From positions 62,001 to 126,000 of the forward strand of contig NZ_FNCY01000006.1 in NCBI RefSeq assembly GCF_900099695.1: a stretch of DNA of 64,000 nucleotides. The letters are read 5' to 3'. The notes under the pieces were generated by a model, which saw nothing but the letters and a program-made list of their open reading frames with translations, was not told the origin of the DNA and did no database searches. The position numbers and the translations under genes are program-made. This stretch comes from Propionivibrio dicarboxylicus (lineage in GTDB: Bacteria; Pseudomonadota; Gammaproteobacteria; Burkholderiales; Rhodocyclaceae). Of the stretch, positions 1 to 64,000 are shown piece by piece. Every line of letters starts with the position of its first letter. The stretch's first letter is position 1.

Positions 1-1
1 A

Positions 2-136
2 GTGGTCCTGGACGGCAATCATCCCTTGGCCGGAATGGCGCTGGTGTTTACGTGTACCGTCACCGGAGTGCGGCCTGCGGGCGCAGAGGAAATAGCACAC
101 GGGCATGTGCACGACGGTGATTGTGGGGAAGACTGA
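2..136 (+). CDS. slyD: SlyD-type FKBP peptidyl-prolyl isomerase, C-terminal part
   Basis: Only the last 44 codons lie in the window; the reading frame is open from the left edge. They encode the end of the FKBP fold typical of SlyD (DGNHPLAGMALVFTCTV, then VRPAGAEEI), followed by a short His/Asp/Cys-rich tail (HGHVHDGDCGED) like the metal-binding tails of SlyD proteins. SlyD is a cytoplasmic prolyl isomerase and chaperone that can also bind nickel. The tail is much shorter than in E. coli. A strong terminator follows directly, so the gene is probably not co-transcribed with the nap operon. Truncated by the window edge. Confidence 0.85.
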   Translation: MVLDGNHPLAGMALVFTCTVTGVRPAGAEEIAHGHVHDGDCGED

Positions 137-156
137 GTTTTCGCCGAAGAGATAAT

Positions 157-185
157 AAACGCAGCCGCGCGCTGCGTTTTTTTTT
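157..185 (+). terminator. Rho-independent terminator after slyD
   Basis: A perfect 9-bp stem (AAACGCAGC at 157-165 pairing with GCTGCGTTT at 171-179) has a 5-nt loop and runs into an uninterrupted T tract ending at 185. It lies 20 bp after the slyD stop and separates slyD from napD. Confidence 0.9.
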
Positions 186-292
186 GCCGATTCCAGGAGA
201 CTTTGGGGGCGATTTTTAGCATGGGTCAAAGTCTTGGACTATATTGGTCGGTAGCCTAACGGCATTGAATATAACAATAGGGGTCGGGTATC

Positions 293-574
293 TTGAGTCT
301 CGCCAGTCTCGTTCTGCGTATTGATCCACAGAAGCGACAATCCGCCGAAGCTGCGTTGTCCGCCTTGCCGGGCGTCGAATGCCATGCCATGTCCACCGAA
401 GGAAAGCTGATCGTCACTGTCGAGGACGCTCCAGGCGCGGCGATGTCCGATACCTTGATTGCCATTCACCGTATTCCAGAAGTTCTTGCCGCGACGCTGG
501 CTTTTGAGTCCGGCTGTCCCGATGACGATGCCGCCAGTTCCGATTCCCGCCCTTGTGAGGAGCCCACATCATGA
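293..574 (+). CDS. napD: NapD, chaperone for maturation of periplasmic nitrate reductase
   Basis: A 93-residue cytoplasmic protein with the NapD ferredoxin-like fold (opening with SLASLVLRI). NapD binds the twin-arginine signal peptide of NapA and holds it back from export until the molybdenum cofactor is inserted. The start is TTG at 293, with a GGGGT purine run upstream as probable ribosome binding site. The stop overlaps the napA start by 4 bp (ATGA), which suggests translational coupling. It is the first gene of napDAGHBC. The 107 bp between the slyD terminator and this start should hold the nap promoter, but I could not pick out a convincing FNR or NarL site there. Confidence 0.9.
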
Positions 575-3114
575 CCATCAACCGACGCGATTTCATTAAA
601 TCCCAAGCGATTGCCGCGGCAGCGGCCAGCGCAGGCATTTCCTTGCCGGTACTCGCTGCCGAGGGAAAGCCCGCCAGTTCGTCGGTGGTGAGATGGGATA
701 AAGGCGTCTGCCGGTTCTGCGGGACCGGTTGTGCGGTCCTTGTCGGCGTTCAGAATGGGCGCGTCGTCGCGACGCAAGGGGATCCCGATTCCGAAGTTAA
801 CCGTGGTCTCAATTGCATCAAGGGATACTTCCTGTCGAAGATCATGTACGGCGAGGACCGCCTGACGCGGCCCCTGCTGCGCATGAAGAATGGAAAATAC
901 GATAAGGAAGGCGATTTCACGCCGATTTCCTGGGACCATGCTTTCGACATCATGGCCGAAAAGTGGAAGGCGGCGATGAAGTCCGACGGTCCTGCCGGCG
1001 TTGGCATGTTCGGTTCCGGGCAATGGACGATCTGGGAAGGATACGCCGCGGCGAAATTGTTCAAGGCTGGGTTCCGCTCCAACAACATCGATCCCAATGC
1101 CCGCCATTGCATGGCATCAGCCGTGGCTGGATTCATGCGGACTTTCGGTATCGACGAGCCGATGGGGTGCTATGACGATATCGAGCAGGCCGATGCCTTT
1201 GTCCTATGGGGGTCGAACATGGCCGAGATGCACCCGGTCCTATGGACACGCATCACCGATCGTCGCCTGACCAAAACGGACGTACAGGTGCATGTGCTGT
1301 CGACCTTCGAACACCGGAGTTTCGAACTCGCCGACAACGGGATGATTTTCTCACCGCAGACGGATCTTGCGATTCTCAATTACATCTGTAACCACATCAT
1401 CCAGAGCGGCAAGGTCAATCAGGAGTTCGTCAAGCGCAACGTCAACTTCAAAAAAGGCGAAGCGGATATCGGCTTTGGATTGCGTCCGAATCATCCGCTC
1501 GAAAAGAAGGCGACGAATAACGGCTATCCGGGCGAGGACGGCAAGCCGAAGGGCGACAGCGGCAAGGCGGAAGCCAGTACTTTCGAGGAGTTCAAGAAAT
1601 TCGTCAGCGACTATACGCTTGAAAAAGTGTCCAAACTCTCGGGGGTTCCGCAGGATCGCCTGAAGAAGTTGGCGGAGCTCTATGCCGACCCGAAGCGGAA
1701 GGTCGTCAGCTTCTGGACGATGGGATTCAACCAGCATACGCGTGGCACCTGGGTCAATAACATGATCTATAACGTCCACCTGCTGGTCGGGAAGATTTCC
1801 GAGCCGGGTAATGGGCCGTTCTCATTGACGGGGCAGCCATCCGCCTGTGGTACGGCGCGCGAAGTCGGCACCTTTGCCCATCGCCTTCCGGCCGACATGG
1901 TGGTGACCAATCCGGAGCATCGCAAGCACACCGAGGCTCTCTGGCAGCTGCCTGAAGGCACGATCAACGACAAGATCGGTCTCCATGCCGTGGCGCAAAG
2001 CCGGGCGCTCAAGGATGGCAAGCTCAAATGCTACTGGACGAGCACGACCAACAACATGCAGGCAGGACCGAACGTCAATCAGGAAATCTATCCGGGTTGG
2101 CGCAATCCGGCGGCATTCGTGGTTGTGTCCGAAGCATATCCGACGGTTTCGGCCTTGTCGGCCGACTTGATCCTTCCGTCGGCGATGTGGATGGAAAAGG
2201 AAGGCGCTTTCGGCAATGCCGAACGTCGTACGCAATTCTGGCGCCAACAGGTCAAGGCGCCGGGCGAATCGAAGTCGGATCTGTGGCAATACATCGAGTT
2301 TTCGAAGCGCTTCAAGGTCGAGGATGTCTGGCCAGCCGACTTGATTGCCAAGAAGCCGGAATACAAGGGCAAGACGCTCTACGAAGTTCTGTTCGCCAAC
2401 AAAGTCGTGAACAAATTCCCGAAGAGCGACACGCAGAAGGTTAACGAGCACGCGATCAAACAATACAGCAACGACGAGTCCGAGGCTTTCGGCTTTTACG
2501 TTCAGAAGGGTTTGTTCGAAGAGTATGCGCAGTTTGGTCGGGGGCATGGCCATGACCTGGCCCCATTCGATCTGTATCACAAGGCGCGCGGCCTGCGTTG
2601 GCCGGTTGTCGATGGCAAGGAAACCTTGTGGCGCTTCCGTGAGGGATATGACCCCTATGTCAAGGCGGGCGAGGGCGTCAAGTTCTACGGCCACAAGGAC
2701 AACAAGGCGATCATTTTCGCGCTGCCGTATCAGGATCCGCCCGAAATGCCGGACAAGGAATTCGATCTCTGGTTGTGCACCGGACGTGTTCTTGAGCACT
2801 GGCACACGGGGTCGATGACCCGGCGGGTGCCGGAACTGCATAAGGCCGTTCCCGAAGCACAGGTGTTCATGCATCCGGATGATGCTAAGAAGCGTGGTCT
2901 GCAACGCGGCATGGTCGTCAAGGTGGTTTCCCGTCGCGGAGAAATGATGGCGCGGATCGAGACCAAGGGACGCAACAAGCCGCCCGTCGGTCTGATTTTC
3001 GTTCCCTTCTTCGACGAGTCGCGTCTGGTCAATAAGCTGACGCTGGACGCGACCTGTCCGATTTCGAAGGAAACGGATTTCAAGAAGTGCGCCGTAAAGG
3101 TCGTCCGGGCCTGA
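571..3114 (+). CDS. napA: Periplasmic nitrate reductase catalytic subunit NapA
   Basis: 847 residues. It reduces nitrate to nitrite in the periplasm, using a bis-MGD molybdenum centre and one 4Fe-4S cluster. The N-terminus is a twin-arginine signal (NRRDFIK, then an Ala-rich stretch ending near residue 29). The cluster cysteines are C47, C50, C54 and C82. The probable Mo-ligand cysteine is C180 in [10 protein letters not shown]. The C-terminal molydopterin-binding domain ends the protein. Length and motifs are normal for the family. It receives electrons from NapB and is matured by NapD; the cofactor genes moaA, mobB and mobA lie just downstream of the operon. Confidence 0.97.
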
Positions 3115-3130
3115 GTCACAGGAGCGTGCG

Positions 3131-4012
3131 GTGAGCGGACGGGATTCCCAAAAGCCGGCATCGACGCCGCGTCGGCGGTTCTTGCGCGAAGCGCTGACCG
3201 CCGCCGGAGGCGGGTGTCTGCTCGCGCTCGGCGCCGGGTTGCATGCGCGGCAAGCCTCGGCCTTGCCGGCGCAGGCGATTCGGCCTCCGGGCGCGTTGGT
3301 TGAAGAGGATTTTCTGGCTGCATGCGTACGTTGCGGTTTGTGCGTGCGGGATTGTCCCTATGGAACCTTGCGCCTTGCCGACATGCTCGATCCAGTGGCG
3401 ACGGGATCACCGTTTTTCACGGCACGCCAAGTCCCTTGTGAAATGTGCGAGGACATTCCCTGCGTCAAGGCATGTCCGACGGGAGCGCTTGATCGCTCGC
3501 TGACGGACATCACCAAGGCGCGTATGGGATTGGCGGTACTCTCGGATCAGGAGAGCTGCCTGAATTTCCTGGGGTTGCGCTGCGATGTCTGCTACCGGGT
3601 CTGTCCGGTGATCGACAAGGCCATCACGCTTGAGACACGCCATAATCCGCGATCCGATCGTCATGCCATGTTGTTGCCGACGGTCCATTCCGATGCCTGT
3701 ACCGGTTGTGGCAAATGTGAAAAATCGTGCGTCCTGCCGGAACCGGCGATCAAGGTGTTGCCGCGTAAAGTGGCGCAAGGGGCTTTGCCCGCGCATTACC
3801 GCAAGGGCTGGGAAGAAAAAGCGCGCAATGGCGAGTCGCTGATCGGAGATCAATTGCGTTTGCCGGTGCGTGGTTTTGACGGGACGACTGCAGGACGTGC
3901 GGCGACTGAAACCGTGGTGGCTCCGGCAACGCCGGCGGCGCCTATTGTCGCAACACCTCAGGCAGCTTCTGTGCCGCATGCCAGTGCGCTGAATTCGAGG
4001 TGGAAACCGTGA
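3131..4012 (+). CDS. napG: NapG, ferredoxin-type quinol dehydrogenase component
   Basis: 293 residues starting at GTG, 7 nt after a GGAG site. It has a twin-arginine motif at residues 14-20 (RRRFLRE) and four cysteine groups for 4Fe-4S clusters, including [26 protein letters not shown] and [11 protein letters not shown]. NapG forms a quinol-oxidising electron path with membrane NapH that feeds the periplasmic reductase. The C-terminal tail of roughly 50 residues is rich in Ala, Thr and Pro and looks like an extension beyond the ferredoxin core. It lies 16 bp after napA, and its stop overlaps the likely napH start. Confidence 0.95.
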
Positions 4013-4866
4013 GCGCCAGATCGCCGCGGGGGCAAGTGTCGTCCCGATCGCTGCTCGCGCGCAGTCGCTGGTTGCTCGCGCGGCGGCTATGCCAACTTGG
4101 TCTCCTCGCGCTGTTCCTGATCGGGCCTTTGCTCGGTGTCTGGATAATCAAAGGGAACCTGTCGGCCTCACTGTTGTTCGACCAGATTCCACTGACGGAT
4201 CCCCTGCTTTTGTTGCAGACGCTTGCCGCCGGCCATTGGCCTTATGTGACAGCCTGGACGGGCGCGCTGATCGTTCTTGTTTTCTACGCGCTTGTGGGTG
4301 GACGCGTTTTCTGCAGTTGGGTGTGTCCGGTGAATCTGGTTACCGACACGGCAGCATGGTTGCGGCGCCGTTTGGGAATAAAGACCGGACGGACGCCGGA
4401 TGGCAATACGCGTTATTGGTTGTTGGCCGGTTTGATGGCGGCGACAGTGCTGACTGGGGTATTGGTGTGGGAGTGGGTCAATCCGGTGACCTTGCTCCAC
4501 CGTGCGCTGGTGTTTGGTCTCGGTGGCGCATCGCTGTTGATCATCGGCATTTTCCTCTATGACACGCTGATCGCCAGTCGTGGCTGGTGCGGGCACCTGT
4601 GTCCCGTCGGGGCGTTTTATGCAGTGCTTGGGCGCATCGCCTTGGTTCGCGTCTCGGCGCATCGTCGCGACGCGTGCGATGACTGTATGGAGTGTTTTGT
4701 CATTTGCCCCGAACCGCAAGTCATTCGCCCGGCACTCAAGGGCGTTGGGCAACCGCACCCGCTGATTCTTTCCGGAAATTGTACTAACTGCGGTCGCTGC
4801 ATCGATGTATGCGACCGTGATGTTTTCAAAATGACTCACCGATTCGACCAAAGGAGCGCGCAATGA
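4009..4866 (+). CDS. napH: NapH, membrane quinol dehydrogenase component
   Basis: About 285 residues with four membrane helices, two cytoplasmic cysteine motifs of the NapH type (CSWVCPV and [10 protein letters not shown]), and two C-terminal 4Fe-4S binding groups ([12 protein letters not shown] and [11 protein letters not shown]). It passes electrons from the quinol pool to NapG. I chose GTG at 4009 because a GAGG site lies 8 nt upstream and the codon overlaps the napG stop. A GTG at 4000 in the same frame has no such site. The stop overlaps napB by 4 bp. Confidence 0.93.
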
Positions 4867-5333
4867 ACCAGCAGAATTCCCGTTTTTCCCGTGCCTGGGC
4901 CTTCGTTATCGGCGTGTGCGTGAGCGTGCTTGTGGTCGGTGCAGCCAGCGCCGCCGATGGCCCGGTCAAGTTGCAGACCTTGCGCGGTGTCGATGTTTCC
5001 GTCAATGATCCGGTCGGTGAGGGGACGCGCTTCGGACCCGATACGCCGGTTCTGCCGCGTGACTTCGTGCAGCAACCGCCGCTGATTCCTCACACCATCG
5101 AAGGCTATCTGATCAGCAAGGAATTCAATAAGTGCATGGATTGCCATTCGTGGGCACGCTCTAAGGAAGCCAACGCCACGAAGATCTCGATCACGCATTT
5201 CAAGACGCGCGAAGGCGCCGAGATGTCCAGCGTTTCTCCGCAACGCTATTTCTGCAACCAGTGCCACGTGTCGCAGACCGATTCAAAGCCGCTGGTGGGC
5301 AATACGTTCAAGCCGGGCGCGGGCTTGCGCTGA
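4863..5333 (+). CDS. napB: NapB, diheme cytochrome c subunit of periplasmic nitrate reductase
   Basis: 156 residues with a Sec signal peptide (hydrophobic core about residues 11-27, likely cleaved after ASA at 30). Two heme-binding sites are visible, CMDCH at 91-95 and CNQCH at 131-135. NapB is the small electron-transfer partner of NapA and is reduced by NapC and/or NapGH. Its start overlaps the napH stop (ATGA), and an AGGAG site precedes it. Length is normal for the family. Confidence 0.96.
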   Translation: MNQQNSRFSRAWAFVIGVCVSVLVVGAASAADGPVKLQTLRGVDVSVNDPVGEGTRFGPDTPVLPRDFVQQPPLIPHTIEGYLISKEFNKCMDCHSWARSKEANATKISITHFKTREGAEMSSVSPQRYFCNQCHVSQTDSKPLVGNTFKPGAGLR

Positions 5334-5356
5334 AAATCAGAATCTAGGGAGCTGTC

Positions 5357-5983
5357 ATGAATTTCGACCGTATAAAGCCTTTCCTCGACCGCGCGCTGGC
5401 GATTGTGCATCGGGCAGGATGGTTGGCCGTTGTTGTGTTGTTCGTTGGAGGCATCGTTGCCTGGGTCGGATTTAATACCGCGCTCGAAACGACCAATACA
5501 GAGGCATTTTGTATTTCCTGTCACGAAATGAAAGATACCGTGTATGAGGAATACCGGCTGACGACGCATGCATCAAGCCGTACCGGCGTGCGGGCAAGTT
5601 GCCCGGATTGTCATGTGCCAAAATCGTTCGGTCCGAAGATGTTCGCCAAGTTGCGGGCGTCGAAGGATGTTTATCACAACATCCTCGGGACGATTGATAC
5701 GCCGGACAAATTCAACGCCAGGCGCTTGCAGATGGCCGAAGCGGTGTGGACGCGCATGAAGGAAACGGATTCGCGGGAATGTCGCGGATGCCACGACGAA
5801 CAAGGCTTCGACTACATGAAGCAGAGTCGGCGTAGTGCGGCGCAGCATCAGACCGGGATCAGCGAAGGAAAGACGTGTATCGATTGCCACAAGGGCATTG
5901 CGCATCGCCTGCCCGCGGTTGAACAGGCTATCGGTGCCGACAAGGGCGGCGCGCCGCAGGATGTTTTCCACCCGGTGAAGTAA
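5357..5983 (+). CDS. napC: NapC, membrane-anchored tetraheme quinol dehydrogenase
   Basis: 208 residues of the NapC/NirT family. One N-terminal membrane anchor (about residues 21-40) precedes four CxxCH heme sites at 52-56, 82-86, 142-146 and 174-178. It oxidises menaquinol or ubiquinol and reduces NapB. The operon therefore carries both NapC and NapGH, two routes from the quinone pool. A GGGAG site sits well ahead of the ATG. It is the last nap gene; no napF or napE is visible in this window. Confidence 0.96.
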
Positions 5984-6054
5984 TCGTTGTCGGTTCGGTG
6001 TCCATATCAGGCTATCATTGCGCTGATGTGGATACCGTTCGTATGGAGTCCTTG

Positions 6055-7101
6055 GTGACAGATCAATCCCGATCGACGCCCGTGCTGGTCGATCAACTAT
6101 CGCGCCCACTGCGCGATCTTCGAATTTCGGTAACGGATCGCTGCAATTTCAGGTGTGGCTACTGCATGCCGCGTGAGGTCTTCGGCAAGGGCTTCATCTT
6201 CCTGCAGCGCGCAGAATTGCTGAGCTTCGAGGAAATTCTTCGTTTTGCCCGAGTCGCGACACAAGCCGGCGTTCGCAAGATCCGTCTGACCGGCGGCGAG
6301 CCGCTGCTTCGGCACGGAATCGAAAGACTCATCGAGAAATTGGCAACGCTGCAGGATTGCGATGGCAAGCCGCTCGAAATCGCCATGACCACCAACGGCA
6401 GTCTGTTGCTCGCCAAGGCCAAGGGTTTGAAGGATGCGGGACTGACGCGTCTGACCGTCAGCCTGGATGCGCTCGATGACGCGGTGTTTCGTCGGATGAG
6501 CGACTCGGACCTGTCGGTAAGTCGCGTCCTGGCCGGGATCGAAGCCGCGAAAACGGCGGGGCTGGCGCCGGTCAAGGTCAATACCGTCGTCAAGCGTGGG
6601 GCCAATGAAGACCAGATACTCCCTCTGGTCAGGCATTTTCGCCATAGCGGTGTCATTTTGCGCTTCATCGAATTCATGGACGTTGGGACGACCAATGGCT
6701 GGCGGCTTGATGACGTTGTCCCTGCGGGCGAAATTGTCTCGCAGATCAATGCAGAATTTCCCTTGCGAACGGTTGATCCAGCGTATCGGGGCGAGGTTGC
6801 CGAACGTTGGGCGTTTGTCGATGGCGCTGGCGAGATCGGTGTTGTCGCCTCGGTGACGCAGGCTTTTTGCGGCGATTGCAATCGTCTCAGGCTATCGACG
6901 GACGGAAAACTCTATACCTGTCTGTTTGCCGGGTCCGGGACCGATTTCCGCGAGATGTTGCGCAGCGGCGAAGGCGACGAGCGCTTGCTGCAATGCCTGG
7001 GAGATCTCTGGCAAAGGCGCACCGACCGGTATTCGCAAGATCGCCAGGAAGCGACGACACCTTCAGTCAGAAAAATTGAGATGTCGTATATTGGCGGTTG
7101 A
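6055..7101 (+). CDS. moaA: GTP 3',8-cyclase MoaA (molybdenum cofactor biosynthesis)
   Basis: About 348 residues. This radical-SAM enzyme starts molybdopterin synthesis from GTP. The radical-SAM cysteines are at residues 30, 34 and 37 (CNFRCGYC). The motif GGEPLLR follows, then the second cluster site ([10 protein letters not shown] ... YTC). The protein ends in the Gly-Gly tail essential in MoaA. I chose GTG at 6055, which has a GGAG site 6 nt upstream; ATG at 6043 in the same frame is the alternative. Its position directly after nap fits supply of cofactor to NapA. Confidence 0.93.
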
Positions 7102-7146
7102 TTCATCCTTTTCGGTCGCGGCTTTTCGCGACAATTTGATCGTCCT

Positions 7147-7647
7147 ATGAATACACCACCCGTTTTTATCTTTGTCGGACATTCGAATTCCGGCAAAACC
7201 ACCTTCGTTGAAAAATTGATCCCGGAACTTTCGCGTCGCGGCTTGCGCGTGGCAACGATGAAGCACGCCCACCATTCGGTTTCGCTCGATACGGAAGGCA
7301 AGGACAGTTGGCGCTACAAGCAGGCCGGTGCCACCATGAGCATGCTGGTGACGAAATCGGCGGTTCAGGTGGTCGCCGACGCGGTAGATCGGCGTGAGCC
7401 TCAAGTTCTCGCAGGCCGTTTTCTCGGTGAGGCCGACCTGGTGCTCGCCGAAGGTTTTTCCTTTGCGCAAGGGCCGAAAATAGAGGTTCTGCGCCGTGCC
7501 TGCGACAAGCCGCCGCGGTGCTCGCTTGCCGATGGTGTGGTCGCGCTGGTGACTGATTGCGACGACGTCTATCCCGAACTTCCCCGCTTCATACTGGATG
7601 ACGTGGTCGGCGTCGCCGATTTTCTCATCGACCGGATGCGCGGATGA
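7147..7647 (+). CDS. mobB: MobB, molybdopterin-guanine dinucleotide biosynthesis adaptor
   Basis: 166 residues with a P-loop at 11-18 (GHSNSGKT) and the DSWRY-QAGA region typical of MobB. This GTP-binding protein assists MobA in forming the guanine dinucleotide form of the cofactor that DMSO-reductase-family enzymes such as NapA require. The 3' end overlaps mobA by 4 bp, so the two are likely coupled. Confidence 0.93.
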   Translation: MNTPPVFIFVGHSNSGKTTFVEKLIPELSRRGLRVATMKHAHHSVSLDTEGKDSWRYKQAGATMSMLVTKSAVQVVADAVDRREPQVLAGRFLGEADLVLAEGFSFAQGPKIEVLRRACDKPPRCSLADGVVALVTDCDDVYPELPRFILDDVVGVADFLIDRMRG

Positions 7648-8228
7648 TCGCGGATTGCTCGGCCTTGATTCTGGCCGGGGGGCTGTCTACCCGGATGGGC
7701 GTCGACAAGACCTCGCTGGAATTCGAGGGGCAAACCTTGCTGCAACGCGCGATCGACAGAATGCGCGATATCTTTCCGGAAGTGATCGTCAGCGTTCGCG
7801 CGCACCGGAATGATGTCGATTTGCCTCAAGTTGTCGACGAGACCGTCGGCGGCGGTCCCGTGGCAGGGATGTGTTCGGGGCTGGCTGCGAGCCGAACGCC
7901 ATGGCTATTTGCCATCGCCGCGGACATGCCTTATGCCGATCAGGCCACCATCATCCGCTTGGCGCAATACCGGAGCGACGACTTTCAGGCGATCATTCCT
8001 GTCGTGAATGGCCATCCACAGCCTTTGTTCGGTTTCTACAGAACGGAAGCTTTGCCGATATTTCGCTCAGTGTTGGCCGGAAATGGAAAGCGCAGTCTCC
8101 GGAGTGCTCTGTCGCAGTTGCAGGTGCATTGGGTTGACGAGGCGCTTCTGCGACCTGGCGACCCTGAGTTGCGCAGTTTTACGGATCTCGATACGCCCGC
8201 CGATCTTGACCTGATCCGAAAAGACTGA
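7644..8228 (+). CDS. mobA: Molybdenum cofactor guanylyltransferase MobA
   Basis: 194 residues. It transfers GMP from GTP to Mo-molybdopterin. The nucleotidyltransferase signature LILAGGLSTRMGVDK is at residues 8-22, with the metal-binding AADMPY further in. Length is normal for MobA. The start overlaps mobB (ATGA). It is the last gene of the moaA-mobB-mobA run, and it converges on cstA. Confidence 0.94.
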   Translation: MIADCSALILAGGLSTRMGVDKTSLEFEGQTLLQRAIDRMRDIFPEVIVSVRAHRNDVDLPQVVDETVGGGPVAGMCSGLAASRTPWLFAIAADMPYADQATIIRLAQYRSDDFQAIIPVVNGHPQPLFGFYRTEALPIFRSVLAGNGKRSLRSALSQLQVHWVDEALLRPGDPELRSFTDLDTPADLDLIRKD

Positions 8229-8243
8229 CGGGGATCAACAATG

Positions 8244-8274
8244 AAAAACGGCCCGACGCATTAGCGCCGGGCCG
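8244..8274 (-). terminator. Terminator of cstA (minus strand), between convergent mobA and cstA
   Basis: CGGCCCG (8249-8255) pairs with CGGGCCG (8268-8274). Read on the minus strand, the stem is followed by five T residues (A run at 8244-8248), which fits a terminator for cstA. On the plus strand no T run follows, so mobA would use it poorly. Confidence 0.75.
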
Positions 8275-8298
8275 CTTGAAAATGCGATCAGGCGAGAA

Positions 8299-10110
<1,812 letters not shown>

Positions 10111-10165
10111 CAGAATCCCCCAGATTGATTGAAAAGCCTCGCGTGTTCGGAAGACCCGGCCCCTG

Positions 10166-10190
10166 ATGCCAATGATCGACCCAACATGCC
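10166..10190 (-). promoter_or_regulatory. Candidate LytTR (BtsR) operator upstream of cstA
   Basis: On the minus strand two GGCAT pentamers (10190-10186 and 10170-10166) lie exactly 20 bp apart, about two helical turns, 56-80 bp upstream of the cstA start. LytTR regulators typically bind direct repeats about two turns apart. A third GGCAT sits at 10236-10232. The flanking bases after the pentamers differ (GTTGG and CAGGG), so this is a candidate only. Confidence 0.45.
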
Positions 10191-10289
10191 GGTATCAGTC
10201 TAGTCTTTTTTGATTTTGGGGAAAGCAAAAAATGCCGAGAGGTTTTACAGGGGGCTGAACGGACGAAATCCGGGGCTGAGTGGCGCCGC

Positions 10290-11006
10290 CTAGCTGAGAA
10301 GAAGTTGCGATTTGATATCGCGAAGGTGGCGGCGACTGACGGGAATGCGCTTTCCGGTATGAGTTACAGCTTCGGCCGAACCATTGTCGAGCAGTTCGAT
10401 TTCCCTGATCTTTTCGAGATTGACGAGATATTGACGATGGCAGCGCACCAGCGCCGTACGTTCCTGCAGCAGTTTCAGCGTCAGTTCCGTGACGCCAGAA
10501 CGATCGTGGCTGCTGACATGGATGCCGGACTGGTCGGTGTGAACAAATTCGACATCATCGAGGGGGATCAGGAATATCTTGTTTCGGGTGGTACATGGAA
10601 TTTGGGTGAGCCGACTGACGCTGGCAGGGAGCGTCATCGCTTTCGGTTGCGCGTCTGAGCGCAGCCAGTCGAGTGTCTTGTTAAGCCGTTCCTGTTCGAT
10701 GGGCTTGAGCAGATAGTCGGTCGCGTGTTCCTCGAATGCCTTCAACGCGTGTTCATCGAATGCGGTGACGAAAACGATGCGTGGCAGTGCCGACGGGTCG
10801 ATCATGCCGACCATTTCCAGCCCGCTGATGCGCGGCATCTGTATATCGAGAAAGACAACGTCCGGACGCAAACGATGAATCGCCGCCAGCCCCTCGATGG
10901 CATTGGCGCATTCTCCAACCACTTCGATATCGGAAGCCGACGCCAGCAGTGCCTTCAGTTCCTCGCGTGATGGCGTTTCGTCGTCGATGATGAGTGCGCT
11001 TAGCAT
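10290..11006 (-). CDS. btsR: LytTR response regulator, BtsR ortholog
   Basis: 238 residues: a receiver domain (phospho-acceptor Asp54 in FLDIQMPRISGLEM) and a C-terminal LytTR DNA-binding domain (about residues 135-235, with LVRCHRQYLVNL and IPVSRRHL). From memory it matches E. coli BtsR closely along its length (IQMPRISGLEMVGM; AFEEHATDYLLKPI). BtsR responds to extracellular pyruvate via BtsS and activates btsT. The start overlaps the end of btsS, so the two are translationally coupled. The likely target is cstA next door. Confidence 0.93.
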   Translation of the reverse strand: MLSALIIDDETPSREELKALLASASDIEVVGECANAIEGLAAIHRLRPDVVFLDIQMPRISGLEMVGMIDPSALPRIVFVTAFDEHALKAFEEHATDYLLKPIEQERLNKTLDWLRSDAQPKAMTLPASVSRLTQIPCTTRNKIFLIPLDDVEFVHTDQSGIHVSSHDRSGVTELTLKLLQERTALVRCHRQYLVNLEKIREIELLDNGSAEAVTHTGKRIPVSRRHLRDIKSQLLLS

Positions 11007-12706
11007 GGAACCGGCTCCATCACCATCGGAAGCGAGATCGTGACGCGCGTGCTGTGTTCCGGCACGCAGTGGACGCTGACGCCGAAATTGGTGCCGTAGC
11101 GGATCTTGATACGTCGATCGACGAGGTTCATGCCCATGCCGTCGCCGTCGGGTGTCGGCTGGTAGAGCCCCGCGCTGTCTTCGATGTGAATGGCCAGCAC
11201 ATTGTCGATCTGTTCCGCGCTGATCCGGATGCGACCGGGTTCGATCAACTGCGATATGCCGTATTTGATGGCATTTTCGACGATCGGTTGAAGGGTGAAG
11301 GGCGGGAGCCGGGTCGGCATCAACTCGTCCGGTACGGCGATGTCGACATTGAGTTTGCCGGCAAATCGCGCCAGTTCGATCTGGAGATAGGCGTCTACGT
11401 GCTCGAGTTCGTCTTTCAGGGTGGCGTCGCTCGATGCGCGCTTCAGACTCTTGCGGAAAAATATCGAGAGATGGAGCACGATCTGCCGTGCCGCCTCGGC
11501 ATCGCGGCGGATCACCGCGGCCAGCGTATTGAGGGCGTTAAAGAGAAAATGCGGGTTGATCTGCGCTTGCAACAGTTTGATTTCAGACTGGGCGAGAAGC
11601 CGCTTTTGTTCCTCGATCGTGCCGGCAAGCAACTGATTCGATAACAAGCGGGCGATACCTTCGCCCAGCGTCCGATTCAAGGTCGAGAAAAGCTTGCGCT
11701 TGGGTTCGTAGAGTTTGATCGTCCCGAATACGCGATTCCCTTCGCCGCGTAACGGAATGACCAGGCAGGAGCCGAGCTTGCAATCCTTGGAGACCGAACA
11801 GTTGTAGGGCACAGCGGCGCCGTCGGCGTAGACGACCTCGTTATTGGCGATCGCCCAGAAGGTGTGAGGAGACGCGATTGGAGAACCTGGCAGATGGTGA
11901 TCCGCGCCAACGCCAACGAAACCCAGTAATTTCTCGCAGTCGGTAATGGCGACTGCGCCGACACCGGTTTCCTCTTGAATGATTTTGGCCATGCGCATGC
12001 AGTTCTCTTCGTTGAATCCCTGCATCAACACGCCGACCGAGCGCTCGGCGATTCTCAGCGCCTTTGCCGAAAACGCGATCGAATATCTTTCCAGCGTCTC
12101 CCGACGATCGAGAATCAGCCGCATGAACAGGGCGGCGCCGAAGGAATTGGTCAAGACCATTGGCGCGGCGATATGCGCAACGAGTCGTGCGGCCTGGTCG
12201 TAGGGGCGTGCCATCGCCAGAATGATGAGCATTTGGGCCGATTCGGCGATCAGCGTCGTGATGAGCACGCTCATCGGGTGCAGGAGACGGTCGGCGCGGT
12301 GCCGGCGAAGCAGGTACAGATGCAGGCACCCGCCGATGAGTCCCTCGACGGTTGTCGAAACGGCACATGACGACGCGGTAAACCCCCCTAGAGAATAGCG
12401 ATGCAGGCCACCGGTCAGTCCGACGGCGATGCCGACCCATGGTCCCCCGAGGATGCCACCGAGAACAGCGCCGATGGCGCGTGTATTGGCGATGGCGCCT
12501 TCAATCTGGTAACCCAGGTAGGTTCCCATGATGCAGAACGCCGAAAACACTGTATAGCAGACGAGTTTTCCCGGTAGGCGCACGTTGACTTGAACGAGCG
12601 GGGAAAAAATTGGTGTCTTGCTGAGCAGGTAGGCGATCACCAGATACACGCACATCTGCTGCATCAAGCCGCCGATGAGCGCGATGTGATTGATTTCATC
12701 GAGCAT
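11000..12706 (-). CDS. btsS: LytS-family sensor histidine kinase, BtsS ortholog
   Basis: 568 residues. A 5TMR-LYT membrane sensor (about 1-200) carries blocks such as CIMGTYLGY and GLTGGLHRYSLGG. A GAF-like domain follows (about 215-355), then a LytS-type kinase core with the probable phospho-acceptor His386 in NPHFLFNALNT and an HATPase_c end. It matches E. coli BtsS (561 residues), the high-affinity pyruvate sensor kinase, in every region. It overlaps btsR by 7 bp. Confidence 0.93.
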   Translation of the reverse strand: MLDEINHIALIGGLMQQMCVYLVIAYLLSKTPIFSPLVQVNVRLPGKLVCYTVFSAFCIMGTYLGYQIEGAIANTRAIGAVLGGILGGPWVGIAVGLTGGLHRYSLGGFTASSCAVSTTVEGLIGGCLHLYLLRRHRADRLLHPMSVLITTLIAESAQMLIILAMARPYDQAARLVAHIAAPMVLTNSFGAALFMRLILDRRETLERYSIAFSAKALRIAERSVGVLMQGFNEENCMRMAKIIQEETGVGAVAITDCEKLLGFVGVGADHHLPGSPIASPHTFWAIANNEVVYADGAAVPYNCSVSKDCKLGSCLVIPLRGEGNRVFGTIKLYEPKRKLFSTLNRTLGEGIARLLSNQLLAGTIEEQKRLLAQSEIKLLQAQINPHFLFNALNTLAAVIRRDAEAARQIVLHLSIFFRKSLKRASSDATLKDELEHVDAYLQIELARFAGKLNVDIAVPDELMPTRLPPFTLQPIVENAIKYGISQLIEPGRIRISAEQIDNVLAIHIEDSAGLYQPTPDGDGMGMNLVDRRIKIRYGTNFGVSVHCVPEHSTRVTISLPMVMEPVPC

Positions 12707-12731
12707 TTTGCGTGGTGTCCGGGTTTTCGTC

Positions 12732-12760
12732 TTGTCTGAAAGGGTGCAGTGTAGTAAAAT
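12732..12760 (+). promoter_or_regulatory. Sigma-70-type promoter upstream of a close terminator
   Basis: TTGTCT (12732-12737), an exact 17-bp spacer, and TAAAAT (12755-12760). The predicted start is near 12767, only about 10 bp before the terminator stem at 12776. It points toward the small winged-helix gene at 12900. Confidence 0.55.
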
Positions 12761-12775
12761 TGCGACTCTGGGTCG

Positions 12776-12801
12776 ACCCGGCTGTTTTGCCGGGTTTTTT
12801 T
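12776..12801 (+). terminator. Plus-strand intrinsic terminator with no gene directly upstream
   Basis: ACCCGGC (12776-12782) pairs with GCCGGGT (12789-12795), with loop TGTTTT and a run of seven T. No plus-strand gene precedes it; btsS runs leftward. It could terminate a very short RNA or act as an attenuator for the gene at 12900. Confidence 0.75.
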
Positions 12802-12899
12802 ATTTGTCGTGCGTCGCCTGATTTCTGGCATTCTATTTTAGCCGGGGCTTGATCCGGCATATAAATTTGGTCTGCGTATGCGCGGAAGATGGGGGGAGA

Positions 12900-13181
12900 A
12901 TGGACGCGAGCATTCTGAAGTACTTGAAGGCGAATGGCGAACAACTCGATGCTGATATTTCCAAGGCACTCAGTATTCCGATGGCGCAGTTGCAGCCATT
13001 AGTCGAGCGCTTGTCGGCATCGGGCGAGGTGATTTGCTGCAAGGTAACGCGCTTTATCGACGGCAAGAAGATCGAAGGAACCAGTTGCCGCCTTTCCTGC
13101 GATCTGCCTGCGCCGGCGCGTGGACGGAAACCGGGCGGAGCAAAGAAGGAGCTGGATCTGGACCGGATTCCGGAGCAATAG
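12900..13181 (+). CDS. Small winged-helix protein, function unknown
   Basis: 93 residues. The first 65 look like a compact winged-helix domain (LKYLKANGEQLDADISKAL, then LVERLSASGEVICCKVTRF), which suggests DNA or nucleic-acid binding. The tail is basic and Pro/Gly-rich (PARGRKPGGAKK). Two cysteine pairs (ICC and SCRLSC) are notable; FeoC-like proteins use cysteines near such a wing, but I cannot assign it to that family. I chose ATG at 12900, directly after a GGGGGGAGA run; an upstream ATG at 12849 lacks such a site. It is a monocistronic gene between btsS and nhaD. Confidence 0.7.
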   Translation: MDASILKYLKANGEQLDADISKALSIPMAQLQPLVERLSASGEVICCKVTRFIDGKKIEGTSCRLSCDLPAPARGRKPGGAKKELDLDRIPEQ

Positions 13182-13219
13182 ACTGCCGTCGATGCAGCGC
13201 TAGACGTGAATCACCCAAT

Positions 13220-13247
13220 GACAACGCCACCCACGGGTGGCGTTGTC
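13220..13247. terminator. Hairpin between convergent genes
   Basis: GACAACGCCACCC (13220-13232) pairs perfectly with GGGTGGCGTTGTC (13235-13247). This very stable stem lies between the ends of the winged-helix gene and nhaD. Neither side has a T tract, so it may act as a bidirectional 3'-end hairpin rather than a classic terminator. Confidence 0.6.
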
Positions 13248-13266
13248 GCATCGCTAGTACCGCAGT

Positions 13267-14616
13267 TTATTGTGCAGGCGTAGGCGCTTGGATCGATGAC
13301 ACTGCCGGCGACGTTGCTTCAGCCTTGTGCGGCGCATGGGGTTGCCAACCCAGCGAGAAAAAGAGGACAGTGAAGCCGATCACATAGGCGACGGTGACGT
13401 GCCAACCCTGGCGCAACCAGTTGCCGACCGAGCGGGCTTCCGGGTACATGCTCGACAGGGCGACGCCAGCGGAAGACCCGAACCAGATCATCGAACCGCC
13501 GAAACCGACAGCATAAGCAAGCATGCCCCAGTCGTACCCTCCTTGCTTGAGGGCGAGTGCCGTCAAGGGGATGTTGTCGAAGACCGCCGAAATGAATCCA
13601 AGGCTGAGCGCCACGAGCGCCGACGCTGGAGGCAACTCTTCAACCGGCATCATCGAGGCGCAGGTCACCAGCGACAGCAGGAAGACGGAGCCCTTGAAGG
13701 TGTCGGGCATGACCTCCCAATCGGGACGGCGCACGGGGATGGAGATCAGGATGGCAATCCATACGGCGACACCGATGAACGGGAATAGATCGGCCAAGTG
13801 GTTGAACTTCACGTTGATGATCACGTTGGCGACGATGGCGAAAATCAGGATCATCGCTACGATGCCGACGCGTGCCTTGTCAACCTTAGTGTGTTCGTGC
13901 GCGCCATGGATCATCGGCGAATAGGCATGCTGTTGCTTCGCCCCAAAATAGGCCGTGATGCACAAGGCCACGCCGGCCGCTGCATAGGCATGGAAAACAT
14001 CGAGCGGACTGACGCCGTCGATCCACATCATTGTCGTTGTCGTATCACCGACGACGGAGCCGGATCCGCCGGCATTCGATGCTGCCACGATGGCGGCCAG
14101 GAATCCGACATGGACTTTTGACTTGAACAATTGGTGGGCCATCGCACCGCCGATCAAGGCCGCCGCAATGTTGTCAAGGAAGCTGGAAAGCACAAAGACC
14201 ATGACCAGTAAAACGAACCCGCCCTTCCAGTCGCGCGGCAGGTATTTTGGTAGGATCACCGGGACATGGCTCTTTTCGAAATGCCGCGAAAGCAGCGCAA
14301 AGCCCATCAGCAGACAGAAGAGGTTGGCCAGGATGACCCATTCGTGGCCAAAATGGCCAACAAGTCCAGCAAACCCGTCTCCCGCCTTAAATCCGGTAAA
14401 AATCAGCTTGTACAGTGTGATCGTGACCATGCCGGTCAGACCGACATAGAGCGTGTGGTTGTGAAACAGCGCAACGCCCAAGAGCGTCAGGGCGAAAAGG
14501 ATGAAATCGAGCGGAATCGAACCTACAGTGATTAATTGACCGGCGTATGCCGGGGGAGTCATCAGAGAAAGTAGCAACAACAACTGTGTTGCGCGTCGAA
14601 ACAGGCAGTACATCAA
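13267..14616 (-). CDS. nhaD: NhaD-type sodium/proton antiporter
   Basis: 449 residues, about 12 membrane segments, ion-transporter superfamily. Two helix-break motifs with DN (SSFLDNIAAALIGG and SAVFDNIPLTALAL) and GDTTTTMMWIDG match NhaD proteins rather than ArsB or citrate carriers. A signal-like N-terminus ends near PAYAG. NhaD exports Na+ or Li+ in exchange for protons at the inner membrane. It lies 51 bp after znuA on the same strand, so it may be the last gene of the metal-transport transcript. Confidence 0.8.
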   Translation of the reverse strand: MMYCLFRRATQLLLLLSLMTPPAYAGQLITVGSIPLDFILFALTLLGVALFHNHTLYVGLTGMVTITLYKLIFTGFKAGDGFAGLVGHFGHEWVILANLFCLLMGFALLSRHFEKSHVPVILPKYLPRDWKGGFVLLVMVFVLSSFLDNIAAALIGGAMAHQLFKSKVHVGFLAAIVAASNAGGSGSVVGDTTTTMMWIDGVSPLDVFHAYAAAGVALCITAYFGAKQQHAYSPMIHGAHEHTKVDKARVGIVAMILIFAIVANVIINVKFNHLADLFPFIGVAVWIAILISIPVRRPDWEVMPDTFKGSVFLLSLVTCASMMPVEELPPASALVALSLGFISAVFDNIPLTALALKQGGYDWGMLAYAVGFGGSMIWFGSSAGVALSSMYPEARSVGNWLRQGWHVTVAYVIGFTVLFFSLGWQPHAPHKAEATSPAVSSIQAPTPAQ

Positions 14617-14667
14617 TATCTCCCTTGAATGATGGAACTGGAATAGAGCGATTTTTGTGCCAATCCG

Positions 14668-15573
14668 TTATTGTAGCGAAGCTGACAATACAAATGCATT
14701 ATGCCGCATCAAATCCAGATAGGTCGCGGCGGGACCGTTGGACTTTGAAAGCGAGTCCGGGTACAAAACGCCGCCGGGTCTTGCGCCCGATTCCTTCTGA
14801 ATGCGTTCCAGCAAGCGGGTATCGGAAATATTTTCGACAAAGATGGCCGGAGCCTTCTCTTTTTTAAGCTGGCGGATAATCCGGGCGACATTGGCCGCGG
14901 AAGGATCAGCGCTGGAATTGATACCCACCGCGGCAATGAACGCGATGCCGTAGGCGCGGCTAAAGTAGCCAAAGGCATCGTGCGAGGTGACAACGCGACG
15001 CCGCTCCGACGGAATCGCGCCGAGCGTGGTTCGAATCCAGACGTCGAGTTCGGCGATGCGACGTCGATAACGCTCTGCATTTGCCTGGTAGTCTGCTTTT
15101 CCCTCCGGGTCGACCTGAATCAAGGCGCGTTCGATATTTTCTACGTATCTGAGCGCATTGCCGGCATCCAGCCATGCGTGCGGATCGACATCATGGGCCT
15201 GGTGCCCATGCTCGTGGCCGGGAACGGACACGAGTTCGAGCGTTTTGACGCCGGAACTTGCCACGATGACCGATCCGCTGAAGCCGGAGGACTTGACGAG
15301 ACGGTCGATCCAGCCTTCGAATCCCAATCCATTGACGATCACGAGGCGCGCTTGCTTCAGGCGTTTTCCGTCTGAAGGCGTCGGTTGATACACATGAGCA
15401 TCGCTATTTTCGCCGACCAGTGCGTGCACCGCTACGCGCTGGCCACCGATCTGGCGGGTCATGTCGGCAAGAATGCTGAAACTCGCTACGACAGGGATGG
15501 GTTCCGACGACAAAGCGGGGAAAGGCAGCGTCAAGATCAACAAAGCAAGCCACAAGGAACGTAAGGTGTGCAT
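14668..15573 (-). CDS. znuA: Zinc/manganese ABC transporter, substrate-binding protein
   Basis: 301 residues of the cluster A-I (SBP_bac_9) family, with a Sec signal peptide (about 1-22, PALSS). Metal-ligand regions are visible: DAHVYQPTPSD, DPHAWLD and TSHDAFGYF. The metal-binding loop is short (GHEHGHQAHD) compared with the long His-rich loop of classical ZnuA, so manganese cannot be excluded. It is coded 6 bp after znuB. No clear Zur box was seen. Confidence 0.85.
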   Translation of the reverse strand: MHTLRSLWLALLILTLPFPALSSEPIPVVASFSILADMTRQIGGQRVAVHALVGENSDAHVYQPTPSDGKRLKQARLVIVNGLGFEGWIDRLVKSSGFSGSVIVASSGVKTLELVSVPGHEHGHQAHDVDPHAWLDAGNALRYVENIERALIQVDPEGKADYQANAERYRRRIAELDVWIRTTLGAIPSERRRVVTSHDAFGYFSRAYGIAFIAAVGINSSADPSAANVARIIRQLKKEKAPAIFVENISDTRLLERIQKESGARPGGVLYPDSLSKSNGPAATYLDLMRHNAFVLSASLQ

Positions 15574-15579
15574 GACTAT

Positions 15580-16464
15580 TCAGTGGGAAAAATGCCAGCG
15601 CGGGCGGATGCGACTGACGATGGGGCCATACGGTCCGATCACCATCGAGAGAAGGTAGATCGCGCCGAGTGAAAGAACGATGGTCGGCCCCGCGGGCAGA
15701 TCAAAGTGATACGAGATGAGCAAACCCGCGGCTGATCCGAGAACGGCGATCAGGACGCCGACCAGGAGCAGGGGGACGATGCTTTCGACCCAGAAACGCG
15801 ACGTTGCCGCCGGCAGCACCATAATTCCGACGGCCATCAAGGTTCCGAGGGCATGAAAGCCGCCGATAAGATTGAGCACCACCAGCAGCATGAAACCGTA
15901 ATGGACGACCGGCGCCAGGCGACTGATGCGCATGAGGTGCGAGGGGTCGTAGCATTCGAGAACAAGGACGCGCAGTCCAATGGCCAGCATGACAATCGAT
16001 ATCGACGCGAATGTGGCGAGCAGTAGCAGGGCATCGTCATCGAGTGCCAATACGCTTCCGAACAGGACATGCAACAGATCGATGTTGCTTCCTCGTAGCG
16101 AGATCATCAGCACCCCGGCGGACAGGGAAATCAGGTAAAAGGTGGCGAGACTGGTGTCTTCCTTGATGACCGAGTGGCGGGCGACGCCGCCGGCCAGGAG
16201 GGCGATCGCGATGCCGGCGAGCAATCCGCCAAGGGTCATCATCGGCAGTGAAAGCCCGGCGATGAGGTAACCGACCGCAGCACCCGGAAGTATCGCGTGG
16301 GAGATGGCGTCGCCAGCAAGACTCATACGCCGTAGCATGAGAAAAACACCGATGGGCGTCGCGCCAAAAGAGAGCGCCAGACAACCGGCCAATGCTCGAC
16401 GCATGAAACCAAATTCGATGAATGGCGAAATGAGCGGGAGATCGGCCAGGCTTTCAATCGACAT
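15580..16464 (-). CDS. znuB: Zinc/manganese ABC transporter, permease
   Basis: 294 residues, ABC-3 family permease with about 8 hydrophobic segments and the conserved block LAGDAISHAILPG. It forms the membrane channel for the metal delivered by the binding protein. The start ATG at 16464 overlaps the znuC stop by one base. Confidence 0.9.
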   Translation of the reverse strand: MSIESLADLPLISPFIEFGFMRRALAGCLALSFGATPIGVFLMLRRMSLAGDAISHAILPGAAVGYLIAGLSLPMMTLGGLLAGIAIALLAGGVARHSVIKEDTSLATFYLISLSAGVLMISLRGSNIDLLHVLFGSVLALDDDALLLLATFASISIVMLAIGLRVLVLECYDPSHLMRISRLAPVVHYGFMLLVVLNLIGGFHALGTLMAVGIMVLPAATSRFWVESIVPLLLVGVLIAVLGSAAGLLISYHFDLPAGPTIVLSLGAIYLLSMVIGPYGPIVSRIRPRWHFSH

Positions 16465-17246
16465 CAACGGCCTCCGCTTTCGTGTTCGCCGGGATTGGTG
16501 TGGTGGCAGACCGTCGCATCATCCACATGGCTGCCGACTTCCGACCGTCGCTGGGCTTCTGCCAGATTGGCTGCGGTCAAGGTGCTTCGCGTTTCGCCGC
16601 GGGCGATCATTTCCCGCGCAAGAATCATTACTTCTGGATACTCTTCGCGAACGTGTTCGAAATCGTGCAGGACGCTGACCACCGTCCGTCCCTCTGTATT
16701 CCATTGGCGAACGAGTGTGGCGAGATCGCGGACCGTATTGGCATCGATGGCGCTATAAGGTTCGTCGAGCAAGACGAGCGCGGCATCCTGAAGCATGAGC
16801 CTTGCAAAGCGGGCACGCTGCAGTTGTCCGCCGGACAGTTGCCCGATCAGACTGCGTTCGCGCCCGCTGAGTCCGACGGCGCTGATCGCCTGGTCGATGC
16901 GCTGCTTTGCTTTCGTATCGAATCGCCGAAAAGCACCGAATTCGGCCCAAAGTCCCATTGCAACGAAGTCGCGTACGGTGACCGGGAAGCTCGAATCTAC
17001 CGAGGACTGTTGTGCCAAATAGGCAATGCTTCTACGTTCCACCCCCGACAGCGCAATGCTTCCTTGCATCGCCGTCAGTTCGCCGACGATACCTTTGAGG
17101 AGGGTGGATTTTCCCGCACCATTGGGGCCGACAACAGCCAAAAGACTGCCGCTTGCGATTTCTCCGCTCAAGTGGTGAACCGCCGGATGACGGTGATAAC
17201 CCAGCGTGAGGTTCTCGAAGCGCACGATTGGGCGCTGCGTCGTCAT
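16464..17246 (-). CDS. znuC: Zinc/manganese ABC transporter, ATPase
   Basis: About 260 residues. Walker A GPNGAGKST, signature LSGGQLQRARFAR and Walker B LVLLDEPYSAID are all present. The C-terminus contains the extra His/Cys tail HVDDATVCHHTNPGEHESGG. I chose ATG at 17246 because it overlaps the stop of a 52-codon gene upstream (ATGA). In-frame ATGs at 17273 and further upstream would overlap that gene more deeply. Confidence 0.88.
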   Translation of the reverse strand: MTTQRPIVRFENLTLGYHRHPAVHHLSGEIASGSLLAVVGPNGAGKSTLLKGIVGELTAMQGSIALSGVERRSIAYLAQQSSVDSSFPVTVRDFVAMGLWAEFGAFRRFDTKAKQRIDQAISAVGLSGRERSLIGQLSGGQLQRARFARLMLQDAALVLLDEPYSAIDANTVRDLATLVRQWNTEGRTVVSVLHDFEHVREEYPEVMILAREMIARGETRSTLTAANLAEAQRRSEVGSHVDDATVCHHTNPGEHESGGR

Positions 17247-17401
17247 GCCATCGCCCAAATAACGCTCATCCATAGAATGCCAAGGGCAACACAACTGATA
17301 GCGAGGCGCGTCAATGCGCCAGCGCAGATGGCCTGAAAAATCTCCGATTGTGCCGTGCGAAGGGGAGTGAGATGCGGTGAATGCGCGACTTCTTCTTTCA
17401 T
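17243..17401 (-). CDS. Unannotated 52-residue single-span membrane protein
   Basis: A small open frame, ATG at 17401 to TGA at 17243-17245. It encodes 52 residues: a polar N-terminal half (MKEEVAHSPHLTPL) and one hydrophobic helix near the C-terminus (LAISCVALGILWMSVIWAMA). It starts 18 bp after the stop of the potassium-channel gene and ends in a 4-bp overlap with znuC. Both spacings are what an operon gene would have. The ribosome site is weak (GGAAAAG, rather far upstream). I do not recognise a family. The context suggests a small partner of the metal transporter or the channel (inference). Confidence 0.55.
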   Translation of the reverse strand: MKEEVAHSPHLTPLRTAQSEIFQAICAGALTRLAISCVALGILWMSVIWAMA

Positions 17402-17419
17402 GCTGTTGTTCTTTTCCGT

Positions 17420-19072
17420 TCAGTGCCGGGTTGCCGTTGGGCCGGTCTGGAATTGTCGTTGATATCGTTCAAGGCTGTTTAGCGATCCGCAGACATAGAG
17501 GACGTCGTTTGCCTGGATGCGGAAGCTGTCGTCGAATTCGATCAGTACCGTTTGAGAACGTTCCACAGCAACGATTTTTGTGCCTGTCTGTTCGAGCGTT
17601 TCGTTGTGCCATGGATGAGAGCCGACCAGTGTCCCCGGGTTTTGGCGGCTGAACTTGATTCGGCTTTCGACCGGAATAATCTGCTCGTCAAGAAGATGGT
17701 ACGCCAGGATTTGTCCGGCCACTTGCCCCTGTGATATCGCGAAATCGGCACCGGCCTTGTAGATCCTGGCCGTGTTCGGTGTCCGATTGACGCGGACGAT
17801 CAACGGAACCTCCGGCGCCTGGTCGCGCACGACCGCCGTTGCGAATACGGCTTCGCTGTCATCGGCCAGTGCCAGTACGATGGCGCTTGCGTTGGCCACT
17901 CCCGCGCGTGCCAGCGTGGCATTGTCGAGTACGTTGCCGACAACGTCGACACCGGGACCCGGCAGAAGGTCGATGACGACGCAATTTTCTCCGGCGTCAT
18001 GAAGCATCTCGATCACCTTGCGACCGACAGCACCGAATCCGGCAAGAACGATGGGGCCGTCACGCCGTATCGGCATGGCCATTCGCCCGACCTTCTCCAG
18101 TTGTAGCGGCGGGCCGACGACGACAAGAATCGCGCCGGAGTCAATCAATGTTTCAGGCCCCTTGGTCGTCGTGAAGGAGCCTTCACGCCACTGTCCAATG
18201 ACGGAGACGCCATACTCTTCCCGCAGGCGCAAATCGCCGAGTCGCCGGCCGGCCAGTTCGCTACCGTTGCGAACGCGAAATTCGGCAAGCCCGACTTGAG
18301 TTCCCAGCAGATGCATGCCTTCGGCCGGTGGACTGATCCGGGTGCTTGCTCGTGAAGCCATGGCAGCGCCCAACACATGGGCTGGCGTAAACACGTCGGT
18401 GGCGCCAATCTGAATCATCGGTGGGCGGTAAATCGGTTCATCGGCCAACGCGTAGATCGGTCCTGAAAAACCGTGCTCGCGAACAATCATCGTACACGTC
18501 GCATTCGCATGGTCGCCAGCGTTGGTCACCACAGCTCGTGCTTCCTTTACCCGTGCGAGTGCGCCGGGATCGTCGGCGAGCTTGCCGAAAACCACGTTGT
18601 ATTTGCGGTCGCGCAGATTCCGCGCGAGTTCCAGGTCTTCCTCGAAAATCACGAAACGGCTGCCGGACCGCTTGAATTCCTCAAGTAGCGATTCGATTGC
18701 CGGCCCGTAACGGTAGAAGAGCACAGTGTCCGCCATTGGCGGAAGTTCGTGCTGCATTCGGACTTCGAATTTTTCTTCGAAATAGGGCAGGACCAGCACC
18801 GGAAAGATCAAGAAAATCAGGAACTGGCCGATAAAGGGGGTGACGATCACAAACGACGCCATAACGGGATGTTCCCAATGGTTGTCGTGACCGTAGCCAG
18901 TGTTGGTGATGGATTCTGATGCCCATTGAATGCCTTCCAGCAGCGTTCGCGGGGTTCCCTCAAGATGCGTCATGCCAAGCATGTACAGAGTGCCGAGGGT
19001 CAATACCGCGGTCGGCAGGATGGTCAGCAAAGTTAGAAGACGGCGTGTGGCAGGTTTGATCTTGAATGGCAT
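17420..19072 (-). CDS. Two-helix potassium channel with two RCK modules (GsuK/MthK type)
   Basis: 550 residues. Two membrane helices (about 11-32 and 70-95) flank a pore loop. Two tandem RCK (TrkA-N/TrkA-C) nucleotide- or ligand-binding units follow; the second has a clear Rossmann loop (VLAGFGAVGRKVIEM). This is the layout of GsuK-like channels, where both RCKs lie on one chain. The filter reads T56-N-T-G-Y-G61 followed by His, against the usual TVGYGD, so selectivity may differ. It is the first gene of the minus-strand run that continues into the metal transporter. Confidence 0.82.
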   Translation of the reverse strand: MPFKIKPATRRLLTLLTILPTAVLTLGTLYMLGMTHLEGTPRTLLEGIQWASESITNTGYGHDNHWEHPVMASFVIVTPFIGQFLIFLIFPVLVLPYFEEKFEVRMQHELPPMADTVLFYRYGPAIESLLEEFKRSGSRFVIFEEDLELARNLRDRKYNVVFGKLADDPGALARVKEARAVVTNAGDHANATCTMIVREHGFSGPIYALADEPIYRPPMIQIGATDVFTPAHVLGAAMASRASTRISPPAEGMHLLGTQVGLAEFRVRNGSELAGRRLGDLRLREEYGVSVIGQWREGSFTTTKGPETLIDSGAILVVVGPPLQLEKVGRMAMPIRRDGPIVLAGFGAVGRKVIEMLHDAGENCVVIDLLPGPGVDVVGNVLDNATLARAGVANASAIVLALADDSEAVFATAVVRDQAPEVPLIVRVNRTPNTARIYKAGADFAISQGQVAGQILAYHLLDEQIIPVESRIKFSRQNPGTLVGSHPWHNETLEQTGTKIVAVERSQTVLIEFDDSFRIQANDVLYVCGSLNSLERYQRQFQTGPTATRH

Positions 19073-19255
19073 TTGGGTCGTTCCGGCGGAGCCAATGACA
19101 GGAGTATCGCCTTCGTCCGAGTCTCGGTCAATGCAGGCCTTGGCACTGACCGGCCAGGGCTGGGGAATACGGAAAACACTGCTAGAATAGTCGGAGAACG
19201 GCGCGATTATCGGATATGTGGCGCTGTCTCAGCCAACAAATTGTCTGGAGAGTCC

Positions 19256-20812
<1,557 letters not shown>

Positions 20813-21578
20813 ATATCTTCGCGCAGATGCCCGAGCTTGCGGGCCTGCGGACCGAACTGCCGCTCCTCGAACACAATTCGGCCAGAGTGATGGACGCACA
20901 AGACCGTGCTGGCGCGCGTGCCGTAATCGGGCGATCGGACAAATATTGCCGACAGGAGACGCTCCCAGTGGGGCGGCACGCCTGTGCTGGGCAGATGCTG
21001 GTCGGGGACGATTTCGTCATCGGCTAGCAGATCGAAGAAAGCACTCGTTTCCGGTAGTTCGGCGAGCGCCTTGCCGAAAGCTTTCTTTGCCACGGTTAAC
21101 TTTGGCCAGGGCGTGTCGAGCACGTGGTTCGATAAGCCGTAAATACCTGCTTCAAGAAACCGAGGCACGACTTGGCCCGGGGCGCGGTTGCTCAAATAAG
21201 CCAATCGCTTTCCATCGCCCAACAGCAGATTGAACCCATTGAATGCTGTTGCACGCACACCGATGTGGGTCAGATATTCGTCGAGCCCAAGGCTACCGGT
21301 CAGGAAATCAGCCGTTAGCATTCCGCGAGATGGCGCGTCAGGGTCGGGCCGCCGGGATTCACGAAAGTTCGTGAGTGCGGCGAAGCGGCCGTGTCGGGAG
21401 ATGCCGAGCCAAGTTCCGCCGGCTTCAAGGTCGCGGCCCGCGAATACCTCAGGCGCATCCGACCAGAATTGTGCACTTGCCGACGGGCGTGCGAAAAATT
21501 CATCCCGATTGGCAGCAACGATCAGCGGGTAGTCCGGATGTGCCTGCCAGGCAAGGAGAATAAGACACACCGGAAGAA

Positions 21579-22610
21579 CTACGCTTGAACGGGTTCGATA
21601 CCGAGGACCGTCACACCAGGAATGACAATGCGGACACCTTCGGATTCGACCTCGTTTTCCTTGATCACGGCCAGAGCAACGAATCCGCCAACGGGCGAAG
21701 GGGCCACGCTGGCGATTGTGCCGCAAGAGGATTCCGGGCTGCTCTCATGGAAAATGCTGCTGCCGGCACCGACCTCAGCGTCAATCTTGAGGCGATACAG
21801 ATGGCGCTTGATCTTGCCGAGGTAGTGGGTGCGTGCGACGACTTCCTGCCCGGGATAACAGCCTTTCCTGAAGCTGACCGCACCGATCTTGTCAAAATTG
21901 ACCATTTGCGGCACGAACTCTTCCTTGGTGGCAGCGGTGACAAAGACGATGCCAGCCTCGATGTCGAGCCATTGCCAGACCGGCACGCCCGCTGGCTGTG
22001 CATGGGTTTTCAAAGCGTCGAAGATGGCCGGAAGGCCGGCGACCGGCGCAACGACGAGGAAACGCTCCTGAGCGAGTCGGATGACGGATCCGGCCGCGCC
22101 GGAACTGGTTTCCATGACGCCATCGGGAACGGTCAGACCAAGGGAAGTCAATGCGTCCATGGCGTGCGGACCGGCAATACCGATAGCGCCTTCGGAACCG
22201 GAGAGATCGGTCAATTTGACTCTTGAGCGCAGGACAAAAACCTGCAAGCGTTTCTGGGTGGCATCCAGAATATCCTTGGCCAGCAGGGCCTTGTAACCGA
22301 CGCCCTGCCGGAACAGGATGAAGCTCGCCTGCATTCGGCCCTTATGCGTGCACCAGGACGAATACTGGGCGGAGGTTTCGGTGAGATGATTGACGTCGCT
22401 GGTCAGTTGGTTGTGTAGAAACGATGTCGCATCCTCGCCGGAGCAGCCGAGCAGCGCCAGATGGGTCAGCGGCGTCATGACCGTCCCGTTGTTCGCTGTG
22501 GCAAATTCGCTCGCCGGGTTACCGAAGTCGGTTACCACGCCGTCATTGTCGATACGCGCGCCCTGAGCGCTGAGGAAGGCTTGCCAGTTGGTCATCGTCG
22601 TGTTTTCCAT
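21579..22610 (-). CDS. ygfZ: YgfZ, folate-binding iron-sulfur cluster assembly factor
   Basis: 343 residues, GcvT-like fold with the YgfZ signature KGCYPGQEVVARTHYLGK. YgfZ uses tetrahydrofolate and the conserved Cys to repair or assemble Fe-S clusters in enzymes such as MiaB. ATG at 22595 (MTNWQAF) is an alternative start. It is transcribed away from mltG and followed by the NRDE gene. Confidence 0.92.
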   Translation of the reverse strand: MENTTMTNWQAFLSAQGARIDNDGVVTDFGNPASEFATANNGTVMTPLTHLALLGCSGEDATSFLHNQLTSDVNHLTETSAQYSSWCTHKGRMQASFILFRQGVGYKALLAKDILDATQKRLQVFVLRSRVKLTDLSGSEGAIGIAGPHAMDALTSLGLTVPDGVMETSSGAAGSVIRLAQERFLVVAPVAGLPAIFDALKTHAQPAGVPVWQWLDIEAGIVFVTAATKEEFVPQMVNFDKIGAVSFRKGCYPGQEVVARTHYLGKIKRHLYRLKIDAEVGAGSSIFHESSPESSCGTIASVAPSPVGGFVALAVIKENEVESEGVRIVIPGVTVLGIEPVQA

Positions 22611-22736
22611 CGTGATGGTTATGCCTGTGTTGTCGGTGTTTCGACTCCGTGCGCGACAATCGGTTCAGGCGAAACGGCTTTCGGATATTATATCGCCTCA
22701 CTTGACTCGGCAGCCCATGCACACAGAGGGCGCTCA

Positions 22737-23735
22737 ATGCTGAAAATTCTAAAAATCCTGATCTCGCTTGGCATTGCCGTCGCATTGTCCGTTCTTGGCG
22801 TCCTCTATTGGAAGGTGTCCTCGCCGCTCGCCATGACGGGGGAACGCGTTGAATTCCATGTGGCCTCCGGCAGCAGCTTGCGCAGTGCCGCCCGGGAGAT
22901 TCATGCCGCAGGAATTGGCGTCGAGCCTTGGCTGTTCGTCATGCTGGGGCGAGTCTTGCGGGTCGAAACTTCGATCAAGGCCGGAAGTTACGAGATCAAT
23001 CGCGGGATCAGTGCGCTGGATTTGCTCCGCAAGCTGACCAAGGGCGATGTCACCCTGACGGATATCACCTTTATCGAGGGCTGGACCTTTCGGCAAATGC
23101 GCGAAAGGATCGATGCACATCCGGATCTCCGACACGATACGCGCGGCCTGTCCGATGCCGAAGTCATGCGTCTGGTCGGCGCGCCGTCGGGAGGCGCCGA
23201 GGGCGCGTTTTTCCCCGATACCTACCTGTTTTCCAAACAAGGTCGCGACGTCGAGGTGCTGGCCCGCGCCTATCGCACCATGCAGCGCCACCTCGCCCGC
23301 GAATGGGATGCGCGGGCACCTGGATTGCCTTACGCGGATATGAATCAAGCCCTGATCATGGCGTCCATCATCGAAAAAGAAACGGGGCGAGAACAGGATC
23401 GGCCGATGATTGCAGCGGTGTTCGTTAACCGACTGCGCCAGGGAATGTTGCTGCAGACGGATCCGACGGTGATATACGGAATGGGGGAGCGCTTTGACGG
23501 TAATTTGCGGCGGCGCGACCTGCAGACCGATACACCGTACAATACTTATTTACGAGTCGGGCTGCCGCCGACGCCGATCGCCATGCCGGGCCTGGCTTCC
23601 CTGCGTGCGGCATTGCACCCGGCGCAGAGTTCGGCCTTGTATTTCGTCGCGCGCGGCGACGGAACGAGTCAGTTTTCAAAAACGCTGGACGAACATAATC
23701 AGGCGGTAAACCGCTATCAGAGGGCAGGCAGATGA
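22737..23735 (+). CDS. mltG: Endolytic murein transglycosylase MltG
   Basis: 332 residues. A single N-terminal membrane anchor (about residues 5-27) precedes a LysM-like region and the YceG/MltG catalytic domain with [13 protein letters not shown], which carries the catalytic Glu, and [10 protein letters not shown]. It cuts nascent glycan strands and sets their length. I chose ATG at 22737, preceded by AGAGGG; the longer open frame upstream overlaps the divergent promoter region. The 3' end overlaps tmk by 4 bp, the common mltG-tmk-holB order. Confidence 0.93.
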
Positions 23736-24364
23736 GCCGTACGGAGCAACACCGGGGCAAGTTCATTACATTCGAAGGCATCGACGGAGCCGGAAAAAGC
23801 ACCCATATTTCCGCTGTTGCGGACTTGATCCGTCACCAGGGTAAAGGCGTTGTCTGCACACGCGAGCCGGGCGGCACGCCGCTTGGAGAGAAGCTGCGTG
23901 AGTTGCTGCTGAATGAGCCGATGCATCTTGAAACCGAGGCATTGTTGATGTTTGCTGCGCGGCGCGAGCATCTGGCGCTGGTCATCGAACCGGCGCTGGC
24001 GCGTGGCGACTGGGTTGTATCCGATCGATTCAGCGACGCGACTTACGCCTATCAAGGCGGCGGACGCGGACTCGACAAAGCAAAATTTGCTGCGCTCGAG
24101 CAGTGGGTGCATGGCCATCTGCAACCCGATCTGACCTTTCTTTTTGATCTGCCACCGAGCGTTGCCGAACAACGCATCCAGACGCAAGGGCGGACGCTTG
24201 ACCGATTCGAACTTGAGAAACGGGATTTTCATCGTCGCGTACGGGAGGCGTATCTTGAACGGGCAGCGGCGCATCCGCAGAGAATCGTCGTCATTAATGC
24301 CGATCAATCGGTTCTTTATATTAAGAACATGGTTGAAAAAAATGTTTTATCTATCTGTTTATGA
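23732..24364 (+). CDS. tmk: Thymidylate kinase
   Basis: 210 residues. P-loop [11 protein letters not shown] near residue 15, then [11 protein letters not shown] and [16 protein letters not shown], the dTMP-binding and DRY-like motifs. It phosphorylates dTMP to dTDP. The start overlaps mltG and the stop overlaps holB (both ATGA-type). Length and motifs are normal. Confidence 0.96.
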
Positions 24365-25407
24365 ATGTTATTGACCTCCATGCAGAGGTATGGGGCGGTT
24401 TGAATGCCCGCCGCCAGCGTTTGCCGCACGCATTGTTGCTGACAGGCCAACGCGGCATCGGAAAGTTCGATCTGGCTCATCGATTCGCGGCGTCCTTGCT
24501 TTGCGAACAGCCAACGAGCACGCACGAGGCCTGCGGTGTTTGCGCTGCCTGCGGATGGATGTCGCAAGGCAATCATCCGGATTTTCGTCTGGTTCAACCC
24601 GATGCCCTGTCGGAAGAGCCTCAGGAAGAGAGCGAGAGCACGTCGAAGAAAAAGCCGAGCCAACAGATCACGATCGACCAGGTGCGCGCCTTGGAAGATT
24701 TTCTGCACGTGGGGACGCACCGGCGTGGCGCTCGGGTCGTTTTGGTCCATCCGGCGGAAGCCATGAATCGTTCCGCGGCCAATGCCTTGCTGAAGTCTCT
24801 GGAGGAGCCGATTCAGGATACGGTCTTCGTTTTGGTTTCAAGCGAACCGGATCGGCTGCTGCCGACCATCCGGAGCCGCTGCCAAGTGATGCCGGTGGCC
24901 CGGCCGGATGCTGCGCGCGCGCGCGACTGGCTGACGAATGCGGGCGTAGACGATGCTGAGCGTTGGTTGGCGCTGGCCGGCGGTGCGCCACTGTTGGCCG
25001 CCGAATTGGGATCGAGCGATGAGCGCGGATTGCTTGACGCGCTGATTACGGAACTTTCGCGGGGAAAACAACTGGACTCCCTCTCCGCCGCGGCAGTACT
25101 TGACAAGATAGTCAAAGGCGAAGGACGTCCCGTTCCGCTCAAGAATTTGCTTGAGTGGTCGCAGAAGTGGCTTCTGGATTTGGCGCTGATCTGCCACGGA
25201 GAGGCTCCGCGTTACTTTATCCGGCAGACGGAATTGCTGAAGAAGCTCGCCAACGCAACAAACTCGCGCAATGTGCAGGCATTCCATCGAAAAACGCTAA
25301 AATACCGACTTTATTGCGAACAGCCGTTGAATAGTCGGCTGTTTCTGGAAGAGTTTTTCATGAATTACGCTGCTGTCTTCCAATTGTCCCGAAATGCAAA
25401 AGGCTGA
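24361..25407 (+). CDS. holB: DNA polymerase III delta-prime subunit
   Basis: 348 residues, AAA+ clamp-loader subunit. A degenerate P-loop ([12 protein letters not shown], about 28-39), the zinc-binding cysteines (C58, C61, C64 with an upstream Cys) and [10 protein letters not shown] are visible. It works with the delta and tau/gamma subunits to load the sliding clamp. An acidic Ser/Glu/Lys-rich insert after the zinc motif is variable in this family. It overlaps tmk at the start and pilZ by 14 bp at the end. Confidence 0.93.
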
Positions 25408-25765
25408 ATCTCCTGCCGATACGTCGCCGCGTTCAGCTGTGCTGTCGCTCAACATCAATTCCAAGTCGGCGTTGTACGCGGCCTATATGCCAATGCTCAA
25501 GAACGGCGGGATTTTCATTCCGACCACGCGCGCCTATAACGTTGGTGACGAGGTCAGCATGCTCCTGACCCTGATGGATGACCCGTCAAAACTCGCCTTG
25601 GTGGGATCCGTTGCCTGGGTGACGCCCGCGGGCGCCCAGAACAGCAAAGCGCAGGGCATTGGCGTGCATTTCCGGAATGATCCCAATGGAATCGAAGCGC
25701 GAAAGAAGATTGAGGGATTGCTCGGCGGCGTGCTGAATTCGTCGCGACCGACCCACACGATGTGA
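25394..25765 (+). CDS. pilZ: PilZ-domain protein of the type IV pilus class
   Basis: 123 residues resembling type IV pilus assembly protein PilZ (SLNINSKSALYAAYMPMLKNGGIFIPT). This class lacks the RxxxR and N/DxSxxG motifs for c-di-GMP and acts through the pilus ATPase PilB and FimX-like partners. Its place after mltG-tmk-holB is the common proteobacterial order. It overlaps holB by 14 bp and nearly touches tatD. Confidence 0.9.
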   Translation: MQKAESPADTSPRSAVLSLNINSKSALYAAYMPMLKNGGIFIPTTRAYNVGDEVSMLLTLMDDPSKLALVGSVAWVTPAGAQNSKAQGIGVHFRNDPNGIEARKKIEGLLGGVLNSSRPTHTM

Positions 25766-26553
25766 TGCTGCCGATGCTTGTCGATTCCCACTGTCATCTG
25801 GATTTTCCTGAACTGGTCGCCCACATCGAGGATGTGCGGGGACTGATGCAGCGCAACGGTGTCATTGGCGCCATCTGCATCGGTGTCACCCTCGACGATT
25901 TGCCCCGTGTCCTTGCGTTATCCGAAAGCTTCCCGGAGATTGTCGTGACGGTTGGCGTACATCCAGAACATACCGGAGATCCCGAACCTGGCGTCAAGGA
26001 TCTCGTTGCGCTGGCGCAGGCGCCGCAGATCGTCGGCATCGGAGAGACGGGGCTTGATTACTATTGGCACAAGGATCGGCCCGAGTGGCAGCGCGATCGC
26101 TTCCGTACGCATATTCGCGCGGCGCGGGAACTCGGGAAACCGCTGGTCATCCACAACCGCGATGCGACCGAGGATCTCCTTCGCGTGATGGTCGAAGAGA
26201 AGGCGGGAGAAGCGGGAGGCGTTCTGCACTGTTTCACCGAATCCTGGGACGTTGCGCAACAAGTGCTTGACCTGGGTTTCTCCATCTCCATTTCCGGTAT
26301 CGTTACTTTCAAGAACGCTGCTCAAGTCAAGGATGTCGCTCGCCAGGTGCCGCTGGACCGGTTGTTGATCGAAACTGATGCTCCGTATCTGGCGCCGACC
26401 CCATTTCGGGGAAAACTCAATCAGCCCGGGTACGTCAGGTACGTCGCCGAAGAAATCGCCCGATTGCGCAATATTCCCTTTGAAGAAGTAGCGCAAGCGA
26501 CCACCGAAAATTGTTTCCGTATTTTTCCTTATGCCAGAACGAGAATGATGTGA
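25765..26553 (+). CDS. tatD: TatD-family metal-dependent deoxyribonuclease
   Basis: 262 residues, TIM-barrel hydrolase. Metal ligands are visible in VDSHCHLDF, GETGLDYYW, VIHNRDA and HCFTES, with IETDAPYLAP near the end. TatD-like enzymes are 3'-exonucleases or deacylases acting on DNA or D-aminoacyl substrates. Several start codons are close together (GTG 25762, ATG 25765, ATG 25774); I use ATG 25765, which overlaps the pilZ stop by one base. The ankyrin gene follows with a 1-base overlap. Confidence 0.92.
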   Translation: MLPMLVDSHCHLDFPELVAHIEDVRGLMQRNGVIGAICIGVTLDDLPRVLALSESFPEIVVTVGVHPEHTGDPEPGVKDLVALAQAPQIVGIGETGLDYYWHKDRPEWQRDRFRTHIRAARELGKPLVIHNRDATEDLLRVMVEEKAGEAGGVLHCFTESWDVAQQVLDLGFSISISGIVTFKNAAQVKDVARQVPLDRLLIETDAPYLAPTPFRGKLNQPGYVRYVAEEIARLRNIPFEEVAQATTENCFRIFPYARTRMM

Positions 26554-27224
26554 TGAGATCCGCCGTATTTACTTTGATCGTGGCCTTTATTTCCTGCCTG
26601 TTTTCCACGAGCGCATGGGCCGGAGCGTATGAGGACATGGAGAGCGCAATCAAACTGCGGGACGCGCAAGCTGTCATCAAGTTGCTGGACCGGGGCATGG
26701 ACGTCAATACGGTTAACCGCGAGGGTGACACGCTGTTGATCCAAGCAGTGCGCAACGATATGCCGGATCTGATCGATGCCTTGCTGCAACGGCGGGCGCG
26801 ACTGAATTTCCGTAACCGCAATGGCGAAACGGCGCTGAGCATCGCCGCATTTACCGGCAACATGACTTATGTGCAGCGAATCGTCGAGTCGGGCGCCGAA
26901 GTCAATTTCTTTGGCTGGCCGCCGATCACCTACGCCGCATTCAATAATCATCCGGCGATTGTCGAGTACCTCGTCAAGAAAGGTGCCGAAGTCAATGCCA
27001 AGACAGAGAATGGTTCGACGGCACTTTATCTTGCGGCGCGCAATGGCTATACGGAAGTGGTGAAGGTGCTGCTTCGCTTCAACGCTGATCCGACGATTGC
27101 CAATCAATACGGCGAGACTGCTGTGGACGCGGCAATGAAAGGCAATTTCGACGAAATTCTCCAAATGCTGCGAGATGAGGGCGGACGTTCCGGAAGGAGC
27201 TTCACCCTCGACCTCTCCAAATAG
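26553..27224 (+). CDS. Exported ankyrin-repeat protein
   Basis: 223 residues. The Sec signal peptide (MRSAVFTLIVAFISCLF, cleavage near SAWAG) indicates a periplasmic protein. About five ankyrin repeats follow (for example NGETALSIAAFTGNMTYVQRI and NGSTALYLAARNGYTEVVKVL). The function is unknown; ankyrin repeats normally bind proteins. The start ATG overlaps the tatD stop, and the gene closes the mltG-to-ankyrin run. This gene order after tatD is seen in other betaproteobacteria (memory, unverified). Confidence 0.85.
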   Translation: MRSAVFTLIVAFISCLFSTSAWAGAYEDMESAIKLRDAQAVIKLLDRGMDVNTVNREGDTLLIQAVRNDMPDLIDALLQRRARLNFRNRNGETALSIAAFTGNMTYVQRIVESGAEVNFFGWPPITYAAFNNHPAIVEYLVKKGAEVNAKTENGSTALYLAARNGYTEVVKVLLRFNADPTIANQYGETAVDAAMKGNFDEILQMLRDEGGRSGRSFTLDLSK

Positions 27225-27241
27225 GCGGCACCCCTATTTGG
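27217..27241. terminator. Hairpin spanning both stop codons of convergent genes
   Basis: CCAAATAGG (27217-27225) and CCTATTTGG (27233-27241) form a perfect 9-bp stem. It contains the stop codon of the ankyrin gene and the end of the convergent exonuclease gene. No T tract follows on either strand. Confidence 0.55.
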
Positions 27242-28628
27242 AGCGAGACGGACCGAGCGGCACGATCCGGAGCTTTCCGGCGGCGATCGCCTTGCTGATC
27301 AAGCGGTAGAGGTCTGGGTCGAAGCGTCGTACCGGGGGATTTTCCAGAAGTTCGTTCAGTTCGTGTTCGCGCTGGACGACCCCCAGATGGCGCCAGCGAT
27401 CGATAACGTGAAAATCCTCTCGCATGCCGAACTCGTCGCGCTCGATGAGGGCAACGGGGCCGTCAAAGGGCCATTCGACAATCTTGTAGCGCGCCAAAGC
27501 CGACATCAGGCGGGCGCTATGCAAGGAGACGTCCTCTTTGCCAACACAGGTTCCACGGCACGTCCGCTGCTTGAATCCGACGCAAGGCTCTCCGATGCCG
27601 GTCGTGCCAATGCCGCAGTACGCGTGGCAGAGATTGTTGGCTTCAACGACTTTGCGCAGGGCTGTCAGGGCTTCCCGTCGTGAGGCATATAAACCGAACA
27701 AGTTCGGCGTGGAAGCAAAATCGAACTCTTCCGCCAGGACGAGTTCCGGCAGGTAGACGTGCTCTTCCTGACGTCGCAATTGCCAGGAACACAGTTCATC
27801 AAGGCGTGCGTGTGTCGCTGCCGAGAGATCGAATTCCCCGATGCGTGCGCCGAATTCCCCGGCCGATTCCCGCCACGCGATGCGCCAGGTATCTCTGACG
27901 AGACGTGTGTCACGACTGGCGGGCTGAAAATGCGAAAGCGCCTGTTGCCGGATATTGCTGGCACGTTTGATTTTCAGCCGTTCCCCCTCTTTGCCGAGCA
28001 ACGCATAGGCGCCATGGCTCTCCGGCAAGTCATCGATGATGCTTGGATCAAGTTGCGGCGGCAGTTGGGGGCGTCCAACGATTGCTTCGACCGCGTTCTG
28101 AATCATCGCCTCATCCTTGAGCGCATGCCAGCGTTGCCAGAGGTCCCAAAGCACACGCGCATCCGCCAGCGCCCGATGCCGCGCGTCGACTGAAATCCCG
28201 AAACGGGCGACCAAAGTCTCCAGACTGTGGCGGTGATGTTCAGGAAAGAGCTTGCGTGACAGTTTCACCGTGCATAGGGCATTCGCGCGAAAAGAGATGC
28301 CGAGACGCAGGAACTCGCGCTTGAGGAAGCTGTAGTCGAATCGGGCATTATGGGCGACGAACAATTTCCCGCTCAGCTTTTCGAGAACCTCCTGCGCCAG
28401 GTCGGAGAAGACCGGAGCAGACTTGACCATGGCGGCGTCAATACCTGTCAGCTGCGTAATGAATGGCGGAATGCCTGTCTCTGGATTGACCAGAGAACTC
28501 CACTCCCGGACACCGTCTTGATCGACTTCGACGATGCCGATTTCGAGAATTCGATCGTTGGCGAAGTTGGCACCGGTCGTCTCAAGGTCAACAAAAACGA
28601 GGGGGTCCCGGATGAAAGAAAAATCCAT
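27234..28628 (-). CDS. DEDDh 3'-5' exonuclease fused to a GIY-YIG-like domain
   Basis: 464 residues. Residues 1-180 are a DnaQ-like exonuclease (D14 and E16 in FVDLETTG, HNARFDYSFL, and HRALADARVLW for Exo III). Then comes a UvrC/Cho-type GIY-YIG region (LPESHGAYALLGKEGERLKI) whose second motif is not recognisable, so this nuclease half may be inactive. A cysteine cluster (CHAYCGIGTTGIGEPCVGF, RTCRGTC) follows, as in UvrC-related proteins. A role in DNA repair or proofreading is inferred. Confidence 0.85.
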   Translation of the reverse strand: MDFSFIRDPLVFVDLETTGANFANDRILEIGIVEVDQDGVREWSSLVNPETGIPPFITQLTGIDAAMVKSAPVFSDLAQEVLEKLSGKLFVAHNARFDYSFLKREFLRLGISFRANALCTVKLSRKLFPEHHRHSLETLVARFGISVDARHRALADARVLWDLWQRWHALKDEAMIQNAVEAIVGRPQLPPQLDPSIIDDLPESHGAYALLGKEGERLKIKRASNIRQQALSHFQPASRDTRLVRDTWRIAWRESAGEFGARIGEFDLSAATHARLDELCSWQLRRQEEHVYLPELVLAEEFDFASTPNLFGLYASRREALTALRKVVEANNLCHAYCGIGTTGIGEPCVGFKQRTCRGTCVGKEDVSLHSARLMSALARYKIVEWPFDGPVALIERDEFGMREDFHVIDRWRHLGVVQREHELNELLENPPVRRFDPDLYRLISKAIAAGKLRIVPLGPSRSK

Positions 28629-28678
28629 GAAATGTCGGGGGGGCTGAATGAGGCGCCACTATGCCACGTTTTGAAGTC

Positions 28679-28712
28679 AAAAAAACGGCCGCAACTCCCA
28701 CGGGAGTGCGGC
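28679..28712 (-). terminator. Terminator of the first TRAP operon (minus strand)
   Basis: GGCCGCA plus CTCCC pairs with GGGAG plus TGCGGCC (28686-28712, one bulged A). Read leftward it ends in six T (A run 28679-28684). It lies 21 bp after the dctM stop at 28733. Confidence 0.88.
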
Positions 28713-28732
28713 CATTGCCAAAAATTTCCGGT

Positions 28733-30019
28733 TTACTTCACGCCAAACAGCAGGTTCGGCAACCACAGCGAAAGCTGCGGAATATAGGACACCAGGAATA
28801 GCACGATGATATTGCCGACGAGAAACGGGAAGATGGCCTTGATCACCGGCCACAAGGGTTCCTTGGCAATATTGGCGCAGACGAACAGGCAGACGCCGAC
28901 GGGTGGGGTGGTCAATCCGATCATCAGGTTCAGCACGGCAAAGGTCGCGAAGTGCACCGGATCAATGCCGACGCCGGTGGCAACCGCCATCAGCGTTGGG
29001 AAAAGGATGATCAAGGCAGCGATCGTCTCCATGAACATCCCGACGATCAGCAGCAGGATGTTGATCAGCAGGATGATCATTGTCCGGTCGTTGGTGATCG
29101 ACAGCATTGTCGTCGCAATCGTTTGCGGAATTTGCTCCGCCGCCATGATCCAGCCGAATACGTTGGCGATGCCGACAAGCGCGAGCAACGCCGCCGACGT
29201 GATGGCGCTGTCGATGACGATCTTGGGAACCTGTCGAATCGTGATGCCTTTGTAGAAAAAGACACCGACGATGAAAGCGTAAACGCAGGCGAGCAACGCA
29301 GTCTCGGTCGGGGTGACGATGCCACTCAGCAGACCACCGACGATCAGCGCAGTCAGCATCAGCGCCCAAAAGGCTCCGAGGAACGAGTCCCACAACTCCT
29401 TCCATCCCTTCCACGGACGGCGCGGATAGTTGTTTTTTACGGCAAGGATATAGCAGACAAGCATCATGCCAAGACCGAGCAGAATGCCAGGGATGGCGCC
29501 GGCCATGAACATCCGACCGACCGACACGCCCGTCAACGCGCCGACGATGATCATCGGAACGCTTGGTGGAATGATCGGACCGACAGTCGATGCAGCAGCA
29601 GTGATCGCGGCGGCAAATTCGATCGGGTAACCTTCCTTTTTCATGCCGGGAATCATGACGGCGCCAATCGAAGCAGCTTCCGCAACGGCGGTGCCTGAGA
29701 TACCTGCAAACAGCATTGAACCGGCAACATTGGTCAGGCCGAGGCCGCCGCGAATCCAACCGACGCCCGCGCTGGCAAAGCGAATGATGCGGTCGGTGAT
29801 ACCACCACCGTTCATCAGGTTCCCCGCCATGATAAAGCCGGGGATGCAAAGAAGAACGAAGGAGTCGACACCGGCGTAGATCTTCTGTGCAAACACAACA
29901 AGCGGGATGTCGGCATGGAACAGCAGATAGGCCGCCGACGATACGCCGAGGCAAATGGCCACCGGAACGCCGATGACCAGGCAGATGATGAAAGTCGTGA
30001 AAAGAATGAAAACGCCCAT
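28733..30019 (-). CDS. dctM: TRAP transporter large permease DctM (first set)
   Basis: 428 residues with about 11-12 hydrophobic segments, the DctM/YiaN family. Typical blocks are LCIPGFIMAGNLM, GAVMIPGMKKEGY and TTPPVGVCLFV. It moves the substrate delivered by the periplasmic binding protein using a sodium gradient. It is the last gene of the minus-strand set dctP-dctQ-dctM (15 bp after dctQ) and ends at a strong terminator. The substrate is not readable from the permease; the neighbours point to a sugar acid. Confidence 0.93.
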   Translation of the reverse strand: MGVFILFTTFIICLVIGVPVAICLGVSSAAYLLFHADIPLVVFAQKIYAGVDSFVLLCIPGFIMAGNLMNGGGITDRIIRFASAGVGWIRGGLGLTNVAGSMLFAGISGTAVAEAASIGAVMIPGMKKEGYPIEFAAAITAAASTVGPIIPPSVPMIIVGALTGVSVGRMFMAGAIPGILLGLGMMLVCYILAVKNNYPRRPWKGWKELWDSFLGAFWALMLTALIVGGLLSGIVTPTETALLACVYAFIVGVFFYKGITIRQVPKIVIDSAITSAALLALVGIANVFGWIMAAEQIPQTIATTMLSITNDRTMIILLINILLLIVGMFMETIAALIILFPTLMAVATGVGIDPVHFATFAVLNLMIGLTTPPVGVCLFVCANIAKEPLWPVIKAIFPFLVGNIIVLFLVSYIPQLSLWLPNLLFGVK

Positions 30020-30034
30020 ATTCGTCCTCGCGCT

Positions 30035-30523
30035 TCAGTGGATGGTTGGCTGGCTGACAGGAACCTGCTTCAGGATCCTGATGAATTTCACAATGCCGAA
30101 AACGCCAAGCAAGACCGAAAAAATCAGCATCGAGACGAAGACGTACTGCATTTGTACGCCCAGAATCGGCGAGGTTTGCCACGAGCCCGAAACGGTGAAT
30201 TCCCAGGCACCGGGCACTAGCATGAAACTGAAGATAGAAACGAGCAGTGTCGAGAACAAATCAAAGAGCCTTCGTAAGCTGGGGGGCATCAGCATCAAAG
30301 CGAGATCGACATTGACCAGATCCCCGGTCAGAAACGACGCGCCGACCCCCAGGCTCATGATGAAAAGCAGGCTGACGCGTGAAGCCTCTTCAGTCCAGAG
30401 CGGCGCCTGATCCATGAATGTTCTGGCGACGACCTGAACCAGAACGGCAACAATCATGACTAAAAAGGCAACGAAAACAGCGCCGCGGATGAAACTCTCA
30501 ATTTTTTTCAATAACTCAATCAA
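30035..30523 (-). CDS. dctQ: TRAP transporter small permease DctQ (first set)
   Basis: 162 residues, four hydrophobic segments, and the DctQ pattern with WTEEASRVSLLFI in the second helix. It partners DctM in the membrane. It is separated from dctP by 75 bp that contain a long hairpin, while dctM follows closely, so its expression may be lower than that of the binding protein. Confidence 0.9.
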   Translation of the reverse strand: MIELLKKIESFIRGAVFVAFLVMIVAVLVQVVARTFMDQAPLWTEEASRVSLLFIMSLGVGASFLTGDLVNVDLALMLMPPSLRRLFDLFSTLLVSIFSFMLVPGAWEFTVSGSWQTSPILGVQMQYVFVSMLIFSVLLGVFGIVKFIRILKQVPVSQPTIH

Positions 30524-30547
30524 TTCGTTTCTCCCTTGAAGCCGGGC

Positions 30548-30579
30548 ACTGACCGGAAGTATTGAGTCTTCCGGTCAGT
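30548..30579 (-). terminator. 12-bp hairpin between dctP and dctQ (first set)
   Basis: ACTGACCGGAAG (30548-30559) pairs perfectly with CTTCCGGTCAGT (30568-30579) around an 8-nt loop. Read on the minus strand it stands right after the dctP stop and has no T tract. It probably stabilises the dctP message or partly blocks transcription into dctQM. Confidence 0.7.
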
Positions 30580-30598
30580 CCAGAGGGACCAAATTAGG

Positions 30599-31570
30599 TC
30601 AGTTGCCGTATATTTTCAGGATGAGCGGCTTCAACTCTTCCTTGGCCGAAGCCAGTACCGCTTCCTTGGCTTTCTTGGCGAAACCGCTTTGATCGGTTTC
30701 GATGAAGGTCATGCCCTTCGCCTTCAGTTCGGATTCGAGCTTCTGTTCATCAGCCAGCATCAGTTGGCGCTCGTAGGTTTGGGCGCGCTTGGCCGCTTCC
30801 TGTACAGCCGCTTTTTGTTCAGCATTCAGCTTGTTGAAGGCCCGCTCACCAATCGTCAGATATATCCACGAGCGGACGTGCTCGGTGCGGTTGACGTACT
30901 TCTGCACCTCGAAGAAGCTGGCCGACTTGATCAGCGCCAAGGGGTTTTCCTGCGCCTCGATCACGCCGGTCTGTAGCGAGGTGAAGACTTCGCCGAAAGC
31001 CATCGGTGTCGGCTGGGCATTGACGCCACGCCAGAACTGCATGAAGACCGGAACGTTCGGCACCCGCATCTTCAGGCCCTTGACGTCATCAACCGTCTTG
31101 ATCGGCTTGTTCGAGGTCAGGTTACGCGGGCCGCGAGCGAAATAGGCAATTGGAATAACCTTGGCCTTTTCGATGATTTCCTTCTTGATTTCGTCGCCGA
31201 GCGGACCATTGACCGCTTTGTCCATTTCAGCCAGGGACTTGAACCCGTAGGGCAAAGCCAGCAGCGCAGCCTTGGGCGCCCAGTTTTGCAGCGATTCGCC
31301 GGTGATCACCATATCGGCGGTACCGAGCTGCAAACCGTTGATCAGGTCCATTTCCTTGCCGAGCGAATCGTTCGGAAAGACTTTGACCTCGACCTTGCCG
31401 TTCGTCAGGGCTTTGACCTCTTCGGCGAACTTGAGGCTTCCCTTGTGCCAGGAATTATCTTCGTTGGCGAGATGCCCGAGCTTCAAGGTGATATCCGCTG
31501 CGTAGAGGGCCGTCGAGCAAGCAAAGGCGATGGCGCCCAGAGCAAACAAGCGGGTGAACTTTCCCTTCAT
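30599..31570 (-). CDS. dctP: TRAP transporter substrate-binding protein DctP (first set)
   Basis: 323 residues, DctP/YiaO family. The signal peptide covers about residues 1-23 (ends ALYAAD). It has LKLGHLANEDNSWHKGSLKFAEEV at the start of the mature protein and the conserved Arg in LKMRVPNVP that binds a carboxylate, so the ligand should be an acid. I chose ATG at 31570, preceded by GGAGAGGAGAA. It is the first gene of the first TRAP set. Confidence 0.93.
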   Translation of the reverse strand: MKGKFTRLFALGAIAFACSTALYAADITLKLGHLANEDNSWHKGSLKFAEEVKALTNGKVEVKVFPNDSLGKEMDLINGLQLGTADMVITGESLQNWAPKAALLALPYGFKSLAEMDKAVNGPLGDEIKKEIIEKAKVIPIAYFARGPRNLTSNKPIKTVDDVKGLKMRVPNVPVFMQFWRGVNAQPTPMAFGEVFTSLQTGVIEAQENPLALIKSASFFEVQKYVNRTEHVRSWIYLTIGERAFNKLNAEQKAAVQEAAKRAQTYERQLMLADEQKLESELKAKGMTFIETDQSGFAKKAKEAVLASAKEELKPLILKIYGN

Positions 31571-31664
31571 GTGCTTCTCCTCTCCTGTTGAAATTCTTCG
31601 TTTTGCCGCCTCGTCACATGGCATGCTTGACGATCGTGGGGCAACGTGCAGACAACGAAGGCTA

Positions 31665-31678
31665 GCATACCAGTATGC
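31665..31678. promoter_or_regulatory. Palindrome upstream of the first TRAP operon, possible repressor site
   Basis: GCATAC-CA-GTATGC is a perfect 6+6 inverted repeat about 95 bp upstream of the dctP start. On the minus strand a TATGCT -10-like box overlaps it. It shares the TGGTA core with candidate sites near the ManD and gntR genes, so it may be a target of the local GntR regulator. Confidence 0.4.
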
Positions 31679-31732
31679 ACTTCGTATTTCATTCTTTTGT
31701 TGCCAGCCCTGACACGCGACGTTTGCTGGCAG

Positions 31733-32812
31733 TTAGCCGATGCGGCGTAATTCACTCGGCAAGGTGTTAAGTTGCAGGCGCGTCGTCCATTCACGCATCT
31801 GCTCGGCCAACACGGGTTCGATCGGAATGCCTGCACGTAATCGATTTGCTTCTTCCGCCAATTCCGGATCACCAGGCATCTTGGGCGACCCTGGCTCTCG
31901 CGCCAACGCATCGGCCATGGTGTCAACAGTCGTCGCCAAGGTGCTTCCGCCGGCAAACCGGATGGGGTCGATCATCAGGAAGAACGCGCCCAGTCGCCGG
32001 GGCGTATCCATCTCGGCAAACATGCCGGAGATCGTCGGCCCGTAGGGATTGCCGTTCAAAGGACCGCACAGCAGATCGATCATCAGTGCCAATCCGTAGC
32101 CTTTGTAGCCAAACTCCGGGCCACCGAGCGGCAATAGCGAGCGGGTCGCGCCCGCATCGGTCGTGATCTCGCCGGCTTCGTCATAGGCGACGCCGTCGGG
32201 AAGCGGATGTCCCTCGCGACGCGCATTGACGACACGGTTGAAGGGGATCGAGGTGGTCGCCATATCAAGGCAGGTCGGCTCGTGCCCGGCGCGGGGAATG
32301 GCGATCGAAATCGGGTTAGTGCCGAAAAATGCGCGCGTACCGCCGAATGGCGCAGCCATGCTGTCCGAGTGCGTAAATGCCAGGGCGATCAGTCCTTCCT
32401 TAGCTGCTGGGCGAGAATAGAGCGCCATCGCGCCGCAGTGAGATGAGTCAGAGACGCCGACAGCGGCGATACCGGTTTCCTTGGCCATCTGCGTTGCCAG
32501 CCTGGCTGCGCGATGTCCGACGATGATGCCTTGTCCCTGATCTCCATGAACCTGCGCCGTCGAGGCCCCGGTTGTGTTGACGACGATGTTCGGGCGAGCC
32601 TTGATCGATCCTCGACTCAGGCGTTCCATGTAGTGGGGGAGGCGGGCAATACCGTGGGAATCGATGCCCCACAAGCTGGTTTGTACGAGACTTTCCGCCA
32701 ACAGGCGTGCATCGGCGACATCCATGTCGAGGGCTTCAAGACAACTGACCGCCCACGCGATGACGGAAGCGCCCGGAACGCGGACACTGCCCGGAACAAC
32801 TGGCTGAATCAT
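31733..32812 (-). CDS. Ldh-family NAD(P)-dependent 2-hydroxyacid dehydrogenase
   Basis: 359 residues, the malate/L-lactate dehydrogenase (YlbC/AllD/ComC) family, which is unrelated to classical Rossmann enzymes. Family motifs are seen: GIDSHGIARLPHYMERL, the catalytic His region SDSSHCGAMALY, GTNPISIAIP and GPEFGYKGYGLALMIDLL. It would oxidise or reduce a 2-hydroxy/2-keto acid. The exact substrate is unknown. It lies between the two TRAP operons on the same strand, with the terminator of the second set upstream, so it must have its own promoter in 32813-32945. Confidence 0.85.
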   Translation of the reverse strand: MIQPVVPGSVRVPGASVIAWAVSCLEALDMDVADARLLAESLVQTSLWGIDSHGIARLPHYMERLSRGSIKARPNIVVNTTGASTAQVHGDQGQGIIVGHRAARLATQMAKETGIAAVGVSDSSHCGAMALYSRPAAKEGLIALAFTHSDSMAAPFGGTRAFFGTNPISIAIPRAGHEPTCLDMATTSIPFNRVVNARREGHPLPDGVAYDEAGEITTDAGATRSLLPLGGPEFGYKGYGLALMIDLLCGPLNGNPYGPTISGMFAEMDTPRRLGAFFLMIDPIRFAGGSTLATTVDTMADALAREPGSPKMPGDPELAEEANRLRAGIPIEPVLAEQMREWTTRLQLNTLPSELRRIG

Positions 32813-32945
32813 GATGGTTCAAATCCTTAGGTTTGAGGTGGAAATCTGCGACGCCTGCTGACGACATTTGAATATTCGTCGAGATTTTCTGCCTGGAGAG
32901 GCGCGTTCGCAAGCGATATCGATAACGGAGCACGTCGCAACAGAG

Positions 32946-32974
32946 AAAAAAAGACCGGTATCGGAATACCGGTC
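32946..32974 (-). terminator. Terminator of the second TRAP operon (minus strand)
   Basis: GACCGGTAT (32953-32961) pairs perfectly with ATACCGGTC (32966-32974) around a 4-nt loop. Read leftward it is followed by seven T (A run 32946-32952). It lies about 75 bp after the second dctM stop. Confidence 0.92.
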
Positions 32975-33047
32975 AAAGTTCGAGGAAAAAACGATTGTTA
33001 TGGATATAGGAGCAGATGCGGCTTCGGCTGTCTTTGTCGTGTCAATC

Positions 33048-34334
33048 CTAGAGTCCGTGCACGAAGTGCGGTAGCCAGAGCGAAAGCGCCGGAACGTAGG
33101 TGATGAGCAGGGTAGCGACGATCAGCGAGCCGTAGAAGGGCAAAATGGATTTCATGACCTCGCCAACGGAAATGCCTCCGATCGCGCAACCGATGAATTG
33201 CGTGGTACCGACGGGCGGTGTGTTGAGGCCGAGCGCGCAATTCAACAACATCACGTTGGCGAACTGCATTGGCTCCATGCCGAATTTCATACAGATCGGC
33301 ATGAAAATCGGGGTACAAATCAGGATCGTCGGCGCCATGTCCAAAAAAGTACCCAAGACGAACAACGCGATATTGACCAGCAAGAAAATCACCCAAGGCG
33401 ATGAGGAGACGCTGGCCATCCAGGTACCGACAAGATCGGGAACCGAGAAGTAGGCGAGGAAATAACCGAAGGTCGCGGAAATACCGATCAGTGCGAGTAC
33501 GACCCCTGTGGTCTTGACCGACTTCGCGCAGGATTCGACAAATTTTTCCCAACTCAGCGAGCGGTAGACGAAGGCGGTCAGCACGAGCGAGTAGAGCACG
33601 GCAATTGACGCGGACTCGGTGGCGGTAAATATTCCAGAGAGAATGCCGCCAAGAATCAGCACAATGACGAACAGTCCTGGGGCGGCTGCGCCAAAGGTCT
33701 TGAACACGATGTCCCAACCGTTCCATGATCCTTTCGGATATCCGCGCTTGATCGCCACCCAATAGGCCGCGCCCAGATTGCACAGCGTCAGGATGATGGC
33801 CGGAACCACGGCGGCCAGGATGAGATCCATCACTGAAACCCTGCCGCCGGCGGCGAGCGTAAAGATGATGATGTTCAAGCTGGTGGGCGTCAAAACGCCA
33901 ACCAGCGCGGCATGCGTGGTGACGTTGACGGCATAGTCGGTATCGTAACCTTCCTTTTTCATTGTCGGAATCAGCACGGACCCCATCGCCGAAACGTCAG
34001 CACCGGCGGAGCCGGAAATGCCGCCGAACAGCGTGCAGGCCACCACATTGGCCATGCCGAGACCGCCGCGAACATGCCCGACCGATGCCCGGGCGAAATT
34101 GACGATCTTGTCGGCGATGCCACCGTGTAGCATCAGTTCGCCGGCAAAAATGAAGAAGGGGATGGCAAGAAAGGAAAAGACCTGCATTCCGCCAACCATT
34201 TTCTGGAAGACGACCCCCATCGGCAGTCCTGCCACCAAGACGGTTGCGAGCGAACACAAGCCGATCGAAAAGATCACCGGGACACCCAGCAGCAAGAGCA
34301 GGGTGAAGGTGATAACCATTACTGTCAGTGCCAT
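33048..34334 (-). CDS. dctM: TRAP transporter large permease DctM (second set)
   Basis: 428 residues, the same family as the first set but clearly diverged (FLAIPFFIFAGELMLHGG; GSVLIPTMKKEGYDTDYA; NTPPVGTTQFIGCAI). I chose ATG at 34334 (MALTVMVITF), which overlaps the dctQ stop by 10 bp. The open frame extends 25 codons upstream inside dctQ, which is unlikely to be used. It is the last gene of the second set and is followed by a terminator. Confidence 0.92.
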   Translation of the reverse strand: MALTVMVITFTLLLLLGVPVIFSIGLCSLATVLVAGLPMGVVFQKMVGGMQVFSFLAIPFFIFAGELMLHGGIADKIVNFARASVGHVRGGLGMANVVACTLFGGISGSAGADVSAMGSVLIPTMKKEGYDTDYAVNVTTHAALVGVLTPTSLNIIIFTLAAGGRVSVMDLILAAVVPAIILTLCNLGAAYWVAIKRGYPKGSWNGWDIVFKTFGAAAPGLFVIVLILGGILSGIFTATESASIAVLYSLVLTAFVYRSLSWEKFVESCAKSVKTTGVVLALIGISATFGYFLAYFSVPDLVGTWMASVSSSPWVIFLLVNIALFVLGTFLDMAPTILICTPIFMPICMKFGMEPMQFANVMLLNCALGLNTPPVGTTQFIGCAIGGISVGEVMKSILPFYGSLIVATLLITYVPALSLWLPHFVHGL

Positions 34335-34813
34335 GCCGGTTCGACCTCTCTGTTGGTGAGCTGGGCGATGATATGTTCCAGCGAAAAGAGCGACATCAGG
34401 ATGCCGCACAAGCCGATTGGCAGATAGCGAAAGCCGTCGGGGATACCGAGGGTCGGCAACAGTTCATCCCATTGTCCGATGGCGAGCGTGATGCCGTAAT
34501 AGGCCATGCACGAACCGAAAATGATCATAAAAATGTGGATGAGCAACTCCATCTTGGTTCGGACCGAGTCTGGCGCCAGCACGAGGAACGATTCAAGCCC
34601 GATATGACCGGCATCGCGCACGCCGACCGCTGTTCCCAGCATCGTTACATATGAAACCAGCAGTAAGGCCAATTGCTCGGCCCAGGTGGGCGTGTCGTTA
34701 AGAATGTAGCGTCCGAAAACCTGATATAGAACACAACTGATGATCAGTACGAGTCCGACACAGGCGATTTGCAAGGATAGCTTTGCCAGCCTCGCACAAA
34801 TCCAACTGTACAT
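34325..34813 (-). CDS. dctQ: TRAP transporter small permease DctQ (second set)
   Basis: 162 residues from ATG 34813 (MYSWICARLAKL), which has a GGAG about 10 nt upstream. An in-frame ATG at 34840 would lie right at the edge of a hairpin and adds nine residues. Four hydrophobic segments and the DctQ motif PTWAEQLALLLVSY are present. The gene overlaps dctM by 10 bp. Confidence 0.88.
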   Translation of the reverse strand: MYSWICARLAKLSLQIACVGLVLIISCVLYQVFGRYILNDTPTWAEQLALLLVSYVTMLGTAVGVRDAGHIGLESFLVLAPDSVRTKMELLIHIFMIIFGSCMAYYGITLAIGQWDELLPTLGIPDGFRYLPIGLCGILMSLFSLEHIIAQLTNREVEPAWH

Positions 34814-34842
34814 GGTTGATTTACTCCGGCGAAAAAGCATAA

Positions 34843-34865
34843 TCCCGGGCGTTTTCGGCCCGGGA
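34843..34865 (-). terminator. Hairpin between dctP and dctQ (second set)
   Basis: TCCCGGGC (34843-34850) pairs perfectly with GCCCGGGA (34858-34865) around a 7-nt loop, 15 bp after the dctP stop on the minus strand. No long T tract directly follows. It occupies the same place as the hairpin in the first TRAP set. Confidence 0.65.
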
Positions 34866-34880
34866 ATGGCGCAGCGAGTG

Positions 34881-35852
34881 TTACTTCATTTCCTGAACGC
34901 GCTTGACGAGATCCTTCATCTTCGGCGTCGTGACGAATTTCTCGTAGACCGGTCCCATTGCATCGGCAAACGATTTCTTGTTGACGTCGGAGACGATCTG
35001 GGCGCCGCCAGCCAGGACAATCTTCAACGAAGCCTGGTCGCGCTCATCCCAAGCCTTGCGCTGCGCCGGCACGGAATCCTTGGCTGCCTGGCGAATGATC
35101 TTCTGATCTTCCGGCGAAAGTTTGTCCCATGCCAGTTTCGAGAAGACAACCATCTCTGGCGCCATCGAGTGTTCGGTCTTCGAGTAGTACTTGACCACTT
35201 CGAAATGCTTGGAGTTTTCATACGACGGGATGTTGTTCTCGGCGGCGTCGACGAGGCCGGTACGCATCGCCGTATAGACTTCGCCCATGGGCATCGGCGT
35301 TGGGTTGGCTCCCATGGCATTGACGAGCGAGACCCACATATCGGATTGTTGCACGCGCAGCTTCATGCCTTTGACGTCAGCGATCGAGCGCACGGGTTTC
35401 TTGGAATAGATCGAACGGGCGCCACTGTCATAGAATGCCAAACCGATATATCCCTTCGCATCGCAAGAGGCAAGGATTTCGTCGCCGATCGCGCTATCGA
35501 GGGCCTTGTGCATATGGTCGATCGAGCGGAACAGGAAAGGCAGCGTCGGGACGATCGTTTCCTGGCAGATATTGTTCATCGGTGAGCTATTGACGCGAAC
35601 CAGATCGAGCGCGCCGATCTTTACTTGTTCGAGAGTTTCTTTCTCGGTGCCGAGCGCGCCGCTGTGGAACACCTTCATGGTGATGCGGCCCTTGGTACGT
35701 TCTGCCAGCAACTCGCCCATTCGCTTGAGCCCTTTGACTGTCGGGTATTGCTCATCCCAGTAATCGGCTGCTTTTAACTCAAGCGCCAAAACACTGTTTG
35801 CACACGCCATGGATATTGCAGCGGCCAGTATTGTTGTAATGAACCTCGACAT
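34881..35852 (-). CDS. dctP: TRAP transporter substrate-binding protein DctP (second set)
   Basis: 323 residues, signal peptide about 1-23 (ends VLAL). The conserved carboxylate-binding Arg lies in MKLRVQQSD, and the pattern PMPMGEVYTAMRTGLVDAAENN is typical of DctP. A perfect AGGAGG site precedes the ATG. It is the first gene of the second TRAP set and divergent from the ManD-type gene; the 223-bp shared region carries a possible regulator site. Confidence 0.93.
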   Translation of the reverse strand: MSRFITTILAAAISMACANSVLALELKAADYWDEQYPTVKGLKRMGELLAERTKGRITMKVFHSGALGTEKETLEQVKIGALDLVRVNSSPMNNICQETIVPTLPFLFRSIDHMHKALDSAIGDEILASCDAKGYIGLAFYDSGARSIYSKKPVRSIADVKGMKLRVQQSDMWVSLVNAMGANPTPMPMGEVYTAMRTGLVDAAENNIPSYENSKHFEVVKYYSKTEHSMAPEMVVFSKLAWDKLSPEDQKIIRQAAKDSVPAQRKAWDERDQASLKIVLAGGAQIVSDVNKKSFADAMGPVYEKFVTTPKMKDLVKRVQEMK

Positions 35853-36001
35853 CTGAAGACCTCCTCATGTGGTTTGAAATACCGCTGACGCGGATGGAAT
35901 AGGGCGAATCAAGTCGATTTATATCGATCTATTTCCCGCACGGAATCACTGACGGATGACAATTGCAGACCGCCAATATCCCATGCGTTTTTGCTCAACC
36001 T

Positions 36002-36020
36002 ATGGTAGTATGGTAGTCGT
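36002..36020 (+). promoter_or_regulatory. Candidate GntR operator between dctP and the ManD gene
   Basis: The block ATGGTAGTATGGTAGT contains ATGGTAGT twice in tandem. The 9-mer GTATGGTAG at 36008-36016 recurs, on the other strand, upstream of the gntR gene at 39097-39105. It lies 56-74 bp upstream of the GTG start. A plausible site for the local FadR-type regulator. Confidence 0.45.
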
Positions 36021-36075
36021 AATTGGAATCGTTCGCAAGTGTTAAATCGAAACTGCAACCAAAAGGGGATTCAAA

Positions 36076-37281
36076 GTGAAAATCACAAACGCTGACGTAA
36101 TCGTGTGTTGCCCGGGAAGAAATTTCGTGACGCTCAAGCTCACCACGGACGAAGGCGTAACGGGATTGGGCGATGCGACGCTCAACGGTCGGGAACTTTC
36201 CGTCGCGTCTTACCTGAAAGACCATGTCTGCCCGCTGCTGATCGGGCGTGATCCGCAAAAGATCGAAGATGTATGGCAGTACCTGTACAAAGGAGCGTAT
36301 TGGCGCCGGGGTCCGGTCACGATGTCGGCGATTGCGGCAGTTGATATGGCGCTTTGGGACATCAAGGGAAAACTCGCCAATATGCCGGTCTACCAATTGC
36401 TGGGCGGCGCCTCGCGCGAACATGTCATGGTCTATAGCCATGCGACAGGACGTGATGTTGCGGAAACGCTGGATGCATTCGCCAAGTACAAGGAGAAGGG
36501 ATTCAAAGCGATTCGCGCTCAGTGCGGCATTCCTGGAATGAAGTCGGTTTACGGCGTATCCAAGGGGGGGGCCTACGAACCAGCAACCAAAGGCTGGCCG
36601 GAAGAGCAATCATGGTCGACCGAAAAGTACTTGGATTACGTGCCGAAACTGTTCGAAGCCGTACGCGAAAAATTCGGATTCGATATTCATTTGTTGCACG
36701 ACGTTCATCATCGACTGACGCCCATCGAAGCTGCACGACTTGGCAAATCGGTCGAAGACTATCGCTTGTTCTGGATGGAGGACCCGACGCCGGCAGAAAA
36801 CCAGGAAGCTTTCCGACTGATTCGCCAGCACACGGTGACACCGATCGCCGTTGGCGAAGTATTCAATTCGATCTGGGATTGCAAGCAACTGATCGAAGAG
36901 CAACTCATCGACTATATTCGAATGACCGTCACGCACTCGGGCGGAATCACGCACTTGCGTCGGATTGCCGATTTTGCCGCAATGTACCAAGTGCGTACCG
37001 GCAGTCACGGTCCTTCGGATCTGTCGCCGGTGTGCATGGGCGCGGCTTTGCATTTTGACCTTTGGGCGCCGAATTTCGGTATGCAGGAATACATGGGGTA
37101 TCACGAACAGACTATGGAAGTATTCCAGTGCGGATGGAGCTTCAATGATGGATTCATGCACCCAAGCGACAAACCTGGGCTTGGCGTCGACATCGATGAA
37201 AAGCTGGCGGCGAAATACCCGTACGAACCGGCCTATTTGCCGGTTGCCCGCCTTGAAGATGGTACCTTGTGGAACTGGTAG
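36076..37281 (+). CDS. manD: ManD/RspA-type D-mannonate (sugar-acid) dehydratase, enolase superfamily
   Basis: 401 residues, enolase superfamily, ManD subgroup (opens [55 protein letters not shown]). Members dehydrate D-mannonate or D-gluconate to 2-keto-3-deoxygluconate. GTG start at 36076 is preceded by AAGGGGA. Many members of this subgroup have low or no measurable activity, so the physiological substrate is uncertain. It forms a unit with the dehydrogenase downstream (33-bp gap). Confidence 0.88.
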
Positions 37282-37314
37282 CATTCCCTTATTGAACGGA
37301 ACAGAAGGAAGCAT

Positions 37315-38334
37315 ATGACAAGAGTTGCCTTTGAGTTGATGCATGAAGTCGTTACCGAAGCGTTCGTCAAAGCGGGCATGGCCCCTGACGAAGCTGACAT
37401 TTGCGCCAAGGTGCATACAGAGTCGAGTTGTGACGGCGTGTACTCTCACGGCCTCAATCGCGTGGCTCGCTTCGTCGACTACCTGCAACGTGGTTGGGTG
37501 CTTGCCGATGCAAAGCCCGAATGCGTCAAGACCCTGGGGTCGATCGAGATCTATGATGGCAAGCAAGGGCCGGGAATTCTTAACGCGCTTTTTGCAACCG
37601 ATCGTGCCATGGAATTGGCGGCAGAGCAGGGGGTCGGCATCGTTGCGCTACGCAACACGACGCATTGGATGCGAGGTGGATCCTATGGCTGGCGAGCGGC
37701 TGACAAAGGCTTTGCGGCGATCAGCTGGACCAATACCGAGTCGTGCATGCCGGCGTGGGGCGGAAAGAACCCGCGTTTGGGAAACAATCCATTTGTGATG
37801 GCTGTACCGCGCAAGAAGGGGCATATCGTGCTCGACATGGCGATGTCCCAGTACTCCTATGGGAAATTGCAGGTAACCCGCCTCAAGGGCGAACAACTGC
37901 CATATCCCGGGGGATTCGACGCTGAGGGAAATCTCACCACCGAGCCTGGACCGATTGAAAAGACCATGCGAATCTTGCCGATCGGTTATTGGAAGGGTTC
38001 GGCATTCGCAATCGTCCTTGATGCACTGGCGGCAGTCCTTTCCGAAGGGCATCCGACAAGCGAGATCGATCAGATCCAGCGTGGAAGCTGCACTGGGTGC
38101 TCGCAAGTATTTATTGTGTTCGATCCGCGCCAACTCGGCGGCGAAGAGTTTTCAGATCGTGTGGCCGATAGCGTCGCAGCCTATGTCAACGGATCAGAAC
38201 CGACAGAAAGCGACGGGCGGGTGACCTATCCGGGCGAGTCCACCTTGCGCAAGCGCCTCGATCAACAGGCCAATGGCATTGTCGTGGATGAGGGGGTTTG
38301 GGCTGAGGTTCTCAAGCTAGCAGGTCGAGCTTAA
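37315..38334 (+). CDS. yiaK: 2,3-diketo-L-gulonate reductase-like dehydrogenase (YiaK/DlgD)
   Basis: 339 residues, Ldh family. It matches E. coli YiaK closely from memory: GVYSHGLNRVARFVDYLQ, LRNTTHWMRGGSYGWRAADKG, IEKTMRILPIGYWKGS, with catalytic His in HWMRGGS. YiaK reduces 2,3-diketo-L-gulonate with NADH and in E. coli sits beside a TRAP transporter (YiaMNO), as here. The exact substrate in this cluster is inferred. It is co-oriented with the ManD gene and converges on gntR. Confidence 0.85.
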   Translation: MTRVAFELMHEVVTEAFVKAGMAPDEADICAKVHTESSCDGVYSHGLNRVARFVDYLQRGWVLADAKPECVKTLGSIEIYDGKQGPGILNALFATDRAMELAAEQGVGIVALRNTTHWMRGGSYGWRAADKGFAAISWTNTESCMPAWGGKNPRLGNNPFVMAVPRKKGHIVLDMAMSQYSYGKLQVTRLKGEQLPYPGGFDAEGNLTTEPGPIEKTMRILPIGYWKGSAFAIVLDALAAVLSEGHPTSEIDQIQRGSCTGCSQVFIVFDPRQLGGEEFSDRVADSVAAYVNGSEPTESDGRVTYPGESTLRKRLDQQANGIVVDEGVWAEVLKLAGRA

Positions 38335-38352
38335 CAACGGGGCTGGCTGCCT

Positions 38353-39057
38353 TCATTGCTCGAACATATCCGGAAACTTCGCAGCAATGGATGGCAGCGA
38401 GATCATGATCTGACGCAAGTGGGTTCGCAATGCCGCAGTAGCAGCCGTCGGATCGCCGGCTTCGATACCGTCGACAATTCGACTGTGCTGCTCCACAAGC
38501 AAGGGCGTCGGTGTTGCATCATCAAGGCTCAGATAGCGAATTCTATCCATTTGCGCCTTGATGCCTTCGATGACGCGCCAGGCGTGCGCGCGGCCTACCG
38601 ACAAAGCCAGCGTACGGTGAAATTCTTCATCTAGCGCCAGAAATTCGTCATTGTGGCCATGTTGTACCTCGCGCTGTTGATCAATGATCTTGCGCAAGCT
38701 GGCAACCGTTTCTGGCCGGGCCTGGGTAGAGGCTTCCATTACCACGGCAACTTCAATGGCTTCCCGCACAAAACGGGCGTCGAGCACGTCAGGCACCGAG
38801 ATCTTCACGACGAAGGTACCGCGCTGAGGTTGAATAACCACCAACCGTTCTTCGGCTAGCTTGATGAAAGCCTCGCGAACGGGTTGTCGACTCGTGGAAA
38901 ACTGCTTCGCGGTCTCGGCCTCGGATAGCGCCTGTCCTGGCAAAACTTCACCCCGGATGATGGCACTTCTCAAGTGTCGGTAGAGTTGCGTTCCAATCGA
39001 CACGGGTTCTATCTGTTGAAAACCACGCAGATTGGAGAGGGCTTTTTTTACGTTCAT
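38353..39057 (-). CDS. FadR-subfamily GntR transcriptional regulator
   Basis: 234 residues. An N-terminal winged helix (LSEAETAKQFSTSRQPVREAF recognition region, then PQRGTFVVKI wing) is followed by a C-terminal FCD ligand-binding domain (about 85-225) with metal-ligand-type His and Asp residues. FCD regulators bind carboxylic acids. It ends 18 bp from the convergent yiaK-like gene, and it probably controls the sugar-acid genes around it through GTATGGTAG-type sites. Confidence 0.88.
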   Translation of the reverse strand: MNVKKALSNLRGFQQIEPVSIGTQLYRHLRSAIIRGEVLPGQALSEAETAKQFSTSRQPVREAFIKLAEERLVVIQPQRGTFVVKISVPDVLDARFVREAIEVAVVMEASTQARPETVASLRKIIDQQREVQHGHNDEFLALDEEFHRTLALSVGRAHAWRVIEGIKAQMDRIRYLSLDDATPTPLLVEQHSRIVDGIEAGDPTAATAALRTHLRQIMISLPSIAAKFPDMFEQ

Positions 39058-39091
39058 TGACCGATGCGAAAAAGTAATCAGTAAGCAGGAC

Positions 39092-39105
39092 GTAGTCTAC
39101 CATAC
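39092..39105. promoter_or_regulatory. Candidate autoregulatory operator of gntR
   Basis: GTAGTCTACCATAC; read on the minus strand it is GTATGGTAG followed by ACTAC, giving the palindrome GTAG-A-CTAC. It lies 35-48 bp upstream of the gntR start and shares GTATGGTAG with the site upstream of the ManD gene. Confidence 0.45.
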
Positions 39106-39280
39106 TTTTTTGCATGTCATTGAAATTGAATGTTAATTCAAAAATACGTCGGCGCTCCGGCTTCGCGGACGAGTCTCAAAGCCGCTATGACGAACTTGAA
39201 GCGGCAGGATCGCACATAAGATAAAGTAATACGTTAGAAACACGAAATAACTTGCTGTAAATAGGTAATATTTTACTATT

Positions 39281-39301
39281 ACTCTCTGGTTAAGAGAGAG
39301 T
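39281..39301. terminator. Hairpin over the 3' end of the DUF423 gene
   Basis: ACTCTCT (39281-39287) pairs with AGAGAGT (39295-39301). The stem-loop includes the stop codon of the DUF423 gene. The sequence beyond is A/T-rich without a clean T tract. Confidence 0.4.
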
Positions 39302-39697
39302 GGTTTGGGTCGAGCATCTTGCGACCCCGACAGCCATCAACAGCCAGGCAAGCATGAACGCAATTCCACCTGCCGGTATTCCACCGGGCAGAAAACGAAT
39401 CGACGTCAGGCTGTTAAGGTACAGACCGCCGCAGAACAGCAGGATGCCGGTCTTCATCAGAACACCAGACCAGAGAAGACTTCGGGAGGTAGGAAATCGC
39501 GCCATGGTCAGTGAAAGCAGAATCAAACCCAATGCGTGAAATTGGTGATACTGGGTCGCCGTGGCGAACAGTTCTGTTGCGTTTGAAGACGATAACTGGG
39601 CCCGCAGGGCGTGTGCGCCTGCGGCAGACAATGCGACGACGACGGCCGCATTTAAGGCGCCCAGAATCAAGAAGAGTTTCGAACGGTTTTCCATCAC
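39290..39697 (-). CDS. DUF423 (YgdD-like) small membrane protein
   Basis: 135 residues with four hydrophobic segments. The family patterns are SAAGAHALRAQL, TATQYHQFHALGLI and FCGGLYL. The function is unknown. It is monocistronic, and the 231 bp between it and gntR are AT-rich with only the operator at 39092-39105 recognised. Confidence 0.88.
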   Translation of the reverse strand: MMENRSKLFLILGALNAAVVVALSAAGAHALRAQLSSSNATELFATATQYHQFHALGLILLSLTMARFPTSRSLLWSGVLMKTGILLFCGGLYLNSLTSIRFLPGGIPAGGIAFMLAWLLMAVGVARCSTQTTLS

Positions 39698-39859
39698 GGC
39701 TGACTCCTGTATCTATATTTCACGATTTCACGACTCGGTTCGTTGATGAGGATATCTGACTGATCCAAGGGGAAGTGGTTCGTTGAAGCATCGTCGGCCT
39801 CAATTTCAACCATCTTAAATACGCATAATTCGCATTATGTTAAATACAGTTTATCAAGA

Positions 39860-40138
39860 TCAAAACAACGTCATCTGATACGGCGCCTCAAAAACCTCTT
39901 CGAAACGCTTTCTTCGTTTTTCGCAATCCGGACGCTTGAGACTCAGGCAATATAACCGGATCACTTCCCGATCGTACCCAAGGGCCGCAAGACGGCCCTT
40001 CTCTTTGGCAGCTCGTCGGTAGTGGCGACGAAGATCTTTGTGCGCTCGTGAGTAGCGGATAAACCAATAGACATTCCGCAAGGTCGACGCATCGCCTTCA
40101 AACTGCCGAAGCAAACATAGTCGTGACCATTTCTGCAT
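39860..40138 (-). CDS. Hypothetical basic protein of 92 residues
   Basis: An open frame from ATG 40138 encoding a charged, Arg/Lys-rich protein (YSRAHKDLRRHYRRAAKEKGRLAALGYD, shown only in part: HKDLRRHYRRAAKEKGR). It has heptad-like helices, no transmembrane segment and no recognised domain. The ribosome site is not obvious. It stands alone, divergent from the toxin-antitoxin pair, within AT-rich flanks; an inverted repeat CATAAT/ATTATG lies at about 39825-39840. Coding status is moderately supported by its protein-like composition only. Confidence 0.45.
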   Translation of the reverse strand: MQKWSRLCLLRQFEGDASTLRNVYWFIRYSRAHKDLRRHYRRAAKEKGRLAALGYDREVIRLYCLSLKRPDCEKRRKRFEEVFEAPYQMTLF

Positions 40139-40264
40139 GGGCCAGTATCGTGACGGTCATCCAAAGGCGTGATTTACCCATGTCCCAACAATCGTCCCTG
40201 TGAACTATTTCACAAACCATCAATACGACAGCCCCCTATAGTCAATCCCCATCTACTACAGCCT

Positions 40265-40293
40265 TTGCGCTATCCGCCAATGGCGGATATACT
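40265..40293 (+). promoter_or_regulatory. Toxin-antitoxin promoter with operator inside the spacer
   Basis: -35-like TTGCGC (40265-40270), 17-bp spacer, -10 TATACT (40288-40293). The inverted repeat TATCCGCC-AAT-GGCGGATA (40271-40289) fills the spacer, so a bound repressor would block RNA polymerase. The predicted start falls at about 40300, next to the ATG of the toxin. Confidence 0.65.
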
Positions 40294-40300
40294 AAATACT

Positions 40301-40612
40301 ATGGAATTCATCGAAACCCCGACATTCACCCGCCTACTTTCTGCACTATTGACGGATGATGAGTATTCGGCACTACAGAATGTCTTGGTGGAGAACCCCG
40401 AACGGGGTGACATCATTAAGGGTGGCGGCGGAATCCGTAAGCTGCGACATGCGCTGCCTGGACATGGCAAGAGCAGCGGAGTTCGAGTGATTTACTACTG
40501 GCTCCGTAACGATGGGCAGATTTACATGCTGCTGATCTATCCGAAGTCAAAGAAGGACAATCTGACAGACAAGGAAACCGCGTTGTTGCGCGAACTTGTG
40601 AAGGAGCTATGA
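40301..40612 (+). CDS. higB: RelE/HigB-type toxin of a type II toxin-antitoxin pair
   Basis: 103 residues from ATG 40301 (MEFIETPTFTRLL). The RelE-like core includes DIIKGGGGIRKLRHALPGHGKSSG and VIYYWL, with the basic/aromatic residues expected for ribosome-dependent mRNA cleavage. The frame is open upstream to 40169, but the promoter and operator occupy that region. The toxin gene precedes the antitoxin gene, the reversed order typical of higBA. One base separates it from the antitoxin start. Confidence 0.82.
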   Translation: MEFIETPTFTRLLSALLTDDEYSALQNVLVENPERGDIIKGGGGIRKLRHALPGHGKSSGVRVIYYWLRNDGQIYMLLIYPKSKKDNLTDKETALLRELVKEL

Positions 40613-40613
40613 G

Positions 40614-40904
40614 ATGGAACAAGCATTGTTTGACGACCTCGTACAAAGTTTGAAGGAAGCCAAGGCTATTAGTCGCGGAGAAGCTGCAGCCTCGCGCCGA
40701 ACCGATGTAACGACACCTGACGCCAAAGCAGTACGGGAACAAATCGGACTATCACAAAGTGAGTTTGCCCAATTGATGCAGGTCAGCGTCAAAACGCTAC
40801 AAAACTGGGAGCAACATCGCCGCAACCCAACAGGCCCCGCCGCCGCCTTGCTCAAGATTGTTCGTACTGCACCAGATGTGGCACTCAAAACGCTACACGC
40901 TTAA
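40614..40904 (+). CDS. higA: HigA/NadS-type antitoxin with Xre helix-turn-helix
   Basis: 96 residues. The N-terminal part (LFDDLVQSLKEAKAI) is the toxin-binding segment of the NadS-like class. The C-terminal half is an Xre helix-turn-helix (LSQSEFAQLMQVSVKTLQNWEQHRR, partly shown as SEFAQLMQVSVKTLQNWEQ). It should neutralise the toxin and repress the shared promoter through the inverted repeat at 40271-40289. Confidence 0.85.
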   Translation: MEQALFDDLVQSLKEAKAISRGEAAASRRTDVTTPDAKAVREQIGLSQSEFAQLMQVSVKTLQNWEQHRRNPTGPAAALLKIVRTAPDVALKTLHA

Positions 40905-41486
40905 TCTCACCCAAAATGTCCTATAAACCCCGTAGTTATAGGATTCGCTATCGCGACGGTTACAAAGTGTCCCTAAGTAATATTCTAGGCGGCTCCGCCG
41001 CCAGGACCGCATTCCTGGTGCGCCGCGCCGCCCGCTCCGCAGGCAGCTCAGCGCCCGCCGTCATGCTCCTGCATACAATAGAAACAGCACCGGATTAAGC
41101 AGCGCCCAGGCACCCATACCCTCGCGCCGGGCGACGGCGCGACCCTCTGGGCTTCGGGGCTCATGGGCGCCTAACACGCGCCAGAAACCCCGCCACCCTC
41201 TCGGGCTGGCGGCTGGCACTGCACCTCTCCTGGTTCTGCGATCGATGGCAGAACCGCCTTTCTTGCTACTCGCGGGCAAGGCGTCGGATTTCGGGGCGAT
41301 ATGGCAAACTGACTGGCAAAGTGCGCCACAATTCTTCGGATTTGCGATTTCAGCGGATGATCTGAAAGTCTGTTGGCTTTCACCGGTAACGATATTCGTT
41401 GGCCGGGATACGGCAGATCCGACCAATATCACGGATCGCCTACCCTAATCCACCCATTCAAACAGCCTGTGTTGAAAAACGACGGG
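40905..41486. other. Hairpin-dense stretch without a convincing gene
   Basis: About 580 bp between the antitoxin and the DUF1178 gene. Open frames exist (for example 40916-41098 plus, 60 residues; 41061-41432 minus) but none has a recognisable domain or good ribosome site. The DNA is locally GC-rich (40990-41220) and contains several stem-loops: GGCGG/CCGCC at 40988-40999, CCAGGA/TCCTGG at 41001-41018, CGCGCC/GGCGCG at 41123-41141 and GGTTCTGC/GCAGAACC at 41232-41255. It may be a decayed mobile element; I cannot identify which. Confidence 0.4.
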
Positions 41487-41918
41487 TTAATGAACTTCTT
41501 CCTTTTTCAAGGATGGAAGCATTAGGACATCAATACCTTCGTCACGAAGATTTTCGAATTCTTCAAAAGTTGCTTCTCCCCGAATGGCCCGTGCTGGCGA
41601 TTCGCTGTAGTGGATGCGCCTGGCCTCTTCGGAGAAATGACTACCCACATCTTCGGTATTGGCGATAACAGCCGAAATAACTTTCGAAAGTAACGCAAGC
41701 ATTTCTTCCTGACCTGGCTTTTCGCTTTTTTCCACATTCCTTGGCGTTGCAGATTTACGAGGAACATGTACGGCCGATGGAATGCGTCGAATATCACTGG
41801 ATCCGCAGTGTGGACATGAAACCAACCCGTTTTCGAGTTGATCTTCGTAGTTGTCTTGGGATTGAAACCAACCTTCGAAGGTATGACCAAGATCACAGGT
41901 TAAATCAAAAATAATCAT
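41487..41918 (-). CDS. DUF1178 zinc-ribbon-like protein
   Basis: 143 residues from ATG 41918 (MIIFDLTCDLGHTFEGWF). The N-terminal zinc-ribbon-like part contains C8 and the CPHC pair (SCPHCGSSDIRR). The C-terminal half has the family block IHYSESPARAIRGEAT. The function is unknown. In betaproteobacteria it often sits near housekeeping genes. It starts 26 bp from the 3' end of tRNA-Leu on the same strand. Confidence 0.85.
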   Translation of the reverse strand: MIIFDLTCDLGHTFEGWFQSQDNYEDQLENGLVSCPHCGSSDIRRIPSAVHVPRKSATPRNVEKSEKPGQEEMLALLSKVISAVIANTEDVGSHFSEEARRIHYSESPARAIRGEATFEEFENLRDEGIDVLMLPSLKKEEVH

Positions 41919-41943
41919 CGAGTGGATTTTGTATATGCAGTAT

Positions 41944-42030
41944 TGGTGCCCGGAACCGGGATCGAACCGGTACAGCCGCAAGGCCGAGAGATTTTAAGTC
42001 TCTTGTGTCTACCAATTTCACCATCCGGGC
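41944..42030 (-). tRNA. tRNA-Leu (anticodon TAA), CCA encoded
   Basis: Read on the minus strand: acceptor GCCCGGA pairing with TCCGGGC, then ACCA. The anticodon loop CTTAAAA sits on the stem AGAGA/TCTCT, giving anticodon TAA (reads UUA). A long variable arm (CGGCCTTGCGGCTG) marks a class II tRNA, and GGTTCGATCCC forms the T arm. 87 nt including CCA. Confidence 0.95.
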
Positions 42031-42192
42031 TTTTAAATCAACAATCTGAGCCTTGGTTTGTTGCTGAAAAGGCCAAAGAACTCACTCGAGTTGATGCCTG
42101 CTCAAGCGTCATTTTACCACAGGCACCGAGACTCACAGAGCCACACCTCCATCGCTGCTACGCCACTCTTTGTAGCGAGCGGCTTTAGCGAT

Positions 42193-42210
42193 ATTGCATA
42201 ATTATGCAAT
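42193..42210. promoter_or_regulatory. Perfect 18-bp palindrome upstream of the H-NS gene
   Basis: ATTGCATAATTATGCAAT is a perfect 9+9 inverted repeat, about 38 bp upstream of the -35 box of the H-NS promoter. A related AT-rich block (AATTGCGTAATTG) lies at about 42238-42250. It could be a regulator site or a nucleation site for H-NS itself. Confidence 0.45.
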
Positions 42211-42247
42211 TGAGAAATACCGTATGTGGTTTTGGCGAATTGCGTAA

Positions 42248-42275
42248 TTGACAAATTTAATTAACACAGTAGAGT
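42248..42275 (+). promoter_or_regulatory. Promoter of the H-NS-like gene
   Basis: TTGACA (42248-42253) matches the -35 consensus; 16-bp spacer; TAGAGT (42270-42275) as -10. The predicted leader is about 25 nt, with GGAG before the ATG at 42307. Confidence 0.6.
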
Positions 42276-42306
42276 TATGCCGTTGTTTACTTAATTGGAG
42301 ATGCAA

Positions 42307-42621
42307 ATGACGATTTCTTATAAGGAAGCGCTAGAGAATTTCAAAAAAGCCGAGGATGCTTTGGAAAAAGCTCGCCAGGCGGAATTGCAAACAATTATTA
42401 GCGATATCAAAGCGAAAATCGCTGAATATAATCTCACGGCAGAAGATCTCGGACTCAGGTCTGGGGTCAAAAAGGCCGTGACAGCGAAAAAGGGCGAACC
42501 AAAATTCTGTAACCCTGCTAATTCGAGTGAGACCTGGAGTGGCAAGGGGAGAAAACCTGCGTGGGTCAATCAGCACCTCGCGCAAGGACGCTCGCTCGAT
42601 GAATTGCTCATAGCGAAATAG
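42307..42621 (+). CDS. H-NS family nucleoid-associated protein
   Basis: 104 residues. The N-terminal half is a coiled-coil oligomerisation region (FKKAEDALEKARQAELQTII). The C-terminus has the H-NS/BpH3-type DNA-binding motif TWSGKGRKPAWV, which inserts in the minor groove of AT-rich DNA. I chose ATG at 42307 because of the GGAG 6-8 nt upstream. It is a single gene in AT-rich surroundings close to the toxin-antitoxin pair, consistent with silencing of accessory DNA (inference). Confidence 0.88.
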   Translation: MTISYKEALENFKKAEDALEKARQAELQTIISDIKAKIAEYNLTAEDLGLRSGVKKAVTAKKGEPKFCNPANSSETWSGKGRKPAWVNQHLAQGRSLDELLIAK

Positions 42622-42653
42622 TTACCGCGGTCAAATTCCTTTGGCCGAAACGT

Positions 42654-42687
42654 AAAAAGGGAAAGTGCTCTGGCACTTTCCCTTTTT
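42654..42687. terminator. Strong bidirectional terminator between H-NS gene and tRNA-Gly
   Basis: AAAAAGGGAAAGTGC (42654-42668) pairs perfectly with GCACTTTCCCTTTTT (42673-42687) around a 4-nt loop, with T tracts in both directions. It can end both the H-NS transcript and the leftward tRNA-Gly transcript, whose 3' end is 3 bp away. Confidence 0.93.
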
Positions 42688-42689
42688 GT

Positions 42690-42765
42690 TGGAGCGGGAG
42701 ACGAGTCTCGAACTCGCGACCTCAACCTTGGCAAGGTTGCGCTCTACCAACTGAGCTACTCCCGC
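42690..42765 (-). tRNA. tRNA-Gly (anticodon GCC), CCA encoded
   Basis: On the minus strand: acceptor GCGGGAG with CTCCCGC, then TCCA. The D arm contains AGCTCAGTTGGTAGAGC, and the anticodon stem AACCT/AGGTT carries loop TGCCA with anticodon GCC. The T arm contains GTTCGAGTC. 76 nt. It lies downstream of pgsA on the same strand. Confidence 0.96.
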
Positions 42766-42832
42766 GTGAAGCGAGTGCCCATTATATAGCCTGGTGTTGG
42801 GAAGTCAAGCCATCTGCACACAAAATGGCGAA

Positions 42833-43402
42833 CTATTGGCTTTCCGAAAGGTGCGGCCATGCCATGCGCAAGTAGTACACCATCGACCACAGCGTCAGTA
42901 TTGCGGCAACAACCATCAAACACGTTCCCCAAAAGCGAGTATCGAATCCGGCGATGGGGGTGTGATAAAGCAGCAGGGGAATCGACACCATTTGCGCCAT
43001 TGTCTTGATTTTTCCAATCATTGATACGGCCACGCTTTTCCTTGCGCCGATTTGGGCCATCCATTCGCGCAACGCCGAAATCGTTATTTCCCGTCCGATG
43101 ATGACGATAGCGAAGATTGCATCCACACGATCCAGCCACACCAGAATGATTAGCGCAGCAGCGACCATCAACTTGTCGGCAACCGGATCTAAAAACGCGC
43201 CGAACGCAGAGGTCTCGTTCCAGCGCCGGGCAAGATATCCATCAAGCCAGTCGGTCGCTGCAGCAATGACAAAAATTACCGTCGCCGCCAAATCGCGCCC
43301 GGCAGGCTGAACCCAGGATGTCGGCACGTAATACACGGCAACCATCAGCGGAATCAGAAGGATCCGTAACCACGTCAGAAAAATAGGAAGATTGAATGGC
43401 AT
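42833..43402 (-). CDS. pgsA: CDP-diacylglycerol--glycerol-3-phosphate phosphatidyltransferase
   Basis: 189 residues, several membrane helices, CDP-alcohol phosphotransferase motif DWLDGYLARRWNETSAFG...DPVADK (the spaced D-G-AR-G-D-D residues are all present). It makes phosphatidylglycerol phosphate. The ATG overlaps the uvrC stop by one base, the common uvrC-pgsA order, and tRNA-Gly follows 67 bp later. Confidence 0.95.
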   Translation of the reverse strand: MPFNLPIFLTWLRILLIPLMVAVYYVPTSWVQPAGRDLAATVIFVIAAATDWLDGYLARRWNETSAFGAFLDPVADKLMVAAALIILVWLDRVDAIFAIVIIGREITISALREWMAQIGARKSVAVSMIGKIKTMAQMVSIPLLLYHTPIAGFDTRFWGTCLMVVAAILTLWSMVYYLRMAWPHLSESQ

Positions 43403-45285
43403 CAGTGAAGCGCCCTGTAAATACGTTCGGCTAATTCATGGCTGATGCCCTGAACCGTCGAAATCTGCTCAATTCCAGCACTTCTGAGTCCCTGCAGACT
43501 ACCGAAGTGCGCCAATAATGCCTTGCGTCGTTTAGGCCCCACGCCGTCGATGTCATCAAGCAGCGATCCTTGACGACTCTTGCTACGACGGGCTCGATGA
43601 CCAGAAACTGCGAATCGATGGGCTTCGTCCCGGATTTCTTGTATGAGATGAAGCGCCGGATGTTCCTGTGCCAATTGTACCGGTTCGCGACCATCCGGGA
43701 AAATAAGGGATTCGAGACCAGGCTTCCGCCCTTCTCCCTTTGCCACTCCGACGACGGGGAGATGCGTCAAGCCAAGCTCATTAAGAGCATCGACCGCAAC
43801 CGCAAGCTGCCCTTTTCCGCCATCGATCAGTAACAGCGTCGGCGCGACAGACTCCCCTGTGAGCACCTTCGCGTAGCGACGTTGCACCGCTTGGTGGATG
43901 GCAGCGTAGTCGTCCCCAGGCTGCACGTCGGTAATATTGAAGCGTCGATACTCCCGTGGGCACATGCGATCACCCTGATAGACAACGCACGACGCGACCG
44001 GCGACTCGCCTTGCGTGTGACTGATGTCGAAACACTCTATCCGGATCTCGCAGCCCTCTTCCTGTTCAATATCGAGAAATTCAAAAAGCGCAGTACGGCG
44101 ATGCGCCTGTCGATCGTCATCGCTGAGCCGTGTTGCGATCGCCAACTCAGCATTTTTTTCCGCCATCAGTATCCATGTTTTATGCATGGTTGATTTGGCG
44201 ATGAGCAACAGAACTTTTCTACTAGCCAGCACTGCCAAGCTTTCGCTTGTTTCCCCGTCCTCGATGGCGCGGTTGAGATATATACGTGTCGGTGCCGGGT
44301 GGTTGGCGTAGTGTTGCAGCAGAAAGGCCTCAAGGATGGTCGCCGCCGAGTTGTCGCTGACATGATCGGGAAACAATGGCTTATCGCCCAAATGACGGCC
44401 GCCGCGAATCATGGCGAGGTTGACACAGAAAAGCCCTCCAGCTTCAACGATCACGACGATATCGACGTCCTCCCCCTTGGCGCTTTCGATAAACTGCTTG
44501 CTTTGGACTTGGCGCAGCGACTGGATCTGATCTCGGTAGATCGCAGCGCGTTCGAATGCCAATTCGTTTGCAGCAGCCTCCATGGCTTGCATCAATTGCC
44601 CGACGATTTCCTGATGCCGCCCCTGCAAAAAGAGGCCAGCCAAGCGGACTTCCTGTTGATACTGCTCATCACCGATCAGATCCACGCACGGACCGGAGCA
44701 TCGTTTGATCTGGTAAAGCAGGCAGGGGCGAGAGCGATTGCTGAAGACGGAGTCCTCGCAGGTACGCAAACGAAACATCCGTTGCAGGAGGTTGATGCTC
44801 TCGCGAACGGCAACGGACGAAGGGAACGGTCCGAAATACTCGGACTTGCGGTCTGTTTGGCCGCGGTAGAAGGCGATGCGCGGAAAGCGATCGTGCGTGA
44901 TGACAATGTACGGATATGACTTGTCGTCGCGAAAAAGGATGTTATATCGCGGCGACAGGCTCTTGATCAGGTTGTTCTCAAGCAGGAGTGCTTCGGCTTC
45001 CGATTGCGTCACGGTCGTTTCGATCGAGGCAATCTGTTTGACCATCAACTCGATGCGAGGACTAGAGAGATTTTCGCGAAAATACGAAGACACGCGCTTC
45101 TTCAGATTCTTCGCCTTGCCGACATATAGGACAATTCCCTTGCTGTCGAGCATGCGATAGACACCCGGCAATTCCGTCAGCGTTGACAGGAATTTCTTGG
45201 CATCAAACGTCGACTCGATGCCCTGTTCTTGCGTCGTTTCCTTCTCGTCCATGAAGCGCTTGCCTGTTAGGATGCTGTTTTTCAT
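43402..45285 (-). CDS. uvrC: UvrABC excinuclease subunit C
   Basis: 627 residues. GIY-YIG nuclease at the N-terminus (LPGVYRMLDSKGIVLYVGKA), a UVR motif near the middle, the RNase H-like nuclease half (ECFDISHTQGE; LLIDGGKGQL) and a C-terminal helix-hairpin-helix pair (IDGVGPKRRKALLAHFG). UvrC makes both incisions in nucleotide excision repair. ATG at 45252 (MDEKETT) is an alternative start. It is divergent from earP (18-bp gap between start codons). Confidence 0.96.
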   Translation of the reverse strand: MKNSILTGKRFMDEKETTQEQGIESTFDAKKFLSTLTELPGVYRMLDSKGIVLYVGKAKNLKKRVSSYFRENLSSPRIELMVKQIASIETTVTQSEAEALLLENNLIKSLSPRYNILFRDDKSYPYIVITHDRFPRIAFYRGQTDRKSEYFGPFPSSVAVRESINLLQRMFRLRTCEDSVFSNRSRPCLLYQIKRCSGPCVDLIGDEQYQQEVRLAGLFLQGRHQEIVGQLMQAMEAAANELAFERAAIYRDQIQSLRQVQSKQFIESAKGEDVDIVVIVEAGGLFCVNLAMIRGGRHLGDKPLFPDHVSDNSAATILEAFLLQHYANHPAPTRIYLNRAIEDGETSESLAVLASRKVLLLIAKSTMHKTWILMAEKNAELAIATRLSDDDRQAHRRTALFEFLDIEQEEGCEIRIECFDISHTQGESPVASCVVYQGDRMCPREYRRFNITDVQPGDDYAAIHQAVQRRYAKVLTGESVAPTLLLIDGGKGQLAVAVDALNELGLTHLPVVGVAKGEGRKPGLESLIFPDGREPVQLAQEHPALHLIQEIRDEAHRFAVSGHRARRSKSRQGSLLDDIDGVGPKRRKALLAHFGSLQGLRSAGIEQISTVQGISHELAERIYRALH

Positions 45286-45303
45286 GTTATCACGCCGTCC
45301 CTC

Positions 45304-46455
45304 ATGTCATCTTTTGCGACTTGTCGCTGCGATATTTTCTGCACCGTCATCGATAATTTCGGCGACATTGGCGTGTGCTGGCGCTTGGCCCGCCAGATCG
45401 TCCGCGAACATGGGATGAGCGTCCGTCTGTGGGTTGATAATCTTCAGGCCTTCGCCCGAATCTGTCCCTCTGTCGACGATCGTTGTGCGATACAAAATGT
45501 CGATGGCGTCGATATTTGTTGCTGGCAAGGCGATTTTTCTGCGGTGATTCCCGGCAATATCGTGATCGAGGCATTCGGTTGCCAGCTTCCGGATCATTAT
45601 GTCGAAAACATGGCACGACTGGATTCGCCACCGGCATGGATCAATCTTGAATACCTGAGCGCCGAGGCCTGGGTATCGGGATGTCATGCCCTACCCTCCC
45701 CGCACCCTCGTTTGCCTTTGACCAAGTATTTTTTCTTTCCCGGCTTCGATGAAGCGACAGGGGGGCTGTTGCGCGAAAAGCGGCTGACTGAAGCGCGCCG
45801 GCTGTTCTTGGCATCCGAGGATCTGCAGACTTCTTTTTGGCACCGGATCGGTGCCATGCCACCTCCCGCCGATGCTTTGAAGATTTCCCTGTTTGCGTAT
45901 GAGAACGAAGCGCTCCCAAGCGTACTATCGGCGCTCGCGGACAGCCCTATTCCCACGTGTTGCCTTGCCCCCCTTAGCCGGACTCAGGCGGGGATCGAGT
46001 CCTTTCTCGGTCAGTCGATTGCGGTTGGCGACTCGATTCGTCGGGGAGGGCTCGAAATTCGGATATTGCCGTTCGTCACTCAGGATGACTACGATCGCTT
46101 GCTATGGGCATGCGACCTCAACTTTGTGCGTGGTGAAGATTCCTTTGTGCGCGCCCAATGGGCGGCGCGACCGATGATCTGGCATATTTACCCTCAGAGC
46201 GAGGAGGCTCACCGAGTCAAACTCGATGCTTTCCTTGAGCGCTACCTCGCCGATATGCCAGGCAATAGCGCTCGGATTGTGCAAAATCTCACCGGCGCCT
46301 GGAACGATTTCCAGGAATGCACGCCGGCCTTGATGACGGCCGTTTTGCAGCAGCTTCCTGAATTCCGCCTGCAGGCTGAGAATTGGGAAAAAAATCTGTC
46401 AAAACAGGAGGATTTGTGCGCATCGCTAGTGCGTTTTTGCAAATCCAAGCTATAA
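45304..46455 (+). CDS. earP: EarP, protein-arginine rhamnosyltransferase for EF-P
   Basis: 383 residues, inverting GT-B glycosyltransferase of the EarP family (FCTVIDNFGDIGVCWRLARQ at the N-terminus; RGEDSFVRAQWAARP near the TDP-rhamnose site). It attaches rhamnose to Arg32 of EF-P. The neighbouring efp has Arg at that position, so the pair is consistent. The stop codon lies inside a TATAAT box that probably serves efp. Confidence 0.94.
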   Translation: MSSFATCRCDIFCTVIDNFGDIGVCWRLARQIVREHGMSVRLWVDNLQAFARICPSVDDRCAIQNVDGVDICCWQGDFSAVIPGNIVIEAFGCQLPDHYVENMARLDSPPAWINLEYLSAEAWVSGCHALPSPHPRLPLTKYFFFPGFDEATGGLLREKRLTEARRLFLASEDLQTSFWHRIGAMPPPADALKISLFAYENEALPSVLSALADSPIPTCCLAPLSRTQAGIESFLGQSIAVGDSIRRGGLEIRILPFVTQDDYDRLLWACDLNFVRGEDSFVRAQWAARPMIWHIYPQSEEAHRVKLDAFLERYLADMPGNSARIVQNLTGAWNDFQECTPALMTAVLQQLPEFRLQAENWEKNLSKQEDLCASLVRFCKSKL

Positions 46456-46456
46456 T
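46451..46456 (+). promoter_or_regulatory. -10 box (TATAAT) of efp inside the end of earP
   Basis: A perfect TATAAT overlaps the earP stop codon (TAA at 46453-46455). The -35 region is weak. A start near 46463 would give a 40-nt leader before efp. Confidence 0.45.
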
Positions 46457-46502
46457 GCGCGGCTAAATTTTCCCCCGCAATTATCGGAACACAACGCTCA
46501 TT

Positions 46503-47060
46503 ATGAAAACCGCTCAAGAACTCCGCGCCGGCAATGTCTTCATGGTCGGCAACGACGCGATGGTCGTGCTCAAGGCTGAATTCAGCAAGTCCGGCCGCAA
46601 CGCCTCGGTCGTCAAGATGAAGATGAAGAACCTGCTCACCGGCGCGCCTTCGGAAACTGTTTATCGTGCCGACGACAAGTTCGACACGGTTCAACTCGAC
46701 CGCAAGGAAGTGACGTACTCCTACTTCGCCGATCCGATGTATGTCTTCATGGATGCCGATTACAACCAGTACGAAATTGAAGCCGACTACATGGAAGATG
46801 CCCTCAAGTATCTCGAGGATGCAATGCCCTGTGAAGTCGTGTTCTACAACGGCAAGGCCATTTCGGTGGAACTGCCGACGATGCTCGTTCGTGAAGTGAC
46901 CTACACCGAACCCGCTGTCAAGGGTGATACTTCCGGCAAGGTGATGAAGCCGGCTCGTATTACGACCGGGTTTGAACTGCCGGTTCCGGCGTTTGTTGAA
47001 ATCGGTGACAAGATCGAAATCGACACGCGTACCGACGAATATCGCGCACGCGTCAAGTAA
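46503..47060 (+). CDS. efp: Elongation factor P (Arg32 type)
   Basis: 185 residues, three OB-like domains. The tip loop [10 protein letters not shown] places Arg at residue 32, the rhamnosylation site used by EarP, rather than the Lys used by EpmA systems. EF-P rescues ribosomes stalled at consecutive prolines. It ends at a strong terminator. Confidence 0.97.
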
Positions 47061-47075
47061 GCAAGACATTCGCTT

Positions 47076-47109
47076 AAAAAGACGGCAGCCGAGGCTGCCG
47101 TCTTTTTTT
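47076..47109. terminator. Terminator between convergent efp and tnaA
   Basis: GACGGCAGC (47081-47089) pairs with GCTGCCGTC (47094-47102), loop CGAG. It is flanked by AAAAA on the left and seven T on the right, so it can work for efp and, read leftward, for tnaA. Confidence 0.93.
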
Positions 47110-47112
47110 GCA

Positions 47113-48519
47113 CTAACTGATGGCGACCGGCTTCAGGTGCGCGGTGAAATGCCTCAGAATCTTCGGTTCATACACGAAATCATAGCCGGGCAGCGTGTGC
47201 GCAGCCGATTTGATCTCGTCGAAGACTTCTGCGACGTAATCCATGTGGCCATTAGTGTAAGTACGACGCGGTATGGTCAGGCGCAGGAGCTCCATCGGGG
47301 ACGGTTCCTGTACGCCGGTTTCCGGATTCCGGCCAAGCAGCAGCGAACCGATTTCGACACCGCGTACGCCACCCGCCTCGTACAACGCGACACCAAGCGC
47401 ATGCGCGGGAAAACGATCCGACGGAATGTGCGGAAGCATGCGGCGAGCATCGACAAAAACAGCGTGCCCACCCGTTGGCGTCTGAATCGGTATTCCGGAA
47501 GCCTGCAGTCGCTCGCCCAAGTAGGCGACCTGACCGATGCGGTAATCGAGATAATTCTGATCAAGAGACTCGCGCAGACCGATGGCCAGTGCCTCCATGT
47601 CGCGTCCCGCCAGGCCGCCATAGGTGACGAAGCCTTCCATCGGAACGCATCGCGCCTGAACCGCACGAAATAGCTCCTCGTCTTCCCGGAAACAGCACAA
47701 CCCGCCGATATTGACGAGTCCATCCTTCTTTGCCGACATGGTGAAGATGTCGCCGTACGAGAACATTTCCTTGACGATATCGGCAACACTGACATTCCGA
47801 TAGTCCGGGTCCCGCTCGCGAATGAACCAGGCATTTTCGGCGTAGCGGGCGACATCGAGAATAAGCGGAATCCCATTTTCCGTGGCCATTTGGCGAATGG
47901 CACGCAAATTGGCCATTGAAACCGGTTGCCCGCCAGCGCTGTTGCACGTCAGCGTGGCGATGATGCCGGCAATGGAAGATGCACCACTACCTTCGATAGT
48001 GGCTCTGACCCCTTCCAGATCGAAATTACCCTTCCAGTCATCGTAAGCGCCGGTATCGAAAGCCTTCGGCGTCAGCACGTTAATGGCACGCGCGCCGGCC
48101 ATTTCAACGTGTGCTTTGGTGGTGTCGAAGTGGAAATTCGAAATGAAGACCGGTTTCGCCGTCGGCGCGCGAGATAGAACACGAGCGACAAGTTCCGGAA
48201 AGAGAATTTGTTCGGCGCCGCGTCCCTGGTGCGTTGGAATGGTGAAGGGGTAACCGAACACGTCGCGGACAGTGTCGCGAAGATGAAAAAAATTGCGGCT
48301 TCCTGCGTAGGATTCGTCGCCGAGCATCAACCCTGCCCACTGGCGGTCGCTCATGGCGCCGGTCCCGCTGTCCGTCAGCAGGTCGATATAGACGTCATCA
48401 CCCGGCAAGAGAAAGAGGTTGTAGCCCGCCTCTTGCAGGGCTTGTCGACGGTATTCGATGGAAGTCAGGCGGATAGGCTCCACCATTTTGATACGGAAAG
48501 GTTCTGGAAGTCGTTTCAT
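47113..48519 (-). CDS. tnaA: Tryptophanase
   Basis: 468 residues, PLP-dependent beta-eliminating lyase cleaving tryptophan to indole, pyruvate and ammonia. The PLP lysine is in [10 protein letters not shown]. It is tryptophanase rather than tyrosine phenol-lyase because the discriminating regions read [11 protein letters not shown] (Asp, not Thr) and [12 protein letters not shown] (Val-Glu-Ile, not Met-Glu-Arg), and it ends [10 protein letters not shown] with the His typical of tryptophanase. ATG 48519 has a GAGG site. Upstream is a candidate TnaC leader; no tnaB permease is adjacent. Confidence 0.94.
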
Positions 48520-48622
48520 GGGAAATTCCTCGCAAATCCGCTTTGACGAGCGGATGTAACAAAGTGAGCTCGGCGCCGGATGACGCGAACCCTTGTGTCT
48601 GATCAAGTGAGGCAGAACCAGA

Positions 48623-48745
48623 TCAGCAGCGAGGAAAATCGTAGGTCAGGACGATATCGAGTGTTGCCCAGTGTTGAGCCAAAGCCGCCTCCGAGCCGCG
48701 TATCGGGCGCAAAGGGGTCAGGATCTCAAAACCAAACTGGGACAT
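48623..48745 (-). CDS. tnaC: Candidate TnaC-type leader peptide of tnaA
   Basis: A 40-codon open frame (ATG 48745, stop 48623-48625) between nagZ and tnaA. Its end reads [16 protein letters not shown]: Trp26, Asp30 and Pro38, that is W-x3-D-x7-P. E. coli TnaC has Trp12, Asp16 and Pro24, the identical spacing, with stalling at Pro24 when tryptophan is present. Here two residues follow Pro. A TTG at 48682 with GGAGG 5 nt upstream could give a 19-residue version. About 103 nt separate the stop from tnaA. This is a motif-based call. Confidence 0.6.
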
Positions 48746-48746
48746 G

Positions 48747-49775
48747 TCAGGAAAACCGGGAAATCAGGCGTTGACAGGCGTTAATGCCATCTCGATAGTG
48801 CGTATCGTCGCTTAGTCCGATGGGCGACGTCAAGGGTAGAAGTCGTGCGATACGATTCGAACGTATCCGGTCAATCGTCGGATGCCACCGCTCAAGGACC
48901 TGATCAACCGCATCGGACGCATTGCACAAGAGCAACATGTCGCACCCCGCCGACCATGCGGCCTCCGTTCGAGCAACGACATCGCCGGCAACACTGGCAC
49001 CTTCCATTGATAAATCGTCGCTAAACACGACTCCGTCAAAGTTTATGTTATTTCGTAAAAACGCATTCCATCTTGATGAAAAACCAGATGTTTTTTCATC
49101 AAGACACGGGTAAATAACGTGCGCCGGCATGACCGCATCGAGCGCCAGATGCCGATACGGTTTGATATCCTCCTGAAGCGCATCCAGATCTCGCTCATCG
49201 ACCGGCATCGCAACATGCGAATCCGCCGTGGCCCAACCGTGTCCCGGAAAATGTTTGCCGCAAGCACTCATCCCGGCCCGGTGTAGTCCTTCGATGAGAC
49301 CACCGGCGAGTTCAATGACGGCGTCAGGATTGCCGTGAAACGCGCGATCGCCGATGACGCTGCTACGGCCCCAATCCAGGTCGAGCACCGGGGTAAAGGA
49401 GAGATCAACATTGCACATTCTCAATTCAGCAGCCAACACGAAACCGATATCGCGCGCAGCTTGGACAGCCCGTTGCGGAGCCTCCTCCCAAAGCCGGCCA
49501 AGCGAACGCATCGGCGGCAGGCGGGTGAACCCCTCGCGGCAGCGTTGTACCCTCCCCCCCTCATGATCAATCGCGATCAACAGGCGCGGCGAGCGCAGTT
49601 TGTGTATTTCTTCGGCAAGCCGGGCCAGTTGCTCGGTCGATTTGAAGTTACGCGAAAAAAGAATGAGCCCACCAACCAGAGGGTGTTGGAGACGCACACG
49701 GTCTGCATCGGTCAGTTCGATGCCACCGATGTCGATCATCAACGGTCCATGCGGTAACTCGAGTACTGCGGTCAT
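48747..49775 (-). CDS. nagZ: Beta-N-acetylhexosaminidase NagZ
   Basis: 342 residues, glycoside hydrolase family 3. The catalytic loop KHFPGHGWATADSH (His and Asp) and FSDDLSMEGA (nucleophile Asp) are present. NagZ acts in the cytoplasm, removing GlcNAc from anhydromuropeptides in cell-wall recycling. ATG 49775 overlaps the acpS stop. It is the last gene of the rpoE-to-nagZ run; tnaC starts one base after its stop. Confidence 0.95.
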   Translation of the reverse strand: MTAVLELPHGPLMIDIGGIELTDADRVRLQHPLVGGLILFSRNFKSTEQLARLAEEIHKLRSPRLLIAIDHEGGRVQRCREGFTRLPPMRSLGRLWEEAPQRAVQAARDIGFVLAAELRMCNVDLSFTPVLDLDWGRSSVIGDRAFHGNPDAVIELAGGLIEGLHRAGMSACGKHFPGHGWATADSHVAMPVDERDLDALQEDIKPYRHLALDAVMPAHVIYPCLDEKTSGFSSRWNAFLRNNINFDGVVFSDDLSMEGASVAGDVVARTEAAWSAGCDMLLLCNASDAVDQVLERWHPTIDRIRSNRIARLLPLTSPIGLSDDTHYRDGINACQRLISRFS

Positions 49776-50149
49776 TGACGTTCCAGAATGACAAAAGCGA
49801 GGGCGTATTCGGCTTCGTCGCTGATCGAAAGATGCGCGCACAGTTTGCGCTCAGCCATGTATTCCCCCAGTTCCGGGGCATAGTCAAACTGTGGCTTGCC
49901 CAACGCGTCGTGGGTCACCGCGACATTCGGCAGGGTTGCGGGAAATGCGACGCCGATACCCAGCGCCTTGCCGAAAGCTTCTTTGGCAGCAAAGCGTTTG
50001 GCCAGGAAACGTGCGGAATCCTTTGCTTTGGCGAATTCTGCACGCTCACTGGGCGCAAGGAGCTTTTCCAGCGCACGATCGCCATGGCGCTCAAACATCG
50101 CGCCGAGTCGCGAAACCGCAACGATATCCGTACCGACGCCGGCAATCAT
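49772..50149 (-). CDS. acpS: Holo-[acyl-carrier-protein] synthase
   Basis: 125 residues. GVGTDIVAVSRL and RFAAKEAFGKALG hold the metal and CoA ligands. It attaches the phosphopantetheine arm to AcpP, encoded at 60996-61232. ATG 50149 overlaps the pdxJ stop; a GTG one codon upstream is possible. Confidence 0.94.
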   Translation of the reverse strand: MIAGVGTDIVAVSRLGAMFERHGDRALEKLLAPSERAEFAKAKDSARFLAKRFAAKEAFGKALGIGVAFPATLPNVAVTHDALGKPQFDYAPELGEYMAERKLCAHLSISDEAEYALAFVILERQ

Positions 50150-50901
50150 CACGCGTTCGACTGGACTTCGCGCATCAGACGCTTCATTTCGGCAACGGCT
50201 TCCCGCAGGCCGACAAAAACAGCGCGACTGACAATGGCATGGCCGATGTGCAGCTCGCGGATTCCCAGCAGGCGAGCCACGGGCTGGACGTTGAAATAAT
50301 TGAGCGCGTGTCCGGCGTTGAACCGCATGCCCAGCCCGCGAATGGCGTCGCCGGCACGAGCGATCTTGTCGAGTTCAGCCACCACCGCTTGGCTTTCTGC
50401 ATCCCTACCCTTGGCGTAAAAAGCATGGGCATAGGGTCCTGTATGAATTTCGCAGACCCTGGCGCCTATTCTGGCCGCCGCCTCGACCTGCGGCAGCTCG
50501 GCATCGATAAAGACGCTGCTGCTGATACCGGCATCGGAAAGACGAGCGATGGCCCGCGCCAGCTTGCCTTCCTGGCCCAGAATATCCAGCCCTCCCTCCG
50601 TCGTAACCTCATGGCGACCTTCCGGAACCAGCATCGCCATCTCGGGCTTAAGCCGGCACGCAATGTCGACCATCTCGTCGGTCGCCGCCATTTCAAGGTT
50701 CAGCTTGATTTGCGTCAGGGAACGCAGCTTCTCCACGTCGGCATCCTGAATATGCCGGCGATCCTCGCGCAGATGGACGGTAATGCCATCAGCACCGCCC
50801 AGATGAGCTTCAACAGCAGCCCAAAGGGGGTCGGGTTCATACGTCCGGCGCGCCTGACGCAGCGTCGCCACGTGATCGATATTGACACCGAGTTCAATCA
50901 T
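50149..50901 (-). CDS. pdxJ: Pyridoxine 5'-phosphate synthase
   Basis: 250 residues, TIM barrel. Conserved blocks are GVNIDHVATLRQAR, ITVHLREDRRHI, PEGRHEVTTEGGLD and GHAIVSRAVFVGL. It condenses 1-deoxyxylulose-5-phosphate and aminoacetone phosphate to PNP, the cofactor precursor also needed by TnaA. It overlaps recO by 4 bp. Confidence 0.96.
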   Translation of the reverse strand: MIELGVNIDHVATLRQARRTYEPDPLWAAVEAHLGGADGITVHLREDRRHIQDADVEKLRSLTQIKLNLEMAATDEMVDIACRLKPEMAMLVPEGRHEVTTEGGLDILGQEGKLARAIARLSDAGISSSVFIDAELPQVEAAARIGARVCEIHTGPYAHAFYAKGRDAESQAVVAELDKIARAGDAIRGLGMRFNAGHALNYFNVQPVARLLGIRELHIGHAIVSRAVFVGLREAVAEMKRLMREVQSNA

Positions 50902-51611
50902 GGTTCGTGTAACTCCTTGAAAATTTTGCGTGATTCCAATTCCTTGCCGCCCGTATGATGCGCAATCAGCGCCCGCATCATTTGTTTTGCTTCCTGCAGC
51001 GATCGCGCGTCGGCGAAATCCTCGTGAGCCAGATCGATCAAGGTCTTTCCCATCACCGACAAGGCAGAATTACCGGGCCCCGCCAAACGAACCGGACCAT
51101 GCTCAATCTCATACACATAATAGCCATCCGGATCAATCGGTTGGCCACGCACATCATGTTCGAGCGTCAGGCCGTAGCCCAATTCCTGCAGCAGGGCCCG
51201 CTCAAAATTGCGCAGATCGGATTCACGCAGATTACCGGAAAATCGACGCAAGGTTTCAGCATAGACGGAGAACAGACGCTCGTGCGGATCTTCTCTCGCT
51301 AACAGGCTCATCAATAATTCGTTGAGGTAATAGGCGCAAAAAAGCGCCTTGCCGGTCAGCAACGGCTGTCCGCCTTGCCATTCCGCCTTCATCAGCGTTT
51401 GAACTTCGCCCTTTCCGGCCCACCCGAGTTCAAGCGGCTGGAACGCCATCAGGACGCCGCGCATCACCGAGCGTGGCCGCCGGGCACCACGCGCCAGCAG
51501 AGCAACACGCCCGAAATCCCGTGAAAAAACCTCGACGATCAGACTGGTTTCACGAAACGGATAGCTGTGCAAGACATAGGCGGGCTGGGCGTCAACCTTG
51601 CTACGTGACAT
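50898..51611 (-). CDS. recO: DNA repair protein RecO
   Basis: 237 residues. The N-terminal OB fold (AYVLHSYPFRETSLIVEVFSRDFG) and the helical C-terminal domain (CAYYLNELLMSLLAREDPHERLF) are recognisable. RecO loads RecA onto SSB-coated DNA together with RecR. No zinc cysteine quartet is present, as is usual for proteobacterial RecO. It lies 29 bp after era. Confidence 0.93.
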   Translation of the reverse strand: MSRSKVDAQPAYVLHSYPFRETSLIVEVFSRDFGRVALLARGARRPRSVMRGVLMAFQPLELGWAGKGEVQTLMKAEWQGGQPLLTGKALFCAYYLNELLMSLLAREDPHERLFSVYAETLRRFSGNLRESDLRNFERALLQELGYGLTLEHDVRGQPIDPDGYYVYEIEHGPVRLAGPGNSALSVMGKTLIDLAHEDFADARSLQEAKQMMRALIAHHTGGKELESRKIFKELHEP

Positions 51612-51640
51612 GGCGTTTCCAAGCTCTGCCGCTGACCCGG

Positions 51641-52525
51641 TTACTCGTAACCGAGACTTCTGAGCAAGCGTTCGTCGTCGGTCCAGCCTGATTTGACCTT
51701 GACGAATATCTCAAGGAATACTTTGCCATCGAATAACCGTTCCATATCCTGGCGAGCTTCGGTAGCGATTCGCTTGAGTGTCGCGCCACCCTTGCCGATG
51801 ACGATGCCCTTGTGTGACTCACGATCGACGACGATGGCTGCATTGATGCGTCGGAGCCCACCATCGACTTCAAAGCGCTCGATTTCGACCGTGGCGCCAT
51901 AAGGAAGCTCGTCACCAATCAAACGAAACAGCTTCTCGCGAATATATTCCGCAGCCAGAAAACGCTCGCTCTTGTCGGTAATTTCATCTTCGCCGTAGAG
52001 CAGTTCATCGTTGGGCAGGTGTTTGCGGACTTCGGAAAGCAAATCCTCGACTTGGCTGCCGCGTGTTGCACTGATTGGAACGATGGCGGCAAAGGGAAAG
52101 CGGCTATTCATCTCCGTCAGCAAAGGCAGCATCTTGCTCTTATCCTTGCATTGGTCGATCTTGTTCAGCGCCAGGACAACCGGGCGGTCCGCCGGCAGCA
52201 GTTCCAGAACGATTTTGTCACGCGCATCAAAGCGGTCGGCTTCCATGACAAAAATGACAACATCGACATCAGACAAGGCCTGCTTGACGCCCCGGTTCAT
52301 GGCGCGGTTAAGCGCGTTAGCATGCTTGTTCTGGAAACCAGGCGTATCCACGAAAACAAACTGTGCATCAGGTCGGGTGAGAATGCCCATGATCCGATGC
52401 CGGGTCGTTTGCGCTTTGCGCGAGACAATGCTGATCTTCTCGCCGATCAGTTGATTCAACAGTGTCGATTTGCCGACGTTCGGCCGTCCGACGATGGCGA
52501 TGGTTCCGGATTTTAGAGAGCTCAT
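51641..52525 (-). CDS. era: GTPase Era
   Basis: 294 residues. G1 at 13-21 (GRPNVGKST), G3 DTPGFQ, G4 NKID, and a C-terminal KH domain ([15 protein letters not shown]) that binds the 3' end of 16S rRNA during 30S maturation. Its start overlaps the rnc stop by 4 bp, the conserved rnc-era pair. Confidence 0.97.
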
Positions 52526-53190
52526 GACTTTTCCATTATCTCGAGGGCGCGCTCCGCGGCCATCTGTTCGGCGGCCCTGCGGCTGGCACCCAGTCCTTCA
52601 GTGCAAATATCCAGCTTCTCGATAACGCAGGCAATACGGAATTTTTGCGCGTGCGCCTCGCCTTCCGTCGCGGTCAATGCATATTTCGGCAGCGGCAGAC
52701 GCTTGCCTTGCAGCAACTCCTGTAAACGAGTTTTGGCATCTTTCATCGGCTTGGCAGGATTGATCGCCTGAATCAGCGGATCGTAAAGACGGGCAATCAC
52801 AGCGCTGACCGCATCAAAACCGGCATCGAGCCAAATCGCGCCGAACAGTGCCTCCAGCGCATCAGCGAGGATCGAGGGGCGGGTCGCCCCTCCACTTTTG
52901 AGTTCCCCCTCGCCGAGACGCAGAAACTGACCAAGCATCAGCTGCTCGGCAAGCCGGTGCAGGCTGTCCTGGCGAACCAGATTAGCCCTCAAACGTGACA
53001 GGTCACCCTCAGGTAATTCGGGGAATCGTTCGAACAGCAAGCGTGCGACGACTGCGTTAAGCGCGGCATCGCCGAGATACTCGAGTCGTTCGTTGTGGGG
53101 AGAACTGTGACTGCGATGCGTCAGCGCAGTCTGCAACAGCGACGCGTCACAAAAGAGATGAGCGATGCTGCGTTCAAGTTTTTGGGGCAT
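52522..53190 (-). CDS. rnc: Ribonuclease III
   Basis: 222 residues. The signature reads [12 protein letters not shown] (33-44) where most have NERLEFLGDSVL, but the acidic metal ligands are kept. A double-stranded RNA-binding domain covers the last 70 residues. It processes rRNA precursors and structured mRNAs. It lies 8 bp after the DUF4845 gene. Confidence 0.95.
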
Positions 53191-53198
53191 TTCTACTT

Positions 53199-53552
53199 TC
53201 AGCGGCCGGATGAAGATCCCTGGAAATCTATCAACAAGCTGACATTCCAGAACAACGGAATCCGCTTTTCATACTCGAATGCGATGACGATCTCGTTGCC
53301 ATCTTTGGAAATATCGAGATCGGAGCCTTTGACAGTGCTGATCTGGTTGACGCTCGCATATTTGTCGAAAGCCGCCCGGATCTCGGTCAGCGTCTTGCCA
53401 TTGGCTTCAGAGGAGACTGCCTTGACACTCTTTTGGATCTTGAAGTAATCCATGTATTCCGGCGCGACCTTCATGCCGAGTACGGCAACCAGTGCGATGA
53501 CAATGCCCCAGAAAAGCAGCCCCGAAAGCGCTATACCCTGCTGTTGGCGCAT
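53199..53552 (-). CDS. DUF4845 small membrane protein
   Basis: 117 residues from ATG 53552, preceded by GGAGG. One N-terminal membrane helix (GIALSGLLFWGIVIALVAV) and a periplasmic remainder. The family is usually found between lepB and rnc in beta- and gammaproteobacteria, exactly as here. The function is unknown. Confidence 0.9.
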   Translation of the reverse strand: MRQQQGIALSGLLFWGIVIALVAVLGMKVAPEYMDYFKIQKSVKAVSSEANGKTLTEIRAAFDKYASVNQISTVKGSDLDISKDGNEIVIAFEYEKRIPLFWNVSLLIDFQGSSSGR

Positions 53553-53562
53553 ATTTCCTCCT

Positions 53563-54351
53563 TTATTCAAAGGAACCGATTCGTTTCAAATCGCCGAAAT
53601 TGAGCCAGACAAAGAATGCTTTGCCGACGATGTTTTCTTCCGGCACGAATCCCCAATAGCGACTGTCCCGACTGTTATCCCGGTTGTCGCCCATCATGAA
53701 ATAGTGACCCGCAGGTACCGTACAGATCACCCCTGAATTATTGTAGAAGCAATCTTCCCGATTCGGAAAGCTGGCTGGATCGGGAATGAATGCGGGCGCA
53801 TCGTCATCATTAAGCACGCGATGCGTGATGCCGCTGTCCTTTTCGACGAATTGCTTCGAATAATAGAGCCGCTCAGGATGCAGATAGTCCTCGATTCGCT
53901 GCGTCTCAACAGCTTGTCCGTTGATCGTTAAGCGTTTGTTCTGATAGGCAACCTTGTCGCCAGGAACTCCAACTACGCGCTTGATGTAATCGACCGAAGG
54001 ATCTTCCGGATAGCGGAACACCATGACATCGCCACGCTTTGGGTGGTTAATGTCAATGATCTTCTTGTTGATGACCGGCAATCGGATGCCGTAGGTGAAT
54101 TTGTTAACGAGGATAAAATCCCCCACCTGTAAAGTCGGAATCATTGACCCAGAGGGAATCTTGAACGGTTCGACAATGAAGGAGCGCAGGACAAAAACGA
54201 ACAGGATCACCGGAAAAAAACTCGACCCGTATTCCACCCACCACGGATCCTTTGCATCTGCGGCACGATTCTTTTTGAGAAAACAAGCGTCGGCCACCCA
54301 GATCGCACCACTGGCAATAAGCAGACAGAATAAGATGAGAGCGAAGTTCAC
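53563..54351 (-). CDS. lepB: Signal peptidase I
   Basis: 262 residues. Two N-terminal membrane helices, then the catalytic Ser69 in IPSGSMIPTL and Lys124 in DYIKRVVGVPGD, and box E GDNRDNSRDSRYWGFV. It removes Sec and Tat signal peptides, including those of NapA, NapB and the TRAP binding proteins. It starts 9 bp after lepA on the same strand. Confidence 0.96.
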   Translation of the reverse strand: MNFALILFCLLIASGAIWVADACFLKKNRAADAKDPWWVEYGSSFFPVILFVFVLRSFIVEPFKIPSGSMIPTLQVGDFILVNKFTYGIRLPVINKKIIDINHPKRGDVMVFRYPEDPSVDYIKRVVGVPGDKVAYQNKRLTINGQAVETQRIEDYLHPERLYYSKQFVEKDSGITHRVLNDDDAPAFIPDPASFPNREDCFYNNSGVICTVPAGHYFMMGDNRDNSRDSRYWGFVPEENIVGKAFFVWLNFGDLKRIGSFE

Positions 54352-54360
54352 ACCGACTCC

Positions 54361-56151
54361 TTAGTTTCCGATGCGCAGAACAGCCAGGAACGCCTCTTGC
54401 GGGATTTCCACCGTTCCCACCTGTTTCATGCGCTTCTTACCAGCCTTCTGCTTCTCAAGCAGTTTCTTTTTGCGCGTGATATCGCCGCCGTAACACTTGG
54501 CCAGCACATCCTTGCGCATGGCTTTGACGTTCTCGCGCGCAATAATGTTCGAACCAATCGCTGCCTGAATCGCGACATCGTACATCTGGCGCGGAATCAA
54601 CTGCCGCATCTTGCTTGCCAGTTCGCGACCGCGATAGACCGAGTTGGCCCGATGCACAATCATCGACAAGGCATCGACCTTGTCGCCATTGATCAGGACA
54701 TCAAGTTTGACGACATCCGCCGCACGGAATTCCTTGAATTCGTAATCGAGCGAGGCATAACCGCGAGACACGGATTTCAATTTATCGAAGAAATCCATGA
54801 CCACTTCGGCCATTGGCATTTCGTAAACGAGCTGAACCTGGCGTCCGTGATAGGTCATGTCGACCTGGTTCCCACGCTTCTGGTTACACAGGGTAATGAC
54901 GTTGCCCAAATATTCCTGAGGCACGAAAACCGTGATAGTGATGATCGGTTCCCGGATTTCCTCGACTTTGGTTTGCTCGGGAAGTTTGGCTGGATTCTCA
55001 ACCGGCACAATGGTCCCGTCGCGCATCACGACCTCATAGATTACCGTCGGCGCGGTCGTGATCAAATCCTGATCAAATTCGCGTTCCAGGCGCTCCTGAA
55101 CGATTTCCATGTGCAACAGACCAAGGAAGCCACAGCGGAAACCGAAACCGAGCGCTTGCGACACCTCGGGCTCGTAATGCAGGGAAGCGTCGTTAAGCTT
55201 CAGTTTCTCGAGCGATTCGCGCAAGGAATCGTATTGATTCGACTCGACTGGATACAAGCCGGCGAACACCTGCGACTTGATTTCCTTGAAGCCGGGAAGC
55301 GGTTCCGTCGCGGGCTTCTCGATCAGTGTCACGGTATCGCCCACTTGCGCAGCTTGGAGTTCCTTGATGCCGGAGATGATGTAACCCACCTCACCGGCCG
55401 ACAGCACATCGCGCTGCAACGCCTTGGGCGTGAATACGCCGACCTGTTCGCACAGATAGCTCGCATTCGTGGCCATCAGGCGGATCTTGTCTTTCGGACG
55501 GAGAGCACCATCGACGACTCTCACCAGCATGACGACGCCGACGTAATTGTCGAACCACGAATCGATGACCAACGCCTTCAGCGGCGCTTCCGGATTGCCT
55601 TGCGGCGCCGGAATTCGCTCAATGATCGCCTCGATGATGTCCTCGACGCCGACGCCTGTTTTTGCCGAGGCAAGGATCGCTTCCGACGCATCGATACCAA
55701 TAACGTCCTCAATCTCTTGCTTTGCGGTTTCTGGCGCGGCAGAAGGCAAATCAATTTTGTTCAGCACTGGCACGACCTCGACGCCAAGATCAATGGCCGT
55801 GTAGCAATTGGCAACCGTCTGCGCCTCGACGCCTTGGGAAGCGTCAACGACCAGCAAAGCACCTTCGCAGGCTGACAGCGAGCGCGACACTTCATACGAA
55901 AAGTCGACGTGTCCCGGGGTGTCAATCAGGTTGAGGTTATAGACTTGTCCGTCGCGGGCCTTGTATCGAAGTGCAGCAGTCTGCGCCTTGATGGTGATGC
56001 CCCGCTCTCTCTCAATATCCATCGAATCGAGGACTTGTTCTTCCATTTCGCGGTCGGACAAGCCTCCGCAAAGATGGATAATCCGATCTGCCAAGGTGGA
56101 CTTACCGTGGTCGATATGAGCAATGATTGAGAAGTTTCGAATATGTTGCAT
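54361..56151 (-). CDS. lepA: Elongation factor 4 (LepA)
   Basis: 596 residues, translational GTPase. G1 AHIDHGKST (11-19), G2 with GITIKAQ, G3 DTPGHVDF, G4 NKID, and the LepA-specific C-terminal domain ([18 protein letters not shown]). I chose ATG 56151 ([10 protein letters not shown]); the frame remains open upstream through a terminator, so the longer form is not credible. A terminator ends only about 5 nt before this ATG, and no clear ribosome site is visible. Confidence 0.95.
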
Positions 56152-56156
56152 CGCAG

Positions 56157-56184
56157 AAAAAAAGGGCGCCGGCGGGCACCCTTT
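56157..56184 (-). terminator. Terminator directly upstream of lepA (minus strand)
   Basis: Read leftward: AAAGGGTGCC (56184-56175) pairs with GGCGCCCTTT (56170-56161 region, one T-G wobble), followed by seven T (A run 56157-56163). It follows the glutaredoxin-like gene and stops 5 nt before the lepA start codon. Confidence 0.8.
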
Positions 56185-56210
56185 GATCATAATTGCCAGA
56201 ATCGCGGATT

Positions 56211-56456
56211 CTAGCTGATTTTGCTCAAATAATCACGGACTTTGCCGGGATCAAGGAAGTATTGGCTCAAGATCTCGTCCTGATGCAGCAGAACCGGAAC
56301 GCGTTCATCGTAGAGTGCCAGTAACTCCGGGTCAGCATCCACATCAAGAACCTTGAGCTCTCCATCGAATTCGGCCACGAGAACGGAAGCTTCTGATTCC
56401 ATATCGTGGCAGAGATGACAGTATGACCGAGAAATGAGCGTTAAGCAGAACGCCAT
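56211..56456 (-). CDS. Glutaredoxin-family (GrxC2/DUF836-like) protein
   Basis: 81 residues, thioredoxin fold. The redox motif is C13-H-L-C16 near the N-terminus ([11 protein letters not shown]), with the cis-Pro in [11 protein letters not shown]. It is a small single-domain thiol oxidoreductase. It sits between rseC and lepA, the common order. Confidence 0.88.
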
Positions 56457-56473
56457 GAGTCCGATAGCGCAAT

Positions 56474-56875
56474 TCAGCGTTTAATAAAAGGGTCGAAAGA
56501 CTGACCACCACGACGTCGAGTACCGAACCAGGACACGAACAACCCCAGAACCGCACCCACTATTGCCCCCGATTCCTCATACAGGAACATGCCGATGATG
56601 GCACCCACGAGCAAACCCAGCAATGGAATCAAATACGCTCGCGTAACAGTCTTGTATAACGCCCCTTCGGCGATCGCAACGGTCACCGTATCGCCGACTG
56701 CCAGCCCCCCTGGATTTTTCAACCAAAAAGACTCCGGGCTCTTACACAGCAGATTGCCCAAATTGTTACCGCCACAACCGCCCTCTTCGTGGCAACGACC
56801 ACATCCTTTTTGCTCGACGCGAACAAGAACCCGATCTCCCTCGCAAGCCGCGACCACACCAACGGTTTCAATCAT
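56474..56875 (-). CDS. rseC: RseC-family protein (SoxR-reducing / sigma-E associated)
   Basis: 133 residues. A cytoplasmic cysteine-rich N-terminus (C25, C28, C34, C44) precedes two membrane helices (about 80-97 and 100-116) and a charged tail. RseC takes part in reducing SoxR in E. coli and is encoded with rpoE. It lies 14 bp after rpoE. Confidence 0.9.
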   Translation of the reverse strand: MIETVGVVAACEGDRVLVRVEQKGCGRCHEEGGCGGNNLGNLLCKSPESFWLKNPGGLAVGDTVTVAIAEGALYKTVTRAYLIPLLGLLVGAIIGMFLYEESGAIVGAVLGLFVSWFGTRRRGGQSFDPFIKR

Positions 56876-56889
56876 CAGCGCCTCCGGTG

Positions 56890-57489
56890 CTACCAGCGGT
56901 GATCGGGTGCGGTATCAAGCAATGGACGAAGTTTTTCGGCAACCGCCTCACGTGCACGAAAAATTCGGGATCGCACCGTTCCAATAGGACAGTTCATTTC
57001 GACGGCAATTTCCTCGTAACTCAAGCCTTCTATTTCTCGTAGCACAATCGCATTGCGCAACTCTTCAGGAAGGGCCTCCATCGCCGCATTAACGGTTTGA
57101 CCGATCTGCTTCGACTGAAGAACCCGCTCAGGAGTGTTGATGTCGCGTAATTGATCAGCATCTTCGAACGTTTCAGCTTCATCCGCATCGAAATCCGTGG
57201 ACGTCGGCGCACGCCGCCCCTTCGCGACCAAATAATTCTTGGCCGTGTTAATGCCAATTCGGTAGAGCCACGTATAAAAGGCACTCTCTCCGCGGAACGA
57301 TGGCAATGCCCGAAAAGCCTTGATAAAAGCTTCCTGCGCAACATCTTCCACTTCCGCATGGTCGCGGATAAAACGCGACAACAGGCGGTTGAGTTTGCGC
57401 TGATACTTGGCGACCAACTTTTCGAATGCCAACTGATCACCTGCTTGGGCGCGCTCGACCAAGGCCTGATCCATTTCGCGTTCGCTCAT
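56890..57489 (-). CDS. rpoE: RNA polymerase sigma factor RpoE (ECF, sigma-E)
   Basis: 199 residues from ATG 57489 (MSEREMDQALVERAQ). Sigma region 2 (EDVAQEAFIKAFRALPSFRG...FYTWLYRIGIN) and region 4 (LSYEEIAVEMNCPIGTVRSRIFRARE) are intact. Sigma-E controls the envelope stress response. The usual anti-sigma genes rseA and rseB are absent next to it; rseC follows directly. It is divergent from nadB across about 190 bp. Confidence 0.94.
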   Translation of the reverse strand: MSEREMDQALVERAQAGDQLAFEKLVAKYQRKLNRLLSRFIRDHAEVEDVAQEAFIKAFRALPSFRGESAFYTWLYRIGINTAKNYLVAKGRRAPTSTDFDADEAETFEDADQLRDINTPERVLQSKQIGQTVNAAMEALPEELRNAIVLREIEGLSYEEIAVEMNCPIGTVRSRIFRAREAVAEKLRPLLDTAPDHRW

Positions 57490-57676
57490 TCTTTTTGGGT
57501 TCCCTATCGGAGACAACTAAAATGTAAAGGGAGTATAGCGCAACGCGCCTTCTTCGTCCTTTTGGCAGGTCAAAATTGACAAAAATCAGCATACGCATAG
57601 CCATTTCGTCAATAGGGGCAAGTCAAGACCTGGATGCTCATGCTATAGTTGCCACCCCATCCTTCGGACAAGTATC

Positions 57677-59248
57677 GTGGCAAGCTATTTCGATGTTCTG
57701 GTGATTGGTGGCGGGCTGGCAGGCCAGTCTGCCGCGCTCAGGCTGGCAAAACACTGCAAAGTCGGGTTGATCAGCAAACGCTCGCTCGAAGACAGTGCGT
57801 CAGGATGGGCTCAAGGCGGCATCGCAGCAGTACTTGATGATCAGGATACGATTGAAGCCCATATCAAGGACACATTGACGGCAGGTGCGTTCCTCAACGA
57901 TCTTCCGGCAACACGATTTGTTGTTGAGAATGGCCGACGTGCCATCGAATGGCTGATTGACCAGGGCGTTCCGTTTAGTCGCGAAAGCGGTAATTACCAC
58001 CTTACACGGGAAGGCGGTCACAGCACGCGGCGCGTTATTCACGTTGCCGACACGACAGGGCTTGCGGTTCAACAGGTACTTACGGCCAAAGTCCGGCAGA
58101 ATCCGAACATCACCGTACTCGAACAACATATTGCGGTTGATCTGATTACGAGCAGCAAGCTTGGCTTGAATGACAAACGCTGCTACGGCGCCTACGTTCT
58201 CAATAACGACACCGGCGACATTATTACGATTGGTGCGAAAAACACCTTGATCGCAACCGGTGGTGCCGGAAAAGTCTACCTATACACGACCAACCCCGAC
58301 ACCTCGACCGGAGATGGAATTGCAATGGCATGGCGAGCGGGATGTTCGATCGCCAACATGGAGTTCATTCAGTTCCACCCCACCTGCCTGTACCACCCTC
58401 AAGCCAAGTCTTTTCTGATCTCGGAAGCGGTTCGTGGCGAAGGCGGCCTGCTGCGCTTGCCCGACGGGACGCGCTTCATGCCGGAACACGATTCCCGGGC
58501 AGAGCTGGCGCCACGCGATGTCGTCGCACGCGCAATCGATTTCGAAATGAAAAAGCGGGGACTGGACTGCGTCTATCTGGATATTTCTCATCGACCTGCC
58601 GATTTCTTACACGCCCATTTTCCGAACATTCTTGCTCGTTGCCTGGAACTTGGAATCGACATCACGCAACAGCCAATCCCGGTTGTTCCAGCGGCACATT
58701 ACACCTGCGGCGGCGTGGTAACTGACCTACGCGCGCGTACCAACCTGCCGGGTCTCTATGTTGCAGGCGAAGCGGCTTGCACAGGGCTGCACGGGGCGAA
58801 TCGCCTCGCAAGTAACTCCTTGCTTGAATGCATCGTATTCGCCGAAGCAGCAGCCAACGACATGCTGCATCAGACACCTATCGAATTCCCTGAGTTGCCC
58901 GACTGGGATGAGAGTCGCGTTACTGATCCCGATGAGGAAATTGTCATTGCCCATAACTGGGATGAACTCCGGCGCTTCATGTGGGATTACGTCGGCATCG
59001 TGCGCACGACAAAGCGCTTGCAACGTGCGCAGCATCGAATTCGTTTGCTGACCAAGGAAATCAACGAGTTCTACTCAAATTTCAGAATTAGCCACGATCT
59101 GATAGAACTGCGCAATCTCGTGGTGACCGCCGATTTGATCGTCAGGTGCGCATTACAGCGCAAGGAAAGCCGAGGACTGCATTTCAGTCGCGACTATCCC
59201 GAGACCCTCAAAGCGGCGAAGAACTCGGTGATCCGGCGTCGTTCGTAA
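57677..59248 (+). CDS. nadB: L-aspartate oxidase
   Basis: 523 residues, flavoprotein. FAD site VIGGGLAGQSAALRLA (9-24), substrate loop HTREGGHSTRR-type (LTREGGHSTRRVIH) and the active-site Arg region. It oxidises aspartate to iminoaspartate, the first step of NAD synthesis. GTG start at 57677. It is divergent from rpoE, as in many proteobacteria, and its 3' end overlaps ygfX by 41 bp. Confidence 0.95.
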   Translation: MASYFDVLVIGGGLAGQSAALRLAKHCKVGLISKRSLEDSASGWAQGGIAAVLDDQDTIEAHIKDTLTAGAFLNDLPATRFVVENGRRAIEWLIDQGVPFSRESGNYHLTREGGHSTRRVIHVADTTGLAVQQVLTAKVRQNPNITVLEQHIAVDLITSSKLGLNDKRCYGAYVLNNDTGDIITIGAKNTLIATGGAGKVYLYTTNPDTSTGDGIAMAWRAGCSIANMEFIQFHPTCLYHPQAKSFLISEAVRGEGGLLRLPDGTRFMPEHDSRAELAPRDVVARAIDFEMKKRGLDCVYLDISHRPADFLHAHFPNILARCLELGIDITQQPIPVVPAAHYTCGGVVTDLRARTNLPGLYVAGEAACTGLHGANRLASNSLLECIVFAEAAANDMLHQTPIEFPELPDWDESRVTDPDEEIVIAHNWDELRRFMWDYVGIVRTTKRLQRAQHRIRLLTKEINEFYSNFRISHDLIELRNLVVTADLIVRCALQRKESRGLHFSRDYPETLKAAKNSVIRRRS

Positions 59249-59642
59249 GCCGCCAGCGCAACCAGACTCGAATCCGGCGAAACTCGTCTTTGCTCATCTG
59301 GTCAGGAAGCAAAATAACCTGAAAGTGCGCCTGGTCACCCTCCTCGCGCAGACGAAGCACGACAAGGAACAGAAAGACAGCTGTTTCCGGAAGAATGTCG
59401 GCGACGAGGACGCACGAGGCAGCACGTCCAAAGCATATTTGACCGGCATTTTCTGCCGACAATTTCAGACTAGTGAAGCTTTCTCGCCTCAAGGCCCGCA
59501 CGAGCGACGCCACGATGAAGCCGAAAGTAACGATACGAACCGGCGTTGGAAGCGCAACGAGGAAAAGCGCGAGAGCGCTTAACGCATGAATCGAGACGAG
59601 CAGAAAGTCAAGAAGACGGGAACGGCGCAGCGTGATGATCAT
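59208..59642 (-). CDS. YgfX-like small membrane protein
   Basis: About 144 residues. Two membrane helices (about 11-30 and 35-50) are followed by a cytoplasmic part with ILLPDQMSKDEFRRIRVWLRWR, which resembles the C-terminus of YgfX (CptA). In E. coli YgfX is linked to the flavinylation factor SdhE and to cytoskeleton inhibition. The start is uncertain (ATG 59642 or TTG 59660). It follows fabF on the minus strand by about 20 bp and overlaps nadB tail to tail. Confidence 0.7.
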   Translation of the reverse strand: MIITLRRSRLLDFLLVSIHALSALALFLVALPTPVRIVTFGFIVASLVRALRRESFTSLKLSAENAGQICFGRAASCVLVADILPETAVFLFLVVLRLREEGDQAHFQVILLPDQMSKDEFRRIRVWLRWRLTNDAGSPSSSPL

Positions 59643-59665
59643 CACTGCGCCGTCCGTCAAATCCG

Positions 59666-60904
59666 TCAGATCTTACGGAACACCAACGAAGCATTCGTCC
59701 CGCCGAAACCGAACGAATTGGAAACGGCGACATCAATCTTCATCTGACGTGCCTGATTGGCACAGTAATCAAGATCGCAGGCTTCGTCTTGGTTGAAGAT
59801 GTTGATCGTCGGCGGGGATATCTGATTGTAAATCGCGAGCGTCGAGAATACGGCCTCAACACCACCAGCGGCACCCAGCAGATGGCCAGTCATCGACTTC
59901 GTCGAGTTCATCACCAATTTCTTGGCCTGATCGCCAAACGCGCGCTTGACAGCGATCGTTTCAGCTTTATCGCCCAACGGCGTGGACGTGCCATGGGCGT
60001 TCAGGTAGGTCACCTCGTCGACATTGACCCGTGCATTTCTCAATGCATTGGTCATGCAACGCGCCGCACCCTCTCCATCTTCGCAGGGGGCGGTCATGTG
60101 ATTGGCATCGGCGCTCATGCCGAAACCAGCCAATTCCGCGTAAATCTTGGCGCCACGCGCCTTGGCATGCTCGTACTCTTCGAGCACGACAACGCCTGCG
60201 CCTTCCGAGAGGACGAAGCCATCGCGATCCTTGTCCCAAGGACGGCTCGCCGTCTTCGGATCATCGTTACGCGTCGACAAGGCTCGTGCCGCACAGAAGC
60301 CGCCAACGCCCAGTTGCGAGACGGTTGACTCGGCACCGCCGGCGATCATGACATCGGCGTCGCCGTACTCGATAAAACGAGCGGCATCACCAATGCTGTG
60401 GGTCGCGCTGGCACAGGCGCTGACGATGGCGAGGTTCGGTCCCTTGAGTCCATACATGATCGAGAGGTTGCCCGAGATCATGTTGATGATGGAACCCGGA
60501 ACAAAGAAAGGCGAAACCTTCCGGATGCCGGATGCATTGAATTCATCCCGCGTGTTCTCGATCATTGGCAGACCGCCGATGCCAGAACCAATAGCAACGC
60601 CGATACGATCGGCATCAGCCGGATTGGCTTCCAGGCCAGCGTCCTTTATCGCGTCAATGGCTGCTGCAATGCCGTAATGGATGAAGGCATCCATTCGACG
60701 GGCATCCTTGAGCGGAATATATTTGCTGATATCGAAATCACGAACCTCTCCGGCGATTTGCGTGGAGAAAGTTGAGGCATCGAAACGCGTGATTTTATCG
60801 ATCCCTGAACGGCCGGCAAGAATATTCTGCCAAGCCTGTTCAATGGTATTTCCTACCGGCGAGATGATTCCCAGGCCGGTGATGACGACTTTACGACGTG
60901 ACAA
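59666..60904 (-). CDS. fabF: Beta-ketoacyl-ACP synthase II
   Basis: 412 residues. Catalytic Cys in [10 protein letters not shown], His in [11 protein letters not shown] and His in [15 protein letters not shown]. It elongates acyl chains and takes part in cis-vaccenate formation. It lies 91 bp after acpP. Confidence 0.97.
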
Positions 60905-60995
60905 TTTATTCTCCGGAAACAGGAAGACAACAATAAATTAGGAGAAATCCGGAATGGCAGGCGACACGAGGCCGCCTGCATTGCGCTGCAAGAAA

Positions 60996-61232
60996 TTACT
61001 TCTTGTGGCCGACGACGTAGTCGATCGCTTGCTGGACGCTGGTAATTTTTTCCGCTTCGTCATCCGGAATTTCGCACTCGAATTCTTCTTCGAGCGCCAT
61101 CACCAGTTCAACCGTATCCAACGAATCCGCGCCAAGATCATCCACGAACGAGGATTCGTTCTTGATATCGGCCTCGTTGACGCCCAGTTGCTCGGCGACA
61201 ATCTTTCTGACGCGTTGTTCGATGTTATCCAT
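60996..61232 (-). CDS. acpP: Acyl carrier protein
   Basis: 78 residues, acidic four-helix carrier. The phosphopantetheine serine is Ser37 in [12 protein letters not shown]. Strong ribosome site (GGAAGGAG). 124 bp separate it from fabG, long enough for its own promoter, as usual for acpP. Confidence 0.97.
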
Positions 61233-61356
61233 TCAAGTGCTCCTTCCCAAGGTTTATAAGGATGAAACAGGACTGTTTCATTCTAACAAAACGACCGGAT
61301 CTAACCAAACGATAGGCAGGCGAACCGGTCGTTACCGCCTGCAGCCCTTGCGGGCG

Positions 61357-62100
61357 TTAATCCATATACATGCCGCCGTTGACGTGAATCGTCGAGCCGG
61401 TAACGTAACCAGCATCCGGAGACGCCAGGAACACTACGGCCGCGGCAACATCTTCCGGGCTTCCGAATCGGCCGAGCGGGATGCCCGAGGCCAATGCTTC
61501 CTTTTGCTTCTCGTCAAGCGCCTGCGTCATTCTCGTGTCGATAAAGCCAGGCGCAACGCAGTTGACGGTGATATTCCGGCTGCCAAGTTCCCGCGCCAAC
61601 GCTTTGGTCATTCCAACGAGTCCGGCTTTGGACGCGCAATAGTTCGCCTGCCCGGGATTTCCGGCATGCCCAACGACCGACGAGATATTAATGATGCGCC
61701 CTGTCCTAGCCTTCATCATTCCGCGCATGACTGCGCGCGATGTTTTGAAAACCGCTTTCAGGTTGGTGTCGATGACGACGTCCCAGTCCTCGTCTTTCAT
61801 CCGCATGGCAAGATTGTCGCGGGTGACGCCAGCATTGTTGACCAGAATCGAAACCGGGCCGAACTCCTTCTCGATCTGCGCCACTGCCGCATCGATCTGG
61901 CCATCTTCTCTCACGTTCAACACGAGTCCACGTCCCACCACACCGGCTTCGGCGAGTCTGGCGGTGATGGTGGCGGCTCCACTTTCCGTTGTCGCAGTGC
62001 CGATAACCGTGGCCCCCTGCTTGGCAAGAGCAATCAGAATGGCTGCGCCGATGCCTTGGCTGGCGCCCGTAACAAACGCGATCTGACCTTTCAGCGTCAT
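61357..62100 (-). CDS. fabG: 3-oxoacyl-ACP reductase FabG
   Basis: 247 residues, short-chain dehydrogenase. NADPH loop TGASQGIGAA, catalytic Ser with YCASKAG (Tyr and Lys), and NNAGVTRDN. It reduces 3-oxoacyl-ACP. It lies 3 bp after fabD. Confidence 0.97.
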   Translation of the reverse strand: MTLKGQIAFVTGASQGIGAAILIALAKQGATVIGTATTESGAATITARLAEAGVVGRGLVLNVREDGQIDAAVAQIEKEFGPVSILVNNAGVTRDNLAMRMKDEDWDVVIDTNLKAVFKTSRAVMRGMMKARTGRIINISSVVGHAGNPGQANYCASKAGLVGMTKALARELGSRNITVNCVAPGFIDTRMTQALDEKQKEALASGIPLGRFGSPEDVAAAVVFLASPDAGYVTGSTIHVNGGMYMD

Positions 62101-62103
62101 CGA

Positions 62104-63042
62104 CTACTCCAGGGAAATATTGGCTTCGATCGAAGCTAGATCGGCAAGTGCGACGCCGGTCAGTGTGTCGGCGCAACGCTTCACAAGCCCTGCCAGGACC
62201 TTGCCTGGGCCGCATTCCGCCACCGTCGTGACATCCATCGTCGCGATCTTTTGCATCGTCTCCACCCAGCGAACGGGCGAATAAGCCTGGCGAACAAGCG
62301 CGTCCTTGATTCTTGCCGGATCCGTTTCGATCAAGACATCGACATTGTTGATGACGGGAATCGTCGGCACCTGGAATTCGATTTCAGCCAAGCGAGTCGC
62401 CAGACGATCTGCCGCAGGACGGATCAGCGAGGAGTGGAACGGCGCCGAAACGGGCAACAGCACCGCACGCTTGGCGCCGCGAGCCTTGCAACCCTCGCAG
62501 GCGGCCTCGACCGCAGCCTTGCTCCCGGCGATGACCGTCTGACCGGGGCCGTTGAAGTTGACGGGTTCGACAACCTCGCCATTACCCAATTTGGCTTCTG
62601 CCTCTGCACACGCTTCGCGAATTTTTTCGTCGTCGAGATTCAGAATCGCAGCCATCGCGCCGGTACCGACGGGAACAGCCTCCTGCATCGCAGTGGCACG
62701 CAAGCGAACGAGCGGAACGGCGTCCTTGAAAGCGATCACGCCAGCCGCGACCAGCGCGGAATATTCACCAAGACTATGCCCGGCAACGACCGCGGGAGTC
62801 TTCCCCCCCTTCTCTTGCCACAGGCGGTACGCAGAAATCGCGGCCGTTAGCATGAGCGGTTGCGTATTGACCGTTTGTGAGAGCAGTTCCGCCGGGCCAT
62901 CAGCAACCATTTGCCAAAGATCCTGCCCCAACGTTGCGGAGGCCTCGTCGAATGTTGCGCGAACGACCGGAGAATCGCCGTACGCCGACATCATTCCTAC
63001 CGATTGGGACCCTTGCCCAGGGAAAACAAAAGCGAACGTCAT
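62104..63042 (-). CDS. fabD: Malonyl-CoA:ACP transacylase FabD
   Basis: 312 residues from ATG 63042 (MTFAFVFPGQGSQSVGM), preceded by GAGGAGG. Active-site serine in GHSLGEYSALVAAG and the conserved His in VSAPFHSSL. The much longer open frame upstream overlaps fabH and is not used. It lies 10 bp after fabH. Confidence 0.96.
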   Translation of the reverse strand: MTFAFVFPGQGSQSVGMMSAYGDSPVVRATFDEASATLGQDLWQMVADGPAELLSQTVNTQPLMLTAAISAYRLWQEKGGKTPAVVAGHSLGEYSALVAAGVIAFKDAVPLVRLRATAMQEAVPVGTGAMAAILNLDDEKIREACAEAEAKLGNGEVVEPVNFNGPGQTVIAGSKAAVEAACEGCKARGAKRAVLLPVSAPFHSSLIRPAADRLATRLAEIEFQVPTIPVINNVDVLIETDPARIKDALVRQAYSPVRWVETMQKIATMDVTTVAECGPGKVLAGLVKRCADTLTGVALADLASIEANISLE

Positions 63043-63052
63043 GGAAACCTCC

Positions 63053-64000
63053 TCAGAATTCGAGCAATGCGGCGCCCCAGGTGAAGCCGCCGCCAACCCC
63101 TTCGAGCAACACTTTTTGCCCACGCTGTATACGTCCGTCGCGCACAGCCTGATCCAGTGCGAGCGGTACTGATGCCGCTGACGTATTTCCGTGCATATCG
63201 ACTGTGACAACAACCTTCTCGACAGGCAAGCCCAATTTCTTGCCAGTCGAATCGATGATACGCATGTTTGCCTGATGAGGCACAAGCCAATCGATATCCG
63301 ACGTCGCGATGCCGGCTTGCGCACAGCATTCCTCGGCCATTTCCGACAAAACACGGACCGCAAACTTGAACACCGCCTGGCCATCCATGCGCAGGAATGG
63401 ATCGCCTACGACCTGGCCATTACGCAAGGAGCCGGGAACCGAAAGGATTCCATTCTGGGAACCATCGGCGTGTGCCACGGTTGCCAGAATTCCGGGCTTT
63501 TCGGACGCTTCCAGTACTACGGCACCGGCACCGTCACCGAAAAGGACGCAGGTCGCCCGATCGTTCCAGTCAAGAATCCGCGAAAAAACTTCCGCCCCGA
63601 CAACCAGAGCCTTTTTATGGCTGCCAGAACGAATGAATTTATCGGCAATCGTCAGCGCATAAACAAAGCCGCTGCAGACAGCCTGGATGTCAAACGCCAT
63701 GGCGCCTTTATTGCCAAGCTTCGATTGCAGCAGACAGGCCGTGCTCGGAAAAATGAAGTCGGGCGTTGTCGTCGCGACGATGATCAGGTCGATCTCCGAG
63801 ACGTCTGTTCCCGCAGAGGCCAGGGCGTTCCGGCATGCTTCCAGAGCCAAGTCGCTCGTTGTGCATTCAGGCGGAGCGATGTGACGCGAGCGAATTCCGG
63901 TGCGTGTTGCCACCCATTCATCGCTGGTATCAACTCCGCGCTGAATCAAATCCGAGTTACTGACCGGATTTCCGGGCAAGAAACTACCGACCCCTGCAAT
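63053..64000 (-). CDS. fabH: Beta-ketoacyl-ACP synthase III FabH, 5' end beyond the window
   Basis: 316 codons are present; the frame is open at the right edge, where it reads [15 protein letters not shown], so only about four residues (the start) are missing. Catalytic Cys in [13 protein letters not shown], His in VPHQANMRI and Asn in [12 protein letters not shown]. It starts fatty acid synthesis from acetyl-CoA and malonyl-ACP. First gene seen of fabHDG-acpP-fabF. Confidence 0.95.

Follow-up and report, generated by a model that had tools for sequence, protein, structure and literature searches.

A TnaC-family leader peptide before tnaA in Propionivibrio dicarboxylicus and its predicted pairing with the tnaA ribosome-binding site

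TnaC serves as a model of how a nascent chain senses a metabolite, and indole is a signal widespread among bacteria. Residues W12, D16, I19, and P24 of E. coli TnaC are named as critical in the consulted part of PMC10941005, and according to the excerpt available from PMC8429421, replacement of the arginine before this proline by phenylalanine (R23F) makes the peptide hypersensitive to L-Trp. The output of TnaC is described as the blocking of Rho in the accessible sections of PMC3902921 and PMC8429421. According to PMC7186457, tnaA translation in E. coli is repressed by ribosomal protein L4, which acts through the spacer by a different mechanism, and in the available text of PMC8537960 tnaC appears solely as an exclusion term. 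The literature search found no paper on a betaproteobacterial TnaC and no description of Shine-Dalgarno sequestration for tnaC-tnaA; the older literature on P. vulgaris and on TnaC residues lay outside this search, and an earlier remark there is possible.

The locus described here lies in a 64,000-nucleotide stretch of P. dicarboxylicus DNA, which is called the window below. A sequence-only reading of the window had proposed a TnaC leader of tnaA, in a frame with Trp26, Asp30, and Pro38 at the E. coli TnaC spacing, a stop two codons past the proline, and 103 nt before tnaA. All of these elements are present, and the frame is very probably a member of the TnaC family. In addition, the spacer likely couples tnaC to the tnaA ribosome-binding site, a point absent from that reading. 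The features of the locus are listed in Table 1.

Table 1. Features of the tnaC-tnaA locus in the window (positions are those of the whole stretch).
Feature	Position	Strand	Evidence
nagZ (beta-N-acetylhexosaminidase), upstream gene	48747..49757	minus	437.4 bits versus cut-off 207
tnaC, 40-aa leader peptide, UGA stop	48745-48623	minus	frame kept in same-genus L002 at 40 aa without indels
possible internal start at a TTG preceded by GGAGG	48680..48682	minus	GGAGG not conserved in L002
TnaC functional core and stop (W26, D30, L33, F37, P38)	48623..48670	minus	pattern common to 129 leaders
predicted anti-Shine-Dalgarno: UU of Phe37 codon, Pro38 CCU, Arg39 CGC	48629..48636	minus	pairs with 48526-48533 in minimum-energy fold
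leader hairpin 1, 5' arm across tnaC stop	48596..48628	minus	7 of 11 pairs kept in L002
leader hairpin 2	48566..48592	minus	10 of 11 pairs preserved in L002 (3 through change on one side)
leader hairpin 3, directly before tnaA Shine-Dalgarno	48536..48555	minus	7 of 7 pairs in L002: 2 double, 1 one-sided change
tnaA Shine-Dalgarno region GCGAGGAA, predicted to be sequestered by tnaC end	48526..48533	minus	minimum-energy fold
tnaA, tryptophanase, 468 aa	47113..48519	minus	profile scores; best solved chain 1ax4

The leader frame and its setting

The minus-strand frame between nagZ and tnaA carries W26, D30, L33, and P38 in the arrangement W-x3-D-x2-L-x4-P, with two residues after the proline and a spacer of 103 nt from the tnaC stop to the tnaA ATG (48519). 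The critical residues of TnaC are thereby matched at the E. coli spacing, with Leu for Ile at W+7, the position that corresponds to I19 of E. coli TnaC. When the 227-nt region was shuffled 5000 times with its dinucleotide content kept, the pattern W-x3-D-x7-P followed by a stop within three codons arose 4 times, and once when I, L, V, or M was required at W+7 in addition. In the six frames of the whole window, the motif with a near stop occurs once, in tnaC.

Related tnaA loci show the same leader. W-x3-D-x7-P, then a stop within six codons, was found in the 450 nt upstream of 88 out of 96 tnaA loci with TnaA identity above 60% and the N-terminus present, a set in which some species enter twice from two collections. 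One of the eight loci without the motif (L020) is an edge fragment. This set used a wider start search; under a narrower one, seven loci had no start, and L022 and L023 received TTG starts. The motif-bearing loci include Chromobacteriaceae and Burkholderiaceae. TnaC is thus present in many betaproteobacteria, so a betaproteobacterial TnaC is not exceptional. I or L at W+7 and F directly before P, the residue that R23F introduces into E. coli TnaC, are found in all 129 leaders of non-E. coli-like TnaA; these leaders were picked by the W/D/P motif, and both positions lay outside the search pattern. Leu at W+7, as in the window (L33), occurs in 91 of the 129.

Within the family draw, the one same-genus relative with the gene is genome G105 (locus L002), whose TnaA is 91% identical to that of the window. 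The last 21 codons of tnaC differ between the two by five synonymous changes and one non-synonymous change, which falls after the proline, and the N-terminal part is looser. The synonymous bias that had been proposed as a check is therefore seen in this part of the frame, and the outcome that had been named as refuting, loss of the Trp, Asp, or Pro codon or a frameshift, is absent from L002. These data, together with the 88 loci, argue for a leader of the TnaC type. That the frame is a chance ORF without function is highly improbable: it is short and is recognised by no Pfam or NCBIfam model, whereas the rarity of the motif in shuffles, its presence at the related tnaA loci, and the substitutions in L002 all speak against chance.

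The window peptide is unmatched by the Pfam and NCBIfam leader models, among them TIGR02616, with which the Balneatrix peptide reaches 12.8 bits versus a cut-off of 23.55. TIGR02616 is a 22-position model, and a miss reflects a limit of the model rather than a defining biological feature. Since it reaches none of the three peptides tried, such leaders are easily missed by annotation. An Rfam element was also sought; none was convincing, the best match having an E value of 0.91, below the gathering score.

The host 23S rRNA has U746, A752, A2058, A2059, U2585, and U2609, compared as bases. The equivalent of uL22 Lys90 is conserved, as read from the RAKGR context in which K90 of E. coli uL22 lies. 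The ribosomal residues of the L-Trp site (Psi746, A752:U2609, and uL22 K90) are thus present in the host, Psi746 as base U only.

The sequence-only reading had left the start between the ATG at 48745 and the TTG at 48682 with its GGAGG. The ATG is now favoured. It lies 1 nt past the nagZ stop in the window (TGA-C-ATG), and the tnaC ATG of L002 is likewise 1 nt past the nagZ stop (TAG-A-ATG), an arrangement in both same-genus genomes that suggests translational coupling of tnaC to nagZ. L002 has GCTGAAACGGCATTG at the place of the GGAGG, which is absent there; the TTG may serve as a second start. Neither a sigma-70-type promoter on the tnaC strand nor an intrinsic terminator was found within 48400-49200. 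Because the nagZ stop adjoins tnaC, tnaC is probably transcribed by read-through from nagZ.

The downstream gene scores 717.8 bits with TIGR02617 and 543.7 bits with TIGR02618, which rules out tyrosine phenol-lyase. The protein is above the cut-off of NF009709 (711.6 versus 285) and below the equivalog cut-off of TIGR02617 (717.8 of 825.8). None of the 297 genomes of the family draw passes this TIGR02617 cut-off, and TIGR02617 may be fitted mainly to E. coli-like sequences. The protein of locus L233 is identical over 464 residues to chain 1ax4, which we take to be the P. vulgaris tryptophanase structure. Complete TnaA of the window's kind (above 700 bits) occurs only in G000 and G105 within the family draw, and G227 holds a 48-residue edge fragment. 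In the TnaA tree, the window and L002 form a pair whose neighbours are three assemblies labelled Aquabacterium or Burkholderiaceae; the surrounding betaproteobacterial group contains Aeromonas as well.

The gene efp lies downstream of tnaA in convergent orientation, and in both the window and G105 tnaC-tnaA sits between nagZ and efp. No tnaA was seen in the flanks of the other 13 genus loci fetched around nagZ. In four of them (L127, L132, L134, and L137), compared with window positions 47060-48747, nagZ and convergent efp are direct neighbours with 33 to 107 nt between the aligned ends; in the other nine, efp was not seen within the nagZ flank covered. Because nagZ and efp adjoin in four genus genomes that lack tnaA there, tnaC-tnaA appears to have been inserted as a unit of two genes that brings its own switch.

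Many tnaA loci have no recognisable TnaC, and they come from both TnaA types, those similar to the window's and the E. coli-like. In total, 42 loci were without the motif (8, 33, and 1 from the three locus sets). Thirty-nine of these were rescanned with relaxed patterns over 638 to 1000 nt, with L020, L095, and L154 left out, and three matches were obtained (L094, L174, and L191). The frames of L094 (WFVIDESRAAFRLHF, 111 nt before tnaA) and L174 (WYNCDFRLVRACLHC, 75 nt before tnaA) keep W-x3-D and have Leu at the Pro position; they are possibly decayed or altered TnaC. TnaC was unrecognised within 638-1000 nt upstream at L166-L173, L175, L178-L180, L184, L186, L188-L190, L193, and others.

Predicted pairing between the end of tnaC and the start of tnaA

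In the minimum-energy fold of the window leader, three hairpins are enclosed by a helix in which UUCCUCGC (48636-48629, in the Phe-Pro-Arg codons) pairs with GCGAGGAA (48533-48526). The end of tnaC is thus predicted to hide the tnaA Shine-Dalgarno. The six nucleotides CCUCGC of the Pro and Arg codons pair within -20 to -1 of tnaA with a probability of 1.0 in both the window and L002, and these two codons would occupy the P and A sites of a stalled ribosome. The leader is strongly folded (z -3.51), and none of 200 shuffles folds as well. When the window fold is imposed on L002, 30 of 35 pairs can still form: 23 are unchanged, 5 have changed on one side, and 2, in hairpin 3, have changed on both sides. 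The other 5 are broken. Hairpin 1 of L002 retains all six consecutive pairs across the stop codon and loses four others. The closing helix is identical in the two genomes, so this comparison neither supports nor opposes it. Taken alone, the duplex between the tnaC end and the tnaA start is not significant against shuffles in the window (p 0.09; 0.17 in a first test), and the corresponding values for L002 are 0.11 and, in the first test, 0.04.

The effect of a stalled ribosome on this fold was computed by forbidding pairing in its 32-nt footprint and calculating the cost of opening positions -14 to +3 of tnaA. The calculation is thermodynamic, with an assumed footprint, and ignores kinetics and transcription. 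The opening cost in the window fell from 12.3 to 5.4 kcal/mol under the stall mask, a gain of 6.9 kcal/mol, whereas 14 equal masks elsewhere in the spacer gained at most 5.3 kcal/mol. The stall mask was the best of all equal spacer masks in 21 of 32 leaders hand-picked from 88, and not the best in the remaining 11; it was the best in five of six further leaders. Control masks were stepped by 4 nt in the 32-leader set and by 6 nt in the further set. Among the nearest TnaA relatives outside the genus, L021 gained 0.0, and L023 gained 1.7 kcal/mol versus at most 1.3 for other masks, with a good score of -7.3 in the swap test described below. For leaders of E. coli-like TnaA, the stall mask came first in 7 of 24, and the gain in K-12 was 0.1 kcal/mol.

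A pairing of this kind could also serve re-initiation: with the tnaC stop brought beside the tnaA start, ribosomes that terminate on tnaC could begin again on tnaA. The pairs do include the tnaC stop codon and the bases right before the tnaA ATG in several leaders (for example L054, L185, and L072). In the window, however, they cover the Shine-Dalgarno itself, which should hinder initiation, and opening the tnaA start of the free leader is costly, as calculated above. Re-initiation is accordingly judged quite improbable, and masking of the tnaA Shine-Dalgarno is the preferred reading of the pairing.

The swap test compares the duplex energy of the tnaC end (from the Pro codon) and its own tnaA start with that of all swapped partners, after removal of row and column means. 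Thirty hand-picked representatives of the 88 leaders gave z -5.1 and p 5e-5, and four segment lengths tried in this first test gave p values from 5e-5 to 1e-4. Control segments of the same 30 leaders gave p 0.06 to 0.27 in three of four cases and p 0.027 for one segment upstream of the Trp codon. With a sliding 20-nt segment in these leaders, starts at 0, +6, and +12 from the Pro codon gave z -5.2, -5.7, and -4.3, and starts at -6 and -12, which overlap the stall region, gave -3.1 and -2.6. The segment at -84 gave -2.4, and the remaining segments ranged from -1.9 to +1.5.

For the enlarged test, the 129 leaders were thinned to 30 at less than 70% identity. The cognate pair was better by -3.07 kcal/mol (z -6.9, p 2e-5), with 27 of 30 values negative, and removal of the five strongest leaders left p 6e-5. 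The 16 non-beta leaders gave z -6.1, and the 14 beta leaders were weak (z -2.2, p 0.019), the beta label being assigned by the analyst and L066 being titled only Proteobacteria. A dinucleotide-shuffle null, which uses no other species, gave a Fisher p of 1.7e-7 at the stall site, where 8 of 30 leaders were individually below 0.05, and p 0.66 to 0.99 at three other segments. Out of four held-out lineages, L165 and L185 did better than almost every swap on both sides, L187 did better than all on one side, and L163 was unremarkable; these four leaders also enter both enlarged sets. The sequences that pair differ widely, as in TTGATCCTGTTT with AAATAGGATCAA (L072), CTGATCGCG with CGCGATCAG (L185), and ATTCTCCG with CGGAGAAT (L046). 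L185 is an alphaproteobacterial TnaC (WYNQDIVLAYDFPRA) on plasmid pTM3 of Tistrella mobilis, and the bases around its stop form a close pairing with the start of tnaA.

Leaders of E. coli-like TnaA gave a much weaker signal in the swap test (z -2.2, p 0.018; 24 of 33 after thinning) and in the shuffle test (Fisher p 0.04). Together with the mask results, these weak signals indicate that the coupling belongs more to the wider TnaC group than to the E. coli type. Counting against the coupling, most Photorhabdus leaders showed no pairing beyond shuffles (z about +1), and two stood at -1.8 and -1.9. Thinning elsewhere in the enlarged analysis retained 33 of 101 leaders, and three segment lengths were tried for the sets of 33 and 24. 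The second locus set held 82 loci, of which 36 had no leader (1 without an N-terminus, 2 without a start codon, and 33 without the motif), and 28 of the 30 loci in the third set were used (1 without a start and 1 without the motif). Neither a class-wide genome draw nor a search around G958 added usable leaders.

Proposed output of the leader

We put the probability at about 0.7 that, in the window, a ribosome stalled on TnaC by tryptophan would unmask the tnaA Shine-Dalgarno (translation attenuation); Rho may act too. At low tryptophan, ribosomes would complete tnaC and depart. The Phe-Pro-Arg codons would then pair with the Shine-Dalgarno region and close the three-hairpin junction, so that the tnaA Shine-Dalgarno would be hidden. 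At high tryptophan, free L-Trp would bind in the exit tunnel next to W26 and D30, and P38 in the P site would block transfer to the Arg39 tRNA, giving an elongation arrest. The stalled ribosome would cover the anti-Shine-Dalgarno codons, and tnaA would therefore be translated. This reading is based on four computed results: the peptide and its frame are conserved, the tnaC end coevolves with the tnaA start across lineages, most of the leader fold persists in L002, and the tunnel residues are conserved. From these we infer tryptophan-dependent stalling, the arrest site, and the effect on tnaA translation. A downstream Shine-Dalgarno hidden by a pairing that a stall can break is found as a prediction in the window and as coevolution across leaders, the window duplex not being significant by itself.

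Control of the E. coli type only, in which a ribosome arrested on TnaC keeps Rho off a rut site in the spacer and the pairing is incidental, is unlikely. Such control is well established for E. coli, P. vulgaris is reported to use it too (PMC3902921 and PMC8429421), and the failure to find an intrinsic terminator agrees with it. C slightly exceeds G in the spacer (0.30 versus 0.24), which contains 18 YC dimers, a composition that gives no decisive signal. Coevolution of the stall site with the tnaA start over 30 leaders is not expected from a rut site, however, and the strong fold of the leader and the much weaker pairing signal of the E. coli-like leaders, K-12 among them, also count against Rho as the sole output.

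The two layers may act together, the hidden Shine-Dalgarno stopping tnaA translation and Rho then ending the untranslated transcript. Untranslated mRNA is a usual target of Rho. We hold this combination, which is compatible with unmasking of the Shine-Dalgarno and overlaps it, to be only just short of an even chance. The leader of the P. vulgaris-type L233 (TnaC MFSSFNVLIILRGFVRLKKWFNIDSELAFFFPKK) has the complementarity, and P. vulgaris is reported as Rho-dependent in the available part of PMC3902921; the short distance between the window's two genes speaks against a second layer there.

With translation attenuation as the preferred reading for the window, it can be tentatively proposed, at somewhat less than even odds, that unmasking of the Shine-Dalgarno is the widespread TnaC output in Pseudomonadota (beta- and gammaproteobacteria and an alphaproteobacterial plasmid). 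The pure Rho switch of E. coli would then have arisen secondarily, as a special case within the E. coli-like TnaA branch, and in the window the Pro-Arg arrest codons would themselves be the anti-Shine-Dalgarno. The TnaA tree, which is rooted only at its midpoint, places the E. coli-like sequences on a long branch among the others. If many TnaC leaders unmask the tnaA start, one sensor would be coupled to two outputs, and the textbook arrangement may be the exception. As indole is so widespread a signal, knowing how tryptophanase is switched on outside E. coli is of general use. The unmasking model is directly testable by silent changes in two codons.

Comparison with described systems

The window leader shares with E. 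coli TnaC the W-x3-D-x2-I/L-x4-P spacing, the place before tnaA, the tunnel residues of the host, and the presumed ligand, free L-Trp. It differs in having two residues after the proline, for which elongation arrest is expected, whereas E. coli TnaC shows termination arrest. F precedes P in the window and R in E. coli, and the spacer is 103 nt compared with 220 nt. Shine-Dalgarno sequestration is predicted for the window and was not seen for K-12. In contrast to the tnaCAB operon, no tnaB was recognised, as the host genome (98.6% complete) has no match to the PF03222 (TnaB-type) permease.

The window leader and P. vulgaris TnaC both have two residues after the proline, F before P, a short spacer (115 nt in L233), and complementarity between the tnaC end and the tnaA start, and elongation arrest, as proposed for the window, is reported for P. 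vulgaris. The leader sequence is different, and the P. vulgaris system is the one reported as Rho-dependent (PMC3902921, in the part consulted).

In ErmCL/ermC and SecM/secA, arrest in a leader frame likewise opens a hidden downstream Shine-Dalgarno, according to the available parts of PMC10219788 and PMC10501990. Those systems use other peptides and other signals (macrolide and secretion), and no sequence kinship is claimed; in the window, by comparison, the predicted anti-Shine-Dalgarno is formed by the stall codons themselves. TnaC itself is known, and the window leader is a further member of this family whose output is most likely different, namely translation attenuation.
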